Positions 1 to 64,000 of a DNA stretch of 64,000 nucleotides are shown here, piece after piece. The stretch comes from Phenylobacterium glaciei. Its GTDB lineage: Bacteria > Pseudomonadota > Alphaproteobacteria > Caulobacterales > Caulobacteraceae. Made by a program: the position numbers and the translations under genes. The notes under the pieces are model-generated. The model was not told the DNA's origin. It saw nothing but the letters and a program-made list of their open reading frames with translations, and searched no databases. Position 1 is the stretch's first letter, and each line of letters starts with the position of its first letter. The stretch spans positions 2,133,501 to 2,197,500 of the forward strand of contig NZ_JAGSGD010000001.1 of assembly GCF_016772415.1 (NCBI RefSeq), read 5' to 3'.

Positions 1-133
1 AGCCCGTGGTGTCGTCCTTCGGGTAGAAATAGACCACCACGGCCTTGCCCTTGAAGTCGGACAGCCGCACGGGGCCATCGGCCCCGGCCAGTTCGAAGTC
101 GGGGGCGGTGAAACCTTCGGTCACGTCGGTCAT
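1..133 (-). CDS. bcp: Thioredoxin-dependent peroxiredoxin (BCP type), 5' part only
   Basis: The first 44 codons lie on the minus strand and the gene runs off the window's left edge. The translation begins [15 protein letters not shown] and continues with a [17 protein letters not shown] stretch. This is the standard N-terminus of the AhpC/TSA thiol peroxidases, just ahead of the peroxidatic cysteine, which would lie outside the window. Such enzymes reduce hydrogen peroxide and organic peroxides in the cytoplasm using thioredoxin. An AAGGAG ribosome site stands just upstream of the ATG. tyrS lies upstream on the same strand, 52 bases away. The subfamily is inferred from the N-terminus alone. 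Confidence 0.85.
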
Positions 134-185
134 GGTCAGCTCCTTGAGAGGCGGGCGACAGCGCAGCCGCCGCCCGCACAGTTCA

Positions 186-1448
186 TTAGACCGGCTTGAT
201 CAGCACGATCTTCTTCTTGCCAGCGCCAAGCTTGATGACGCCTTCGACGAGGTCGGCGTCTGTGAGCGTCCGGTCCCCGTCGGTCTCGGCCTTGTCGTTG
301 ACCCGCAGGCCGCCGCCCTTGGCGAGGCGCCGCGCCTCGCCGCGGGACGCAGCCAGCCCTGCATCGGTGGCCAACACGGCCAGCACGATGCCGACCTCAA
401 GGTCCGTCATCGAGATCTCGATGGTGGGCAGGTCGGCCGAGAGTGCGCCTTCCTCAAAGGCCTTGCGCGCGGCCTCGGCGGCGGCCTTGGCCGCCTCCGC
501 CCCGTGCAGCATGGTGGTGGCGACATTGGCCAGCACCTTCTTGGCCTCGTTGATGTCGGCGCCCTGCATGGCCTCGTAGCGCGCCACCTCGTCCAGCGGC
601 ATGTCGGTGAACAGGCGTAGGAAGCGGCCGACGTCGGCGTCCTCGGTGTTGCGCCAGAACTGCCAGTAGTCGTAGGGGCTGCGCATGTCGGCGTTGAGCC
701 ACACGGCCCCGCCCACCGTCTTGCCCATCTTCTGGCCGGACGCCGTGGAGAGCAGGGGGGTGGTCAGGCCGAAGGACGGCTTTTGATCGACGCGGCGGAT
801 CAACTCGACGCCATTGAGGATGTTGCCCCACTGGTCGGAGCCGCCCATCTGCAGGGTGCAGCCGAACTTGCGCTCCAGCTCCAGGAAGTCGGTGGCCTGC
901 ATCAGCATGTAGTTGAATTCGAGGAAGGTCATCGGCTGCTCACGCTCCAGCCGCAGCTTGACGCTCTCGAAGCTGAGCATGCGGTTGATCGTGAAGTGGA
1001 CGCCGAATTCCCGCAGGAACTGGACGTAGCCCAGCTTGTCCAGCCAGTCGGCGTTGTCGACCATCACCGCGTCGGTGGGGCCGTCGCCGAAGGTCAGGAA
1101 CTTGGCGAACACCGTCTTGATGTTGTCGATGTTCGACTGGATCTGCGCCTCGGTGAGCAGGGGCCGCGACTGGTCCTTGTCGGTGGGATCGCCGACCTTG
1201 GTGGTGCCGCCGCCCATCAGCACGATGGGTTTGTGCCCCGCCTGCTGCAACCGGCGCAGCATCATGATCTGGATCAGGCTGCCGACGTGCAGGCTGGCGG
1301 CGGTGGCATCGAAACCGATGTAGCCGGTGACGATCCCCTTGCCCGCCGCCTCGTCCAGCTCCACCGGATGGGTGATCTGATGGATGTAGCCACGGGCCTG
1401 CATGGTGCGCAGCAGGTCGGACTTGAAGGCGGGCTGGTCGGCGGACAT
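186..1448 (-). CDS. tyrS: Tyrosyl-tRNA synthetase
   Basis: This class I aminoacyl-tRNA synthetase charges tRNA-Tyr with tyrosine. The HIGH-like motif appears as HVGS near residue 56, within [14 protein letters not shown]. The KMSKS loop appears as KMGKT in the second quarter-to-half of the protein. The C-terminal 60 residues carry an S4-type RNA-binding segment ([13 protein letters not shown]). The start at 1448 gives 420 residues and the usual family N-terminus ([13 protein letters not shown]). An in-frame ATG at 1514 adds 22 residues and has a better ribosome site (GGAG six bases before it), so the longer form cannot be excluded. The stretch from there to 1745 holds no gene and only a weak inverted repeat near 1608. 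Confidence 0.95.
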
Positions 1449-1745
1449 GGGCAGGGGCTCTTCTAGGGACGCGTGCGGCTCTAGCACGCGGCGATCCAGG
1501 ATTTCGAGGGTCATCTAGGTCTCCAAGGGCATGGGGCCGGAGACCATCGATTTTGTGGGAGGGGCGCCGACCGGGTTACGGGTGGCGCGAGATCGGGTCC
1601 GCACCTGCTCTAGGGCAGGCGGTAATAACGTCCAGCAAGGGTGGCGCGGATGATCATGGGCGCTAGGTAGCCGTTCGGCGGCCGCGCGGTCAAGCCGGCG
1701 AGAATTGCCCTACCGCGCCGCGCGCGGGCGCCGTTAGCATGGGCC

Positions 1746-2294
1746 ATGCGTCTGATCATGCAGCGACACGGGGACTCGCAGGGGACCGCGGCGAAAGCCG
1801 TTGAGGTTGAACTCGCCTGGCCCGCGCCCGGGAAGCTCGCCCTGACCTATATCGTAATCGGCGACATCGCGGCCCTGAAACTGCCGTCTCCGGCGCCTGG
1901 CGGGCGAACCGACGAACTCTGGCGTCACACCTGCCTGGAAGCCTTCGTCGGCGAGGGCGCGGGCTACTATGAGTTCAACCTCGCTCCGTCGGCGGAGTGG
2001 GCGGCCTATGGGTTTAGCGGCTACCGTGACGGGATGGCCCCCGTCGAGCCGTTCGAAGACCCAGCTATCTCCACCGAGGCGACCTATGACCGCTTCGCCC
2101 TCCACGCCACCCTGGACTTAAGCGATCTGCCGGACCTGCGCCCGGACGTCGCCTGGCGTCTTGCCCTGACGGCGGTGATCGAGCAGAGGGACGGGCTGAA
2201 ATCCTACTGGGCCCTGGCCCATCCGGCCGGAAAGCCGGACTTCCATCACGCCGACGGTTTTTCCCAAGTCCTCACGCCAGCAGAGCGCGCATGA
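1746..2294 (+). CDS. DOMON-like domain protein
   Basis: A protein of 182 residues with no signal peptide or membrane segment. The text resembles the DOMON-like family of alphaproteobacteria, a beta-sandwich fold thought to bind carbohydrate or heme-like ligands. The segments LRHTCLEAF-like (RHTCLEAFVGEG) and YYEFNLAPSAEWAAYGFSGYR are typical. Its stop overlaps the start of the next gene by four bases (ATGA), so the two are translationally coupled and probably work together. The partner is a NamZ-type muramidase homologue, which suggests a link to cell-wall sugar recovery. That link is inference. The exact ligand is unknown. Confidence 0.7.
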   Translation: MRLIMQRHGDSQGTAAKAVEVELAWPAPGKLALTYIVIGDIAALKLPSPAPGGRTDELWRHTCLEAFVGEGAGYYEFNLAPSAEWAAYGFSGYRDGMAPVEPFEDPAISTEATYDRFALHATLDLSDLPDLRPDVAWRLALTAVIEQRDGLKSYWALAHPAGKPDFHHADGFSQVLTPAERA

Positions 2295-3493
2295 AATTTG
2301 GCCTCGATCGACTCCTCGCTGACCTGGAACTGCGCGCGCCGCTGAAGGGCCGCCGCGTCGGCCTGGTGGCGCACCCGGCCTCGGTGACCCAGGATCTGAC
2401 CCACGCCCTGGACGCGCTGGCCGCCTGCGAGGACATCCAGCTTTCGGCCGCCTTCGGACCCCAGCACGGCCTGCGCGGCGACAAGCAGGACAACATGGTT
2501 GAGAGCCCGGACTTCACGGACCCGGTGCTCGGCATTCCGGTGTTCAGCCTCTATGGCGAGGTGCGCCGCCCCACCGGCCAGATGATGAGCACCTTCGACG
2601 TGGTGCTGATCGACCTGCAGGACCTGGGCTGCCGCATCTACACCTTCGTCACCACGCTTCGGTACATGCTTGAGGCCGCCGCCGCCCACGGCAAGGAGGT
2701 CTGGGTGCTGGACCGTCCCAATCCCGCCGGCCGCCCCGTAGAGGGCCTGACGCTGCGGGACGGCTGGGAGAGCTTCGTCGGCGCCGGCGCGATGCCCATG
2801 CGGCACGGCCTGACGCTGGGCGAGCTCGGCTACTGGTTCATCAAGACCTTTGACCTCGACGTGAAATACCGGGTGATTGAGATGGAGGGCTGGGAGCCGG
2901 AGGCCGCTCCCGGCTACGGATGGCCGCTAGGCGAACGCGCCTGGGTCAATCCGAGCCCAAACGCCCCCAACCTCTGGATGGCTCGGGCCTATGCCGGGAC
3001 GGTGATGCTGGAGGGCGCGACCCTGTCAGAGGGCCGCGGCACCACCCGGCCCCTGGAACTGTTCGGCGCGCCAGATATCGACGCCCGCGACGTGCTGGCT
3101 GAGATGCGGGCCTTCGCGCCCCAATGGCTGGAGGGCTGCGTCCTGCGGGAATGCTGGTTCGAGCCCACCTTCCACAAGCATGTAGGAAAGCTCTGTAACG
3201 GGGTGCAGATTCACACTGAGGGGCCGGCCTATGGCCATCAGGCCTTCAAGCCTTGGCGAATCCAGGCCCTGGCCTTCAAAGCGATCCGCCGGCTGCATCC
3301 CGACTATCCGCTGTGGCGGGATTTTCCGTACGAGTACGAGATCGGCAAGCTGGCCATCGACGTGATCAACGGCGGGCCGCTGCTGCGGGAATGGGTGGAC
3401 AACCCGGCGTCCACGGCCGCGGACCTCGACGCCATCACGGTTCCCGACGAACAGGCCTGGCTGACCGAGCGCCAGCCGCACCTGCTCTATTAG
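2291..3493 (+). CDS. DUF1343 / NamZ-family exo-beta-N-acetylmuramidase-like protein
   Basis: A 400-residue protein of the DUF1343 family. Bacillus NamZ, a member of this family, removes MurNAc from the non-reducing ends of peptidoglycan fragments. Family marks seen are GRRVGLVAHPASV near residue 22, FGPQHGLRGDKQDN near residue 55, VVLIDLQDLGCRIYTFVTT near residue 100 and VLDRPNPAGRPVEG near residue 140. No N-terminal signal peptide is visible (MKFGLDRLLADLEL), so it should act in the cytoplasm, in keeping with muropeptide recycling. It overlaps the DOMON-like gene by four bases and ends ahead of a hairpin shared with the convergent hydrolase gene. The enzymatic role is inferred from the family. 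Confidence 0.82.
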   Translation: MKFGLDRLLADLELRAPLKGRRVGLVAHPASVTQDLTHALDALAACEDIQLSAAFGPQHGLRGDKQDNMVESPDFTDPVLGIPVFSLYGEVRRPTGQMMSTFDVVLIDLQDLGCRIYTFVTTLRYMLEAAAAHGKEVWVLDRPNPAGRPVEGLTLRDGWESFVGAGAMPMRHGLTLGELGYWFIKTFDLDVKYRVIEMEGWEPEAAPGYGWPLGERAWVNPSPNAPNLWMARAYAGTVMLEGATLSEGRGTTRPLELFGAPDIDARDVLAEMRAFAPQWLEGCVLRECWFEPTFHKHVGKLCNGVQIHTEGPAYGHQAFKPWRIQALAFKAIRRLHPDYPLWRDFPYEYEIGKLAIDVINGGPLLREWVDNPASTAADLDAITVPDEQAWLTERQPHLLY

Positions 3494-3498
3494 GGGAA

Positions 3499-3542
3499 GC
3501 GTGACAGCCTGAAGTGGACGCCGGTTCAGGCGCCCGTCACGC
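3499..3542. terminator. Bidirectional terminator-like hairpin
   Basis: Nested inverted repeat between two convergent genes: GCGTGAC (3499-3505) pairs with GTCACGC (3536-3542), and GCCTGAA (3507-3513) pairs with TTCAGGC (3525-3531). It starts six bases after the NamZ-like stop and ends 15 bases before the hydrolase stop. There is no long T-run, so function as a terminator is inferred from position and pairing. Confidence 0.5.
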
Positions 3543-3557
3543 GTCAAACAAGAAGCT

Positions 3558-4208
3558 CTAGATCGGGTCGGCGGCGATCCGCTTGTCGAGATAGGTCCCG
3601 ACCCGCTGTTCGACGTCGGGCAGGTTCTCAGCCCAGAAGTGGGTCGCGCCCTCGATCACCTCGTGGTCGATCACGATGCCCTTCTGGGTGCGCAGCTTGG
3701 AGACCACGCGCTCGACTTCCACCGGCGGCACCACGGTGTCGGCGCCGCCGTGCAGGATCAGGCCCGAGGCCGGGCAGGGGGCCAGGAAGCTGAAGTCGTA
3801 CATGTTGGTCGGCGGCGAGACGGAGATGAAGCCGTCCGTCTCCGGGCGGCGCATCAGCAGTTGCATCCCGACCCAGGCGCCAAAGGAATAGCCCGCCACC
3901 CAGCACTGCGACGCCGCTGGATTGGTGGTTTGCAGCCAATCGAGCGCCGTGGCCGCGTCGGCCAACTCGCCGATGCCTGAGTCGAATTCGCCCTGGCTGC
4001 GGCCCACGCCGCGGAAGTTGAAGCGCAGGGTCGAGAAGCCGCGCTTCATGAACAGGTGGAAGAGCTGAACCGCCACAGGATGGTTCATCTGGCCGCCGGC
4101 GCGCGGGTGCGGGTGCAGGATCAGGGCGATCGGCGCCGTTTCGCTCTTGCCCGCCGAATAACGGCCTTCGATGCGGCCGGCTGCGCCGGTCAGAACCACT
4201 TCAGGCAT
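3558..4208 (-). CDS. Alpha/beta hydrolase
   Basis: A 216-residue serine hydrolase of the short alpha/beta family common in proteobacteria. It has an HPHPRAGGQM segment near residue 33 and an RFNFRGVGRSQGEFD segment near residue 63, both typical of this family. The nucleophile elbow reads GYSFGAW near residue 109. An Asp lies in HGGADTVVPP and a late His in GATHFWAE, which together complete a Ser-Asp-His triad. No signal peptide is present, so it is cytoplasmic. The substrate cannot be told from sequence. It is transcribed divergently from iscR, with the intergenic space shared by the iscR promoter. Confidence 0.85.
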   Translation of the reverse strand: MPEVVLTGAAGRIEGRYSAGKSETAPIALILHPHPRAGGQMNHPVAVQLFHLFMKRGFSTLRFNFRGVGRSQGEFDSGIGELADAATALDWLQTTNPAASQCWVAGYSFGAWVGMQLLMRRPETDGFISVSPPTNMYDFSFLAPCPASGLILHGGADTVVPPVEVERVVSKLRTQKGIVIDHEVIEGATHFWAENLPDVEQRVGTYLDKRIAADPI

Positions 4209-4224
4209 GCCATCCTCACGTCGA

Positions 4225-4257
4225 ATAGTTGACTAATGCGCTTGGTCTTCCTAGATC
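4225..4257 (+). promoter_or_regulatory. iscR-suf promoter with IscR-type half-site over the -35 box
   Basis: TTGACT (4229-4234), a 17-base spacer and TAGATC (4252-4257) form a near-consensus sigma-70 promoter. The -35 box lies inside ATAGTTGACTAAT (4225-4237). This matches the left half of the type 1 IscR site and the related alphaproteobacterial iron-sulfur box. The right half is poor. The position implies repression of the operon by its own first gene product. The predicted leader to the iscR ATG is about 98 bases. Confidence 0.65.
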
Positions 4258-4362
4258 ACGTCTTCAGACGAGCTCCTGGGATATAGCCCTGCGCAAGGCG
4301 GCGGCTTTAGCACAGGGGCCTCTCGAAACGCTCGAAAATTCGCAACCGGATTTCGCCCGCCC

Positions 4363-4809
4363 ATGCGCCTCAGCACCAAAGGCCGATATGCCGTGATGGC
4401 CATGGCCGATCTCGCGCGCCGTCAGGGCTGCGGCGAAGACGGCGAACGGGCCGTCTCGCTGGCCGAGATCGCCGCCCGTCAGCAGATTTCGCTGTCCTAT
4501 CTGGAACAACTCTTCGCCCGCCTGCGCCGCCGTGGCCTGGTGAAGAGCTTGCGCGGTCCCGGCGGCGGCTACCTGCTGGCCGGCACGGCGGAGACCACGA
4601 GCATTGCCGATATCGTCATGGCCGTGGACGAACCCCTGCGCGCCACCCGCTGCTCCACCAAGAGCAAGGGCTGCATGCTGAAAGGCGAGCGTTGCCTGAC
4701 CCACGACCTGTGGGAAGAGATGGGCCGTCAGATCGAAGGCTACCTGGCCTCTGTCACCCTGGCCGACGTCGTCACCGGCCGCCTGGGCGCGGCGCGGGAG
4801 GCGGCATGA
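4363..4809 (+). CDS. iscR: Rrf2-family Fe-S responsive transcription regulator (IscR type)
   Basis: A 148-residue winged-helix regulator beginning MRLSTKGRYAVMAM, the standard Rrf2 N-terminus. The recognition region reads QQISLSYLEQLFARLRRRGLV (helix-turn-helix, residues 41-60), followed by the wing RGPGGGYLL. Three cysteines at 97, 104 and 111 with a His at 114 (CLTHDLW) match the 2Fe-2S ligands of IscR. The spacing here is C-x6-C-x6-C, where E. coli IscR has x5 in both gaps. As first gene of the suf operon, with an IscR-type half-site in its promoter, it most likely senses Fe-S status and controls its own operon. It overlaps the next gene by four bases. Confidence 0.93.
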   Translation: MRLSTKGRYAVMAMADLARRQGCGEDGERAVSLAEIAARQQISLSYLEQLFARLRRRGLVKSLRGPGGGYLLAGTAETTSIADIVMAVDEPLRATRCSTKSKGCMLKGERCLTHDLWEEMGRQIEGYLASVTLADVVTGRLGAAREAA

Positions 4810-5945
4810 CCGGGGTTTATCTGGACTACAACGCCACGGCCCCGGTCCGGCCCGAGGCCATCGCCGCGATGACAGCGGTGATGGAGCAGGTCGGCAACCC
4901 ATCTTCCATCCACGCCGCCGGCCGCGCCGCCCGCGCGCTGGTTGAGCAGGCCCGCGAGCAGATCGCCGCCTTGGTGGGCGGGCCAGCCTCTACCGTGATC
5001 TTCACCGGCTGCGGCACCGAGGCCAACGCCCTCGCCATCGAAAGCGCGGTGGCCACCGGATCACGACGGCTGATCGTCAGCGCCGTCGAACATGAGAGCG
5101 TCGTTGAAACCGCCAAGGCCACGGGTGCGGCGGTCGAACTCCTGCCCGTGGGCGCGGACGGCCTGGCCGATCTCGATTGGCTGAAGGCCAGGCTCGCCGC
5201 CTGGGACCCCGCCGACGGCAAACCCTTCGTCGCCCTGATGCTGGCCAACAACGAGACCGGGGTTATCCAGCCCATCGCCGAAGTGTCCGAGATCGTTCGC
5301 GCCGCCGATGGATGGCTGCACGTCGACGCCATACAGGCGGCCGGCAAGATCGCCGTCGACAGCCGCGCGCTCGGCGCCGACACCCTCACCATCTCCGGAC
5401 ACAAGTTCGGCGGCCCGCAGGGCGTGGGCGCGCTGACCTTCGGACCGCGCTCCACCCTGGTTCGCCGCCAGCACGGCGGCGGGCAGGAGCGAGGACGCCG
5501 GGCCGGCACCGAGAACGTCGCCGGGATCGCGGGCCTGGGCGCCGCCGCCGCCGCCGCCCTGCGCGACCTGGAAACCTTCGCTGCTCAGGCCGTGATGCGC
5601 GACCTGGCGGCCGCCTGCCTGGAGGCTGAGGGCGCCGTGGTGATCGGCAAGGATTCGCCGCGCCTGGCCAACACCCTCTGTATCGCCAGTCCCGGTCATG
5701 CTTCGGACCTGCAGGTGATGGGGCTCGACCTGGCCGGCGTCATGGTCAGCGCCGGCTCGGCCTGTTCGTCGGGCAAGGTGAAGGCCAGTGCGGTGCTGAC
5801 CGCCATGGGCCTGACCGAACTTGCCCCCTATGCGATCCGCGTCAGCGGCGGCTGGGGCGCCGCCGAGACCGACTGGGCCGCCTTCGTCGCGGCCTGGAGC
5901 GACATTCATTCCCGACACGCGGCTCGCCGCGCGCCGGCGGCTTAG
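4806..5945 (+). CDS. Cysteine desulfurase, IscS/NifS type (class V aminotransferase)
   Basis: A PLP enzyme of 379 residues that removes sulfur from cysteine as an enzyme-bound persulfide. The PLP lysine is K200 in [10 protein letters not shown], the ring-stacking and phosphate-binding region includes [10 protein letters not shown], and the catalytic cysteine is C320 in [10 protein letters not shown]. The cysteine lies in the longer loop seen in the IscS/NifS group, unlike the SufS-type enzyme encoded further down this operon. The start at 4806 overlaps the iscR stop (ATGA) and gives the canonical [15 protein letters not shown]-terminus. It probably supplies sulfur for Fe-S assembly. The label IscS would be a guess, so no symbol is given. 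Confidence 0.93.
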
Positions 5946-5955
5946 GAGTTTCGTC

Positions 5956-7421
<1,466 letters not shown>

Positions 7422-7425
<4 letters not shown>

Positions 7426-7829
7426 CCCCTGCTACTTCGGAACGGATCTCCGCCATGTCCTTCAGGCAAGCCTTTGACGCCGAACGTCTGAAACGCGACG
7501 CCGAGCGCCGCGCCCGCGACGACGCCGAGCGCGCGCGCCAGGAGGCCGACGAGGCCCGGTCCCTCCAACTCTTCGAACTCCTGGCGGCCGATCCGGGCTT
7601 CCTGGACGAGAAGAAGCTTACCCTCGAGCACAGCCGCTACACGGTGATGCTGGAACACGCCGACTACCGGCTGCGCGCCTACTTCGAGGACGCTCAGATC
7701 AACGTCACCGCCGCCGACAAGCGCTCGGCCACCACCATCACCGCCGCCCCCACCAAGCAGGAGTCCGTCGACAGCGTCGAACAGGCCCTGGATGTGCTGG
7801 CCCGCTACCTCGCCGACGAGACCCTCTGA
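7422..7829 (+). CDS. Unrecognised protein encoded between sufB and sufC
   Basis: A protein of 135 residues if the ATG overlapping the sufB stop is used, or 124 from the ATG at 7455 ([15 protein letters not shown]). Residues 15-50 are a highly charged Arg/Glu/Asp/Ala helix, likely a coiled coil. Residues 50-100 form a compact mixed segment ([38 protein letters not shown]), and the C-terminus is a short helix ([16 protein letters not shown]). No cysteines and no membrane segment are seen. It is coupled to sufB upstream and to sufC downstream (TGATG), so it is surely co-translated with the SufBCD scaffold. A role as an accessory factor is inference, and I recognise no characterised family. Confidence 0.8.
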
Positions 7830-8575
7830 TGCTGCATATCGAGAACCTGCGCGCCGAGGTGGACGGCAAGGAGATCCTCAAGGGCCTGTCGCTGGATGTG
7901 CCCGCGGGCGAGGTCCACGCCATCATGGGGCCGAACGGGGCCGGCAAGTCGACCCTGTCCTACGTGCTCACCGGCCGGTCGGGCTACGACGTCACCGGCG
8001 GGACCGCCACCCTGGACGGCGAGGACCTGCTGGCCCTAGATCCCAATGAGCGCGCCGCCAAGGGGGTCTTCCTGTCCTTCCAGTATCCGCTGGAAATCCC
8101 GGGCGTCCCGGCCCTGACCTTCATCCGCACCGCCATGAACGCCCAGCGCAAGGCGCGCGGCGAGGCCGAGATCACCGCCCAGGCCTTCCTGAAGCTGGCC
8201 CGGGAGCATGCGGCCGCCCTGAAGATCGACTTCGATATGCTGAAGCGGGCGCTCAATGTCGGCTTCTCGGGCGGCGAGAAGAAGCGGATGGAGATCTTCC
8301 AGATGGCCATGCTGGCCCCGCGCTTCCTGATCCTGGACGAGACCGACTCCGGCCTGGATATCGACGCCCTGAAGATCGTCTCGGAAGGCGTCAACGCCAT
8401 GCGGTCGCCCGACCGGGGCATGCTGGTGATCACCCACTACCAGCGCCTGCTGGACTACATCAAACCCGACAAGGTCCACGTCCTGGCGGGGGGGCGCATC
8501 GCCGCCACCGGCGGGCCGGACCTGGCGCTCGAGCTCGAGCGCGAAGGCTACGACAAGTATGCGAGGGCCGCTTGA
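7829..8575 (+). CDS. sufC: Fe-S cluster assembly ATPase SufC
   Basis: A 248-residue ABC-type ATPase that powers the SufBCD scaffold. The Walker A motif GPNGAGKST is at residues 34-42, the Q-loop lies in FLSFQYPLEIPG, the signature is FSGGEKKRMEI near residue 148, and Walker B with the following loop reads FLILDETDSGLDID. The EKKRME variant of the ABC signature is typical of SufC rather than of transporters, and no membrane partner is encoded nearby. It overlaps its neighbours on both sides: the ATG shares one base with the previous stop, and its own stop lies within the TTG start of sufD. Confidence 0.97.
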   Translation: MLHIENLRAEVDGKEILKGLSLDVPAGEVHAIMGPNGAGKSTLSYVLTGRSGYDVTGGTATLDGEDLLALDPNERAAKGVFLSFQYPLEIPGVPALTFIRTAMNAQRKARGEAEITAQAFLKLAREHAAALKIDFDMLKRALNVGFSGGEKKRMEIFQMAMLAPRFLILDETDSGLDIDALKIVSEGVNAMRSPDRGMLVITHYQRLLDYIKPDKVHVLAGGRIAATGGPDLALELEREGYDKYARAA

Positions 8576-9603
8576 GCCTTAGCACCGCCCTGAAATCCGG
8601 CGACGTCAGCCTGCTGCCCGGCAAGCGTGACGAAGACTGGAAGTGGACCGACCTGCGCGGCCTGTTGCGCGTCCTGCCGGCCGCGGCGCCGGCTCTGGAC
8701 CTCGTCGGCCTGGCCGAGGGACCGTTCGACGCCCTGGCCGATGAGCGCCATGTGGTGGCCGGCGGCCAACCCGATGTCGTCATCGACGTGCCGGCCGACG
8801 GCAGTCTGGCCGTGTCGCTGCGGGTCCTGTCGCGCGACGGCGGCGCGCTCACCGGCAAGGTCACCATCCGCGTCGGTGCGAACGCCAAGCTGCGCTTGCT
8901 GGAGAGCTATGAGGGCGACGCCAGCGCCTACGTCACCGATACCGCCCTGACGATCCGCCTGGAGGCTGGAGCCGCCATCGAGCGCATCGTCCTGGCCGCC
9001 GACGGCGCCGAGGGCGTCACTGTCAGCCAAGCCCAGGTGATCCTGTCACCCGGCGCCGAGTACGGCCAGACCGTGATCACCAACGGGGCGCGCCGCCAGC
9101 GGATCGAGACCCAGGTCACCCATCCGGGCGCGCACGCCAAGCTGCGCCTCGACGGCCTCTACCTGCTGGAAGACAAGCGCCACGCCGACCTGACCACCGT
9201 GGTCCTGCACCAGGGTGTCGACGGCGCCACTGACCAGTTCACCCGCGGCGTGGTGCGCGACCAGTCGCGCGGCATCTTCCAGGGCCGGATCGTGGTGGAG
9301 GAGGGCGCCGACCGTACCGACGCCCGCATGCGCCACAATGCGCTGATCCTGTCCGACAAGGCTGAGATTGACGCCAAGCCCGAGCTGCTGATTTTCGCCG
9401 ACGACGTGCAGTGCGCGCACGGCAACACCATCGGGGCCCTGGACGAGGAGGCGCTGTTCTACATGCGCCAGCGCGGCCTGCCCGAGACCGAGGCCCGCGC
9501 CCTGTTGATCGAGGCCTTCGTGGGCGCTGTGGCTGACCGCATCGGCTTTGAGCCCGTCCGCGACATCGCGCGGTCCTGGGCGGCCGAACGGCTGAGGGCC
9601 TGA
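8572..9603 (+). CDS. sufD: Fe-S cluster assembly protein SufD
   Basis: The 343-residue SufD pairs with SufB in the scaffold complex. The start is TTG at 8572, overlapping the sufC stop by four bases. No ATG nearby preserves the N-terminal LPGKRDEDWKWTDLRGLL segment, which is typical for SufD. The C-terminal half shows the repeating beta-helix pattern and ends with SufB/SufD-shared segments (CAHGNTIGALDEEALFYMRQRGLPETEARALLIEAF). The protein is shorter than E. coli SufD (423), mainly in the N-terminal domain, as is common in alphaproteobacteria. Confidence 0.95.
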   Translation: MSLSTALKSGDVSLLPGKRDEDWKWTDLRGLLRVLPAAAPALDLVGLAEGPFDALADERHVVAGGQPDVVIDVPADGSLAVSLRVLSRDGGALTGKVTIRVGANAKLRLLESYEGDASAYVTDTALTIRLEAGAAIERIVLAADGAEGVTVSQAQVILSPGAEYGQTVITNGARRQRIETQVTHPGAHAKLRLDGLYLLEDKRHADLTTVVLHQGVDGATDQFTRGVVRDQSRGIFQGRIVVEEGADRTDARMRHNALILSDKAEIDAKPELLIFADDVQCAHGNTIGALDEEALFYMRQRGLPETEARALLIEAFVGAVADRIGFEPVRDIARSWAAERLRA

Positions 9604-9605
9604 GT

Positions 9606-10820
9606 ATGGCCTTTGACGCCGAAGCCATCCGCGCGGAGTTCCCGATCCTGGCCCGCCAGGTGAACGGCAAGCCGCTGGTCTACCTGGATAGCGCCGCATC
9701 GGCCCAGAAGCCGCGCGCGGTGATCGACGCCATGGTCCACGCCATGGAGCACTCCTATTCGAACGTCCACCGGGGGCTCCATACCCTCGCCAATGAAACG
9801 ACGGAAGCCTATGAAAAGGCCCGCCAAAGCGTTGCCGACTTCATCCACGCAGACCTGGCCGAAATCGTCTTCACCAAGGGTGGGACGGAAGCCATCAACC
9901 TTGTGGCCGCGGGCCTTGGCGCGCGGCTGAAGGCCGGCGACGAAATCCTGCTCACCGAGATGGAGCACCACGCCAATATCGTGCCGTGGCACTTCCTGCG
10001 CGAACGCCAGGGCGTGGTCCTGAAGTTTATCCCGGTGCTCGACGACGGCCAGCTCGACATGGCCGCCATCCCCGACCTGCTGAGCGCGAAGACCAGGATG
10101 GTCGCCCTGACCCACATGTCCAATGTCCTGGGCACCGTGAACCCGGTGGCGCAGATCATCGAGATGGCCCACGCCGCCGGCGCCCTGGTGCTGCTGGACG
10201 GCTGCCAGGCCATCGTCCACCAGCCGATCGACGTGAAGGCCCTGGACGTCGATTTCTACGTCTTCTCCGGCCACAAGCTCTATGGCCCTACCGGTATCGG
10301 CATCCTCTACGGCAAGGCCGAGCGTCTGGCCGAACTGCCGCCCTACCAGGGCGGCGGCGAAATGATCAGCTCGGTCTCCCTGGATGAGATCACATATGCC
10401 GACCCGCCCCACCGCTTCGAGGCCGGCACGCCGCCGATCCTGGAGGCCATCGGCCTGGGGGCGGCCATCGACTGGTTCGCCAAGCTCGATCGCGCCGCCA
10501 TCGCCGCCCATGAGCACCGGCTCTATGCCCGCGTGCGCGAGGGCCTGGCCGGCGCCAACTGGCTGAAGGTGATCGGCGAGGCCCCAGGCAAGGGCGCGAT
10601 CCTGACCTTCACTGTCGACGGGGCCCATGCGCACGACGTGGCCCAGATCCTCGACCGCTACGGCGTCGCGGTGCGTGCCGGAACCCATTGCGCGGAACCT
10701 CTGATGCGGCGCTTTGGCGTCACCTCGAGCGCGCGCGCCTCCTTCGCCCTATACAATACGGAAGGGGAGGCCGACGCCTTTGTCGACGCCCTCAACCGTA
10801 CCCAAGCCTTTTTCGCGTAG
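9606..10820 (+). CDS. sufS: Cysteine desulfurase, SufS type
   Basis: A 404-residue PLP-dependent group II cysteine desulfurase. The PLP lysine is K224 in FSGHKLYGPTG, and the catalytic cysteine is C362 in RAGTHCAEP, in the short loop that marks SufS rather than IscS. The segment SNVHRGLHTLANETTEAYE near residue 52 is also SufS-like. It begins two bases after the sufD stop. This is the second desulfurase of the operon. No SufE or SufU gene is seen in the window, so the sulfur-transfer partner must lie elsewhere or the scaffold is fed directly. Confidence 0.96.
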   Translation: MAFDAEAIRAEFPILARQVNGKPLVYLDSAASAQKPRAVIDAMVHAMEHSYSNVHRGLHTLANETTEAYEKARQSVADFIHADLAEIVFTKGGTEAINLVAAGLGARLKAGDEILLTEMEHHANIVPWHFLRERQGVVLKFIPVLDDGQLDMAAIPDLLSAKTRMVALTHMSNVLGTVNPVAQIIEMAHAAGALVLLDGCQAIVHQPIDVKALDVDFYVFSGHKLYGPTGIGILYGKAERLAELPPYQGGGEMISSVSLDEITYADPPHRFEAGTPPILEAIGLGAAIDWFAKLDRAAIAAHEHRLYARVREGLAGANWLKVIGEAPGKGAILTFTVDGAHAHDVAQILDRYGVAVRAGTHCAEPLMRRFGVTSSARASFALYNTEGEADAFVDALNRTQAFFA

Positions 10821-10830
10821 AGCCTGACCC

Positions 10831-11184
10831 ATGGACGACGCCACGCCCGTCACCACCACGCCGATCAGCCAGCATGAGCTGGATGTGATCACCGACCAGC
10901 TGATCGAGCAGCTGAAGACGGTGTTCGATCCGGAAATCCCGGTCGACATCTATGAGCTGGGCCTGATCTACAAGGTCGACGTCTCCGACACCAAGGACGT
11001 GGCCATCGACATGACCCTGACCGCCCCGGGCTGCCCGGTGGCCGGCGAAATGCCGGGCTGGGTGGAGGACGCGGTCAAGCAGATTCCCGGCATCGGCCAG
11101 GTGAAGGTCGACCTCGTTTTCGACCCGCCGTGGGATCCCTCGCGGATGTCCGACGAGGCGAAACTGCAATTGAACATGTTCTGA
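10831..11184 (+). CDS. sufT: SUF-associated MIP18/DUF59 protein SufT
   Basis: A 117-residue protein of the MIP18 (DUF59) family, whose members help mature or deliver Fe-S clusters. The segment VFDPEIPVDIYELGLIYKVDV (about residues 31-51) and the conserved cysteine in TLTAPGCPVAGEMP (near residue 71) match the family, as does the FDPPWDPSRMS ending. The first 18 residues are a Thr-rich unconserved lead. It lies 10 bases after sufS and 14 bases before sufA, so it belongs to the same transcript. Confidence 0.92.
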   Translation: MDDATPVTTTPISQHELDVITDQLIEQLKTVFDPEIPVDIYELGLIYKVDVSDTKDVAIDMTLTAPGCPVAGEMPGWVEDAVKQIPGIGQVKVDLVFDPPWDPSRMSDEAKLQLNMF

Positions 11185-11198
11185 CCTATATAGATGAC

Positions 11199-11594
11199 AT
11201 GACCGATCTGAACGCCGCCCCCCGCGTCCGTCGCCCCCGCCCCAAGGTCGTCTCCCTGACCGACGCCGCCGCCGAGCGCGTGCGCGAGATCATGGGCCGC
11301 GCCGAGGTCCCCTATGCCGGCCTGCGGGTGGGCGTGAAGAACGGCGGCTGCGCCGGGTCCGAATACGTCATCGAGTATGCCGAGGCCGCAGCGCCCCTGG
11401 ACGAGGTGGTGGAGGACAAGGGCGTCACCATCCTGATCGACCCCAAGGCCGTGCTGTTCCTGATCGGCACAGAGATCGACTACGAGAAGACCAAGCTTTC
11501 GGCCAAGTTCACCTTCCGCAACCCCAACCAGACCGACGCCTGCGGCTGTGGCGAGAGCGTGACCATCGAACCGGGCAAGGTTCTCGACGCCTGA
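11199..11594 (+). CDS. sufA: A-type Fe-S carrier protein (SufA/HesB family)
   Basis: A 131-residue A-type carrier that receives Fe-S clusters from the scaffold and passes them to target proteins. The three ligand cysteines are present: C51 in NGGCAGSEY and C115 and C117 in DACGCGES. The ATG at 11199 gives MTDLNAAPRVRRPRPK followed by the conserved VVSLTDAAAERV. The first 15 residues are an extra basic lead. The stop codon lies in the loop of a small perfect hairpin (GACGCC 11586-11591, GGCGTC 11595-11600). This might weakly end the operon, but there is no T-run. Confidence 0.93.
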   Translation: MTDLNAAPRVRRPRPKVVSLTDAAAERVREIMGRAEVPYAGLRVGVKNGGCAGSEYVIEYAEAAAPLDEVVEDKGVTILIDPKAVLFLIGTEIDYEKTKLSAKFTFRNPNQTDACGCGESVTIEPGKVLDA

Positions 11595-11610
11595 GGCGTC
11601 GTCCCGTCCC

Positions 11611-11647
11611 ATAGCGTGGCTCTATGTTGTGGATCGGAACAATCGAT
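11611..11647 (+). promoter_or_regulatory. OxyR-type operator upstream of katG
   Basis: The sequence reads ATAG-N7-CTAT-N7-ATCG-N7-CGAT, exactly on the spacing of the OxyR consensus (ATAG-N7-CTAT repeated). The left two quarter-sites are perfect and the right two keep half of their bases, with dyad symmetry. It ends 95 bases before the katG ATG. OxyR control of katG is established in Caulobacter and many other bacteria; binding here is inferred from sequence. Confidence 0.72.
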
Positions 11648-11688
11648 TTCCCCAATCCATCAAAAGGGGTCTTTCTAGCGTCAGTTGA

Positions 11689-13908
<2,220 letters not shown>

Positions 13909-13915
13909 GCCCCAC

Positions 13916-13943
13916 GCGGCGGCGTCCAGCCGGACGCCGCCGC
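13916..13943 (+). terminator. katG terminator hairpin
   Basis: A perfect 12-bp stem (GCGGCGGCGTCC with GGACGCCGCCGC) and four-base loop start seven bases after the katG stop. The T-tract is weak (CTTG), but stem strength and position support termination. Confidence 0.6.
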
Positions 13944-14116
13944 TTGACGGCCTTCGCGGCTGTCCCTATTCGCAATCCCACGGTCCGCAGTTCACCGAGG
14001 CATCGCCGCCCGCAGGGGTTCGCTAAACCTGCTTAGACTTTGATCGACTGACACATCTCATCGTGCCAGATCGGAAGGGCGATCACCGTTCATCCCCGGC
14101 ACGCGAGGGATAGATC

Positions 14117-14647
14117 ATGTCGAGAACCGTCATTCCGTTGACGACGCGGGACGTCTCCAGCTTCGCCAAGGCCCTGCGCGCCCAACTGGTGGCCCGCGCC
14201 GCGGCGCCCAGTCACGTCGAACTGCTGAATATGCTGGCCCGCGCCGTGGGCCGCCGCAACTTTCAGGACCTGAGGGCGAATATGGACGAGACCTCTTCCC
14301 CGTCGGCGCCCGCGCCGCAGGAGACCGCTGACCTCGCCGTCGTGGAGCGCGTCGCCCGCTGCTTCGGCCCGGAAGGCCGCCTCACCCGCTGGCCCGCCAA
14401 GCGCGGCGACCAGGTCCTGGCGCTGTGGGTGCTGTGGTCCAAGCTGCCGCCTCGCGAGGAGTCCACTGAGCGCCAGATCAGCGACCAGCTGAAGACCCTG
14501 CACGACTTCGGCGACCACGCCTTGCTGCGCCGCGAGCTGATCGAGTCGGGGATGTTCTCCCGCACCTCCGACTGCCGCGCCTACCGCCGCATCGAACAGG
14601 CCCCGCCGATGACAGCGGTCGCCTTGATCGGCCGAGTTCAAGCGTAG
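14117..14647 (+). CDS. DUF2087 domain protein
   Basis: A 176-residue soluble protein. The C-terminal half (about residues 85-165) matches the DUF2087 pattern: LTRWPAKRGDQVLALWVLWSKL, then a TERQISDQLKTLHDFGDHALLRRELIESGMFSRTSDCRAYRRI stretch that resembles a small winged helix. The N-terminal part (residues 30-54, SHVELLNMLARAVGRRNFQDLR) resembles the short helical motif found beside some glyoxalase-superfamily proteins. DUF2087 has no firmly known role; nucleic-acid binding is a guess from the helical pattern. The 3' end overlaps the convergent glutathione transferase gene by 10 bases. Confidence 0.75.
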   Translation: MSRTVIPLTTRDVSSFAKALRAQLVARAAAPSHVELLNMLARAVGRRNFQDLRANMDETSSPSAPAPQETADLAVVERVARCFGPEGRLTRWPAKRGDQVLALWVLWSKLPPREESTERQISDQLKTLHDFGDHALLRRELIESGMFSRTSDCRAYRRIEQAPPMTAVALIGRVQA

Positions 14648-15303
14648 GCGTCGGGGCCGCCCTTTTCCAGGGCGCGCTTGTAGGCCGGACGCGCGTGGAT
14701 CTTCTCCAGGAAGGCGGCCAAGTGCGGGCGGCCGACCAAGGCGCCGGCGCGGTCGGCGGCGGCTTCCAGGGGGTAGCTCATCATGATGTCGGCGGCGGTG
14801 AACTCGGGGCCGGCGAACCATTCGGTGCGGGTGAGCACCTCTTCGAGATAATCGAACAGGGTCTTGAGCTGCGGATCGACGTATCCGGCCTGGGCGCGGC
14901 CGGCGATGGACTTCACCAGACCTCGCAACAGCCCGGGCGCGCGGGCGGGCAGGGCGATGAACACCAGCTTCAGCAGCAGGGGCGGCATGGCCGAGCCCTC
15001 GGCGAAGTGCAGCCAGTAGTTCCAGGCCAGGCGCTCGGGGGTGTTGGCCGGCGGGATCAGTCGCCCCTTGCCGTAGCGGGCGACGATGTAGTCGACGATC
15101 GCCCCGGTCTCGGCCAGGACGCCGCCGTCCACGGTGATTACCGGCGATTTGCCCAGCGGATGGATCGTCTTCAGCTCTGGCGGCGCAGACAGGGTCTGAG
15201 GATCACGCTGGTAGTACTTGATTTCATAGGGCACGCCCAATTCCTCCAGCAGCCAGAGCACCCGCTGCGAGCGGGAGTTGTTCAGGTGATGGACGGTGAG
15301 CAT
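14638..15303 (-). CDS. Glutathione S-transferase
   Basis: A 221-residue cytosolic GST. The N-terminal thioredoxin-like domain (residues 1-80) begins MLTVHHLNNSRSQRVLWLLEELG, carries the cis-proline region KSPVITVDGG, and binds the glutathione gamma-glutamyl part through GVLAETGAIVDYI. The all-helical C-terminal domain includes FTAADIMMSYPLEAA, the conserved folding motif. The start at 15303 fits the family N-terminus; longer forms would add 47 unrelated residues. The catalytic residue is probably a Ser or Asn near position 9-10 (NNSRS). The physiological substrate is unknown. Confidence 0.9.
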   Translation of the reverse strand: MLTVHHLNNSRSQRVLWLLEELGVPYEIKYYQRDPQTLSAPPELKTIHPLGKSPVITVDGGVLAETGAIVDYIVARYGKGRLIPPANTPERLAWNYWLHFAEGSAMPPLLLKLVFIALPARAPGLLRGLVKSIAGRAQAGYVDPQLKTLFDYLEEVLTRTEWFAGPEFTAADIMMSYPLEAAADRAGALVGRPHLAAFLEKIHARPAYKRALEKGGPDAYA

Positions 15304-15361
15304 GCGGATCTCCGGAGACGGTCTTCCAGGCATAGGGGGCCGCCCCCGGAGCGCAAGGCGG

Positions 15362-15544
15362 TTAGGTCTTGCGGCGGCTCCAGACCACCAGGCCCAGGCC
15401 CACCACGACGGCGACCCCGCCGTAGATAGCCCACTTGATATCACCGGTCATGAAGCTGCCGGGCAGGACGTTGAGGCCCTGCAGCACCCAGACGCCTCCC
15501 AGGATCGCCAGTAGGGCGCCGAAGATGGTTGCGATGAGCTTCAT
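15362..15544 (-). CDS. Small two-helix membrane protein
   Basis: A 60-residue protein with two hydrophobic segments, about residues 3-24 (LIATIFGALLAILGGVWVLQGL) and 37-55 (WAIYGGVAVVVGLGLVVW), ending in a basic RRKT tail. The first segment could be a signal anchor. Short proteins of this layout are widespread in alphaproteobacteria and uncharacterised. It lies between the GST gene and an enoyl-CoA hydratase gene on the same strand, with 40-60 base gaps on either side, so co-transcription is possible. No function can be assigned. Confidence 0.65.
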   Translation of the reverse strand: MKLIATIFGALLAILGGVWVLQGLNVLPGSFMTGDIKWAIYGGVAVVVGLGLVVWSRRKT

Positions 15545-15583
15545 ATGCGTGTCCCCCGTTTGGCGGGCGGACGCTGCGCGGAC

Positions 15584-16387
15584 CTACCTGCCCGTGAACG
15601 CCGCCGGCCGCTTTTGCAGGAAGGCGAGAACGCCCTCCCGAGAATCTTCCGTCCGGCCCGCGTGCTTCTGAGCCATGCGCTCGGCATGGAGCTGGTCGGA
15701 CCACTCGGCGTCCAGGCTATCCCAGATCAGCTTGCGGATCGAGCCGAGGGCCCAGGGGCCGGTGGCGAGCGCCGTGGCCAGTTCCATGGCCGTGGCCAGC
15801 AGGGCGTCGTCGGCGACGCAGCGGTTGATCAGGCCCCAGTCGAGGGCGGTCTTGGCCGGCAGGCGTTCGCCCAGCAAGGCCATCTCCATGGCGCGGGCCT
15901 TGCCGATCAGGCGCGGCAGCAGGTAGGTCGAGCCGCCGTCCGGCACTAGGCCGATGCGGCGGAAGGCCTGCAGGAAGTAGGCGCTCTCGGCGGCCACGAT
16001 GATGTCGCCCATCAGGGCCAGCGAGCAGCCAACGCCCGCGGCCACGCCGTTGATGGCGGTGACGATGGGGACCGGATAGTCCCGCAGGCTCTTCATGAAG
16101 GGGTTGTAGACGCTTTCCAGCGCCGCGCCGGCGTCGGGGCCCTCGGGATCGGGGGCGGGCGCCTGGGGGCCACCGCGGCCTGACAGGTTGGCGCCGGAGC
16201 AGAAGCCGCGACCCTCGCCGGTAAGCACCACGCAGCGGACGCCGGAGTCTTTCCGGGCGAAGGCGTCGAAGGCCTGCTGAAGCTCGTCCATAAGGTCGAG
16301 GCCGGCGGCGTTGAGGGTTCCGGGGTCGGCCATGGTGATCAGGCCGATGCCGTCCTGCACGGACGTCTTGAGCTTCGTATAGGCCAT
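15584..16387 (-). CDS. Enoyl-CoA hydratase/isomerase family protein
   Basis: A 267-residue crotonase-fold protein. The oxyanion-hole regions are GEGRGFCSGANL near residue 65 and a NGVAAGVGCSLALMGDIIVAAE stretch near residue 112. The acidic residue in LVPDGGSTYLLPRLIG is Asp rather than the Glu of classic hydratases, a pattern shared with PaaG-like isomerases. A role in phenylacetate or fatty acid breakdown is therefore possible but unproven. A GGGAGG ribosome site decides the start at 16387. No other beta-oxidation genes lie beside it. Confidence 0.88.
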   Translation of the reverse strand: MAYTKLKTSVQDGIGLITMADPGTLNAAGLDLMDELQQAFDAFARKDSGVRCVVLTGEGRGFCSGANLSGRGGPQAPAPDPEGPDAGAALESVYNPFMKSLRDYPVPIVTAINGVAAGVGCSLALMGDIIVAAESAYFLQAFRRIGLVPDGGSTYLLPRLIGKARAMEMALLGERLPAKTALDWGLINRCVADDALLATAMELATALATGPWALGSIRKLIWDSLDAEWSDQLHAERMAQKHAGRTEDSREGVLAFLQKRPAAFTGR

Positions 16388-16469
16388 GGTTACCTCCCGG
16401 GCGTCGTTACGCACGATCTAAGGGAGGATACCCCGGCGTCAGGCTAGGGGGAAAGCGCCGTCCGTCGGC

Positions 16470-17525
16470 TTATGCCGCGGCGGCGATCCTCTCGGCCCGG
16501 CTGACCCGATTGCGGCCGCTGCGCTTGGAGGCGTAGAGGGCCCCGTCGGCGCGTTCCACGAAGTTGTGAGCGCTCTCGCCGGGGAGCCGTTCGGCCAGGC
16601 CAGCGGAGACGGTGATGGTGCCCAGATCCTCGTCGGTGGACCGGCGCTTGAGCATCCGCGACGACACTTCCTCGCGTATCTCCTCCAGGGTGGCGATGGC
16701 GATATCGCCGCCTTCGCGCGGGAAGATCAGGGCGAACTCCTCGCCGCCGTAGCGTGCGGCGAAGCGTGGCGGGGCCCCGCGGCCGCCGATGACGCTGGCG
16801 ACATAGCGGATGACCTGGTCGCCGGTCTGGTGGCCCCAGGTGTCGTTGAAGTTCTTGAAGTGGTCGATGTCGATGACCGCCAGGGCCAGGCTCTCACCCT
16901 TGGCGTCGGCCTCGGCGCAGGCGCGCTCGAGCTCTTCGTCGAAGGCCTTGCGGTTGGCCAGGTTGGTCAGGCCGTCGGTGGTGGCGTCGCGGCGCACCTG
17001 CTCCAGGTGCTCGCGCAGGCGGGCGACCTCGGCGGTGGAGTCGCTGAGGCGCTTCTCCAGCGACTTGTTTTCCTTCTGGACACGCTTGGTGGCGGTGGCG
17101 AGGTTGTCGATCATCGACTTCACCCCGGCGGCGTCGTCGCGCTCGCTCAGCGTCTTGGACGCCGAGGCCAGGGTCTCGCCGTAGGCGACGCTGGACTTCT
17201 GAGCGGTCTCGATGGCCTGGGAGACGCTGGCCAGTTCCTTGGTTAGGGCGTCGCCGGCGTCGCGGATCTGTTCGTTGAGGCGGGCCTTGGGCAGGTAGGC
17301 CGCCGCCAGCTCGTCGCTCAGATTGTCGGTGAAGGCCTCACCCGTGGAGATGATGCGGGTGATCTCGCGGGCCAGCTCGCCGTCGGGGTCGCCGACGCAG
17401 TGGGTCCAGAGTTCGAAATTGACAGCCGTCGGCCAGATCTGATGCTGTTCCATGGCCGAGAGGGCCTTGCGCGCCAGGATATAGGCGTCCGGCCCACGCA
17501 GCTTGACTTCGATCCCAGCGCTCAT
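16470..17525 (-). CDS. Diguanylate cyclase (GGDEF domain)
   Basis: A 351-residue protein. Residues 1-90 form a helical N-terminal region (GPDAYILARKALSAMEQHQIWP), residues 90-180 are a long coiled coil, and residues 185-345 are a GGDEF domain. The active motif is GGEEF within RYGGEEFALIFP, so cyclic di-GMP synthesis from GTP is expected. The inhibitory RxxD site that should sit nine residues before the motif reads APPR, so feedback inhibition by product is probably missing. No membrane segment is seen. An in-frame GTG at 17555 would add 10 residues. The coiled coil suggests dimer-driven activation. Confidence 0.92.
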   Translation of the reverse strand: MSAGIEVKLRGPDAYILARKALSAMEQHQIWPTAVNFELWTHCVGDPDGELAREITRIISTGEAFTDNLSDELAAAYLPKARLNEQIRDAGDALTKELASVSQAIETAQKSSVAYGETLASASKTLSERDDAAGVKSMIDNLATATKRVQKENKSLEKRLSDSTAEVARLREHLEQVRRDATTDGLTNLANRKAFDEELERACAEADAKGESLALAVIDIDHFKNFNDTWGHQTGDQVIRYVASVIGGRGAPPRFAARYGGEEFALIFPREGGDIAIATLEEIREEVSSRMLKRRSTDEDLGTITVSAGLAERLPGESAHNFVERADGALYASKRSGRNRVSRAERIAAAA

Positions 17526-17652
17526 GCGGTCATCCCCGATCTTCGGCCCGCACACGCCCCCAGGCGCCGACGATCCGATCTTCGAAGAGGACGATAGCCG
17601 ACATAGCCAAACGAGCCGTTAAGGCGCCGCTCGATTCAGCAGGTTGTGTCGA

Positions 17653-19482
17653 CTAGTCGTCACTCGGAGGACGGGTGGGCGCCACTTTCAGGAAGGCCGG
17701 CATGTCGTTGCCGAAGCCCACCACACGGTCACCATCGTCACGCTCCTCACGGCGCGGACGATCGCGGTCGCGTTCGCGGGAGGGCCGGGCTTCCGAGGCG
17801 GCGGCGCGGGGGCGCTCCTCGCGCTCGCGGCGCGGACGCTCTGTGCGTTCGGCCCCTTCGGCGCGGGGCGCGCGGTCGGGACGATCCGTACGGGCCGGAC
17901 GATCGTTGCGTTCGGCGCGCGGCTCACGCTCGGGGCGGGCTTCACGTTCAGGACGCGCTTCACGTTCAGGGCGAGCCTCGCGCTCCGGGCGCGCCTCGCG
18001 TGCGGGACGAGGTTCGCGTTCGGTACGGGCTTCCACCGGCTGCGCCACGGCCTCGACGGGGCCTGAGTCGGCTTCCGGGTTGGCGCGGCCACGGTTGCGG
18101 CCACGGGCGCGGGGCGCGCGTTCGATCTTGGCGTCTTCGGCTAACGGTTCCGGCTTGGGCGCGCGGACGGCGTCGGGGTCGGCGACGAAGGGCTCCAGGG
18201 AGGCGACCTCGCCGTGCGGCGCGCGCGGACGCTCGCGGTCACGGTCCCGATCGCCGCGGCCCGACGACCGTTCGCCGCCACGGCCGCGATCGCGGCCGCC
18301 GCTGCGGCTGTCGCTGCGCTTATCGTCCTTGATGGAGGCGAAATCGACGCCCTCCAGCACGATCTCTTCCGGAGCCTTGCCGATCAGCTTCAGCACCTTG
18401 TCGATGTTCTTGGCATCGGCGGGCGTGACGATCATGTAGGTCTTGCCGAGCTTGCCCGCCCGGCCTGTGCGACCAATGCGGTGCACGTAGTCGTCGGCGT
18501 GGTGGGGCACGTCGTAGTTAAAGACATGGCTGACGTCCGGCACGTCCAGGCCGCGGGCGGCGACGTCAGAGGCGCAGAGCAGTTTCAGCTCACCCTTGCG
18601 GAAGGCTTCCAAGGTGCGCATGCGGGTCGCCTGGTCCAGGTCGCCATGGATTGGCGCGGCGTCGAAGCCGTGCGTCTTCAGGGACTTGGCGACAACATCG
18701 ACTTCGGACTTACGGTTGCAGAAGACGATGCCGTTACGCACGTCGTCGGCGCCGATCAGCATGCGCAGGGCGGTGCGCTTGGCCTTGGCGTCGGAGGTCG
18801 GCAGGCGGACCAGATACTGGGTGATGGTGTCGGCGGTGGTGGCCGGACGCGTCGCCTCGATCCGTACCGGATCATTGAGGAACTGCTTGGTCAGCCGGGT
18901 GATCTCCGGCGGCATGGTGGCCGAGAAGAACAGGGTCTGCTTCTTGGCCGGCGTCAGCTTGAAGATGCGCTCGATGTCGGGAATGAAGCCCATGTCGAGC
19001 ATGCGGTCAGCTTCGTCGACCACCAGGATCTGCACCCCGGTCATCAGCAGCTTGCCGCGCTCGAAATGGTCCAGCAGGCGGCCCGGCGTGGCGATCAGGA
19101 CGTCGACGCCCCGGTCCAGCTTGGCTTCCTGGTCCCCGAAGGAGACCCCGCCGATCAGTAGGGCCCAGGAGAGCTTCTGCTTCTGGCCCTTGGCGTATTT
19201 CTCGAAGGACAGCGAAACCTGGTCGGCCAGTTCGCGGGTCGGCGCGATGACGAGGGCGCGCGGCATGCGCGCCTTGGACCGGCCGGCGGCCAGTCGATCG
19301 ATCATCGGCAGTGTGAAGGCGGCGGTCTTGCCCGTGCCGGTCTGGGCGATCCCGAGCACATCGCGGCCTTGGAGCGCGACGGGGATGGCCTCGGCCTGGA
19401 TCGGCGTGGCGGTGGTGTAGCCGGTGTCGGCCACGGCCTGGAGCGTAGCGGGCGATAGGCCCAGTTCAGAAAATTCGGTCAT
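17653..19482 (-). CDS. DEAD-box RNA helicase (RhlE-like) with long Arg/Glu-rich tail
   Basis: A 609-residue ATP-dependent RNA helicase. The core (residues 1-370) holds the Q motif (MTEFSELGLSPATLQAV), Walker A AQTGTGKTAAF, PTRELADQ, DEAD in VVDEADRMLDMGF, SAT in FFSATMPPEI, and HRIGRTGRAG near residue 330. Residues 385-580 are a disordered tail of Arg, Glu, Pro and Asp, with six-residue repeats of the REARPE type. The last 20 residues (VGFGNDMPAFLKVAPTRPP) look conserved and may be a docking segment. Such tails usually bind RNA or partners in RNA decay. The ATG at 19482 is preferred over a TTG three codons earlier. Its exact role (ribosome assembly or degradosome) is open. Confidence 0.95.
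   Translation of the reverse strand: MTEFSELGLSPATLQAVADTGYTTATPIQAEAIPVALQGRDVLGIAQTGTGKTAAFTLPMIDRLAAGRSKARMPRALVIAPTRELADQVSLSFEKYAKGQKQKLSWALLIGGVSFGDQEAKLDRGVDVLIATPGRLLDHFERGKLLMTGVQILVVDEADRMLDMGFIPDIERIFKLTPAKKQTLFFSATMPPEITRLTKQFLNDPVRIEATRPATTADTITQYLVRLPTSDAKAKRTALRMLIGADDVRNGIVFCNRKSEVDVVAKSLKTHGFDAAPIHGDLDQATRMRTLEAFRKGELKLLCASDVAARGLDVPDVSHVFNYDVPHHADDYVHRIGRTGRAGKLGKTYMIVTPADAKNIDKVLKLIGKAPEEIVLEGVDFASIKDDKRSDSRSGGRDRGRGGERSSGRGDRDRDRERPRAPHGEVASLEPFVADPDAVRAPKPEPLAEDAKIERAPRARGRNRGRANPEADSGPVEAVAQPVEARTEREPRPAREARPEREARPEREARPEREARPEREPRAERNDRPARTDRPDRAPRAEGAERTERPRREREERPRAAASEARPSRERDRDRPRREERDDGDRVVGFGNDMPAFLKVAPTRPPSDD
17921..18028 (-). repeat. Tandem 18-base coding repeat in the helicase tail
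   Basis: Six 18-base units starting at 17921, 17939, 17957, 17975, 17993 and 18011 differ from each other at a few positions. In the helicase frame they encode REARPE-like hexapeptides. The third-base differences between units show drift under coding constraint, so this is an old internal duplication, not a CRISPR or an intergenic repeat. Confidence 0.85.
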
Positions 19483-19640
19483 CAGTTGCAATGTGGGCGG
19501 GAACGCGCCCTAAAACGAGGCAATGCGAAACCCGGGCGGCGCGGACGGCGATCGTTGCGCGCGGCGGAAGATAGGGGCTACCGCCTCCAAGTCAACGCGT
19601 TCCGCGCCTTGTGGTTCAGCTAGGGTCGCGCAGACGTGCT

Positions 19641-21686
19641 TTAGGTCCAGTCCAGATCGGCGGCGGCGAACTCGGCGTTCTCCTGGATGAAGCGGAAGCG
19701 CAGCTCCGGCTTGCGGCCCATCAGGGCCTCCACAAGGTCCTCCACGGCCTCCTCGGAGCGGGGCAGGGTGACGCGCGCCAGGATCCGCTTCTTGGGATCC
19801 ATGGTGGTTTCTTTCAGCTGGGCCGGCATCATCTCGCCCAGGCCCTTGAAACGGCCGATCTCCGGCTTCTTGCCCTTGAACTCGGTGGCCAGCAGCTCCT
19901 CGCGGTGAGCGTCGTCGCGGGCATAGATGGTCTTGCCGCCATGGCTCATCCGGTAGAGCGGGGGCAGGGCGAGGTAGAGCCGTCCCGACCGGATCATGTC
20001 GGGCATGGTCCGGTAGAAGAAGGTGATCAGCAGGCTGGCGATGTGGGCGCCGTCGACGTCGGCGTCGGTCATGATCACCACGCGCTCATAGCGCAGATCC
20101 TCTTCCTTGAACCGCGAGCCGGCCTGGACGCCCAGGGCCAGCATCAGGTCCGACAGCTCCTTGTTGGCGCCCATCTTGTCGAGGGTGGCGGAGGCCACGT
20201 TCAGGATCTTGCCGCGCAGGGGCAGGATGGCCTGGGTGCGGCGGTCGCGGGCCTGCTTGGCAGAACCGCCGGCGGAGTCGCCCTCCACCAGGAAGATCTC
20301 AGCCCCATCGATGGCGTTGGCCGAGCAGTCGGCCAGCTTGCCGGGCAGGCGCAGCTTGCGGGTGGCCGAGGCGCGGGCCACGTCCTTGTCACGGCGGCGC
20401 TTCAGCCGTTCTTCAGCCCGCTCAACAACAAACTCAAGAAGCGCGCTGGCGGCCTTGGGCTGGGCGGTCAGCCAGTGGTCGAAGGGGTCGCGCAGGGCGT
20501 TTTCCACCAGGCGCTGGGCGTCGCTGGAGGATAGTCGCTCCTTGGTCTGGCCCTGGAATTCGGGATTGGAGACAAACACACTGACCAGGCAACCCGCCTG
20601 GGAGACCACGTCGTCGGCGGTGATGATGCCGCCGCGCTTTTCGCCGGTCAGGTCAGCATAGGCCTTAAGGCCTCGGGTCAGGGCGGCGCGCAGGCCGGCC
20701 TCGTGGGTCCCGCCCTCCGGGGTGGGCACGGTGTTGCAGTAGGACTGCATGAAGCTGTCGGCCTCACCGAAGCCGGCCGGCGTCCAGGTGACAGCCCACT
20801 CCACCTTGCCGGCTTCGCCCTTGCGCTCATAGCGTCCGGCGAAGGGTTCAGGCGTGACGGTCTCGATGCCCTTGACCCGCTCGGCCAGGAAATCTGCCAG
20901 GCCGTTGGGGAAGCGGAAGGTGGCCTCGGCGGGCGTCTGGTCCTGGATCCGCGACGGATCGCATTTCCAGCGGATCTCGACCCCGCCGTACAGATAGGCC
21001 TTGGACCGCGCCATCCGGTACAGCCGGGCCGGCTTGAAGGCCACGCCGTCGCCGAAGATGACGGGGTCGGGCGAGAAGGCGATGTTGGTGCCGTGCTTCT
21101 TGGTGGCGCCCAGCCGCTCGATGCCGCCGATCGCCTTGCCGCGGGTGAAGGCCTGGCGCCATTCGAACCCGTCCTTGAAAGCCGTGACCTCGACCCGTTC
21201 GGAGAGCGCGTTGACCACCGAGATACCGACCCCGTGCAGGCCGCCGGAGGTCTCATAGGCCTTCCCGGAGAACTTCCCGCCCGAGTGCAGGACGGTCATG
21301 ATCACTTCCAGGGCCGACTTGCCCGGATGCTTGGGGTGCGGGTCGACGGGGATGCCGCGGCCGTCGTCCTTGACCGTCAGCATGCCGTCGGCGTCGAGGA
21401 TCACCTCGATGATCTTGGCGTGGCCGGCGACGGCCTCGTCCATGGCGTTGTCCAGCACCTCGGCGAACAGGTGGTGCAGGGCGCGCTCGTCGGTGCCGCC
21501 GATATACATGCCGGGGCGCTTGCGGACCGGCTCCAGGCCTTCGAGGACCTCGATGTCCTTGGCCGAATAGCCGCCGGTGATGGCCGGATCAGGACGTGGC
21601 TCATGGCTCTCAGCCAGCGGCGCGGCCGGGGCGGGATTGAGCGCGTCGTCGAAAAGGGAAGCCTGGGGAACGGGCTTGTCGGACAT
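19641..21686 (-). CDS. parE: DNA topoisomerase IV subunit B
   Basis: A 681-residue type IIA topoisomerase ATPase subunit that unlinks daughter chromosomes with ParC. The N-terminal GHKL ATPase is marked by LEGLEPVRKRPGMYIGGTD near residue 53, EVLDNAMDEAVAG near residue 80, DDGRGIPVD near residue 110 and GGLHGVGISVVNALS near residue 150. The TOPRIM domain has FLVEGDSAGGSAKQARDR (residues about 465-482) and DADVDGAHI. The size and the ParE-like C-terminus distinguish it from GyrB, which is about 800 residues. The start at 21686 gives a 40-residue variable lead before the conserved domain. Confidence 0.95.
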   Translation of the reverse strand: MSDKPVPQASLFDDALNPAPAAPLAESHEPRPDPAITGGYSAKDIEVLEGLEPVRKRPGMYIGGTDERALHHLFAEVLDNAMDEAVAGHAKIIEVILDADGMLTVKDDGRGIPVDPHPKHPGKSALEVIMTVLHSGGKFSGKAYETSGGLHGVGISVVNALSERVEVTAFKDGFEWRQAFTRGKAIGGIERLGATKKHGTNIAFSPDPVIFGDGVAFKPARLYRMARSKAYLYGGVEIRWKCDPSRIQDQTPAEATFRFPNGLADFLAERVKGIETVTPEPFAGRYERKGEAGKVEWAVTWTPAGFGEADSFMQSYCNTVPTPEGGTHEAGLRAALTRGLKAYADLTGEKRGGIITADDVVSQAGCLVSVFVSNPEFQGQTKERLSSSDAQRLVENALRDPFDHWLTAQPKAASALLEFVVERAEERLKRRRDKDVARASATRKLRLPGKLADCSANAIDGAEIFLVEGDSAGGSAKQARDRRTQAILPLRGKILNVASATLDKMGANKELSDLMLALGVQAGSRFKEEDLRYERVVIMTDADVDGAHIASLLITFFYRTMPDMIRSGRLYLALPPLYRMSHGGKTIYARDDAHREELLATEFKGKKPEIGRFKGLGEMMPAQLKETTMDPKKRILARVTLPRSEEAVEDLVEALMGRKPELRFRFIQENAEFAAADLDWT

Positions 21687-21789
21687 GGTTCGGAAACTGG
21701 ATCGATTCGATGGGGCCTCGGTATGAATCGCCCCACCGGCTAAAGCAATGCACGCGCCGCGTTGACGCACCAAGGTTGGGGACAAGCTG

Positions 21790-22773
21790 ATGACGAGCCA
21801 ACAGGCGCCTTTGCGCATCGGCATCCTGGGGGCGGCCAAGATCGCACCCACCGCCATGGTCCTGCCGGCCAAGGCGACCGATGTCGCCACCGTGGTGGCC
21901 GTCGCGGCGCGCGATCCCGCGCGCGCCCGGGCCTTCGCCGAACTGCACGGTATCCCGGAGGTCTGCGAGACTTATGAGGACCTGATCGCCCGGCCCGATA
22001 TCGACGCGGTCTATAATGCGCTGACGCCCTCGCGGCACGCCGATCTCTCCATCGCCGCGCTGCAGGCGGGCAAGCACGTGCTGTGTGAGAAGCCCTTCGC
22101 CATGAATGCGGGCGAGGCCCGGGCCATGGTCGCGGCGGCAGACGCCAGCGGGAAGGTGCTGATGGAGGCCTTCCATTACCGCTACCACCCGCTGTTCGCC
22201 CGGGTGCTCGAGATCATCGGATCGGAGGAGCTGGGAGAGATCCGCGAACTGTCGGCGGTCTTCCAGACCAATCTGGTCGATGATGGAACCGAGATCCGCT
22301 ACGAGCGCGACCTGGGCGGCGGCTCGCTGATGGATATCGGGACCTACCCCCTGCACTGGGTGCGCACGGCGGCATGGGCCGAGCCCACCGTGGTGCGCGC
22401 GTCCGGGGTGTTCGGGCGCGGCGGGGTGGACCACTCCACGGAGGCCGAACTGCTGTTCCCCGATGGGGCTGTGGCGAAGATCAGCGGCTCGATGGTGGAG
22501 GAGACGCCGATGGCGCTGCTCGAGGTCACCGGGACGCTAGGCTCCCTCAAGGCGATCAACCCGCTGGCCCCGCAGGCGGGCCACCTGCTGCAGGTCAGGA
22601 TCGCCGGCGCCGAACCGCGCCGCGAGACGTTCAGCCGCGACCCCACCTACGACTTCCAGCTCCGCGCCTTCGTCGACGCCTGTCGCGGCGGCCCTACGCC
22701 CCTCACGTCCGGCAAGGACTCCATCGCCCAGATGGTGCTGCTGGACGCCGTCAGCGCCGCTAGCCGGCTCTAG
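21790..22773 (+). CDS. Gfo/Idh/MocA family oxidoreductase
   Basis: A 327-residue NAD(P)-dependent dehydrogenase of the sugar and inositol dehydrogenase superfamily. The Rossmann start is LRIGILGAAKIAPTAMV (residues 7-23). The catalytic EKP motif is in HVLCEKPFAMNAGEAR near residue 100. The second domain contains the family's GGGSLMDIGTYPLHW segment near residue 178 with the His/Tyr region. The substrate cannot be deduced. It stands alone on the plus strand, 103 bases from the divergent parE, and its 3' end overlaps the convergent phosphotransferase gene by 14 bases. Confidence 0.9.
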   Translation: MTSQQAPLRIGILGAAKIAPTAMVLPAKATDVATVVAVAARDPARARAFAELHGIPEVCETYEDLIARPDIDAVYNALTPSRHADLSIAALQAGKHVLCEKPFAMNAGEARAMVAAADASGKVLMEAFHYRYHPLFARVLEIIGSEELGEIRELSAVFQTNLVDDGTEIRYERDLGGGSLMDIGTYPLHWVRTAAWAEPTVVRASGVFGRGGVDHSTEAELLFPDGAVAKISGSMVEETPMALLEVTGTLGSLKAINPLAPQAGHLLQVRIAGAEPRRETFSRDPTYDFQLRAFVDACRGGPTPLTSGKDSIAQMVLLDAVSAASRL

Positions 22774-23965
22774 GTTCTGCTCTGACCAGGGCCGCCGTCC
22801 GGCTCAGCCAGTCGGCCGGATCGGCGGCGTGGTAGGGGTGTTCGGCGGGTTCGATGTTGTCGAGGAAGCCGCGATAGACCACCGCCTGCCGCGCCGCGGC
22901 GATGGGCGCCAGCAGGGTCAGCGCCCGGGCCGGGTCCGAGCCGGGGACCGCCTCGCGCCAATGGGCCAGCCAGATGGCGCGGACGGCGTCGAGGGCCTCG
23001 GGGGGCACGCGATCGAGGAAGGCGGAGCTATCCAGCAGCGGGTGGCCCACGCCGCTGTCGCCCCAATCCATCAGGGCCAGTCGCTCCCCATCGCCCCGCA
23101 GGTTGCCGGGGTGGAAGTCGCCGTGCACCAGAGTGTCCGGTAGGCCGCACGCCGCCAGCTCGGCGAACCGGCGCGGCAGGTCGGCGATGAAGGCGGTGAG
23201 CGCCCCGCGGTTCTTGGTGGAGAGCTCGGGCGCGGTGCGCTCGAACACCTCGGCGATAGCGGCGCTCAGGGCCGGGCCGCGCCAGTCGGGCAGGCCCAGG
23301 GCGAAGAGCTCCGCCTCGCGGCCGATCCACTTGGCCTGTATCCCAACCAGAAGGTCCACCATGGGGAACAACTGGTCGATCTCGGCTTCGTGCAGGTCTT
23401 GGCCTGGCAGTTCGGCCATCAGGAGACGGCCGTCGCCGTGGCCCAGAAGGACGGGCACGGCCTCGCCGGCCAAGGCGGCGATCAACGGCGCCTCGTGGGC
23501 GAAGAAGGGCGGGGTGGCTTTGAGCCAGACCGTCTGGCCCTGCACCGGGATGGCCCAGAGGCTCGACAGGTTCCAGGTGCGCACCTGGCGCGGCGGGCCG
23601 GCGGGCGTCAGGCCCTGCTCCGCCAGGATGGCGCCGGCCCAGGCCAGGTCCTCTGCGGGGCCGCCCAGCTTGGCGTAGGCGTTGCGCAGGGGGTGTTCGT
23701 CCAGCTCGCCGTCCCAGGGCTCGACGCCTTCAACCGGCCCGGCGACTTCGGCGAGGTAGGTGACCTTCACCGACTTCGGATTGGGCGCGATCTCCAGCGC
23801 CCGCAGGACAACGACCTCGATCCCATGCGCCGCGCGCACGGCGTCAATCACCGGGGCGATGTCCTGCCACCAGGGGGTGGCGATGGGCAGGGCGGGGAGG
23901 GCGCCGACGACGGCGCCGTCAGGCGTGATGAGGACGAGGCGCGCGAAGCGGGGCGGCGGGGTCAC
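22760..23965 (-). CDS. Aminoglycoside phosphotransferase-family protein with extra N-terminal domain
   Basis: A 401-residue protein. Residues about 150-400 form a small-molecule kinase fold with the Brenner motif VHGDFHPGN near residue 283 and the metal-binding DWGDSGVGHP near residue 305. Substrates of this family range from choline to antibiotics, so resistance should not be assumed. Residues 1-110 (RFARLVLITPDGAVVGALPAL) look like the start of a Nudix fold but lack the Nudix box, so a degenerate or unrelated domain is likely. The GTG start overlaps the upstream DUF3297 stop by four bases (GTGA), which decides the start and couples the two genes. Confidence 0.82.
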   Translation of the reverse strand: MTPPPRFARLVLITPDGAVVGALPALPIATPWWQDIAPVIDAVRAAHGIEVVVLRALEIAPNPKSVKVTYLAEVAGPVEGVEPWDGELDEHPLRNAYAKLGGPAEDLAWAGAILAEQGLTPAGPPRQVRTWNLSSLWAIPVQGQTVWLKATPPFFAHEAPLIAALAGEAVPVLLGHGDGRLLMAELPGQDLHEAEIDQLFPMVDLLVGIQAKWIGREAELFALGLPDWRGPALSAAIAEVFERTAPELSTKNRGALTAFIADLPRRFAELAACGLPDTLVHGDFHPGNLRGDGERLALMDWGDSGVGHPLLDSSAFLDRVPPEALDAVRAIWLAHWREAVPGSDPARALTLLAPIAAARQAVVYRGFLDNIEPAEHPYHAADPADWLSRTAALVRAEPRAG

Positions 23966-24210
23966 GCTTCCGGGGTGTCGCGGAAGTAGGGCTCGACCGG
24001 ACCCTGCAGCTTCACGGTCATGGCGTTGCCCTTGCGGTCGACGGTGGCGCCGACCGACAGCCGGACCCAGCCCTCGCTGACGCAGTACTCGTCGACATTG
24101 GTCTTCTCGACGCCCTTGAAGCGCACGCCCACGCCGCGCTCCAGGCAGGCGGCGTCGTAATAGGGGCTGTTGGGGCTGATCGCGAGGCGGTCGGGGGGCG
24201 TGTCGGACAT
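23962..24210 (-). CDS. DUF3297 family protein
   Basis: A small soluble protein of 82 residues matching the DUF3297 family, which starts MSDTPPDRLAISPNSPYYD and contains GVRFKGVEKTNVDEYCVSEGWV and GNAMTVKLQGPVEPYF. The family is short, conserved in proteobacteria and of unknown function. It is translationally coupled to the phosphotransferase gene, but the family also occurs elsewhere, so a shared job is not certain. Confidence 0.85.
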   Translation of the reverse strand: MSDTPPDRLAISPNSPYYDAACLERGVGVRFKGVEKTNVDEYCVSEGWVRLSVGATVDRKGNAMTVKLQGPVEPYFRDTPEA

Positions 24211-24278
24211 GTCTGGGCCTTGAAGAACGGTTGGGCCTGAGCCCTTGGGCGGGGTGATAGCCGCAACCCGCGCAAAGC

Positions 24279-24306
24279 AAAAGGGCCGGAGATCGCTCTC
24301 CGGCCC
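24279..24306 (-). terminator. Intrinsic terminator after glnA
   Basis: A perfect 10-bp GC stem (24283-24292 with 24297-24306) and a four-base loop are followed on the minus strand by TTTT (24279-24282) and a second T-rich stretch. It lies 27 bases beyond the glnA stop. Confidence 0.85.
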
Positions 24307-24333
24307 TTCGCAGCTTGTGGCGCTAAGCGCCGA

Positions 24334-25743
24334 CTAGCACTTGTAGTACATCTCGAACTCGACAGGGTGCGGATGGAGGGCGAGGCGCATGACCTCTTCC
24401 ATCTTCAGCTCGATATAGGCGTCGATGAACTCGTCGCTCATCACGCCGCCAGCCTTCAGGAAGCCGCGGTCCTTGTCGAGGTTTTCCAGGGCTTCCTTGA
24501 GGGAGCCGCAGACTTCCGGGACCTTCTTCTGCTCGCGCGGCGGCAGGTCGTAGAGGTTCTTGTCCTGCGGCGCGCCCGGATCGATCTGGTTCACGATGCC
24601 GTCGATGCCGGCCATCAGCAGGGCGGTGAAGGTCAGGTAGGGGTTGCCCATGGGGTCGGGGAAGCGGGCTTCCAGACGCTTGCCCTTGGGGCTGTCCACG
24701 TGCGGGATGCGGATCGAGGCCGAGCGGTTGCGGGCCGAATAGGCCAGTTTCACCGGGGCTTCGTAGCCGGGCACCAGACGCTTGTAGCTGTTGGTGGTGG
24801 AGTTGGAGAAGGCGTTGATGGCCTTGGCGTGCTTGATGATGCCGCCGATGTACCAGAGGCACATCTGGCTCAGGCCGGCGTACTTGTCGCCCGCGAACAG
24901 CGGCTTGCCGTCGCCCCAGATCGACTGGTGCACGTGCATGCCCGAGCCGTTGTCGCCGAACATCGGCTTGGCCATGAAGGTGGCCGTCTTACCGTAGGCC
25001 GCCGCCACGTTGTGGATGACGTACTTATAGAGCTGCAGCCGGTCGGCCATGACGATCATGGTGTCGAACTTCAGGCCGAGTTCGTGCTGGGCCGGGGCCA
25101 CCTCGTGGTGGTGCTTTTCCGGCTTCATGCCGAGCTCGCCCATCACCGCCAGCATTTCGCCGCGCAGGTCCTGAGCCGAGTCGATCGGGTTGACGGGGAA
25201 GTAGCCGCCCTTCGGACCCGGACGGTGGCCCATGTTGCCTTCGGCGTATTCCTTGGCGGAATTGCCCGGCAGTTCGATGGAGTCATAGGAGTAGCCGGTG
25301 TTGTTCGGCTGCACCGACCACTTCACGTCGTCGAAGATGAAGAACTCGGCTTCGGGGCCGAAGAACACCGTGTCGCCGATGCCCGAGGCCTTCACGAAGT
25401 TCAGCGCCGCCTTGGCGATGGAGCGCGGGTCGCGGTCGTAGGGGGTGCCGGTGTCGGGGTTCACAACGTCGCAGAACAGGCAAAGCGTCGTCTGCTGGTA
25501 GAAGGGGTCGATATAAGCGCTGTCCAGGTCGGGACGCAGCTTCATGTCGCTTTCGTTGATGGCCTTCCAGCCGGCGATCGACGAGCCGTCGAACATCGTG
25601 CCGTCATTCAGGAAGTCATCGTCCACCAGGTCGATGTCGAAGGTGACGTGCTGCATCTTCCCGCGGATGTCGGTGAAGCGCACGTCGACGTATTTCACGT
25701 CCTTCTCTTTGATTTCGTTCAGAATATCCTTGGCGGTGGCCAT
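24334..25743 (-). CDS. glnA: Glutamine synthetase type I
   Basis: The 469-residue enzyme makes glutamine from glutamate and ammonium using ATP and forms dodecamers. Substrate and metal motifs seen are [10 protein letters not shown] (residues 50-59), [13 protein letters not shown] (127-139), [17 protein letters not shown] (210-226) and [17 protein letters not shown] (256-272). The adenylylation target is Tyr398 in KNLYDLPP, so control by GlnE is expected. The ATG at 25743 fits the family N-terminus. It follows glnB with a 40-base gap, the usual glnBA operon, and ends at a strong terminator. Confidence 0.98.
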
Positions 25744-25783
25744 AGTCGTAATCCCCTTGCAGATGTCTCGATAGGCTAAAGTC

Positions 25784-26137
<354 letters not shown>

Positions 26138-26356
26138 TCAAACAACGCCGCCCCAGCGGTTGCCGGCTACGAGCACGCTCCGGCGCGGGGCGACAAGGGG
26201 GCGCCCGCCGAGGGTTGCGCGGTGGCGGATGGGAATCCGCAGATGTCTATTTTCTCATCAGATGCTGCGCAAGAAATAACCACTGCCGGAATCGCCTTTG
26301 TAGGCTGGCTTCCGGCGCCTAGGATCGCCGGACAAGTTCCGGCGGAGGCGTATGAG

Positions 26357-27892
26357 ATGGACGACAGGACCCCAGTTCTTATCGGAGCGGGCCAATTCAC
26401 CTATCGCGGTGACGCGGGGGCGTCGCCTTCGCCGACCCAGTTGCTGAAGATTGCAGCGGAACGCGCCGCAGCCGACGCGGGCCTGGGCGCTGAAGCTTTG
26501 GCGGCCATCGACGGCTTGGCCGTGGTGGGCTTCACCATCGACGCACCGGGCGGCGGACGGCTGGTGCCACACTCCACCAATCCCCCCGCGACCCTCGCCA
26601 GGCGGATCGGCGCGACCCCCCGCTGGGCGGTCTATTCCCACATGGGCGGCAACAGCCCGCAGCAGATGATCAACCTGGCCTGCGAGCGGATCGCCCGCGG
26701 CGACAACGACCTGACCCTGGTGGTGGGCTGCGAGTTCCTGGGTTCGGCCACCAAGCGCCTGACCAAGGGCCTGGGCTTCGACGACTGGGACGACGCCGAG
26801 GACCTGCCCGAGCCGGACCGCGTCGGCGATCCGCGTCCGGGTTCGACGCCCTACGAGAACAAGCACGGCCTGGGCAGACCCATCAATGTCTACCCGCTGT
26901 TCGAGAACGCCCTGCGCGGCCGCGACGGCCGCTCCATCCCCGACCACCAGAAACAGATGGGCGATCTCTTCGCCCCCTTCAGCGCGGTCGCCGCCAAGAA
27001 CCCGGAGGCCTGGTTCCCCGTGGCGCGCTCCTCCGAGGAACTGGTCACCGTCACCGAACGCAACCGCATGGTGGGATTCCCCTACACCAAGTACCTGAAC
27101 GCCATCATGGAGGTCGATCAGTCGGCCGGCGTGCTTGTCTGCAGCCTGAAGAAGGCGCGGGAACTCGGTGTTTCTGAAGACAAGCTCGTCTACCTGCACG
27201 GCTGCGCCGACGCCTATGACCTGTGGTTCCCCATCGACCGCCAGAACTACCACTCCAGCCCGGCCATGCGCCTGACCGGCCAGCGGGCGCTGTCGATGGC
27301 GGGGATCGGCCTCGACGACATCGGCCATATCGACCTCTATTCCTGCTTCCCGGTCGCCGTGGAGATCGGGGCCGAGGAGCTGGGTCTGAAGCTGGACGAC
27401 CCGCGCGGCCTGACCGTCACCGGCGGGCTCCCCTATATGGGCGGCCCCGGCAACAACTACGCCATGCACTCCATCGCGGTGATGATGCAGCGCCTGCGGG
27501 ACAACCCTGGCGACTGGGGCCTGGTCACCGCCAATGGCTGGTTCCTCACCAAGCAGTCCACCGGCGTCTATTCCACCAAGCCGCCCGCCAAGCCCTTCGC
27601 GCGCCAGGACCCGAAGGTGATCCAGGACCAGATCGACGCCCTGCCGCACCCGACTGTCATCGAACAGCCGCAAGGACCCGCCACTATTGAGACGTACACG
27701 GTGGTTCACGGGCGGGAGGGCTACATGATGGGCATCATTGTCGGCCGCGATTCCCAGGACCGCCGCTTCGTGGCCGTCACCCCCAACGACGAAGCCACCC
27801 TGCGCGATCTCGAATCGCGCGAAGGAGTGGGGCGTACGGGGACGGTCAGCCGGTCTGAAGACGGCCAAAAGAACCTGTTCATTCCAGACTGA
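26357..27892 (+). CDS. Thiolase-like protein (acetyl-CoA acetyltransferase annotated family)
   Basis: A 511-residue protein beginning MDDRTPVLIGAGQFTYRG, the usual opening of this thiolase subgroup, with GGAGG nine bases upstream of the ATG. The body follows the thiolase fold to about residue 420. The last 90 residues look like an added beta-rich domain (TYTVVHGREGYMMGIIVGR). The places where classic thiolases have their nucleophilic Cys, the HP pair and the C-terminal CxG read GGNSPQ, GGPGNNY and TANGWFLT, so the usual catalytic residues appear absent. It may bind acyl-CoA or act differently. It is followed 8 bases later by a histidine phosphatase gene. Confidence 0.8.
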   Translation: MDDRTPVLIGAGQFTYRGDAGASPSPTQLLKIAAERAAADAGLGAEALAAIDGLAVVGFTIDAPGGGRLVPHSTNPPATLARRIGATPRWAVYSHMGGNSPQQMINLACERIARGDNDLTLVVGCEFLGSATKRLTKGLGFDDWDDAEDLPEPDRVGDPRPGSTPYENKHGLGRPINVYPLFENALRGRDGRSIPDHQKQMGDLFAPFSAVAAKNPEAWFPVARSSEELVTVTERNRMVGFPYTKYLNAIMEVDQSAGVLVCSLKKARELGVSEDKLVYLHGCADAYDLWFPIDRQNYHSSPAMRLTGQRALSMAGIGLDDIGHIDLYSCFPVAVEIGAEELGLKLDDPRGLTVTGGLPYMGGPGNNYAMHSIAVMMQRLRDNPGDWGLVTANGWFLTKQSTGVYSTKPPAKPFARQDPKVIQDQIDALPHPTVIEQPQGPATIETYTVVHGREGYMMGIIVGRDSQDRRFVAVTPNDEATLRDLESREGVGRTGTVSRSEDGQKNLFIPD

Positions 27893-27900
27893 GATCACCC

Positions 27901-28470
27901 ATGTCGCGACTTTACCTGATCCGCCACGGCAAGCCCGCCGCCGTCTGGGGGGAGGCCGATGACGATCCGGGCCTGGATGACGCCGGCAGGGCCCAGGCGG
28001 AGGCCGCCCGCGACGTGCTGATGGCTCTGCCTGAGGCTGAGCGCCCCACCAAGGTGGTGAGCTCGCCCCTTCGGCGCTGCCGCGAGACCGCCATGCCGAC
28101 GGCGGAAGCCCTGGGCGTCGAGATCGAGATCGATCCCTTTGTCGGCGAGATTCCCACGCCCAAGGGCCTCACCGCCGAGCAACGGCCGCCGTGGCTGCGC
28201 GAGGTGTTCCAGGGGAACTGGAAGGACGTGAAGGGGGACCTGGACTACGACGCCTGGCGTCAGGACGTCGCCGGTTCGCTCAACGTGCGGGCCGGGACTG
28301 CGGTGTTCAGTCACTATGTGGCGATCAACGCGGTGATGTCGCAGCTTGCCGGCGACGAGCGCGTTCTGGTCTTCCGCCCCGATCACGCTTCGATCAGCGT
28401 GCTGGAGACGGACGGGAAGAGCCTGAGCCTGGTGGAGCAGGGACGAGAAGCCTCCACCGGCGTCCTCTAG
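27901..28470 (+). CDS. Histidine phosphatase family protein
   Basis: A 189-residue phosphoglycerate mutase-like phosphatase. The catalytic motif is LIRHGKP at residues 6-12, with a supporting Arg in VSSPLRRCRETA (the SPxxRxxxT pattern, near residue 55) and a second His in VFSHYVAINAVM near residue 137. A Glu in FVGEIPTPKG takes the acid position. The substrate is unknown. It sits between a thiolase-like gene and the NAD(P)HX repair gene with short gaps (8 and 17 bases), so the three are probably co-transcribed. Confidence 0.88.
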   Translation: MSRLYLIRHGKPAAVWGEADDDPGLDDAGRAQAEAARDVLMALPEAERPTKVVSSPLRRCRETAMPTAEALGVEIEIDPFVGEIPTPKGLTAEQRPPWLREVFQGNWKDVKGDLDYDAWRQDVAGSLNVRAGTAVFSHYVAINAVMSQLAGDERVLVFRPDHASISVLETDGKSLSLVEQGREASTGVL

Positions 28471-28487
28471 AGTTCCAGGAGTTTAGC

Positions 28488-29939
28488 GTGCGGCCGATCC
28501 TCACCGTAGCTGAGATGGCGGCCGCCGACGCCGCGGCGATCGCGGCCGGGACCCCCGGCGTCGAGCTCATGGCCCGCGCCGGCCTCGCCGTGGCTGACGC
28601 CATCTGTGAGCGTCATGCGCCGCGCCCCACCGCCGTGCTCTGCGGACCAGGCAACAACGGCGGCGACGGCTATGTCGTGGCCCGCATCCTGGCCGAGCGC
28701 GGCTGGGAGGTCTGGGTCGAGCGCCTGGCCCTGCCGGCCACCGACGACGCCAAGGCCGCCGCCGCGCTCTGGACCGGCGAGACCTTCGAGGTCGGCGACG
28801 CCGCGCGGCAGGGCGAACTCTTCGTCGACGCCCTCTTCGGCGCGGGACTCTCCAAGCCGCTGGACGGGGAGGCGGCCCGCCTGGCCCGGATGTGCGAGCG
28901 CGTCCCCGACCGTGTGGTGGCCATCGACCTCCCCAGCGGGCTGGCCGGTGACACCGGCCGCATCCTTGGCGACACCGCCTTCTGCGCCGCGCTCACCGTC
29001 ACCTTCCATGCCAAGAAGCCGGTCCATGTGCTGGAGCCCGGCGCCAGCCGTTGCGGCGAGATCGTGGTGGCGGACATCGGGCTTTCGACGAGCGGCCACG
29101 CCCTGATGGAGAACACCCCGGAGCTTTGGCTGTCGCGCTTTCCCTGGCCGGGCGCCGACGCCCACAAGCATTCCCGCGGCCGCCTGGTGGTGGTGAGCGG
29201 CGAGGTCTGGAACACCGGCGCCGCCCGGCTGTCGGCCCGCGCCGGTCTGCGGATGGGGGCTGGGCTGGTGACGCTGCTGTCGCCCACTGACGCGCTGGCC
29301 GTGAACGCCGCCCACCTGGAGGCGGTCATGTTGCGGGGCTTCGACACCGAGGTGGAGCTGGAGCAGATCGCCGCCGACGTGGACGCCGCCATCATCGGCC
29401 CCGCCGCGGGCGTCAATGAGACGACCCTGCTCAACGTCCTCGCGCTCGCCCGCACTGGCGCGGCCCTCGTGATCGACGCCGACGCCATCACCGTCTTCCG
29501 CGACGACCCCGAAGAGCTGTTCTCGGTGCTCGACGTGGACGACGTGCTCACCCCCCATCCCGGTGAGTTCGAGCGTCTGTTCCCGGGCCTTCTCAAGGAC
29601 GCGCCCGAGCGCATCACCGCCGCCCGCCGCGCCGCCAAGAAGGCAGACGCCATCGTCCTGCTGAAGGGCCCCGACACCGTCATCGCCGCGCCGGACGGCC
29701 GGACGGCGGTCAACACGAACGGCTCGCCCTGGCTGGCCACCGCCGGCTCCGGCGACGTGCTGGCGGGCTTTGTCGGCGCCCTGATCGCCCAGGGCATGGA
29801 GAGCTTCGAGGCCGCCTGCGCCGCAGCCTGGATCCACGCCGACGCCGCCGACCTGCACGGGCCAGGGCTGATCTCCGAGGATCTGCCCGGTCTTGCGTCA
29901 GCCGTCCTGCGCCGGCTCTACGGCGCCCGGGAGATCTAG
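28488..29939 (+). CDS. nnr: Bifunctional NAD(P)HX epimerase/dehydratase
   Basis: A 483-residue repair enzyme that restores hydrated NADH and NADPH. The N-terminal epimerase domain (residues 1-205) has CGPGNNGGDGYVVARIL near residue 48 and AIDLPSGLAGDTG near residue 145. The C-terminal ADP-dependent dehydratase (residues 220-480) has HKHSRGRLVVVSG, GPAAGVNETT, TPHPGEFERL and the signature TAGSGDVLAGFVGAL near residue 420. The GTG start at 28488 is chosen because AGGAG stands seven bases upstream and the protein then begins with the usual ILTVAEMAAAD. Both activities are well supported. Confidence 0.95.
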   Translation: MRPILTVAEMAAADAAAIAAGTPGVELMARAGLAVADAICERHAPRPTAVLCGPGNNGGDGYVVARILAERGWEVWVERLALPATDDAKAAAALWTGETFEVGDAARQGELFVDALFGAGLSKPLDGEAARLARMCERVPDRVVAIDLPSGLAGDTGRILGDTAFCAALTVTFHAKKPVHVLEPGASRCGEIVVADIGLSTSGHALMENTPELWLSRFPWPGADAHKHSRGRLVVVSGEVWNTGAARLSARAGLRMGAGLVTLLSPTDALAVNAAHLEAVMLRGFDTEVELEQIAADVDAAIIGPAAGVNETTLLNVLALARTGAALVIDADAITVFRDDPEELFSVLDVDDVLTPHPGEFERLFPGLLKDAPERITAARRAAKKADAIVLLKGPDTVIAAPDGRTAVNTNGSPWLATAGSGDVLAGFVGALIAQGMESFEAACAAAWIHADAADLHGPGLISEDLPGLASAVLRRLYGAREI

Positions 29940-29944
29940 TCGGA

Positions 29945-30916
29945 TCAGGTCACCGTCGGTCCAGGTGGAGGCAGTTCGTCATCAGCCCTCTGCCCCTCGA
30001 GCCATGCAGGAGACTTCACCGGCTTCTTGCCGATGAGCCGGCGCGCCCAGTTGGCGACAGCGACGCCACCGATGGCGATCAGCGCGATGCCTTTCTTGGC
30101 GAAGAGTAGAATGAGCGCGACGAGGCCGGCCTTCTTGGCGACCAGGAGGCCAGCTCCCGCAGCTACCAGTCCGACCAGCCCATAGCCGGCCACCTTGTCG
30201 TCCTTCTCATGGTCCGCGTAGCGCGCCCCGGCATCGAACTCGGCTGTGGCGGCAAGCTTAGGGGCCTCTGCGCGGATTTCCGCCAGCTGCGGCATCGACG
30301 AGACGATATTCAGGCTGAGGACGCCCCGACGTCCGAGGTGCCGGGTGTCATAATTGAGCGTGTCCGGCTGGACCCCGCCGAACTGGATATCGCGCGCCCA
30401 GATCAAATCGTGCCGGGTGCGGTCGTAAGACGGGGGTTGGGCCCACCCCACTAGGTGCACCGAGGTGAAGCCATTCTTCTTGCGGGTTTCGTTTTCCGCG
30501 TCCTCGCCCGAGCGCATGTCCGTCAACAGCTTGTCGTAGTCAGACGGTTTGGCTTCGTCATCGGAGACGTAAAATGTCTCCTCGTAGGTCACCACCGCGC
30601 CCCAGACGTCGTCATCAAGGAAGGTCTTCCCCACCGGGAAGATCATCCCCAGAACGCCCTCCGAGGCTTCGGGCGGGTTGCCCCAACCTTCGGTGAGAAC
30701 CTTACGGGCCTGCGTCGCGTCCAAAAACTCATAGTTGGGTCCAAGGGTCAGCGTCGCCTTGGCCGTCGGCAAGCCGATTCTACCGGTCTTCGGGTGGAGC
30801 TGCGCCAACAGCGCTTTCATTTCTGGGCTCGGCCCGTCGGAGGGCGCCGGCGGTTGCGCGTTCGCGGCGCCTGCAAGGACGGCGGCCAGCACCGCCATGG
30901 CTATGCGTTTCATCAT
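29945..30916 (-). CDS. DUF2167 membrane protein
   Basis: A 323-residue protein with an N-terminal signal peptide (MKRIAMAVLAAVLAGAANAQ), a soluble region with the DUF2167 pattern (NYEFLDATQARKVL, WGNPPEASEGVLGMIFP, VGWAQPPSYDRTRHDLIWA), and two close hydrophobic helices near residues 243-285 before a cytoplasmic Lys/Pro-rich tail. The family is predicted to be membrane-anchored with most of its mass in the periplasm. Its role is unknown. Two adjacent ATG codons begin the gene. The stop is only five bases from the convergent nnr stop. Confidence 0.85.
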   Translation of the reverse strand: MMKRIAMAVLAAVLAGAANAQPPAPSDGPSPEMKALLAQLHPKTGRIGLPTAKATLTLGPNYEFLDATQARKVLTEGWGNPPEASEGVLGMIFPVGKTFLDDDVWGAVVTYEETFYVSDDEAKPSDYDKLLTDMRSGEDAENETRKKNGFTSVHLVGWAQPPSYDRTRHDLIWARDIQFGGVQPDTLNYDTRHLGRRGVLSLNIVSSMPQLAEIRAEAPKLAATAEFDAGARYADHEKDDKVAGYGLVGLVAAGAGLLVAKKAGLVALILLFAKKGIALIAIGGVAVANWARRLIGKKPVKSPAWLEGQRADDELPPPGPTVT

Positions 30917-31287
30917 CCCCGATGTCCCCCCAGACCAAACGACGTCGTGTCTACTTAAAGTTTCACCTTATTTGGGCGCGACCCTAGGGTGTCCTTCTTC
31001 AACCGTCGAGACCGGCAATTGCCGAATCTGCACGCAATCGCCTGGCTCGTGGCCAAGCTTGGCCGGCCGTGGTACGAGGCGCCTGTTTTTTAGGAACTTC
31101 GCACCCGTGACCTTCGCTCGCGCAGCCTCCGCTATTCCCTGTCAGGCCCTCGTGGCCTGGCGCGTAGCGGTGCGCGAGGGGTGTGCGATCTAGGTTCGAT
31201 CGATCCAACCCCTCCCTACGCGGCGAGGGGTTCATTTCAGGTTCGATCACCCACCGTCCGTCTTCTGGCTACTCCAAAGGAAAGCCG
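30917..31287. other. Gene-free stretch with palindromes
   Basis: About 370 bases between divergent genes. No open frame here has convincing coding character. It contains a perfect 14-base palindrome GGCCAAGCTTGGCC (31051-31064) and an inverted repeat AACCCCTC/GAGGGGTT (31207-31214 with 31225-31232), 56 bases before the LysE-family start. GGTTCGATC occurs twice on either side of that hairpin. Promoters for both flanking genes should lie here but no clear boxes stand out. Confidence 0.5.
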
Positions 31288-31902
31288 ATGACGTCGCTTA
31301 CCCCGCAACTGCTCGCCGCCCTGACCCTGTTCGCCTTCGTGAGCTCCATCACGCCGGGTCCGAACAACACCATGCTGATGGCCTCAGGGGCCAATTTCGG
31401 CTTCCGCGCAACCGTGCCGCATCTCTGCGGCGTGGCGATCGGATTCGGGGTGATGGTGGCCGCGGTAGGCCTGGGGCTCGGCGGCCTGTTCGCCGCCTTC
31501 CCGAGGCTGCACGACATCCTGGCCATCGTCGGCGGCCTCTACATGATCTGGCTCGCCTGGAAGATCGCCAACGCCAAGGGCGTCGCGGGCGGCCAGGCCG
31601 GCGGCAAGCCCCAGACCTTCTGGCAGGCCGCCGCCTTCCAGTGGGTGAACCCCAAGGCCTGGGCCATGGCGCTTGGCGCCATCACCACCTACGCCCCGGC
31701 CGACCAATACAACCTCAACGTCCTGCTGGTGGCGGTGGTGTTTCTGAGCGTCAACGCGCCGTCGGTGGCCATCTGGACCGGCTTCGGCGTGGCCCTGCGC
31801 CGCTTCCTGGATCGCCCCGCTGTGCTGAAGACCTTCAACATCGGCATGGCGGCGCTGCTGCTGGCCTCCCTGATCCCGCTGGCGATGGAGTTGGCGGGGT
31901 GA
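31288..31902 (+). CDS. LysE family translocator
   Basis: A 204-residue inner-membrane exporter of the LysE/RhtB family, which exports amino acids such as lysine, threonine or homoserine lactone. About six hydrophobic helices are visible. The family signature SITPGPNNTMLMASGANFG is at residues 18-36, and WVNPKAWAMALGA lies near residue 120. AAAGGAAAG precedes the ATG at 31288. The exported substrate cannot be predicted. The stop lies five bases from the convergent glycosyltransferase stop. Confidence 0.9.
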   Translation: MTSLTPQLLAALTLFAFVSSITPGPNNTMLMASGANFGFRATVPHLCGVAIGFGVMVAAVGLGLGGLFAAFPRLHDILAIVGGLYMIWLAWKIANAKGVAGGQAGGKPQTFWQAAAFQWVNPKAWAMALGAITTYAPADQYNLNVLLVAVVFLSVNAPSVAIWTGFGVALRRFLDRPAVLKTFNIGMAALLLASLIPLAMELAG

Positions 31903-31907
31903 CGGCG

Positions 31908-32594
31908 CTAGAGCGGCTGGCCACGTCCGGCGGCGGCCATGGCGCGGGCCTGCGCCGCGCGCCATTCGTCTGCATAGTCTGACGACTCGTAGCCGGCGAA
32001 ATAGGGGCCGCCACGGGTGAAATGCGCCAAGCGTGCGTGCGGACTGTAGGGATACTCCCCCACCAGCCAGTTCCACTCCAGGGGCAGTTGTCCGATATCG
32101 GCTGGGTCGGTGAGCCAGTTGAACTGGTGCAGATCCAGTCCTGTGGCCTGTTCGACATATTGAGGGGTCAGCGCCCCGCACCGCGCGTTGTTGAGGAGCA
32201 TGACGCTCGACCAGTTCTTCTTGGCGTATCGCGCCTGGGGGTGGTTCAGGAATTTCACCGTGTCTTTCGGCGTATAGTCATGCTGGCAGACCATGACGGC
32301 GTAGCGGTCGTCCGCGAGGGCGAACAACTCGGCGATGTCGGCGCGCGCGAGCATGTCGCAGTCGATGAACAGAGACCAGCCACGGTACTGCGAGAGGTAA
32401 GGTGTCAAGAACCTGGAGAACGAGAACGCGGTCGATTGGGCGCTGACGGGTGGCCGACGGAAGACTGCGGTCAGGCTTGCCAGATCGATCGGCGTGAAGC
32501 GCACAGGCCGCGAGGCGTGCTCGAGAATGCTCTGGCAAAGGACGTGATAGGCCACGACCTCTTGCGGATCGTAGCCGATGAACACGTCAAGCAC
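31908..32594 (-). CDS. Glycosyltransferase-like protein (GT-A fold)
   Basis: A 228-residue protein beginning VLDVFIGYDPQEVVAYHVL with a GTG start. The segment FSRFLTPYLSQYRGWSLFIDCDMLARADI carries a DxD-type metal and nucleotide-sugar motif (DCD near residue 99), as in GT8-like transferases. Later SSVMLLNNARC and NWLVGEYPY are further features of that fold. The pair with the TPR-glycosyltransferase gene 33 bases upstream suggests both modify the same acceptor, which could be a surface polysaccharide or a protein. Donor and acceptor are unknown. Confidence 0.75.
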   Translation of the reverse strand: MLDVFIGYDPQEVVAYHVLCQSILEHASRPVRFTPIDLASLTAVFRRPPVSAQSTAFSFSRFLTPYLSQYRGWSLFIDCDMLARADIAELFALADDRYAVMVCQHDYTPKDTVKFLNHPQARYAKKNWSSVMLLNNARCGALTPQYVEQATGLDLHQFNWLTDPADIGQLPLEWNWLVGEYPYSPHARLAHFTRGGPYFAGYESSDYADEWRAAQARAMAAAGRGQPL

Positions 32595-32627
32595 GGGGGA
32601 AGGCGGCAGCGGGATTCTCCGATTGGT

Positions 32628-34163
32628 TCAGGCTTGACGGCGGGAAAGCCGCAGCCGCAGGGCGTCGGCCACCTCGTGAACGACAGGCGCCCAAGCGTCA
32701 GGAGCCGGCTGGCGAAAAAGCTGCACCGACCCGTACCAGGGCATGGTCGAGCCTGACGCCGTGTAGCGCCACTCGGGATGGTGGGGAACCAAGGTCAGGC
32801 AGGTTGTGCCGACCGCGCCGGCCAGGTGCACGACCGAGGTTTGCACCGACACCACCACATCCAGGTTGGCGATGAGGCCGGCAAGCGGCTCGAAATCGTA
32901 GATCTCGGCAGGATCGAAGGCGCGAACTGGGTTTCCCCGTCCGGCATTCAGCGCCTCCAACTCGGCGGTGACATCGCCATATTGCAGGCTTACGAAGTCG
33001 CAGTCCGGCAGGTCGAGCACCGGCGCCAGCTGGTCCAAGGATAGCGAACGCCTGCTCATTCCAGTGCCGGGCACGCCGCCTCGCCACGAGAGACCGATCC
33101 GGAGGCCCTTGGGACGCGGCCCCAGCCGAGCGGCCCAGGCGTTACGCACGCCGGGACCCGCCCGAAGATAAGGCGTTCCGGGGAAATCTCCTTCGTTACG
33201 ACGATAGAGCCGCCCGAGACTCCCCATGGCCAGGACCGTGTCATCCGCGCCGATGGCGAGGACCGGAGGGGTCGCCAGACCCTGAAACTCGACCCCTTGG
33301 AAGGACGCGGAAAACAGCCGCGTCAGCCGGTGGTCGCAGACACAGGTGACCGTGGCCCCTTCGCCGGCGAGATCAGGGATCATGCTGGCGAACATCACCT
33401 GATCACCAAGTCCCTGTTCTCCAAGCAAGAGGATGCGGCGGTTGGCGAGATCGGCGCTGGCGATGCGTCGAGCCACCTGGCCCATGATCGGCCGGTAGAA
33501 GGACATGGACGAGGCGACGAAGGTCCCAAGGTTCAGGCGCGCCTCATAGTCGTCCCACCCACCGGCGAAATTACGCAGTGGCAGACGTACGAGGCCGCGT
33601 CGGAAAATGGCGAGGGCCAGGTTGGGCTGCAGGGCGATCGCCTGGTCGAAGCTGGTCAACGCCGCCTCGTTCTGGCCCAGAGCCGCATAAGTCTGGCCGA
33701 GCTTGACGAGGGCCTCGTAGGCGACGTCCTCGAACCCCGCGGCTTGGCTATAGCTCTGCAGAGCCTCCTCAAATCGCTCCATGCCGGTCAGCGCATTGCC
33801 GCGGGCCAGGAGGGCCTGGGTGTGGGTGGGATCGATGTCGAGCGTGGACTCGGCGAGCTGCAGCGTGTCGGCGTGACGCTCCCATGTGGCGAGCAGGATG
33901 CCGAGGTTCCGTAGCGCGGGAGGGTGGCGCGGCACGAGGTCCAGCGCGCGCCGGAAGGTCGCCTCCGCGGCTGCCCATCGCCCCAGTCCCATCTCCGCTG
34001 ATCCAAGGGCGACGCGCGCGTCGACCTGATTTGGCTCTGCGTCGACCAAACGTTGCAACGTGACCGCCGCAGCGGCGTGGGAGCCGGAGCGCAGAAGTTG
34101 TATGCCCCGCTCGAATTCTACGCCCGGCGCGCTCGGCGGCGGCGTGAAGGGTTGGTCGCTCAT
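32628..34163 (-). CDS. TPR protein with glycosyltransferase-like C-terminal domain
   Basis: A 511-residue protein. Residues 15-200 are about five tetratricopeptide repeats (AAVTLQRLVDAEPNQVDARVALG, AEATFRRALDLVPRHPPALRNLG and so on). Residues 240-505 resemble the glycosyltransferase family 9/41 half: ILLLGEQGLGDQVMFASMIPDL, KGLRIGLSWRGG, DFVSLQYGDV and VVSVQTSVVHLAGAVG. This layout is shared with many bacterial TPR-transferase proteins of unknown acceptor, some linked to flagellin or surface glycosylation. The ATG at 34163 is preferred over a GTG 19 codons earlier. It is transcribed toward the GT-A type gene. Confidence 0.8.
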   Translation of the reverse strand: MSDQPFTPPPSAPGVEFERGIQLLRSGSHAAAAVTLQRLVDAEPNQVDARVALGSAEMGLGRWAAAEATFRRALDLVPRHPPALRNLGILLATWERHADTLQLAESTLDIDPTHTQALLARGNALTGMERFEEALQSYSQAAGFEDVAYEALVKLGQTYAALGQNEAALTSFDQAIALQPNLALAIFRRGLVRLPLRNFAGGWDDYEARLNLGTFVASSMSFYRPIMGQVARRIASADLANRRILLLGEQGLGDQVMFASMIPDLAGEGATVTCVCDHRLTRLFSASFQGVEFQGLATPPVLAIGADDTVLAMGSLGRLYRRNEGDFPGTPYLRAGPGVRNAWAARLGPRPKGLRIGLSWRGGVPGTGMSRRSLSLDQLAPVLDLPDCDFVSLQYGDVTAELEALNAGRGNPVRAFDPAEIYDFEPLAGLIANLDVVVSVQTSVVHLAGAVGTTCLTLVPHHPEWRYTASGSTMPWYGSVQLFRQPAPDAWAPVVHEVADALRLRLSRRQA

Positions 34164-34267
34164 CGCCTTCACCTTGTCGATGGCGCGCGGGTCCGCAAGC
34201 GAATTTCCGCCGGCGCTCACGGTGGACGATGAACCGACGTTCGGGCCTCGGCGCCGCGCTGGAAGGA

Positions 34268-34350
34268 TGGTGCGGCTAGAGGGACTCGAACCCCCACGGT
34301 TGCCCGTCTGGACCTAAACCAGGTGCGTCTACCAATTCCGCCATAGCCGC
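34268..34350 (-). tRNA. tRNA-Leu (UAG anticodon)
   Basis: The minus strand folds into a full cloverleaf with acceptor GCGGCTA/TAGCCGC, a D-loop with GGTAGACGC, an anticodon loop TTTAGGT giving UAG, a long class II variable arm as expected for leucine, and a GGTTCGAGTCC T-arm. A discriminator A and an encoded CCA end it at 34268. Confidence 0.97.
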
Positions 34351-34362
34351 AGAACAGGTGCG

Positions 34363-34390
34363 TCTATAGCTGGACGACGGTCATGGGCAA
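34363..34390 (-). promoter_or_regulatory. Putative promoter of tRNA-Leu
   Basis: On the minus strand TTGCCC (34385-34390), a 16-base spacer and TATAGA (34363-34368) lie 12 bases before the tRNA. The rest of 34391-34596 shows no gene or clear motif. Confidence 0.55.
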
Positions 34391-34596
34391 GCTGGTCGTG
34401 GCCGGCAGGATGATTTCCTCCCGGGAAACAGTTCCCGTCCAATTGGTCCTGAACGCCTTCCCGTCCCCCCGTGTCAGGCTGCATGGAATGTCGCCGCTGG
34501 TAGCTGCGGCTCGGGCGCGTGGGGGCGTCGGGTCCTGAGACCTTGACCAGGTCCTCCGCGCCGCAGAGCTTGTCGGCGATGCGCGGGGAGGCGGTC

Positions 34597-35181
34597 TTGT
34601 CCACCAGCTACTACGACGACAACGCCGAGCGGTTCTTCGCCGACACCGCCTTTGTCGACATGTCAGCCGTCAGGGCGCGATTCGTCGCGGCCTTGCCGCC
34701 GGGTGGTCGGGTGCTGGACGCTGGTTGTGGCTCCGGACGCGATGCTCTGGCGTTTCGGGGCCTCGGTTTTCAGGTCACAGCCTTCGACGGCTCATCGCGG
34801 ATGGTGGAGATGGCCCAGGCCCATACCGGCCTGAAGGTCCTGCATATGGACTTTTCCCAGGTCGCCTGGGTGGCGGCCTTTGACGGCATCTGGTCCTGCG
34901 CCTCGTTGCTCCACGTGTCCCGTCGCGAACTCCCCGCCGTCATGGCGCGATTGCGCGACGCCCTGGTTCCAGGCGGGGTTTGGGAACTTTCCTTCAAGGG
35001 GGGGCACGGCGAACGCCAGGTCGAAGGACGCCACTTCACCGACCTCGACGAGGCCGCAGCCAGGGCTCTGGTGATGGAGGTCGGCGGCCTCGAGGTCCTG
35101 GCCAGCGATACCAGTGGCGACCTGCGCCCAGGGAAGGAAACAGAGGCCTGGACCAACGTCTTTCTGCGCCGAGCAGGGTAG
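34597..35181 (+). CDS. Class I SAM-dependent methyltransferase
   Basis: A 194-residue methyltransferase if the TTG at 34597 is used; it has a strong GGGGAGG site five bases upstream and gives the family-typical STSYYDDNAERFFADT opening. An ATG at 34579 and a GTG at 34519 are in frame but lack a ribosome site. Motif I is VLDAGCGSGRDALAF near residue 39, motif II has the acidic Asp in VTAFDGSSRMVEMA, and the motif near residue 105 reads DGIWSCASLLHV. The methyl acceptor is unknown. It lies between tRNA-Leu and tig on the plus strand. Confidence 0.85.
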   Translation: MSTSYYDDNAERFFADTAFVDMSAVRARFVAALPPGGRVLDAGCGSGRDALAFRGLGFQVTAFDGSSRMVEMAQAHTGLKVLHMDFSQVAWVAAFDGIWSCASLLHVSRRELPAVMARLRDALVPGGVWELSFKGGHGERQVEGRHFTDLDEAAARALVMEVGGLEVLASDTSGDLRPGKETEAWTNVFLRRAG

Positions 35182-35244
35182 GGTGCGCTCGGCCCCCATT
35201 TGGGCTTGGAGTGCGCGCCGTGAAATGACATAAGGTCGCCCGCT

Positions 35245-35264
35245 CGCCGCCAGCCCTGGCGGCG
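35245..35264 (+). terminator. Hairpin after the methyltransferase gene
   Basis: A perfect 9-bp inverted repeat (CGCCGCCAG at 35245-35253 with CTGGCGGCG at 35256-35264) around two bases stands between the methyltransferase and tig. It lacks a T-run, so it may be a terminator or a leader element of tig. Confidence 0.4.
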
Positions 35265-35331
35265 CTTACCTATTCAGCCGAGGCGGACCTGAAAGGCGCA
35301 CGACACCGCGCCGTGTCCGGAAAATCCAAGA

Positions 35332-36696
35332 ATGTCGATGCAGATCGTTGAGAAGTCTGGTGAAGGCCTGAGCAAGGTCTTTGGCGTCACCGTCCCGATG
35401 GCGGACCTGGTCGAGCGCCTGGACGCCAAGATCGCCGAGATCACCCCCACCCTCAACATCAAGGGCTTCCGCCCCGGCAAGGTGCCGCAGGCCCACGTCC
35501 GCAAGCTCTATGGCAAGTCCATCATGAGTGAAGTGGTGGAGCAGACCCTCAACGAGACCACCCAAAAGGTGCTCGAAGACAACAAGCTGCGTCCCGCCGG
35601 CGATCCGGACCTGACGCCGAACGGCGACATGAACGATGTCATCGATGGCAAGGCGGACCTCGCCTATGACATCGCCATCGAGGTGATGCCCGAGTTCGAG
35701 CCCACTGATCTCACCAAGATCTCGCTGAAGCGCCCGGTCTACGAGCCTACCGAGGCCGAGGTGAACGAAGCCGTCGACGAGCTGGCCAAGCAGAACCGCA
35801 CCTATGAGACCCGCACGGGCAAGTCCCTGAAGGCCAAGGACGGCGACATGGTCGTCATCGACTTCATCGGCCGCGCCGACGGCGTCGCCTTCGAAGGCGG
35901 CACGGGCGTCGACACCGAGCTGGTGCTGGGCTCGGGCAGCTTCATTCCGGGCTTCGAGGAACAACTGGTCGGCGCCAAGCCGGACGACAAGGTCATGGTC
36001 AAGGTGACCTTCCCGGCCGAGTACCAGGCGCCGAACCTCGCCGGCAAGGATGCCGAGTTCGAGACCACGGTGAAGGAAGTGAAGGCTCCGGTGGAGTCCA
36101 AGGCCGACGACAGCCTGGCCGAACGCCTGGGCGTCGAGAGCCTGGAAAAGCTGCGCGAGCTGCTGAAGACCAACCTCGAGAGCCAGTATTCCGGCGCCTC
36201 GCGATTCAAGCTGAAGCGCGCCCTGCTGGACGTGTTGGACGAGAAGCACGACTTCCCGCTGCCGCCCAAGATGGTCGAGGCCGAGTTCGCCCAGATCTGG
36301 GGTCAGGTGCAGTCCGATAAGGAACGCGGCACGCTGCCGCCGGAGGATCTGGAAAAGTCCGACGACGTCCTGCAGACCGAGTACCGCAAGATCGCCGAGC
36401 GCCGCGTGCGCCTGGGTCTGGTCCTGGCCGAGATCGGCCGGGTCAACAACGTCCAGATCACCGATCAGGAACTGGCCGAGGCCATGCGCGCCGAAGCCAT
36501 GCGTTATGGCCCGCAGGCCCAGCAGATCTTCGACTTCTTCCGCCAGAACCCCGCCGCCCAGGCCCAGCTCCGGGCCCCGATCTTCGAGGATAAGGTCGTC
36601 GACCTGATCATCGAACAGGCCAAGGTGAAGGATCAGAAGGTTTCCAAGGACGACCTGCTGAAGGAAGACGACATGCCGGCGGGTTACGGCGTCTAA
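35332..36696 (+). CDS. tig: Trigger factor (ribosome-associated chaperone and prolyl isomerase)
   Basis: A 454-residue chaperone that meets nascent chains at the ribosome exit. The N-terminal ribosome-binding domain has the signature [17 protein letters not shown] (residues 45-61). The FKBP-type prolyl isomerase domain follows at about 150-245 ([36 protein letters not shown]), then the helical C-terminal cradle. An ATG two codons downstream (35338) would also fit. It heads the conserved tig-clpP-clpX-lon arrangement but has its own terminator before clpP. Confidence 0.97.
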
Positions 36697-36718
36697 TCGG
36701 CCCAGCCGGTTGCGGTCC

Positions 36719-36744
36719 AGGGCGCCTCACGGGGCGCCCTTTTT
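36719..36744 (+). terminator. Intrinsic terminator after tig
   Basis: AGGGCGCC (36719-36726) pairs with GGCGCCCT (36733-36740) around a six-base loop and runs into TTTTT, 23 bases after the tig stop. Confidence 0.9.
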
Positions 36745-36918
36745 CGTTACACCGTCCATAATCCGGCGGTGCGGAGGGGGTGTCGGGCGCCCCTTCGCCA
36801 ACTCTTAAGAGCTATCGGGGCTATTGGTCACCTTGCGCAGGCCACACCGGCACGCGATATCCACCGGGTACACGGCTCGCGTTCGAGAGTCGTTCACATC
36901 GAGAAGGGCTGCCTCCAA

Positions 36919-37533
36919 ATGTTTGATCCGCCGACGACCGCCCTGAACCTTGTCCCGATGGTGGTCGAGCAGACCAGCCGCGGCGAGCGTGCATTCGATA
37001 TCTTCTCCCGTCTCCTGAAGGAGCGGGTGATCTTCCTGAACGGTCCCGTCGAGGACGGGATGTCGGCGCTGATCTGCGCCCAGCTGCTCTATCTTGAGGC
37101 CGAGAACCCCAAGAAAGAGATCCAGATGTACATCAACTCGCCCGGTGGCGTGGTGACCTCGGGGCTCGCGATCTACGACACCATGCAATACATCAAGAGC
37201 CCCGTGGTCACGCTCTGCATGGGCATGGCCGCCTCCATGGGCTCGTTCCTGCTGATGGCCGGGGAAGCTGGGTCGCGGATCTCCCTGCCCAACGCCCGCA
37301 TCATGGTTCACCAGCCCTCGGGCGGCTACTCCGGCAAGGCCTCGGACATCGAGCGTCACGCCGAGGACATCATCAAGACCAAGCGCCGCTTGAACGAGAT
37401 CTACGCCAAGCACACCGGCCGCACCTACGAAGAGGTCGAGGAAAAGCTCGACCGAGACACCTTCATGACCGCCGACGAAGCCAAGGAATGGGGTCTGATC
37501 GACCTCGTCCAGGCCAACCGCGCGGACGACTAG
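36919..37533 (+). CDS. clpP: ATP-dependent Clp protease proteolytic subunit
   Basis: A 204-residue serine protease that forms the barrel used by ClpX (and ClpA). The catalytic triad is Ser106 ([10 protein letters not shown]), His131 (IMVHQPSGG) and Asp180 (KLDRDTFM), with the same spacing as the E. coli enzyme. The ATG at 36919 gives [22 protein letters not shown], which fits the alphaproteobacterial form. The 178 bases between the tig terminator and the start should contain its promoter, but no clear boxes stand out. In Caulobacterales ClpXP degrades the cell-cycle regulator CtrA, so the gene is probably essential here too (inference). Confidence 0.98.
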
Positions 37534-37537
37534 TCCC

Positions 37538-38065
37538 GTGACTCCGCACACCCTCGTGGTGGGCGGGACCGGGATGCTTTCAGGACTATGCGAGGCGCTC
37601 GCCGGCGACGGCGGGCGCCTTTCGCTCTTGTCGCGCCACGCGTCGCGGGCCTCCGGGGCTGACGGCTTTGACTGCGATTACTACGATCCCATCTCGTTCG
37701 CGGCGGCTCTGGATGTCGCTGTTGCGCGGTCGGGGCCGATCAATCTCGCCGTCGCCTGGTTTCACACCCTGAAGATCGAGGCGCCGAGGCTGTTGGCGCA
37801 GCGGGTCGAAGGCCGCCTGTTCCAGGTGCTGGGCAGCGCTATGGCCGACCCCTCCCATCCTGATCGCCTTGAAACCGCTCGGCAGGTGGCCGAGGGCGTG
37901 CACGGCTGCGAGCTCCGCCAAGTGGTGCTGGGCTTCAAGGTGGAAGAGGCCGGGTCGCGCTGGCTGACCCATGACGAGATTTCCGACGGCGTGCTGGAGG
38001 CCGCGCGCGCAGACCGGCTCCTGACCATCATCGGCCAGACGGAGCCCTGGTCGGCTAAGCCTTGA
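37538..38065 (+). CDS. Short NAD(P)-binding Rossmann-fold protein (SDR-like)
   Basis: A 175-residue protein with GTG start four bases after clpP. It begins PHTLVVGGTGMLSGLCEAL, a GxGxxG-type dinucleotide-binding turn, and is related to the short dehydrogenase-like proteins of about 180 residues found in diverse bacteria. No YxxxK active site is apparent, so activity is doubtful. The position suggests transcription with clpP but not a shared function. Its 3' end overlaps the convergent 84-residue gene by 11 bases. Confidence 0.75.
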   Translation: MTPHTLVVGGTGMLSGLCEALAGDGGRLSLLSRHASRASGADGFDCDYYDPISFAAALDVAVARSGPINLAVAWFHTLKIEAPRLLAQRVEGRLFQVLGSAMADPSHPDRLETARQVAEGVHGCELRQVVLGFKVEEAGSRWLTHDEISDGVLEAARADRLLTIIGQTEPWSAKP

Positions 38066-38309
38066 GCCGGGCTTGCGCCGCCGCGATCAGGGCGTCGCCG
38101 CTCAGCGTCACGTCGAACCGGTCAAAGTCCTTGTCGTCGGCGGCGCGGACGTCGCCGAACAGGCCTTTCGGGTCTTCGTGGAAGTGCAGGAAGGCGCTAG
38201 CCCTGCGATAGAAGACGCCGCGCTTCTTCTCGGTCAGGCCGGGCAGGGCGCGGACGCGGGCCAGCAAGGGTTCGAGCTGGTCCAGCGCGATCTCACCGGC
38301 GTGCTTCAC
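38055..38309 (-). CDS. Small uncharacterised soluble protein
   Basis: An 84-residue protein (GTG start) with no signal peptide or membrane helix. It has a Leu-rich helical first half (LDQLEPLLARVRALPGL), a basic KKRGVFYRRASAFLHFHEDPKGLFGDVRA segment and a C-terminal helix. I recognise no characterised family. It starts 12 bases after the stop of the HAD hydrolase gene and is most likely co-transcribed with it. Confidence 0.65.
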   Translation of the reverse strand: MKHAGEIALDQLEPLLARVRALPGLTEKKRGVFYRRASAFLHFHEDPKGLFGDVRAADDKDFDRFDVTLSGDALIAAAQARLKA

Positions 38310-38321
38310 GGCGCTGAACCT

Positions 38322-38987
38322 CTAGGGACGTTCCTTGAAGACACGGTAGCCCCGGTGATCGGCGAGTTTCAACATCTCGCGGTCGCCGCTGGTGTCGCCA
38401 TAGGCGGCCTTCAGCGTGAAGTCAGGGCCGAACATCGCCCGCAGCCGACGGACCTTCTCCGGGCCGCGGCAATTTGACCCGAGGAAGGCCCCGGTCACCC
38501 GGTCGTCGGCGTCGAAGGCCAGTTCCGTGGCGATGAGGGCGTCGGCCCCCAGGCCCCGGGCGAAGGGGGCGACGATCATGTCAGGGGAGGCGCTGACGAT
38601 CACCAGCTTGGCGTGTCGCTGGCGCCAGCGCCGCCAGGTCTGCAGGGCGTCGGGGCGCAGCAGGCTGGGGGCGGCGACCTCGGCGAAGGCGCGGGCCTGG
38701 GCCTCCAGTTCGTCGCGCGTCATTCCCTTGAGGAACTCGCGGACGGCGGCGGCCTTGATGCGTCCGCGGTTGCGATGGCCCAGATAGGAGATGGCCGCCG
38801 GGACCAGGCGCGTCATGCCGGCCATATAGCGGCCCTGGTCCACGCGCCATTTGAGGAATTCTGTGAAGCTGTCGCGGACGGTGATGGTGCCGTCGAAATC
38901 GAAGGCGACGACGCCGGCGTCCTCGATCTGGTCGTCGAGCATCTCGTTGGAGGGGGCGCCGCCGCCGCGCAGAGATTTTTTCGCCAT
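38322..38987 (-). CDS. HAD-superfamily IB phosphatase
   Basis: A 221-residue hydrolase of the phosphoserine phosphatase-like HAD subfamily IB. Motif I is VVAFDFDGTITVRDSF (residues about 27-42), motif II is in KLVIVSASPDMIV near residue 130, and motif III is in AYGDTSGDREMLKLA near residue 195. A helical cap of about 80 residues between motifs I and II matches subfamily IB. The substrate may be a phospholipid head group or phosphoserine, which sequence alone cannot decide. The ATG at 38987 has a G-rich site upstream. Confidence 0.9.
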   Translation of the reverse strand: MAKKSLRGGGAPSNEMLDDQIEDAGVVAFDFDGTITVRDSFTEFLKWRVDQGRYMAGMTRLVPAAISYLGHRNRGRIKAAAVREFLKGMTRDELEAQARAFAEVAAPSLLRPDALQTWRRWRQRHAKLVIVSASPDMIVAPFARGLGADALIATELAFDADDRVTGAFLGSNCRGPEKVRRLRAMFGPDFTLKAAYGDTSGDREMLKLADHRGYRVFKERP

Positions 38988-39190
38988 GGCCAACCCCCTC
39001 GCACCCTCACGGGCGCGTATCTACCCAGAACAATCGGCGGGCGCAGCGCGGACCTTGGGGGGGGAGGCGTTCGCGGCGCCCGGAGCCGAACTCTTGTCCC
39101 GAACTGGCGCACACCCATCTAGGGATTCGGACCTGCCCGCCATCGGGCGCCCCGCCAGCCAATTGTCGCGATGTCCCCCAAAGGCTTGTG

Positions 39191-39221
39191 ATCCTTGGAC
39201 GGATCGGGGAATGTCAAGGAT
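39191..39221 (+). promoter_or_regulatory. Inverted repeat upstream of clpX
   Basis: ATCCTTG (39191-39197) and CAAGGAT (39215-39221) form a perfect 7-base inverted repeat with a 17-base spacer, about 105 bases before the clpX ATG. It may be an operator or an RNA hairpin. The rest of the 337-base gap 38988-39324 holds no gene that I can support and no clear promoter boxes. Confidence 0.35.
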
Positions 39222-39324
39222 TAGACAACCTGCGGCGCGTATCCTGCACTGATGGCGTCAGGAACGCCTCCGGGGACGGACGTCCCGGCCAACCGGCCGA
39301 TCGTCGAAAGAGTGAGAAACGACC

Positions 39325-40587
39325 ATGACCAAGGCCGCCAGCGGAGACTCCAAGAGCACGCTCTACTGCTCATTCTGCGGCAAGAGTCAGCATGAGGTCC
39401 GCAAGCTTATCGCGGGTCCTACTGTGTTCATCTGTGATGAGTGCGTAGAACTGTGCATGGATATCATTCGCGAGGAGCACAAGATCTCCTTCGTGAAGTC
39501 CAAGGACGGTGTGCCGACCCCCAAGGAAATCCGCGAAGTCCTCGACGATTACGTGATCGGCCAAGATCACGCCAAGAAGGTGCTCGCTGTGGCGGTGCAC
39601 AACCACTATAAACGCCTCAACCACGCCTCGAAGAATAACGACGTCGAACTGGGCAAGGCGAACATCCTGCTCATCGGTCCGACCGGCACCGGCAAGACCC
39701 TGCTGGCCCAGACGCTGGCCCGAATCATCGACGTGCCCTTCACCGTCGCCGACGCCACCACGCTCACCGAAGCGGGTTATGTCGGCGAGGATGTCGAAAA
39801 TATCATCCTGAAGCTCCTTCAGGCCGCCGACTACAATGTCGAGCGGGCGCAGCGCGGCATCGTCTACATCGACGAAGTCGACAAGATCAGCCGCAAGTCG
39901 GACAATCCGTCCATCACCCGCGACGTGTCGGGCGAGGGCGTGCAGCAGGCCCTGCTGAAGATCATGGAAGGCACCGTCGCCTCCGTGCCGCCGCAGGGCG
40001 GGCGCAAGCATCCCCAGCAGGAGTTCCTGCAGGTCGACACCACCAACATCCTGTTCATCTGCGGCGGCGCCTTCGCCGGGCTCGAGAAGATCATCTCGGC
40101 CCGCGGCCAAGGCACCTCGATCGGCTTTGGCGCCAAGGTCTCCGATCCGGACGATCGCCGCACCGGTCAGATCTTCCGTCAGGTGGAGCCTGACGACCTG
40201 CTGCGCTTCGGCCTGATCCCGGAATTCGTTGGCCGTCTGCCGGTCATCGCGACCCTGGACGACCTGGACGAGCCGGCCCTGGTGAAAATCCTCACCGAGC
40301 CGAAGAACGCCTTCGTCAAGCAGTACCAGCGTCTGTTCGACATGGAGAATGTCGGCCTGACCTTCACCGACGACGCCCTGAATGCGGTGGCCCGCAAGGC
40401 GATCATCCGCAAGACCGGCGCGCGCGGCCTGCGCTCCATCCTGGAAAGCATCCTGCTCGAAACCATGTACGAGCTGCCCACCTATGAGGGCGTCGAGGAA
40501 GTGGTGGTCAATGCCGAGGTCGTCGAAGGCCGGGCCCAGCCCCTGGTCATCTACGCCGAGCGCCGCGACAAGGGCGGCGCGGCCTAG
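39325..40587 (+). CDS. clpX: ATP-dependent Clp protease ATP-binding subunit ClpX
   Basis: A 420-residue AAA+ unfoldase that feeds substrates to ClpP. The N-terminal zinc-binding domain has C15 and C18 (LYCSFCGK) and C37 and C40 (ICDECVELC), which bind substrates and adaptors. Walker A is GPTGTGKT near residue 115, Walker B is [10 protein letters not shown] near residue 180, the pore loop is GYVGED, and the ClpP-docking loop IGF is in TSIGFGAKV near residue 275. The sensor 2 region [12 protein letters not shown] is near the end. It is separated from clpP by three small genes but belongs to the same conserved neighbourhood. Confidence 0.98.
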
Positions 40588-40594
40588 CCGCCTT

Positions 40595-40623
40595 GCGCCC
40601 TTCTCCCTCAGAGGGGAGGGCGC
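40595..40623 (+). terminator. Imperfect hairpin between clpX and the MFS gene
   Basis: GCGCCC (40595-40600) pairs with GGGCGC (40618-40623), and the inner CTCCCTC pairs with GAGGGGAG, with a small bulge. It lies eight bases after the clpX stop and five bases before the next ATG, so it could attenuate read-through. Confidence 0.4.
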
Positions 40624-40627
40624 GTAA

Positions 40628-42097
40628 ATGACACAGACCCCCTGCGACCGCGGCGTCCTCGCCGCGGTCGTTTCCTATCCGGGCGCCCATGGAGGCGGCC
40701 TGGTGCTGGCCGGCACGGTGCTCGGCTCCAGCCTGGCCTTCATCGACGGCTCGGCGGTCAACCTGACCATCCCGGTGATCCAGCAGCAGCTCGGCGGCGG
40801 CGCGGCTGCCGCTCAGTGGATTATGAACGCCTATCTGCTGTTCCTCAGCGCCCTGGTGCTGGTGGGCGGCGCGGCCGGCGATCGCTATGGCCGCAAGCGG
40901 GTCTTCGTCACGGGTGTCATCCTCTTCACGGGCGCCTCGGTCTGCTGCGGTCTGTCTCCGAACCTGCCCCTGCTGATCACCGCCCGCGCGGTGCAAGGCA
41001 TCGGCGCGGCCCTCCTGGTGCCCGCCAGCCTCGCCATCCTCGGCGCCAGTTTCGACAAGCAGGCGAGGGGCCGCGCGGTGGGCATCTGGGCGGGCGCCGG
41101 GGGTCTCACCAGCGCGCTCGGTCCCGTGCTCGGCGGCTGGCTCACCGACGCGGTCTCCTGGCGCGCCGTGTTCCTGATCAATGTGCCCCTGGCGGCGCTC
41201 GCCATCGGCTTCATCCTGATCGGCGCCAAGGAGAGCAAGGTCGCCAAGACCGGCCCCCTGGACGCGTTGGGCGCGCTGACCGTCACCCTGGGCCTGGCCG
41301 CCGTCACCTGGAGCCTCACCGAGGCGCCGGAGCGTGGCCTGACGCTGCTGCCGGTGGCCGCCCTGGTCCTGGGCCTGCTGGCGCTGGCCGCCTTCCTGCG
41401 CATCGAGCAGACGGCGGCGTTTCCGATGGTCCCGCTGCAGCTCTTCAAATCCAAGACCTTCTCCGGCGCCAACGGCCTGACCCTGCTGCTCTACGCGGCC
41501 TTCAGCGGCGCCCTGTTCCTGCTGCCGTTCCAGCTGATCCGCGTCCACGGCTATCCCGCCGCCAGCGCCGGGGCGGCCCTGCTGCCGCTGTCGGTGGGGT
41601 TGGCGGTGCTGTCGCCGCTGGCCGGCGGCTTCTCAGCGAGGGTCGGGCCAAGGGTGATGCTGGGCGGCGGCCCGCTGCTGGTGGCGGTCGGGTTTGCCCT
41701 GCTGGCGCTGTTGGCCGACGAGCCGAACTATTGGCGAGGCGTCTTTCCGGGCCTCGCGACCCTGGCGATCGGCATGGGGTTGGCCGTAGCGCCGCTGACA
41801 GACGCCGTACTGGGGGCTGTCGACGACGCCTATGAGGGCGCGGCGGCGGGGATCAACAACGCCGTGGCCCGGGTCGCGGGTCTGCTGGCCGTCGCCCTGG
41901 TGGGGTTTGTGCTGGTGGCTCCATCCGGCGCGTCGACCACTCAGGCCAACGCTGTTATCGCCTCGGGCTACCGGACCGCCATGATCGCCGCCGCCGTGCT
42001 GGCGGCCCTGGCGGGGGGCATCGGCTTCGTGACCGGGCCGCCGCGTCAGATGACGGCGCCCAGCCCGCGCAAGCGCGCGATCTCGCCGGACGAATAG
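40628..42097 (+). CDS. MFS drug-efflux type transporter (DHA2, 14 helices)
   Basis: A 489-residue inner-membrane protein with about 14 hydrophobic helices, the size of EmrB/QacA-type proton antiporters. Motif A is DRYGRKRVF near residue 86, motif C (antiporter) is in the LTSALGPVLGGWLTDAVSW stretch near residue 160, and FIDGSAVNLTIP in the first helix has the acidic residue common in DHA2 pumps. The substrates are unknown. No adaptor (EmrA) gene is adjacent. The 3' end runs 52 bases into the convergent CoA-transferase gene. Confidence 0.9.
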   Translation: MTQTPCDRGVLAAVVSYPGAHGGGLVLAGTVLGSSLAFIDGSAVNLTIPVIQQQLGGGAAAAQWIMNAYLLFLSALVLVGGAAGDRYGRKRVFVTGVILFTGASVCCGLSPNLPLLITARAVQGIGAALLVPASLAILGASFDKQARGRAVGIWAGAGGLTSALGPVLGGWLTDAVSWRAVFLINVPLAALAIGFILIGAKESKVAKTGPLDALGALTVTLGLAAVTWSLTEAPERGLTLLPVAALVLGLLALAAFLRIEQTAAFPMVPLQLFKSKTFSGANGLTLLLYAAFSGALFLLPFQLIRVHGYPAASAGAALLPLSVGLAVLSPLAGGFSARVGPRVMLGGGPLLVAVGFALLALLADEPNYWRGVFPGLATLAIGMGLAVAPLTDAVLGAVDDAYEGAAAGINNAVARVAGLLAVALVGFVLVAPSGASTTQANAVIASGYRTAMIAAAVLAALAGGIGFVTGPPRQMTAPSPRKRAISPDE

Positions 42098-43233
42098 CCG
42101 GCCTCCGCCAGCACCTCGGCGGTGTGCTGGCCCAAGCCAGGGGCAGGGCGCCTTGCCCCGTAGTCGAAGCCTGGAAACCGCACCGGCGTATTGGGCGCGC
42201 GGAACGTACCGCCGTGGCGGTCCTGGACCTCCACGAAGCAGCCGGCCGCCTCGGCATGGGGATCGGTCACCACATCCTCAGGCCGTTGCAGAGGGGCCCA
42301 GATCACGTCGCCGGCCGTCAGCCGCGCGCTGACCTCCGCCAGGGTCAGCTGGCCGAAGCCCGCGTCGAGGATGTCGAGGATCTGGCCGACATTGGCCGAG
42401 CGCCACAGAGGATCGCCAAACTGCGGATCTTCCGCCAGGTCGGGGCGGCCCGCGGCGATGGCCACCGGCCGCCAGGGGTTGGCGCCGCGGGGGACCATGG
42501 CGAACCACCGCTGGTCTGCGGTGCGGAAATAGCCGGAGAGGGGGCTGAGCGTCTCGCGACGGGGCGGGGCGGTCTTCACCTCGCCGTAGCGTAGCTGCAC
42601 CGACAGGTCCCAGCCGACCGCATAGACCCCGGCCCGGATCAGCGAGGTCTCCACCAGCCGGCCCCGGCCGGTCGCGTCCCGCGCCCTCAGCGCCGCCAGC
42701 ACGGCCGACAGCGCCGCCAGCGCCGTCACGTGGTCTCCGAACCCTGGTCGGCAGTTGAAGGGCGTCACGTCGCTGGGGATGGTGGCGCCCGCCACCCCGC
42801 CCTTGGCCCAGAAGGCGGTGATGTCGAAGGCCGGCAGGTCGGTGGCCTCGCCGTCCAGGCCATAGCCCGAGACGCTGCAATAGATCATGCGCGGCAGCTC
42901 GGCTTTCAGGCTGTCATAGTCCAGCCGCGCGCGCTTCAGCGCGCCGGGTCGCAGATTGGTGATGAAGACGTCGGTGTCGGCCAGGATCCGCACCAGCGCC
43001 TCGCGGCCTTCCGGCGTGCCGGTGTCCAGCACGATGCCGCGCTTGCCGCGGTTGTCGTTGGAGAAGACCGGGTTGCCCGGCTGTTCGGCCGTGTCGGGAT
43101 AGAAGGCGCGCATCGGATCGCCCGTCGCGCTCTCCACCTTGATCACCTCGGCGCCCCAGTCGGCCATCACCGCCGCCGCGCCCGGACCCGCCACATAGGT
43201 GGCGAACTCCACGACCTTCAGACCTTCCAGCAT
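42046..43233 (-). CDS. CaiB/BaiF-type CoA transferase (family III)
   Basis: A 395-residue CoA transferase that moves CoA between carboxylic acids. It starts MLEGLKVVEFATYVAGPGAAAVMADWGAEV, the family's standard opening with the glycine-rich CoA contact. The catalytic Asp is expected in LPAFDITAFWAKGG near residue 143. Other marks are RGKRGIVLDTGTPEGREAL and FITNLRPGALKRARLDY. The start is the ATG at 43233; a TTG two codons earlier is less likely. The acyl substrates are unknown. It is divergent from lon. Confidence 0.92.
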   Translation of the reverse strand: MLEGLKVVEFATYVAGPGAAAVMADWGAEVIKVESATGDPMRAFYPDTAEQPGNPVFSNDNRGKRGIVLDTGTPEGREALVRILADTDVFITNLRPGALKRARLDYDSLKAELPRMIYCSVSGYGLDGEATDLPAFDITAFWAKGGVAGATIPSDVTPFNCRPGFGDHVTALAALSAVLAALRARDATGRGRLVETSLIRAGVYAVGWDLSVQLRYGEVKTAPPRRETLSPLSGYFRTADQRWFAMVPRGANPWRPVAIAAGRPDLAEDPQFGDPLWRSANVGQILDILDAGFGQLTLAEVSARLTAGDVIWAPLQRPEDVVTDPHAEAAGCFVEVQDRHGGTFRAPNTPVRFPGFDYGARRPAPGLGQHTAEVLAEAGYSSGEIARLRGLGAVI

Positions 43234-43412
43234 GTCCAACCTCCCCGTCGGCTGCTTGTGGAGACAGTGGGACGCCCCTCGTCGCTTGGAAAGCCTGCTG
43301 AGAGGTCGTTCAGCCGACGCAGGGGCTCTTGCACCTGTTGCGGCGGCGCACCATTTCCTGTGTCTTGGGCGTCACCAATTTCAGACGCATTGTCGCGGAC
43401 GATCTGGCTCAG

Positions 43413-43440
43413 CTTGTAGAGGGGGCCAAAGCGTCCACAT
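43413..43440 (+). promoter_or_regulatory. Possible heat-shock (sigma-32) promoter of lon
   Basis: CTTGTA (43413-43418), a 16-base spacer and CCACAT (43435-43440) resemble the sigma-32 pattern CTTGAA-N13-17-CCCCAT. They lie about 130 bases before the lon start. The remaining bases of the gap 43234-43567 show no gene. This is a two-mismatch match and remains a candidate only. Confidence 0.4.
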
Positions 43441-43567
43441 AAATGGCCGACAATTCGCTCTCGCTGAGCGGACGGGCCGACCGACTCAGGCACATCGTCT
43501 GGGGGAAACCGGTCGGAATATGGGACGGGCCCTGCTTTGGAAGGGGGCCCACCAGGAGTAGATGCAT

Positions 43568-45967
43568 ATGTCTGAGATCAAGACTCTGCCCATTCTTCCG
43601 CTGCGGGACATCGTGGTCTTCCCGCACCAGCCCGTGCCGCTGTTCGTGGGCCGCGAGAAATCCGTCCGAGCGCTCGAGGAGGCCATGAAGGCCCCCGGCA
43701 AACAGATCCTTCTGGCCACCCAGAAGGACAAGGACGACGACGATCCGTCCCCCGACGCGATCTATGACGTCGGCGTCGTGGCGTCGGTGCTGCAGCTGCT
43801 GAAGCTTCCCGACGGCACCGTGAAGGTGCTGGTGGAAGGCAAGGCCCGCGCCGGCATCTCGAAGTTCACCGATCAGGCCGAGTTCTACGAAGCCGAAGTC
43901 GCCTTCATCACCGAAGACGGCGCGGCCTCGACCGAAGCCGAGGCCCTGTCGCGCGCCGTGGTCGAGCAGTTTGAGAACTATGTGAAGCTCAACAAGAAGG
44001 TGCCGCCCGAGGCGCTGGCCTCCATGCCCCAGGTCGACTCGCCCGGCGAGCTGGCCGACCGCATCGCCTCGCACCTGTCGGTGAAGATCGCCGAGAAGCA
44101 GAACTTGCTGGAGATCTTCAATGTCGTGAAGCGCCTGGAGAAGGTCTACGCCCTGATGGAGGGCGAGATCAGCGTCATGCAGACGGAAAAGAAGATCCGT
44201 AACCGCGTGAAGCGCCAGATGGAGAAGACCCAGCGCGAATACTACCTGAACGAACAGATGAAGGCGATCCAGCGCGAGCTGGGCGAGCAGGACGACAGCC
44301 GCGACGAGCTGATCGAACTCGAGAAGCGCATCAAGAAGACCAAGCTCTCCAAGGAGGCCCGCACCAAGGCCGACAGCGAGCTGAAGAAGCTGCGCAACAT
44401 GAGCCCGATGTCGGCGGAATCCACCGTCGTGCGGAACTATCTCGACTGGCTGCTGTCCATTCCGTGGGGCAAGGCCAAGACCAAGCCGATCGACCTGGTG
44501 AAGGCCGAAGCCGTTCTCGAGCACGACCACTACGGGCTTGAGAAGGTCAAGGAACGCATCCTGGAGTACCTGGCCGTTCAGGCCCGGACCGGCTCCCTGA
44601 AGGGTCCGATCCTCTGCCTGGTGGGCCCCCCCGGTGTGGGCAAGACCTCGCTGGGCAAGTCCATCGCCGAGGCGACGGGCCGCGAGTTCGTGCGCGTGTC
44701 CCTGGGCGGGGTGCGCGACGAGGCCGAGATCCGCGGTCACCGCCGCACCTACATCGGCTCGATGCCCGGCAAGGTCATCCAGTCGATGAAGAAGGCCAAG
44801 TCCACCAACGCCTTCTTCCTGTTGGACGAGATCGACAAGATGGGGTCCGACTATCGCGGCGACCCGTCCTCGGCCCTGCTGGAAGTGCTGGACCCGGCGC
44901 AGAACTCCACCTTCGCCGACCACTATCTGGAGGTGGACTACGACCTGTCGCCGGTGATGTTCGTCACCACGGCCAACAGCCTCAACATGCCCCAGCCGCT
45001 GCTGGACCGCATGGAGATCATCCGCATCCCCGGCTACACCGAGGAAGAGAAGCTGGAGATCGCCAAGCGCCACCTGCTGCCCAAGCTGACCAAGGACCAC
45101 GGCCTGACGCCGGTGGAATTCGTCGTTCCCGACGACACCATCCGCGACCTGATCCGCTACTACACCCGGGAAGCCGGCGTGCGGTCGCTGGAGCGGGAGC
45201 TGGGCAACCTGGCGCGTAAGACCGTCCGGGACCTGGGCCGCGAGAAGCTGCTGGCCATCACCGTCGATGACGAGCGCCTGGCCAAGTACGCCGGGGTCAA
45301 GAAGTACCGCTACGGCGAGACCGACGCGGAAGATCAGGTCGGGATCATCACCGGCCTGGCCTATACCGACTTCGGCGGCGACATCCTGACCATCGAGGCG
45401 GTCAAGATGCCGGGCAAGGGCCGCATGTCCATCACGGGCAACCTGAAGGATGTGATGAAGGAATCCATCTCGGCGGCGCACTCCTATGTCCGCAGCCGGG
45501 CGGTGCACTTCGGGATCGAGCCGCCGGTCTTCGAGAAGACCGACGTCCACATCCACGTTCCGGATGGCGCGACCCCCAAGGACGGTCCCTCCGCCGGCGC
45601 GGCCATGGCCACGGCCATCGTCTCGGTGCTGACCGGCATCCCGATCCGCAAGGATCTGGCCATGACCGGCGAGGTCACCCTGCGCGGCCGGGTGACGGCC
45701 ATCGGCGGCCTCAAGGAAAAGCTGCTCGCGGCCCTGCGGTCCGGGGTCAAGACCGTGCTGATCCCCGAGGAGAACATGAAGGACCTCGCCGACGTGCCCG
45801 AGAGCGTGAAGTCGGGGCTGGAGATCATCCCGGTCTCCAACATCGACCAGGTGCTGGGCCACGCCCTGACCCAGCCGCTCACGCCGATCGAGTGGACGGA
45901 GCCGGTGACGCCCGCGATCCCCGTCGTGGTCGATGACAGCGATCCAGAGGCGGTTTTGACGCACTGA
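43568..45967 (+). CDS. lon: ATP-dependent protease Lon
   Basis: A 799-residue AAA+ serine protease that degrades misfolded and regulatory proteins; in Caulobacter these include CcrM and DnaA. The N-terminal LON domain covers about residues 5-200, with a long coiled coil at about 200-280. Walker A is GPPGVGKTS near residue 360, Walker B is [13 protein letters not shown] near residue 420, and the proteolytic Ser-Lys dyad lies in [11 protein letters not shown] near residue 677 and the following Lys in [17 protein letters not shown] at 43554-43558 fits the ATG at 43568 better than the ATG at 43562. It ends at a strong hairpin. Confidence 0.97.
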
Positions 45968-45992
45968 ATCGCGGATTAACTGCAAATAAGTG

Positions 45993-46019
45993 GGCGGCGC
46001 GGGGTATTCCCGCGCCGCC
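45993..46019 (+). terminator. lon terminator
   Basis: A perfect 11-bp stem (GGCGGCGCGGG with CCCGCGCCGCC) and a five-base loop, followed by TTCGTTT, 26 bases after the lon stop. Confidence 0.8.
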
Positions 46020-46024
46020 TTCGT

Positions 46025-46052
46025 TTGACGCCTGCCGCGAGACCGCCATAAT
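46025..46052 (+). promoter_or_regulatory. Promoter of hup
   Basis: TTGACG (46025-46030), a 16-base spacer and CATAAT (46047-46052) form a good sigma-70 promoter directly after the lon terminator, giving a leader of about 65 bases to hup. Confidence 0.6.
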
Positions 46053-46125
46053 CGCGTCACGCGAAGCAGCCTCGCGAACACTGCGGGGGGTCCGCGGACC
46101 TATAACGGGCTGGGAGAAACACCAA

Positions 46126-46398
46126 ATGACCAAGGCCGAACTCGTCACGGCGATCGCCGAAAAGGCGGGCCTCAACAAGGCGCAGGCGAAAGACGCGCTG
46201 GAAGCCTTTATCGACTCTGTCACCGCCTCCCTGAAGAGCGGCGAAGAAGTCCGGCTCGTGGGTTTCGGCAGCTTCGTGCCGGTTAACCGCGCGGCGGGTA
46301 CGGCGCGGAATCCGCGCACTGGTGAGACCGTGCAGCGCGCCGCCTCCAAGACCGCGCGCTTCCGGGTCGGCGAAGGCCTGAAGAGCTCGCTGAACTAG
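46126..46398 (+). CDS. hup: DNA-binding protein HU
   Basis: The 90-residue HU/IHF-fold nucleoid protein binds and bends DNA as a dimer. It has the dimer helices MTKAELVTAIAEKAGLNKAQAKDAL, the VRLVGFGSF turn (residues 43-51) and the DNA arm ARNPRTGETVQ with the Pro that intercalates (residue about 63). The absence of IHF-type extensions and the position after lon support HU. GGGAGAAAC precedes the ATG. It has its own promoter and terminator. Confidence 0.97.
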   Translation: MTKAELVTAIAEKAGLNKAQAKDALEAFIDSVTASLKSGEEVRLVGFGSFVPVNRAAGTARNPRTGETVQRAASKTARFRVGEGLKSSLN

Positions 46399-46427
46399 GC
46401 GGCTTCAGTCACATACCTTTTCGGAAG

Positions 46428-46458
46428 GGGCGGTCGCCGGGGAGGCGGCCGCCCTTTT
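46428..46458 (+). terminator. hup terminator
   Basis: GGGCGGTCGCC (46428-46438) pairs with GGCGGCCGCCC (46444-46454), one G-U pair included, followed by TTTT. It lies 29 bases after hup. Confidence 0.85.
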
Positions 46459-46507
46459 CATATGGGGGTTTCTGCGCGCCGGGGAGGGCGCTAAGAACCG
46501 CCGTCAC

Positions 46508-46584
46508 GGGCGGCTAGCTCAGCTGGTCAGAGCACCTGGTTTACACCCAGGGGGTCGGGGGTTCGAACCCCTCGCCGCCCACCA
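46508..46584 (+). tRNA. tRNA-Val (UAC anticodon)
   Basis: A 77-base cloverleaf: acceptor GGGCGGC/GCCGCCC, a D-arm with AGCTCAGCTGGTCAGAGC, an anticodon loop TTTACAC giving UAC, and a T-arm GGGGGTTCGAACCCC. Discriminator A and an encoded CCA are present. No clear promoter was found in the 50 bases after the hup terminator. Confidence 0.97.
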
Positions 46585-46643
46585 TCCTGCTTCGCGCTGC
46601 GCGCTTCGCAGGACGGGTCCTGCCGCCGAACCAAAGTGAGCCT

Positions 46644-47561
46644 ATGCTCTACCGCCCCCTCGGCAAGACCGGTCTGACCGTTTCGGAGATCGGGTTCGGC
46701 TGCGCCAGTTGGTGGGGGCAGAGGGCGTTCGATGAGGGCCAAGCCATAGCCCTGGTCCATGCGGCCCTCGATCGGGGGGTGACCTTCTTCGACACCGGGG
46801 CCAGCTATTCCAGCGGCGAGGCCGAGCCGCGGTTGGGGCGGGCGCTGCGGGGGCGGAACCTCGAAGGCCTGGTGATCGCCACCAAGGCCGGGACCGCCCA
46901 CAACAGCCGCCGCGTCGTGCGCGACATGTCGCCGGCGGCCATCAAGGCCAGCGTCCTGCGCAGCCTCGCCAACCTGGGGCTGGAGCGCCTACCGCTGCTG
47001 CAACTGCATGGCCCGGCGATCCTCGATCTCACCGACGACCTTCTGGCGACCCTGGAAGGTCTGAAGGCGCGGGGGCTCGTTGAGGCGCTGGGCGTCAACA
47101 GCTTCGATCCCGCCGTCATCGACCATGTCGCGGGTCTGCCGCAGTTCGACGTCGTGATGGTAGATTACAACGTCCTGCGGCCAGAGCGCGGGCCGCTGAT
47201 CGCCCGGGCGGCGGCGGCGGGGAAGGGGGTGCTGGCGGGGATGCCGTTGGCCATGGGCCACACCGGCGGCCAGGTTCTGAAGCTGCGGGCGGCGCGCGAC
47301 GTCTGGTACGCCCTGCGCGCCCTGAAGAACCATCGCGCGGAGGTCCTGGCCGGGCGGCGGTTCGGCTTCCTGCATCGGCGGGCCGAGATCAGCGGGGCCC
47401 AGGCGGCCTTGGCCTATGTGCTGGCCAACCCAAATGTCGCCTGCGCGGTGACCGGCACGACGCGGATGGCCCACCTGCTGGACAATCTCGACGCCTCGGG
47501 TCGTGTCCTGCCGCCAGAACTTGCGGCCGAGATCGCCCGGGCGCAAAGCGCCAGGACCTGA
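46644..47561 (+). CDS. Aldo/keto reductase family protein
   Basis: A 305-residue NADPH-type oxidoreductase with a TIM-barrel fold. It begins MLYRPLGKTGLTVSEIGFGCASWWG. Catalytic residues can be placed as Asp and Tyr in TFFDTGASYSSGEAE (near residues 52-57), Lys in LVIATKAGT near residue 78 and His in LLQLHGPAIL near residue 117. The C-terminal cofactor region reads VACAVTGTTRMAHLLDNL. It resembles the group containing L-galactose and D-threo-aldose dehydrogenases. The substrate is unknown. It lies just after tRNA-Val. Confidence 0.9.
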   Translation: MLYRPLGKTGLTVSEIGFGCASWWGQRAFDEGQAIALVHAALDRGVTFFDTGASYSSGEAEPRLGRALRGRNLEGLVIATKAGTAHNSRRVVRDMSPAAIKASVLRSLANLGLERLPLLQLHGPAILDLTDDLLATLEGLKARGLVEALGVNSFDPAVIDHVAGLPQFDVVMVDYNVLRPERGPLIARAAAAGKGVLAGMPLAMGHTGGQVLKLRAARDVWYALRALKNHRAEVLAGRRFGFLHRRAEISGAQAALAYVLANPNVACAVTGTTRMAHLLDNLDASGRVLPPELAAEIARAQSART

Positions 47562-47639
47562 CGTCGGGGCGCCCCTTTCGCCGGACGCCAAGAGGCGTAG
47601 TCTGCCTGCAAGAACAACGATAACTCAGGGCAGGAAACC

Positions 47640-49565
47640 ATGGCCAAGCTCGATCTGGGTGCGCTCGACCAGGCGCTGGAGGCGGCGCATCAGCCCGCCC
47701 TGGCCGCCGCCCTTGTGCAGATGACCGGCGACCTGCACTGGCTGCGCAAGGAGTGGACGCCCACCTACACCCCGCTGTCGCGCGGCGAGACCGGGGTGCC
47801 CGAGGCCGAGCAGGCCAAGTTCCGTGCAGAAGCCAAGGCGGCGATCCTCGACTGGTTCGCCAAGGGGGCGCCGCCCACGACCACCCCCGATCCCGCCGCC
47901 CTGCGCCGGATGATGAGCTTCGTGGCTGGCGCCGACATCCCGGAGAACTATGCCGACTTCCTGAACGACGAGTTGGCCATCGGTGGCCAGTCCAGCAAGG
48001 ACCCGCAGTGGACCACGCCGGGGCTCAAGGACGCCGCGCGGCGCATGCATGTGCTGGTGATCGGGGCGGGCATGTCGGGCCTGCTGACCGGTATCCGCCT
48101 GACCCAGGCCGGGATCGACTTCGAGATCGTCGACAAGAACGCCGATGTCGGCGGCACCTGGCTGGAGAACACCTATCCCGGCTGCCGGGTCGACAGCTCC
48201 AACCACATCTATTCGTATTCCTTCGAGCCGAACCACAACTGGCCCCAGCACTTCTCCACCCAGCCGGTGCTTCTGGATTACTTCCGAGGCGTGGCCAATC
48301 GCTACGACCTGCGCAAGAAGATCCGCTTCGAAACCAGCGTCGAGGAGATGGTCTGGGATGAGGGGCGTGCGGTCTGGAACGTCACCGTCAACACGCCTGC
48401 GGGCAGCGAGAAGATCGTCGCCAATTCGGTGATCACCGCCGTGGGCCAGCTCAACCGCCCGCGCCTGCCCGACGTGAAGGGCCGTGAGCGCTTCAAGGGG
48501 GCGGCCTTCCACTCCGCCCAGTGGGCCCACGACGTCGACCTGACGGGCAAGCGGGTTGCGGTGATCGGCACCGGGGCCAGCGCCTTCCAGTTCGTGCCGG
48601 AGATCGTCGGCAAGGTGGCCAGCCTGACGGTCTTCCAGCGCACCCCGCCCTGGGGCTTCCCCACGGCGCACTATCATGAGGACGTGCCGGCCGGGATGAA
48701 CTGGCTGCTGGAGCACATTCCCAACTACGACAAGTGGTATCGGTTCTTCCTGTTCTGGATGGTCACCGACGGCCTGCTGGACGGGGTGCGGGCCGATCCT
48801 GCCTGGGCGGGCGACGAGACGGCCGTGTCCGCGGCCAACGCGATGTTCCGGGCCATGGTCGCCGAGGCCCTGCGGATGCAGACCGAGGGGCGGCCGGACC
48901 TGGTGGACAAGGTGATCCCCACCTATCCGATCGGCGGCAAGCGGGCCCTGCTGGACAACGGCGTCTGGATCGCGGCGCTGAAGCGTCCGAACGTGGAGCT
49001 GGTCACCGACGCCATCACCGAGATCACCGAGAGCGGCATCATCACCGCCGACGGGACCGCGCGCGACTTCGACGTGATCATCTACGGCACAGGCTTCCAC
49101 GCCAGCCGCTTCCTCTATCCGATGAAGATCAAGGGGCGCGGCGGGGCCGACCTGCACGACACCTGGGACGGAGACGCACGCGCCTATCTCGGCATGACCA
49201 CGCCGGGTTTCCCCAACCTTTTCATGATCTACGGGCCCAATACCAACATCGTCGTCAACGGCTCGATCATCTTCTTCTCCGAATGCAGCGTCCGTTACAT
49301 CCTGGGGTGCCTGAAGCTGCTGGCCGAGACCGGGGCAAACGCCATGGAGCCGAAGGCCGAGGTGCACGACGCTTTCAACATCCAGGTGGACGCCGGCAAC
49401 AGGCTGATGGCCTGGGGCGCCCCGCAGGTGTCGAGCTGGTACAAGAACGAGAAGGGCCGGGTCAGCCAGAACTGGCCCTTCGCCCTGGTGGACTATTGGC
49501 GCGCCACCCTGGCGCCCGATCCGCAGGATTTCGTGCTGTCGAAGGCGCGCGAGATGGCGGGGTAG
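47640..49565 (+). CDS. Flavin-dependent Baeyer-Villiger-type monooxygenase
   Basis: A 641-residue FAD/NADPH monooxygenase. The FAD Rossmann motif VLVIGAGMSGLLTG is near residue 138, preceded by about 130 residues of helical extension. The Baeyer-Villiger fingerprint FKGAAFHSAQWA is near residue 284; its usual last P or D is A. The NADPH motif VAVIGTGASAFQF is near residue 305. Length and N-terminal extension match 4-hydroxyacetophenone monooxygenase, so oxidation of a ketone to an ester is likely, though the substrate is uncertain. CAGGAAACC leads to the ATG. An NADPH-FMN reductase gene follows 47 bases later. Confidence 0.88.
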   Translation: MAKLDLGALDQALEAAHQPALAAALVQMTGDLHWLRKEWTPTYTPLSRGETGVPEAEQAKFRAEAKAAILDWFAKGAPPTTTPDPAALRRMMSFVAGADIPENYADFLNDELAIGGQSSKDPQWTTPGLKDAARRMHVLVIGAGMSGLLTGIRLTQAGIDFEIVDKNADVGGTWLENTYPGCRVDSSNHIYSYSFEPNHNWPQHFSTQPVLLDYFRGVANRYDLRKKIRFETSVEEMVWDEGRAVWNVTVNTPAGSEKIVANSVITAVGQLNRPRLPDVKGRERFKGAAFHSAQWAHDVDLTGKRVAVIGTGASAFQFVPEIVGKVASLTVFQRTPPWGFPTAHYHEDVPAGMNWLLEHIPNYDKWYRFFLFWMVTDGLLDGVRADPAWAGDETAVSAANAMFRAMVAEALRMQTEGRPDLVDKVIPTYPIGGKRALLDNGVWIAALKRPNVELVTDAITEITESGIITADGTARDFDVIIYGTGFHASRFLYPMKIKGRGGADLHDTWDGDARAYLGMTTPGFPNLFMIYGPNTNIVVNGSIIFFSECSVRYILGCLKLLAETGANAMEPKAEVHDAFNIQVDAGNRLMAWGAPQVSSWYKNEKGRVSQNWPFALVDYWRATLAPDPQDFVLSKAREMAG

Positions 49566-49612
49566 GGGAGGCTGGGCCTATACGGGAGCGACGCGTTTTC
49601 CCGTGAGGTCCC

Positions 49613-50182
49613 ATGCCGCTCAAGCTCCACACCATAATCTGCAGCACCCGCCCGAGCCGGCTGGGTCCGAAGATCGCCGAATGGTTTGACGCCATCGCCC
49701 AGGGGCATGACGGCTTTGACGCCGAACTGGTGGATCTGGCCAGTTTCGAGCTGCCGGTCTTCGACGAGCCCAAGCATCCGCGCCTGCGCGACTACGCCCA
49801 CGACCACACCAAGGCCTGGAGCGCCAGCGTGGACGCCGCCGACGCCTTCGTCTTCGTGACGCCGGAGTACAATTACGGACCGCCGCCGTCCTTCATCAAC
49901 GCGGTGAACTACCTTGTCCACGAGTGGGCCTATAAGCCCGCGGCCTTTGTCAGCTATGGCGGAGCGTCCGGTGGGGTGCGGGCGGTGCAGATGGAGAAGC
50001 TGCTGCTCACAACCATGAAGGTGATGCCGATCCCGGAGGGCGTGGCCCTGCCGATGTTCAGCCAGCACCTGGTTGAGGGCGCCTTCAAGCCGCCGGAACT
50101 GCAGGACAAGGCCGCTGGCGTCATGCTCACCGAGCTCGCCCGCTGGGCCACGGCGCTGAAGACGCTGCGCGCCCCAAGCTAG
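49613..50182 (+). CDS. NADPH-dependent FMN reductase family protein
   Basis: A 189-residue flavodoxin-like oxidoreductase. The phosphate-binding start is LHTIICSTRPSRLGPKIAEW (residues 5-24), and the FMN-binding TPEYNYGPPPSFINAVNY (residues 83-100) is the family signature. A GGASGGVRA loop completes the flavin site. Such proteins supply reduced flavin or reduce quinones and dyes. The Baeyer-Villiger enzyme upstream reduces its own FAD, so the pair need not form one system. They probably share a transcript. Confidence 0.9.
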   Translation: MPLKLHTIICSTRPSRLGPKIAEWFDAIAQGHDGFDAELVDLASFELPVFDEPKHPRLRDYAHDHTKAWSASVDAADAFVFVTPEYNYGPPPSFINAVNYLVHEWAYKPAAFVSYGGASGGVRAVQMEKLLLTTMKVMPIPEGVALPMFSQHLVEGAFKPPELQDKAAGVMLTELARWATALKTLRAPS

Positions 50183-50242
50183 ACCATTGCCAGGCGTCCC
50201 GCCGCCCTGTTCAACTATGTGTTGAGCAGCGGAGGGCAGGGC

Positions 50243-51349
50243 ATGACTCAGGGCGTGGTGACGGTGCAGGGCTTGAACCTGCGCGACGGTCCCGGTGGCG
50301 CAGCGACACCCCCCAGCCTGGACCTCGGCGTCGGCGTCGAGATGTTCGAGTCCAAGGCCGGCTGGACGCGCGTCACCACCCTGAAGGCCCCGATCCGCGG
50401 CGGCTGGGTCTCCAGCCAGTTCCTCAGCCAGACGGTGGCGGTCGCGACCCCGGCCCCGCCTCCGCCCGCCGCCCCGCCCATGCCCGACGCCCCCGGGCAT
50501 CCGGTGACCGTGGCCGGCGGGAAGGCGATCACTCCGGACGGCCGCGCTTTCGCCTCGGCCTACAAGGGTGGCTTCTACACCACCGGCCGGACCTCCCTGG
50601 CCGGATGGCTGGCGGGCAATCCGCCGCCGGCCGACCTAAAGCCCTCGGCGGTGCGGGTGGTGCGCGCCATCTCCGCCAATGAGGGGCTGCTGGAGGCGGT
50701 GAACTCCTACGACAACAGCTACATGTCCATCGGGCTGTTCCAGTGGACCTGCGGTCCTGCCACCGACCCGGGGGAATTGCCGGCGCTGCTGGCCGCCTTG
50801 AAGCGAACCTGGCCCGTGGCCTTCCAGGACTGCTTCGGCCGCTACGGCCTGGACGTACAGACCGCGACCGCCACGGCGACCACCGGCTACCTGGTGCTGA
50901 ACGGCGTGGTGCTGAACACCGCGGCGCGAAAGCTGCAGCTGCGCGGGCCGGTGTGGGCCTACCGGTTCTGGCGGGCAGGGCACCACCACGACATGCGGGC
51001 CTGCCAGCTCAGCTTCGCCGCCGGCCGCATGGCCCGCTTCCTGGACCTGAAGGCCGCCGGCGTGCCGATCCGCAGGTGGCTCACCTCCGAGCAGGGCGTG
51101 GCCCTGGTGCTGGACGAGCACGTCAACCGGCCGGGCCATGTGCCGGGCACGCTCACCGCCGCGCTGGCCAAGATCGGCGCCCACGACCCGGCGGGCTGGC
51201 AAACCGCCGACGAAGCCAGGCTCATCGCCGCCTATGTCCTCGCCCGCAAGGCCACTAACATGACCGATCCCATCAAGCGGGCTGAGCGGATCGCCGACGC
51301 GGTCAACCAGAACACCCTGTCGGCCGATCGCGGCTCGTTCGTGATCTGA
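50243..51349 (+). CDS. SH3-like and lysozyme-like domain protein without signal peptide
   Basis: A 368-residue protein. Residues 1-65 form a bacterial SH3 domain (GVVTVQGLNLRDGPGG, GWVSSQF), residues 68-88 a Pro/Ala linker, and residues 90-368 a helical domain. The segment ISANEGLLEAVN followed by SYMSIGLFQW (Glu147, Ser162) resembles the catalytic Glu and the S-x-G-L-F-Q turn of lysozyme-superfamily enzymes, so peptidoglycan cleavage is likely. No signal peptide or membrane helix precedes it. The ATG at 50243 has GGAGGGCAGGG upstream; a GTG at 50219 is possible. No phage or secretion genes are adjacent. A role as a released lysin or a secreted effector is open. Confidence 0.7.
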   Translation: MTQGVVTVQGLNLRDGPGGAATPPSLDLGVGVEMFESKAGWTRVTTLKAPIRGGWVSSQFLSQTVAVATPAPPPPAAPPMPDAPGHPVTVAGGKAITPDGRAFASAYKGGFYTTGRTSLAGWLAGNPPPADLKPSAVRVVRAISANEGLLEAVNSYDNSYMSIGLFQWTCGPATDPGELPALLAALKRTWPVAFQDCFGRYGLDVQTATATATTGYLVLNGVVLNTAARKLQLRGPVWAYRFWRAGHHHDMRACQLSFAAGRMARFLDLKAAGVPIRRWLTSEQGVALVLDEHVNRPGHVPGTLTAALAKIGAHDPAGWQTADEARLIAAYVLARKATNMTDPIKRAERIADAVNQNTLSADRGSFVI

Positions 51350-51426
51350 GACTGGGTGGCGGCTGTCACGACTCGGGTCTAACCTTCTGCGTCGGGTGGC
51401 TGACTCAGAGACGATGGAGTGTCGAC

Positions 51427-51609
51427 ATGGCCTACAAGTTCGAGATCTCGAAGGACAAGGCGGGCGAGTTCCGCGTGAAGTTCAAGGCGCCCAACGGCGA
51501 GGTCATGTTCTCCACCGAGGGCTATTCCGCCAAGGCCTCGGCCAAGAACGCCATCGAATCCATGAAGAAGAACGGTCCCGACGCCGAAACCGACGACACG
51601 ACGGACTGA
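51427..51609 (+). CDS. DUF1508 (YegP-like) single-repeat protein
   Basis: A 60-residue protein matching one DUF1508 repeat: YKFEISKDKAGEFRVKFKAPNGEVMFSTEGYSAKASAKNAIESMK. E. coli YegP has two such repeats. The acidic tail (DAETDDTTD) is unique. The family forms small beta-alpha units of unknown role. The ATG is preceded by GTGTCGAC without a strong ribosome site. It stands alone between the lysozyme-like gene and tRNA-Asp. Confidence 0.85.
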   Translation: MAYKFEISKDKAGEFRVKFKAPNGEVMFSTEGYSAKASAKNAIESMKKNGPDAETDDTTD

Positions 51610-51679
51610 CGCCGGGCCCCGGCCGGCCGAGAACGCGGGATTTTATTCACAGGCGAGGGCGCGGAAACGAACTCGCCCG

Positions 51680-51708
51680 TTGACACGATTCCGGTCGGGA
51701 CCTATCAG
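51680..51708 (+). promoter_or_regulatory. Promoter of tRNA-Asp
   Basis: A perfect TTGACA (51680-51685), a 17-base spacer and TATCAG (51703-51708), ending 30 bases before the mature tRNA 5' end. Confidence 0.75.
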
Positions 51709-51738
51709 ACGCCCCTCGCGGGCCCACACGGCCCACAT

Positions 51739-51815
<77 letters not shown>

Positions 51816-51877
51816 CTTCTCCCCGACATCGATGATGCTGCGACCGGACGCTGAATTGCGCGCCAGTTCACCCATGA

Positions 51878-51899
51878 GTGCGCGCGTTTTCTCGCGCAC
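51878..51899 (+). terminator. Hairpin between tRNA-Asp and nuoA
   Basis: GTGCGCG (51878-51884) pairs with CGCGCAC (51893-51899) around an eight-base T-rich loop. There is no downstream T-run, so it is only a candidate end for the tRNA transcript. Confidence 0.35.
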
Positions 51900-51966
51900 C
51901 TGAGAGGCATTCGCAGCGCGAACATCGGTCTTTTTCGCAGGCGCGGCGCCAGCGTCATTGTGCGGT

Positions 51967-51995
51967 TTGAAACGGTTCCATTCGTGGTCTAGAAG
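51967..51995 (+). promoter_or_regulatory. Putative promoter of the nuo operon
   Basis: TTGAAA (51967-51972), a 17-base spacer and TAGAAG (51990-51995) lie 23 bases before the nuoA ATG, which would give a very short leader. This is the only good match in the gap 51816-52018. Confidence 0.5.
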
Positions 51996-52018
51996 GGCGC
52001 GACTCCTTAGAGGATTCC

Positions 52019-52396
52019 ATGAACGCGTTCCTTCTTCAGTACCTCCCCATCGTGATCTTCCTAGGGATCGCGGCGGTTCTGGGGGTCGTCTTCATCCTCG
52101 CCTCGGCGGTTCTCGCCCCCAAGGCGCCGGACCCCGAAAAGCTCTCGTCCTACGAGTGCGGCTTCAACGCCTTCGACGATGCGCGAATGAAATTCGACGT
52201 CAGGTTCTACCTGGTCTCGATCCTCTTCATCATCTTCGACCTGGAGGTGGCCTTCCTGTTCCCGTGGGCGGTGTCGCTCATGAAGCTGCCGCAGGACGTC
52301 GCCCAGTTCTCCTTCTGGTCGATGATGTCCTTCCTGGGCGTGCTGACCGTCGGCTTTATCTACGAATGGAAGAAGGGCGCCCTGGAATGGGAGTAA
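52019..52396 (+). CDS. nuoA: NADH-quinone oxidoreductase subunit A
   Basis: A 125-residue membrane subunit of complex I with three helices. The loop after helix 1 has the conserved [41 protein letters not shown], including the Cys whose loop reports the active/deactive state in mitochondria. It begins the nuo operon. Its stop lies ten bases inside the nuoB gene. Confidence 0.96.
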
Positions 52397-52962
52397 TCGT
52401 TCCCGCGGGTTCCGCCCCCGCGCTCTCGGCCGGTCGCTCGACCGTCGAGGGCTATAACCCCAAGCTGCACGACCCCTTCTTCGACGGCGTCTCCACCGAG
52501 CTCGCCGACAAGGGATTCATCACGGCCGCGGCCGACGACCTGATCACCTGGGCGCGCACCGGCTCGCTGATGTGGATGACCTTCGGCCTGGCCTGTTGCG
52601 CCGTCGAGATGATGCACGCCTCGATGCCGCGCTATGACCTGGAGCGCTACGGCTTTGCGCCGCGCGCCAGTCCGCGCCAGTCCGATGTGATGATCGTCGC
52701 CGGCACGCTCTGCAACAAGATGGCCCCGGCCCTGCGCAAGGTCTACGACCAGATGCCGGAGCCGAGGTACGTCATCTCCATGGGCTCCTGCGCCAACGGC
52801 GGCGGCTACTACTACTTCAGCTATTCCGTGGTGCGAGGCTGCGACCGGATCGTGCCTGTGGACATCTATGTCCCCGGCTGCCCGCCCACCGCCGAGGCCC
52901 TAGTCTACGGCGTGCTGCAGCTGCAGAAGAAGATCCGCCGCACCGGGACCATCGAACGATGA
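52387..52962 (+). CDS. nuoB: NADH-quinone oxidoreductase subunit B
   Basis: A 191-residue peripheral-arm subunit holding the terminal cluster N2, which passes electrons to quinone. The four ligands are C70 and C71 ([11 protein letters not shown]), C135 (MGSCANGG) and C165 ([10 protein letters not shown]). The ATG at 52387 overlaps the end of nuoA by ten bases. Although the same frame stays open further upstream, that part lies inside nuoA and is not coding. The nuoC ATG overlaps its stop. Confidence 0.97.
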
Positions 52963-53570
52963 GCTGGCCGGTCGAGATCTCCACGCTCGAGAGCCTGGGC
53001 CAGCAGCTGGTCGCCGACAGCGCCGGCGCCGTGGCGGGCTATTCGATCGCCTTCAAGGAACTGACCCTGACGGCCCCGGCCAGCCGTGTCGCCCAGGCGT
53101 TGACCCTGATGCGCGACAAGTTCGGCTTCGCCCAGCTGATCGACCTCTGCGGCGTCGACTATCCCGAGCGCCCGCAACGCTTCGACGTGGTCTACCACCT
53201 GCTGTCCCTCACCAAGAACCAGCGCCTGCGTCTGAAGGTGCAGACCGACGAGGACACCGCCGTCCCCACGGTCACGGGGGTCTTCCCCTGCGCCGACTGG
53301 TATGAGCGCGAGGCCTTCGACATGTATGGGATCTTCTTCGAGGGGCATCCCGACCTGCGCCGCATCCTCACCGACTACGGCTTCCATGGGCATCCGCTGC
53401 GCAAGGACTTCCCGATGACCGGCTATGTCGAGCTGCGCTACGACGACGAACTCAAGCGCGTGGTCTACGAGCCCGTGAAGTCCGTCGAGTTCCGCAACTG
53501 GGACTTCCTCTCGCCGTGGGAAGGGGCCGACTACATCCTGCCCGGCGACGAGAAGGTGGAGGCGAAGTGA
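52959..53570 (+). CDS. nuoC: NADH-quinone oxidoreductase subunit C
   Basis: A 203-residue 30-kDa-type subunit of the peripheral arm. The signature region reads [41 protein letters not shown] (residues about 110-150). It is a separate protein here, not fused to NuoD as in E. coli. Its start overlaps the nuoB stop by four bases and its stop shares a base with the nuoD ATG. Confidence 0.97.
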
Positions 53571-54787
53571 TGGCTGACGACGCGTCCATGACCCCGCTCT
53601 CGGAAAACGAGATCCCGGTCCGCAAATTCAACATCAACTTCGGCCCGCAGCACCCCGCGGCCCACGGCGTTCTGCGCCTGGTCCTGGAGCTGGACGGCGA
53701 GGTCGTGGAGCGGGTCGACCCGCACATCGGCCTGCTGCATCGCGGCACCGAGAAGCTGATGGAGTACCGCACCTACCTTCAGAACATCCCGTACTTCGAC
53801 CGCCTCGACTATGTGGCGCCGATGAACCAGGAACACGCCTTCTGCCTGGCCATCGAGAAGCTGCTGGACCTGGACGTGCCGATCCGCGGCAGCCTGATCC
53901 GGGTGATGTTCTCGGAAATCGGCCGGGTTCTGAACCACCTGCTCAACGTCACGACCCAGGCCATGGACGTCGGCGCGCTCACCCCGCCTCTTTGGGGCTT
54001 CGAAGAGCGCGAGAAGCTGATGGTCTTCTATGAGCGGGCCTGCGGCGCGCGCCTGCACGCCAACTATTTCCGCCCCGGCGGCGTCCACCAGGACCTGCCA
54101 GAGGCCCTGATCAACGACATCGACGACTGGGCCGCGGCCTTCGCCCGTCCGGTCAACGACATCGACAAGCTGATCACCGGCAACCGCATCTTCAAGCAGC
54201 GCAATGTCGACATCGGCAAGGTGACCCGCCAGGAGGCCATCGACTGGGGCTTCTCCGGCGTCATGGTGCGCGGTTCCGGCATCGCCTGGGACCTGCGCCG
54301 CAGCCAGCCCTACGAATGCTACGACGAGATGGACTTCGAGATCCCGCTGGGGATCAACGGCGACTGCTACGACCGCTATCTCTGCCGCATGCAGGAAATG
54401 CGCGAGTCCACCAAGATCATCCGCCAGTGCGTTGAACGGCTTCGCAAAACGCCCGGCCCCGTGATGACCGAGGACAACAAGGTGTCGCCGCCGCGCCGGG
54501 GCGAGATGAAGCGCTCCATGGAAGCGCTGATCCATCACTTCAAGCTCTACACAGAAGGCTTCCGCACCCCGGAAGGCGAGGTCTATGCGGCCGTTGAGGC
54601 GCCCAAGGGCGAGTTCGGCGTCTTCCTGGTGAGCGACGGCGGAAACAAGCCCTATCGCTGCAAGATCCGCGCACCGGGCTTCCCGCACCTGATGGCCATG
54701 GACTGGATGAACCGCGGCCACATGCTGGCCGACGTGTCGGCCATCCTGGGCTCGCTGGACATCGTGTTCGGGGAGATCGACCGATGA
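53570..54787 (+). CDS. nuoD: NADH-quinone oxidoreductase subunit D
   Basis: A 405-residue 49-kDa-type subunit that forms the quinone cavity with NuoB. The cavity motif [15 protein letters not shown] has the conserved His pair near residues 25-29. Other family marks are [18 protein letters not shown] and the C-terminal [13 protein letters not shown]. The ATG at 53570 shares a base with the nuoC stop (TGATG). The last four bases overlap the NTF2-like gene. Confidence 0.97.
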
Positions 54788-55134
54788 GCGCGCCAGCCTG
54801 CATCTCGCCCTTCGACGTCGTGGACGGCCAGTTCGAGGCCTATAACAGCCAGAACCTGTCGACCTTCATGACCTTCTACGCCGACGACGCGGTGCTTGCC
54901 GACTTCAACGGCGCCATCACCGCCAATGGCGCCGAGGCCATCCGCGCCCGGCATGAGAAGCTGTTCGCCGACTTCCCGCAGAACAAGGCCGAACTGAAGG
55001 CGCGCGTGATCATCGGCTCGCGCGTCATCGACCACGAACTGGTCGCCCGCACACCCGGCGGCGACACCTTCGAGGTCGCCGCCATCTACACCATCTCGGA
55101 CGCCAAGATCGTCCGCGTCGATTTCGTGAAGTGA
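54784..55134 (+). CDS. NTF2/SnoaL-like protein inside the nuo operon
   Basis: A 116-residue protein with the NTF2-like pattern: an N-terminal helix ([23 protein letters not shown]), then [12 protein letters not shown], a helix ([17 protein letters not shown]) and four beta strands ending [13 protein letters not shown]. Relatives include steroid isomerase-like and dehydratase-like proteins, but no catalytic set can be assigned here. It overlaps nuoD by four bases (ATGA) and precedes nuoE by ten, so it is made together with complex I. It is not one of the 14 core subunits. An assembly or accessory role is inference. Confidence 0.8.
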
Positions 55135-55144
55135 GGCTCTGACC

Positions 55145-55825
55145 GTGAGCGTTCGACGCCTTTCCGCCGATCAACCCGCCAGCTTCGCCTTCTCCAAGGA
55201 GACGATGAAGCAGGCCCAGTGGTGGATCTCGAAATATCCGGACGGCCGGCAGCAGTCGGCGGTGATCCCGATCCTTTGGCTGGTGCAGAAGCAGGAGGGC
55301 TGGGTTTCCGAACCCTCCATCCGCGCCGTCGCCGAGCTGCTGAAGATGGCCACGATCCGGGTCTACGAGGTCGCCACCTTCTATACGATGTTCATGCTGG
55401 AGCCGGTGGGCACGATCGCCATGGTCCAGGTCTGCGGGACCACGGCCTGCCAGTCGCGGGGCTCCGAGGACCTGCTGGCGGTCTGCCGCAAACGCTTTGG
55501 CCCCGACAGCCACCGCTCTGCGGACGGCAAGTTCTATTGGCAGGAAGTCGAGTGCCTCGGAGCCTGCTCCAACGCCCCCATGGCCGCCATCAACGACCGC
55601 TATTATGAGGACCTCACCGTTGAGGGCTTCGAGAAGCTGCTGGACGCCTTCGCCGCCGGCAAGACGCCGCCGCCGGGCTCCGAGATCGGCCGTCAGGGCA
55701 GCGCTGTCCTGGGCGGCAACACCACGCTGAACGATCCCAAGCTGTACGACGGGTCGGCCGCCAAGCCGATCAAGGGTCTGCCGAACGCCGCCCCCAAGGG
55801 TAAGGCCAAGGCGCCTGTCGCATGA
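55145..55825 (+). CDS. nuoE: NADH-quinone oxidoreductase subunit E
   Basis: A 226-residue 24-kDa-type subunit with the 2Fe-2S cluster N1a. The ligands are C97 and C102 (VQVCGTTACQSRG) and C137 and C141 (VECLGACSNAP). The C-terminal 60 residues (from about 165) are a Gly/Lys/Pro-rich extension beyond the usual 160-170 residues. The start is GTG at 55145. The stop overlaps the following small membrane gene by four bases. Confidence 0.96.
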   Translation: MSVRRLSADQPASFAFSKETMKQAQWWISKYPDGRQQSAVIPILWLVQKQEGWVSEPSIRAVAELLKMATIRVYEVATFYTMFMLEPVGTIAMVQVCGTTACQSRGSEDLLAVCRKRFGPDSHRSADGKFYWQEVECLGACSNAPMAAINDRYYEDLTVEGFEKLLDAFAAGKTPPPGSEIGRQGSAVLGGNTTLNDPKLYDGSAAKPIKGLPNAAPKGKAKAPVA

Positions 55826-56031
55826 CAGAGGTCGAGGTCGCCAAGCGCCGGTTCACGATCATGGTCGCGGTCTCAGCGGTCAGCGTCTTCGTGGCCATCA
55901 CGGCGATCGTCTGCGCCTTTCGGCTCAGCCAGTCCTGGCTGCTCATTGTCTTCGCCGTCGCGCTCTTGATCGGGTTCGGTGCGCAGATCTGGTTCATCGC
56001 GGGCTTCCGCTCCGCGAAAAAGGGAGTGTAG
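55822..56031 (+). CDS. Small two-helix membrane protein inside the nuo operon
   Basis: A 69-residue protein with two hydrophobic helices, about residues 13-33 (TIMVAVSAVSVFVAITAIVC) and 38-60 (SWLLIVFAVALLIGFGAQIW), a short basic N-terminal region and a basic tail. It has no recognised family in my reading. The ATG overlaps the nuoE stop and the gene ends six bases before nuoF, so it is expressed with complex I. It may be an assembly aid or an accessory membrane subunit, which is inference. Confidence 0.75.
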   Translation: MTEVEVAKRRFTIMVAVSAVSVFVAITAIVCAFRLSQSWLLIVFAVALLIGFGAQIWFIAGFRSAKKGV

Positions 56032-56037
56032 GGGGTC

Positions 56038-57354
56038 TTGGTCGGCATCCTGGAAGACAAGGACCGCATCTTCACCAACATCTACGGGCTCCAAGACTGG
56101 GGCCTTGAAGGTGCGAAGGCGCGCGGCTGCTGGAACGCGACCCGCGAGATGCTGGGTCAAAGCCACGAATGGGTCTGCGAGCAGATCCGCGAGTCCGGCC
56201 TGCGGGGCCGGGGAGGCGGGGGCTTTGTCACCGGCTTCAAGTGGACCCTGATGCCGCAGCAGCTCAGCGAGCGGCCCCATTACCTGGTGGTCAACGCCGA
56301 CGAGTCCGAGCCCGGCGCCTGCAAGGACCGCGAGATCATCCGCAACGATCCGCACCTGCTGATCGAAGGCTGCATGATCGCCAGCTACGCGATCCGCGCC
56401 CACACCGCCTACATCTACATCCGTGGCGAATACGTCATGGAGCGCGAGCGCCTGGAAGCGGCGATCAAGCAGGCCTACGCGGCCAAGCTGATCGGCAAGG
56501 ACAACGTCAACGGCTGGGACTTCGACCTCCACGTCACCCACGGGGGCGGGGCCTATATCTGCGGCGACGAAACCGCCCTGATGGAGAGCCTGGAGGGCAA
56601 GAAGGGCCAGCCGCGCCTCAAACCGCCGTTCCCGGCCGGCGCCGGCATCTATGGCTGCCCGACCACCATCAACAACGTCGAGTCCATCGCCGTCGTCGGC
56701 ACCATCCTGCGCCGTGGCGCGGGCTGGTTCTCCAGTTTCGGACGCCCGAAGAACGCCGGCACCAAGCTGATGGCGGCCTCGGGCCACGTGAACAAGCCCA
56801 GCGTGGTCGAAGAGGCCATGTCTATCCCCATGCGCCAGCTGATCGAGGATCACTTCGGCGGCGTGCGTGGCGGCTGGGGCAAGCTCAAGGCGGTGATCCC
56901 GGGCGGGGTCTCCATGCCGATGATCACCCGCGAACAGGCCGAGACCGTCCTGATGGACTTCGACGACCTGCCGCGCGTGCAGTCGCGCCTGGGCACGGCG
57001 ACCATGATCCTGTTCGACGAGGACACTGACCTGGTCCGCGTGATCGCCCGCGTCTCCCGCTTCTTCAAGCATGAGAGCTGCGGCCAGTGCACGCCGTGCC
57101 GTGAAGGCACCGGCTGGATGTGGCGGGTGATGGAACGGATGGTCACCGGCGAGGCCGAGATGCGTGAGATCGACATGCTGCTCGACGTCGCCTCCCAGGT
57201 CGAAGGCCACACCATCTGCGGCCTCGGCGACGCCGCGGCCTGGCCCATCCAGGGCCTGTTCCGCAACTTCCGCCATGAAGTTGAGGACCGGATCACCAGC
57301 TATCGCGCGGGCAAGCCGCATGTTCAGGGCGCGGCCCTGGTGGCGGCGGAGTAG
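56038..57354 (+). CDS. nuoF: NADH-quinone oxidoreductase subunit F
   Basis: A 438-residue 51-kDa-type subunit that binds NADH and FMN and holds cluster N3. The NADH/FMN glycine loop is [15 protein letters not shown] near residue 60. [15 protein letters not shown] near residue 177 is also typical. The 4Fe-4S ligands are in [14 protein letters not shown] near residue 350 and in HTICGLGD near residue 392. The start is TTG at 56038, preceded by a G-rich ribosome site (AGGGAGTGTAGGGGG). Confidence 0.96.
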
Positions 57355-57358
57355 TCGG

Positions 57359-59401
57359 ATGCCTAAAGCCAAGGTCAACGGCGTCGAGGTCGAGTTCGAA
57401 CCCGGCATGACGGTTCTGCAGGTCGCGGAACTGGCCGGGGAAGAGATTCCGCGCTTCTGCTATCACGAGCGCCTCAGCATCGCCGGCAACTGCCGCATGT
57501 GCCTTGTCGAGGTGAAGCCCGGCCCGCCCAAGCCGCAGGCGTCCTGCGCCCTGCCGGCCTCCGACGGCCAGGAAATCATCACCAATTCGCCGATGGTCAA
57601 GAAGGCCCGCGAAGGGGTGATGGAGTTCCTGCTCATCAACCATCCGCTGGATTGCCCGATCTGCGACCAGGGCGGTGAGTGCGATCTGCAGGACCAGGCC
57701 ATGGGCTATGGCCGCGACGACAGCCGCTATGGCGAGAACAAGCGCGCCGTCGAAGAGAAGTTCATGGGGCCGTTGATCAAGACGGTCATGACCCGCTGCA
57801 TCCAGTGCACCCGCTGCGTCCGCTTCATCACCGAAGTGGCCGGCGTGCCGGACATCGGTCTCATCTCCCGCGGCGAAGACGTTGAAATCACGACCTATCT
57901 CGACAAGGCCGTGGCCAGCGAACTGTCGGCCAATGTCATCGACCTCTGTCCGGTCGGCGCCCTGACCTCCAAGCCCTACGCCTTCAACGCCCGGCCTTGG
58001 GAGCTGAAGAAGACCGAGAGCGTCGACGTCATGGACGCCCTGGGCTCCTCGATCCGCGTCGACAGCCGAGGCCCCGCGGTCCTGCGCGTGCTGCCGCGCC
58101 TGAACGAAGACATCAACGAGGAGTGGATCAGCGACAAGACCCGCTACGCCGTGGACGGTCTGTCCCGCCAGCGCCTCGACAAGCCCTATATCCGTGAAGC
58201 CGGTAAGCTGCGTCCCGCCACCTGGGCCGAGGCGCTCAGCCTCGTCGCGTCCAAGCTGAAGGCCGCCAGTCCCGACCGTATCGGCGTCATCGCTGGCGAC
58301 CTGCAGGACGCGGAGTCCATGAAGGCCGCCAAGGACCTATTCGGGTCGCTCGGCGTCACCAGCCTGGACTGCCGTCAGGACGGCATGACCCTGGGCGCCG
58401 GCGCGCGCGCGACTTGGCTGTTCAACTCCACCATCGCCGGCGTCGAAGCCGCCGACATGATCGTCATGGTCGGGACCAATCCCCGCACCGAGGCCCCGGT
58501 CCTCAACGCCCGGTTCCGCAAGCGCTGGGTCGCTGGCGCCCTGGAAGTGGGCGTCATCGGCGAACAGGCCGACCTGACCTACGGTTACGAGTATCTCGGC
58601 GCGGGCGCCGCCAGCCTCTCAGGGCTCGCCAAGTCCAAGTCCGACTTCGTCAAGCGCCTGAAGGACGCCAAGAACCCGGCCCTCATCATCGGCGCCGGCG
58701 CTCTGGGCCGCGCCGATGGCGGCGCCATCGCCAAGGCTGCGGCGGACCTCGCCAAGACCTTCGGCATGACCTGGAACGTCCTGCATACCGCCGCCAGCCG
58801 CGTCGGCGGTCTGGACCTGGGCTTCATTCCGGGCGAGGGCGGCAAGACCGCCACCCAGATGGTCGCCAAGGGCGCGCTGGACGTCCTGTTCCTGATGGGC
58901 GCCGATGAGATCGACGTCACCGCCAGCGACGCCTTCACCGTCTATATGGGCACCCACGGGGACGCCGGGGCCCACAAGGCCGACGTGATCCTGCCAGGCG
59001 CGGCCTATACCGAGAAGGACGGCCTCTATGTGAACACCGAGGGCCGGGTCCAGATGGGCCAGCGCGCGGTGTTTCCCAAGGGCGAGGGCCGTGAAGACTG
59101 GTCCATCCTGCGGGCCCTGTCGGACCGTCTGGGCGCGACGCTGCCCTACGACACCCTGGCCCAACTGCGCGCCAAGCTGTTCGCTGACCACCCGTCCTTC
59201 GGGCGCATCGACTACGCTCCGGGCGCGGCGGCCTCGGCCATCGATCTCTCCGGGATCGCGGCGGCCGGCGTGGCCACTGATGCGCCGCTCGCCAGCGGCG
59301 TGCGGGCCTTCCACCTGACCAACCCCATCGCCCGCGCCAGCGTGACGATGGCCGAGTGCGCGGCCGTGGCGGCCGACGCCTCCAAGATCGCGGCGGAGTA
59401 G
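57359..59401 (+). CDS. nuoG: NADH-quinone oxidoreductase subunit G
   Basis: A 680-residue 75-kDa-type subunit. The N-terminal ferredoxin domain has the 2Fe-2S ligands in RFCYHERLSIAGNCRMC and ASCALP. The next cluster region is HPLDCPICDQGGECDLQD with the His-Cys ligand set, then MTRCIQCTRCVRF and VIDLCPVGALTSK for a 4Fe-4S cluster. The rest is a molybdopterin-oxidoreductase-like domain without a molybdenum site, the usual case. The ATG at 57359 follows nuoF by four bases, and an upstream extension of this frame lies inside nuoF. Confidence 0.97.
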   Translation: MPKAKVNGVEVEFEPGMTVLQVAELAGEEIPRFCYHERLSIAGNCRMCLVEVKPGPPKPQASCALPASDGQEIITNSPMVKKAREGVMEFLLINHPLDCPICDQGGECDLQDQAMGYGRDDSRYGENKRAVEEKFMGPLIKTVMTRCIQCTRCVRFITEVAGVPDIGLISRGEDVEITTYLDKAVASELSANVIDLCPVGALTSKPYAFNARPWELKKTESVDVMDALGSSIRVDSRGPAVLRVLPRLNEDINEEWISDKTRYAVDGLSRQRLDKPYIREAGKLRPATWAEALSLVASKLKAASPDRIGVIAGDLQDAESMKAAKDLFGSLGVTSLDCRQDGMTLGAGARATWLFNSTIAGVEAADMIVMVGTNPRTEAPVLNARFRKRWVAGALEVGVIGEQADLTYGYEYLGAGAASLSGLAKSKSDFVKRLKDAKNPALIIGAGALGRADGGAIAKAAADLAKTFGMTWNVLHTAASRVGGLDLGFIPGEGGKTATQMVAKGALDVLFLMGADEIDVTASDAFTVYMGTHGDAGAHKADVILPGAAYTEKDGLYVNTEGRVQMGQRAVFPKGEGREDWSILRALSDRLGATLPYDTLAQLRAKLFADHPSFGRIDYAPGAAASAIDLSGIAAAGVATDAPLASGVRAFHLTNPIARASVTMAECAAVAADASKIAAE

Positions 59402-59404
59402 GGG

Positions 59405-60484
59405 ATGGACGCTTCCATCAATTTCTGGGCTACGGCGCCGGGCTGGACGCTGCTGACGGTCGGCAAGATCATGCTGATCATCCTGCCGCTGTTGGTCTGC
59501 ATGGCCTTCTTCATGCTGGCCGACCGCAAGATCTGGGCAGGCGTCCAGATGCGCAAGGGCCCCAACGTCGTGGGACCGTTCGGCCTGCTGCAGTCCTTCG
59601 CCGACCTGATCAAGTTCGTGCTGAAGGAGCTGATCATCCCCGATGGCGCCGACAAGGCGGTGTTCCTGCTGGCCCCGGTGCTGACCTTCCTGCTGTCGCT
59701 GGTCGGCTGGGCGGTGATCCCGTTCGCCCCGGGCTGGGTGATCTCCAACATCAATGTCGGCGTGCTGTACCTGTTCGCCATCAGCTCGCTGGGCGTCTAC
59801 GGCATCATCATGGGAGGCTGGGCGTCGAACTCGAAGTACCCCTTCCTGGGCTCGCTTCGGTCGGCCGCGCAGATGGTCTCCTACGAGGTCTCCATCGGCC
59901 TGGTGATCATCACCGTCATCCTGCTCTCGGGCAGCATGAACCTGAGCACCATCGTCGAGAAGCAGGCCGGCGGGTTCTGGAACTGGAACTTCCTCGGCGG
60001 CGGACTGCACAACTGGCCCATCGCCATCGTGATGTTCGCCATGTCGGTGATCTTCTTCATCTCGGCGCTGGCCGAGACCAATCGCCCGCCTTTCGACCTT
60101 CCCGAGGCCGAGTCCGAGCTCGTGGCAGGCTATCAGGTGGAGTATTCCTCCAGCCCGTTCCTGCTCTTCATGATCGGCGAGCTGGTGAACATCGTGCTGA
60201 TGTGCTCGCTGATCTCGCTGTTGTTCTTCGGTGGCTGGCAGGCGCCTATCGACTTCGCCTTCGTCCACCAGTGGGGCGACATGGCGCAGGGCTTCTACGG
60301 CCTGATGTGGTTCTTCGCGAAGACCTGCTTCTTCTTCTTCCTGATCGCCATGGCGAAAGCCATCGTGCCTCGCTACCGCTATGACCAGCTGATGCGCCTG
60401 GGCTGGAAGGTCTTCCTGCCCACCGCCGGCATCGCCGTGGTCCTGGTGGCGGCCTGGCGCGTCTTCGGGCCCGCCGCGGCATGA
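59405..60484 (+). CDS. nuoH: NADH-quinone oxidoreductase subunit H
   Basis: A 359-residue membrane subunit with eight or more helices that closes the quinone site. Family marks are [33 protein letters not shown] (residues about 39-70) and the Glu-rich loop [27 protein letters not shown] (near residue 225). Its stop overlaps the next small gene by four bases. Confidence 0.97.
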
Positions 60485-60678
60485 GGATCCTGCTCGTCAT
60501 CTCCAGCCTGATGCTCTGCGCCGCCTGCGCCAGCGGCGTCACGCCGGATGGCGGCGTGGCGAGCTATGACGCCCTGAAGACGGCCCGCGACGCGTGCCTG
60601 GCCAAGGGCGGCGACCTGCAGCTGGCGAAGGAAGGTGATCCTCAGTCGATCACCGCCTACGTCTGCAAACGAAAGTGA
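60481..60678 (+). CDS. Small secreted or lipoprotein-like protein inside the nuo operon
   Basis: A 65-residue protein with a signal-type start ([19 protein letters not shown]). Cys16 follows LCAA, a near-lipobox in which the -3 position is Cys instead of Leu, so lipid attachment is uncertain. The mature part has a small helix ([19 protein letters not shown]) and a terminal YVCKRK with a possible disulfide. It overlaps nuoH by four bases and precedes nuoI by seven. No known complex I subunit fits, and the function is unknown. Confidence 0.65.
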
Positions 60679-60685
60679 CCGCGAT

Positions 60686-61177
60686 ATGATGCAGCGTATT
60701 ACCCAGGCCGTGAAAGGCGCGGCGCTGATGGACTTCGTGGGCGCCTTCGGGATGGCCATGAAGTACATGGTCCGCCCCAAGGCCACCGTGCTCTATCCCT
60801 ATGAGCGTGGGCCGCAGTCGCCGCGTTTCCGGGGCGAGCACGCCCTGCGCCGCTATCCCAATGGCGAAGAACGCTGCATCGCCTGCAAGCTCTGCGAAGC
60901 CATCTGCCCGGCCCAGGCCATCACCATCGAGGCCGAGCCCCGCGAGGACGGCAGCCGCCGGACCACCCGCTACGACATCGACATGGTGAAGTGCATCTAC
61001 TGCGGCCTGTGCCAGGAGGCCTGCCCGGTGGACGCCATCGTCGAGGGTCCAAACACCGAGTTCGCGGTCGAGACCCGCGAAGAGCTCTACTACGACAAGG
61101 AACGCCTGCTCGATAACGGGGACCGTTGGGAGCGGCAGATCGCGAAGAATCTGGAACTGGACGCGCCCTACCGGTAA
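60686..61177 (+). CDS. nuoI: NADH-quinone oxidoreductase subunit I
   Basis: A 163-residue ferredoxin-like subunit with clusters N6a and N6b. The ligands are C64, C67, C70 and C74 ([12 protein letters not shown]) and C103, C106, C109 and C113 ([12 protein letters not shown]). The N-terminal amphipathic helix and the RYPNGEERC region are typical. Two ATG codons in a row begin the gene. An 83-base gap without clear terminator separates it from nuoJ. Confidence 0.97.
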
Positions 61178-61260
61178 GACCCGGGCGCGATTCCGAAAGC
61201 TAATCACCGCGTCGCCGTCAGGCGCCGGTCACTGAAATTAAGGGGCTGAGAAGAGCCGTC

Positions 61261-61878
61261 ATGGCCGTTCAGGCGATCGCATTCTATCTGCTGGCGACGG
61301 TGACCCTGGTCGCCGGTGTCTGCGTGGTTTCGGCCCGCAGCCCGGTGCACTCAGTGCTGTTCCTGATCCTGGCCTTCTTCTCCGCCGCAGGGCTGTTCGT
61401 GATGCTGGGGGCCGAGTTCCTCGCCATGCTCCTGGTGGTCGTCTATGTCGGCGCCGTCGCGGTGCTGTTCCTGTTCGTCGTCATGATGCTGGACGTCGAC
61501 TTCTCCACCCTGCGGCAGGGCTTCGCCCGCTACATGCCACTGGGCGCGGGCGTCGCCGGCATCCTGGCCTTCGAGATGATCCTGGTCTCCACCGCGGTCT
61601 CCACCGGCGGCGCGGCCCGGCTCAATGACACGCCTCAGGCGTCGGGCGTGGACATCTCCAACGCCGAGACCATCGGCCGCGTGCTCTACACCGACTACAT
61701 CTACTTCTTCCAGGCGGCGGGTCTGGTGCTGCTGGTGGCCATGATCGGCGCCATCGTGCTGACGCTGCGCCATAAGCCCGGCGTGCGCCGGCAGGTGATC
61801 GCCGACCAGGTGGCGCGCGGGCCTGCGACCGGCATGCGGGTCATTTCCATCAAACCCGGCGCGGGGATCGACGAATGA
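61261..61878 (+). CDS. nuoJ: NADH-quinone oxidoreductase subunit J
   Basis: A 205-residue membrane subunit with about five helices. Helix 3 holds the pi-bulge region [18 protein letters not shown] (near residue 67) needed for coupling. The C-terminal 25 residues are a soluble tail. The stop overlaps nuoK by four bases. Confidence 0.96.
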
Positions 61879-62183
61879 GCATCGGGCTCGCCCACTACCT
61901 GGCGGTCGCCGCGATCCTGTTCACCATCGGGGTGTTCGGGATTTTCGTGAACCGCAAGAACATCATCGTCATCCTGATGTCGATCGAGCTGATCCTGCTC
62001 GCCGTGAACATCAATCTGGTGGCCTTCTCAGTCTATCTGCACAACGTCACGGGGCAGATTTTCGCGCTGTTCGTGCTGACCGTCGCCGCGGCCGAGGCCG
62101 CTGTCGGCCTGGCCATCCTGGTGACGTTCTTCCGTAACCGCGGCGACATCGCCGTGGACGACGTCTCCGTGATGAAGGGTTGA
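61875..62183 (+). CDS. nuoK: NADH-quinone oxidoreductase subunit K
   Basis: A 102-residue three-helix membrane subunit, ortholog of ND4L. The two buried Glu residues that carry protons are in [11 protein letters not shown] (helix 2) and [12 protein letters not shown] (helix 3). It overlaps nuoJ by four bases and precedes nuoL by ten. Confidence 0.97.
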
Positions 62184-62193
62184 GGACCCGACC

Positions 62194-64000
62194 ATGACCC
62201 CTCAGCTTCTCGTCACTATCGCGGTCTTCGCGCCCCTGGTCGCCGCCATGATCGCGGGCCTGTCCGGCCGCCGCATCGGCAACCTGGCCTCGCAGGCGAT
62301 CACCACGGGCGCCCTGTTCCTGTCCTGCGCCATCGCCTGGACCACCTTCCATGGGGTGATCTGGGGCGACTGGCCGGCCAAGTTCACCGTCCACCTGCTG
62401 CCCTTCATCAATATCGGCGACTTCCAGTCCAACTGGTCGATCCGCATCGACACCCTGTCGGCCGTGATGCTCGTGGTGGTGACCAGCGTCTCCTCGCTCG
62501 TCCACCTCTACTCCTGGGGCTACATGGCCGAGGACCCGTCCAAGCCGCGGTTCTTCGCCTATCTGTCGCTGTTCACCTTCGCCATGCTGGCGCTGGTCAC
62601 CGCCGCCGACTTCATGCAGCTGTTCTTCGGCTGGGAAGGGGTGGGCCTGGCCAGCTACCTGCTGATCGGCTTCTGGTTCCACAAGCCCAGCGCCAACGCC
62701 GCCTCCATCAAGGCCTTCGTGGTCAACCGGGTTGGGGATTTCGGTTTCGCGCTCGGCATCATGACCGTCTACTGGATGTTCGGCACGATCCAGTTCGCGG
62801 AAATCTTCCCCCGCGTCGCCGAGTTCGCCGACAAGGGCTGGTTCTTCGCCGGTCACTGGTTCCACGCCGTGGACCTGGCCTGCGCCCTGTTGTTCGTGGG
62901 CGCCATGGGCAAGTCGGCCCAGTTCTTCCTCCACACCTGGCTGCCGGACGCCATGGAAGGCCCGACCCCGGTCTCGGCCCTGATCCACGCCGCCACCATG
63001 GTGACCGCCGGCGTCTACATGGTTTGCCTGCTGTCGCCGATGTTCGAATACGCCCCGGTCGCCAAGCAGATCGTCACCTTGATCGGCGCCGTCACCGCCC
63101 TGTTCGCGGCCACCGTCGGTCTCGCCCAGAACGACATCAAGCGGGTCATCGCCTATTCGACCTGTTCGCAACTCGGCTACATGTTCTTCGCCGCCGGCGT
63201 GGGCGCCTATCAGGCCGCCATGTTCCACCTGTTCACCCACGCCTTCTTCAAGGCGCTGCTGTTCCTGGGCGCGGGCTCGGTGATCCACGGCATGCACCAC
63301 GAGCAGGACATGCGGAAGATGGGCGGTCTGTGGAAGTACCTGCCGGTGACCTACGCCGTCATGACCATCGGCACCCTGGCCATCACCGGCTTCGGCATCC
63401 CCGGAGTCGAGCTGGGCTTCGCGGGCTTCTACTCCAAGGACACCATCATCGAGGCCGCCTATGCGGCCGGCCAGCACAACCCGGTGGCCTTCTTCGCCTT
63501 CCTGGTCAGCCTCAGCGCGGCGGGCCTGACGGCCTTCTATTCCTGGCGCCTGGCCTTCATGACCTTCCACGGCACGCCCAAATGGGCGCATGACGATCAC
63601 GCCCACGCCCACGCCGCCGACGACCACACCAGCCACGCCCAGATCGAGACCCACAGCGAGCCGCTGCCGGATGACCATCACGGCGCCCACGGCCACGGGG
63701 ACCACAAGCCCCACGAGAGCCCGCTGGTCATGCTGGTCCCGCTGCTGCTGCTGGCCTTGGGGGCCGTGGCCGCCGGCTACGCCTTCGTCGAGGTCTTTGT
63801 CGGTGAGGAACGCGACGCCTTCTGGCGCGGCGCCATCTTCAACGGCCCGGCCAACCACGTGCTGGAGCACGCCCACCACTCGCCGACCTGGCTGCTGTGG
63901 GCGCCGCTGATGGTGTCGGCCATCGGCTTCGCGGCCGCCTGGTACTACTACATCGCCAACGAGGGCATGGGCGCGCGGATCGCCGCCAAGAAGGGCCCGC
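62194..64000 (+). CDS. nuoL: NADH-quinone oxidoreductase subunit L, 3' end cut
   Basis: An antiporter-like proton-pumping subunit, 602 codons inside the window and open at the right edge; the full length should be roughly 650-700. It has the Glu of [13 protein letters not shown] near residue 148 and the Lys-containing helices typical of the family ([32 protein letters not shown]). The loop at residues 466-509 is unusually rich in His (13 of 44). The remaining subunits M and N should follow beyond the window. Confidence 0.96.

Follow-up and report, generated by a model that had tools for sequence, protein, structure and literature searches.

The window analysed here, a stretch of 64,000 nucleotides from Phenylobacterium glaciei, carries katG at positions 11743-13908 of the forward strand, encoding a catalase-peroxidase of 721 amino acids (NCBIfam TIGR00198, 1140.5 bits; cut-off 770.25). 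Genes for an IscS/NifS-type desulfurase (below family cut-offs), SufB, SufC, SufD, SufS, a SUF-associated protein (TIGR02945) and a SufA/IscA-type protein are located upstream. The last of this isc-suf row, the SufA/IscA-type Fe-S assembly gene (11199-11594, forward strand, with the start codon assumed at 11199), ends 148 bp before katG, while an open reading frame ahead of the isc-suf genes (4363-4809) may encode an IscR-like protein. Downstream of katG, a 12-bp hairpin (GCGGCGGCGTCC/GGACGCCGCCGC, 13916-13943), a possible terminator, has no T run. Directly behind katG, a COG3860 RNA motif (Rfam RF02940, 64.5 bits; gathering threshold 42.5) was found at 13981-14034 on the forward strand, where it precedes a DUF2087 gene (PF09860; open reading frame 14117-14647).

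The interval between sufA and katG contains a predicted OxyR operator (11611-11647, forward strand), recognized from its letters, pattern scans and shuffles, which reads in full ATAG-CGTGGCT-CTAT-GTTGTGG-ATCG-GAACAAT-CGAT. An earlier, sequence-only reading had described a near-complete OxyR operator at this place, and its letters, coordinates and 11-base spacing were exact on re-reading: the quarter-sites ATAG (11611-11614), CTAT (11622-11625), ATCG (11633-11636) and CGAT (11644-11647) start 11 bases apart, one helix turn per step. The OxyR consensus ATAG-N7-CTAT-N7-ATAG-N7-CTAT was matched at 14 of the 16 quarter-site bases. Both mismatches were symmetric (ATCG, CGAT) and located in the promoter-proximal half (ATCG-GAACAAT-CGAT, 11633-11647); the distal half (ATAG-N7-CTAT, 11611-11625) was perfect. 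The site is separated by 95 bases from katG, a peroxide-defence gene.

None of the shuffled versions of the 400 bp upstream of katG reached 14/16 (20,000 dinucleotide shuffles, one strand). When up to three mismatches were allowed, the pattern ATAG-N7-CTAT-N7-ATNG-N7-CNAT matched four places in the window versus 0.46 expected, and the sole mismatch-free match was the site at 11611-11647. The fuller OxyR quarter-site is given as ATAGnT in the available text of PMC5002191; the additional T was present at one of the four quarter-sites, and the site thus deviated from this longer form. Because OxyR sites are described as degenerate, as the title of a cited reference has it, this T was not treated as a strict requirement.

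Promoter region and sufA-katG junction

Immediately behind the operator, TTCCCC (11648-11653, forward strand) is a probable -35 region, at whose position near relatives mostly carry TTTACC or TGTACC. A promoter-proximal half beside the -35 region would be what an OxyR activator site needs. A scan of positions 11500-11800 detected neither a sigma-70 consensus promoter nor, between sufA and katG, a canonical terminator. A 7-bp hairpin (CGACGCC-TGA-GGCGTCG, 11585-11601, forward strand), which lacks a T run, spans the sufA stop codon and is possibly a partial terminator; its counterpart in the sister genome (G132) also folds, using G-T pairs.

This junction bears on an alternative in which katG is mainly expressed by read-through from isc-suf and the OxyR site contributes a minor peroxide response only. 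Such an arrangement is consistent with the location of sufA and katG on the same strand, 148 bp apart, and with a gap in which no canonical terminator was found. It was nevertheless considered unlikely, in view of the hairpin over the sufA stop codon and of the conservation of the operator core and the region behind it in relatives whose katG loci showed no suf gene upstream.

The oxyR gene and a second site upstream of ahpC

The absence of oxyR from the window, stated in the sequence-only reading, was borne out by the genome, in which 21 LysR-type matches (20 above cut-off) all lay outside the window. The search for oxyR elsewhere in the genome that it had suggested led to a gene downstream of ahpF (393951-394844; L014:1489-2385), encoding a protein of 298 amino acids that was assigned by the OxyR model, a PDB match and its cysteines. 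This protein topped the 14 genome matches to the NCBIfam OxyR model with 218.9-219.3 bits (runner-up, 59.7 bits). Its score was below the equivalog cut-off (329 bits), which was exceeded in just one of 14 control genomes, yet OxyR was its best family. The closest PDB match was also an OxyR (E 1.4e-55). The regulatory domain contains a cysteine pair, C201 and C210, within GHCLRDHVLSAC, which we take to correspond to C199 and C208 of the Escherichia coli protein. Identity was 97% to the OxyR of the sister genome and at most 83% to those of other members of the genus; the best value in genus g22, among the matches listed, was 76%.

OxyR (E up to 1e-60) was present in 193 of 199 genomes of the family, and a katG match in 121 of the 199. 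All but two of these katG-bearing genomes (119 of 121; exceptions G065 and G135) also encoded OxyR. Since genomes with OxyR outnumbered those with katG by 72 (193 versus 121), the presence of OxyR by itself says little. The distance between oxyR and katG was 100-270 bases in at least 19 genomes.

The relaxed pattern ATMG-N7-CKAT-N7-ATMG-N7-CKAT had a single exact match in the 4,242,328-base genome, namely the site before katG; with two mismatches, four more places were found, and the reversed control gave one per strand. A second OxyR-like site with a perfect ATAG-N7-CTAT half was identified by pattern search at G000:C1:391435-391471 (L177:1936-1972), ending 59 bases before ahpC (TIGR03137, 348.4 bits; cut-off 272). 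Behind this gene, ahpF (TIGR03140) comes next, and oxyR lies 192 bases beyond it. The pattern ATAG-N7-CTAT-N18-CRAT, which was composed once both sites were known and thus describes more than it tests, occurred at two places genome-wide, before katG and before ahpC, and at none in the reversed control. A looser version (CNAT end, one mismatch allowed) yielded four extra places, with two in the reversed control. At the start of oxyR itself, the best-scoring stretch reached only 9/16, and no site is claimed there.

Another LysR-type regulator, recognizing the general T-N11-A motif, might read 11611-11647 in place of OxyR. The 20 LysR-type matches above cut-off supply candidates, and both halves of the site fit the general LysR motif as presented in the available text of PMC5002191. 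We regard this explanation as very improbable, because the only companion of the ATAG-N7-CTAT-N18-CRAT pattern precedes ahpC, two genes from oxyR, and because the remaining LysR proteins scored no higher than 59.7 bits with the OxyR model. Under the preferred assignment to OxyR, one shared pattern would tie katG and ahpC to a single regulator.

Sites upstream of katG in related genomes

Regions upstream of 70 katG genes of the family were scored. They were taken from the 121 katG-bearing genomes and comprised 30 loci and 40 regions, the rest being mostly lower-ranked, split or truncated at the end of a contig. Distances were counted from the first aligned katG residue, with start codons unchecked, and sites starting between -220 and -70 were scored. 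Sites of at least 12/16 were found upstream of 37 of the 70 genes, against 0.20 expected from 1400 shuffles; these upstream regions are related, so that the 37 are not independent events. Scores of at least 13/16 were reached in 22 of the 70 and 14/16 in three, including the window, and in none of the 1400 shuffles in either case. The remaining 33, among them the sister genome, scored below 12/16. That a chance match in a promoter, with no operator function, accounts for the pattern at 11611-11647 was judged extremely improbable: the 33 low-scoring relatives and the relatedness of the other 37 speak for it, and the shuffles of the katG upstream region, together with the excess of sites over expectation in the family, speak against it.

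The sister genome carries ATCG-CGAT-ATCA-CGAT in the identical register (11/16). It differs from the window site at three of 16 quarter-site bases and eight of 21 spacer bases, while the third spacer, GAACAAT, is identical. Conservation by column was counted in 25 of the 30 near katG loci, one of which (L041) seems mis-anchored; these rows were picked for holding GAACAAT, whose seven columns are therefore conserved by choice. The CTAT of the distal half showed the commonest or consensus base in 21-24 of the 25 rows, the third quarter-site in 15-24 and the fourth, CAAT in most relatives, in 21-25. In the promoter-proximal half, near relatives mostly have ATAG or ATAA, followed by GAACAAT and CAAT. 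The letters of the outermost ATAG were matched in 12, 10, 8 and 22 of the 25 rows, respectively. Downstream of the site, the stretch TTTACCAAT was mostly kept in near relatives; the version in the window is TTCCCCAAT.

Of the four quarter-sites, the outermost ATAG thus varies most among near relatives, which retain CTAT, both promoter-proximal quarter-sites and the bases that follow them. Loss of the motif in close relatives, which the sequence-only reading had named as evidence against an operator, was accordingly seen for the outermost ATAG and not for the other three quarter-sites.

Proposed regulation of katG and comparison with known systems

Spacing, position, near-uniqueness in the genome, the companion site before ahpC, an OxyR with two cysteines and the sites of relatives together support the interpretation of 11611-11647 as a probable OxyR operator. 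On these sequence-based grounds, we assign a probability of roughly 0.92 to the site being the katG operator of the cell's own OxyR, which, when oxidized by peroxide, would activate katG and also act at ahpC. In the proposed mechanism, peroxide would oxidize the C201-C210 pair, upon which OxyR would change its contacts and hold the promoter-proximal half beside the -35 region. Recruitment of RNA polymerase by OxyR would then increase katG transcription, and the same OxyR would act at the ahpC site. We infer oxidation, tetramer binding and activation at 11611-11647 from known OxyR biology. The katG site is very probably an ordinary switch of an already known kind; the results for this genome support a standard peroxide switch at katG and show which of its quarter-sites relatives keep.

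A less ordinary feature is the position of katG behind the isc-suf genes. The genes for the TIGR02945 and SufA/IscA-type proteins precede katG in two of 110 loci (30 read with flanks of 1500 bases, and 80 named loci whose flanks were at most 3000 bases long, some shorter), those of the window and of the sister genome (L023). In a tree of 70 KatG proteins, built by a quick method and including 22 of the 28 members of the window's genus (six were left out), the katG genes of the window and the sister genome paired and adjoined a set of 20 from genus g22 (support for the 22 rows, 93), apart from 20 other katG genes of their own genus. This grouping would be explained by transfer, and also by the presence of two old copies of which one was lost. 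Tentatively, and with considerable doubt, it may be proposed that in the window species and its sister a katG gene with its OxyR operator came to sit behind isc-suf and thereby acquired a dual input, from isc-suf read-through (an iron- and Fe-S-responsive promoter) and from peroxide via OxyR. If true, gene position would rejoin two responses described as uncoupled in Caulobacter crescentus, for which the available text of PMC11475020 states that OxyR does not regulate isc-suf.

The four quarter-sites of the window site, at 11-base steps, resemble the OxyR sites of Escherichia coli as presented in the available text of PMC5002191. In contrast to the ATAGnT sites described there, the window site departs from the pattern at two of the 16 quarter-site bases and lacks the T at three of four positions. 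An OxyR-activated katG promoter is known from C. crescentus (Italiani et al., 2011, as cited in PMC5869019, PMC6120978 and PMC11475020). According to the parts of these papers that were available, OxyR binds upstream of the predicted -35 region of katG in this organism (PMC5869019) and activates katG upon exposure to peroxide (PMC6120978), and ahpCF is directly activated by OxyR (PMC11475020). The window resembles that system in having a predicted OxyR site upstream of katG, with katG and ahpCF as targets there. At its katG locus, Caulobacter hibisci (L148, katG 82% identical) carries CTAT-N7-ATAG-GAACAAT-CAATTTTACC. Unlike in the C. crescentus system, katG in the window is located behind isc-suf genes, and its site appears to differ in combining a promoter-proximal half of ATCG and CGAT with a perfect distal ATAG-N7-CTAT half.
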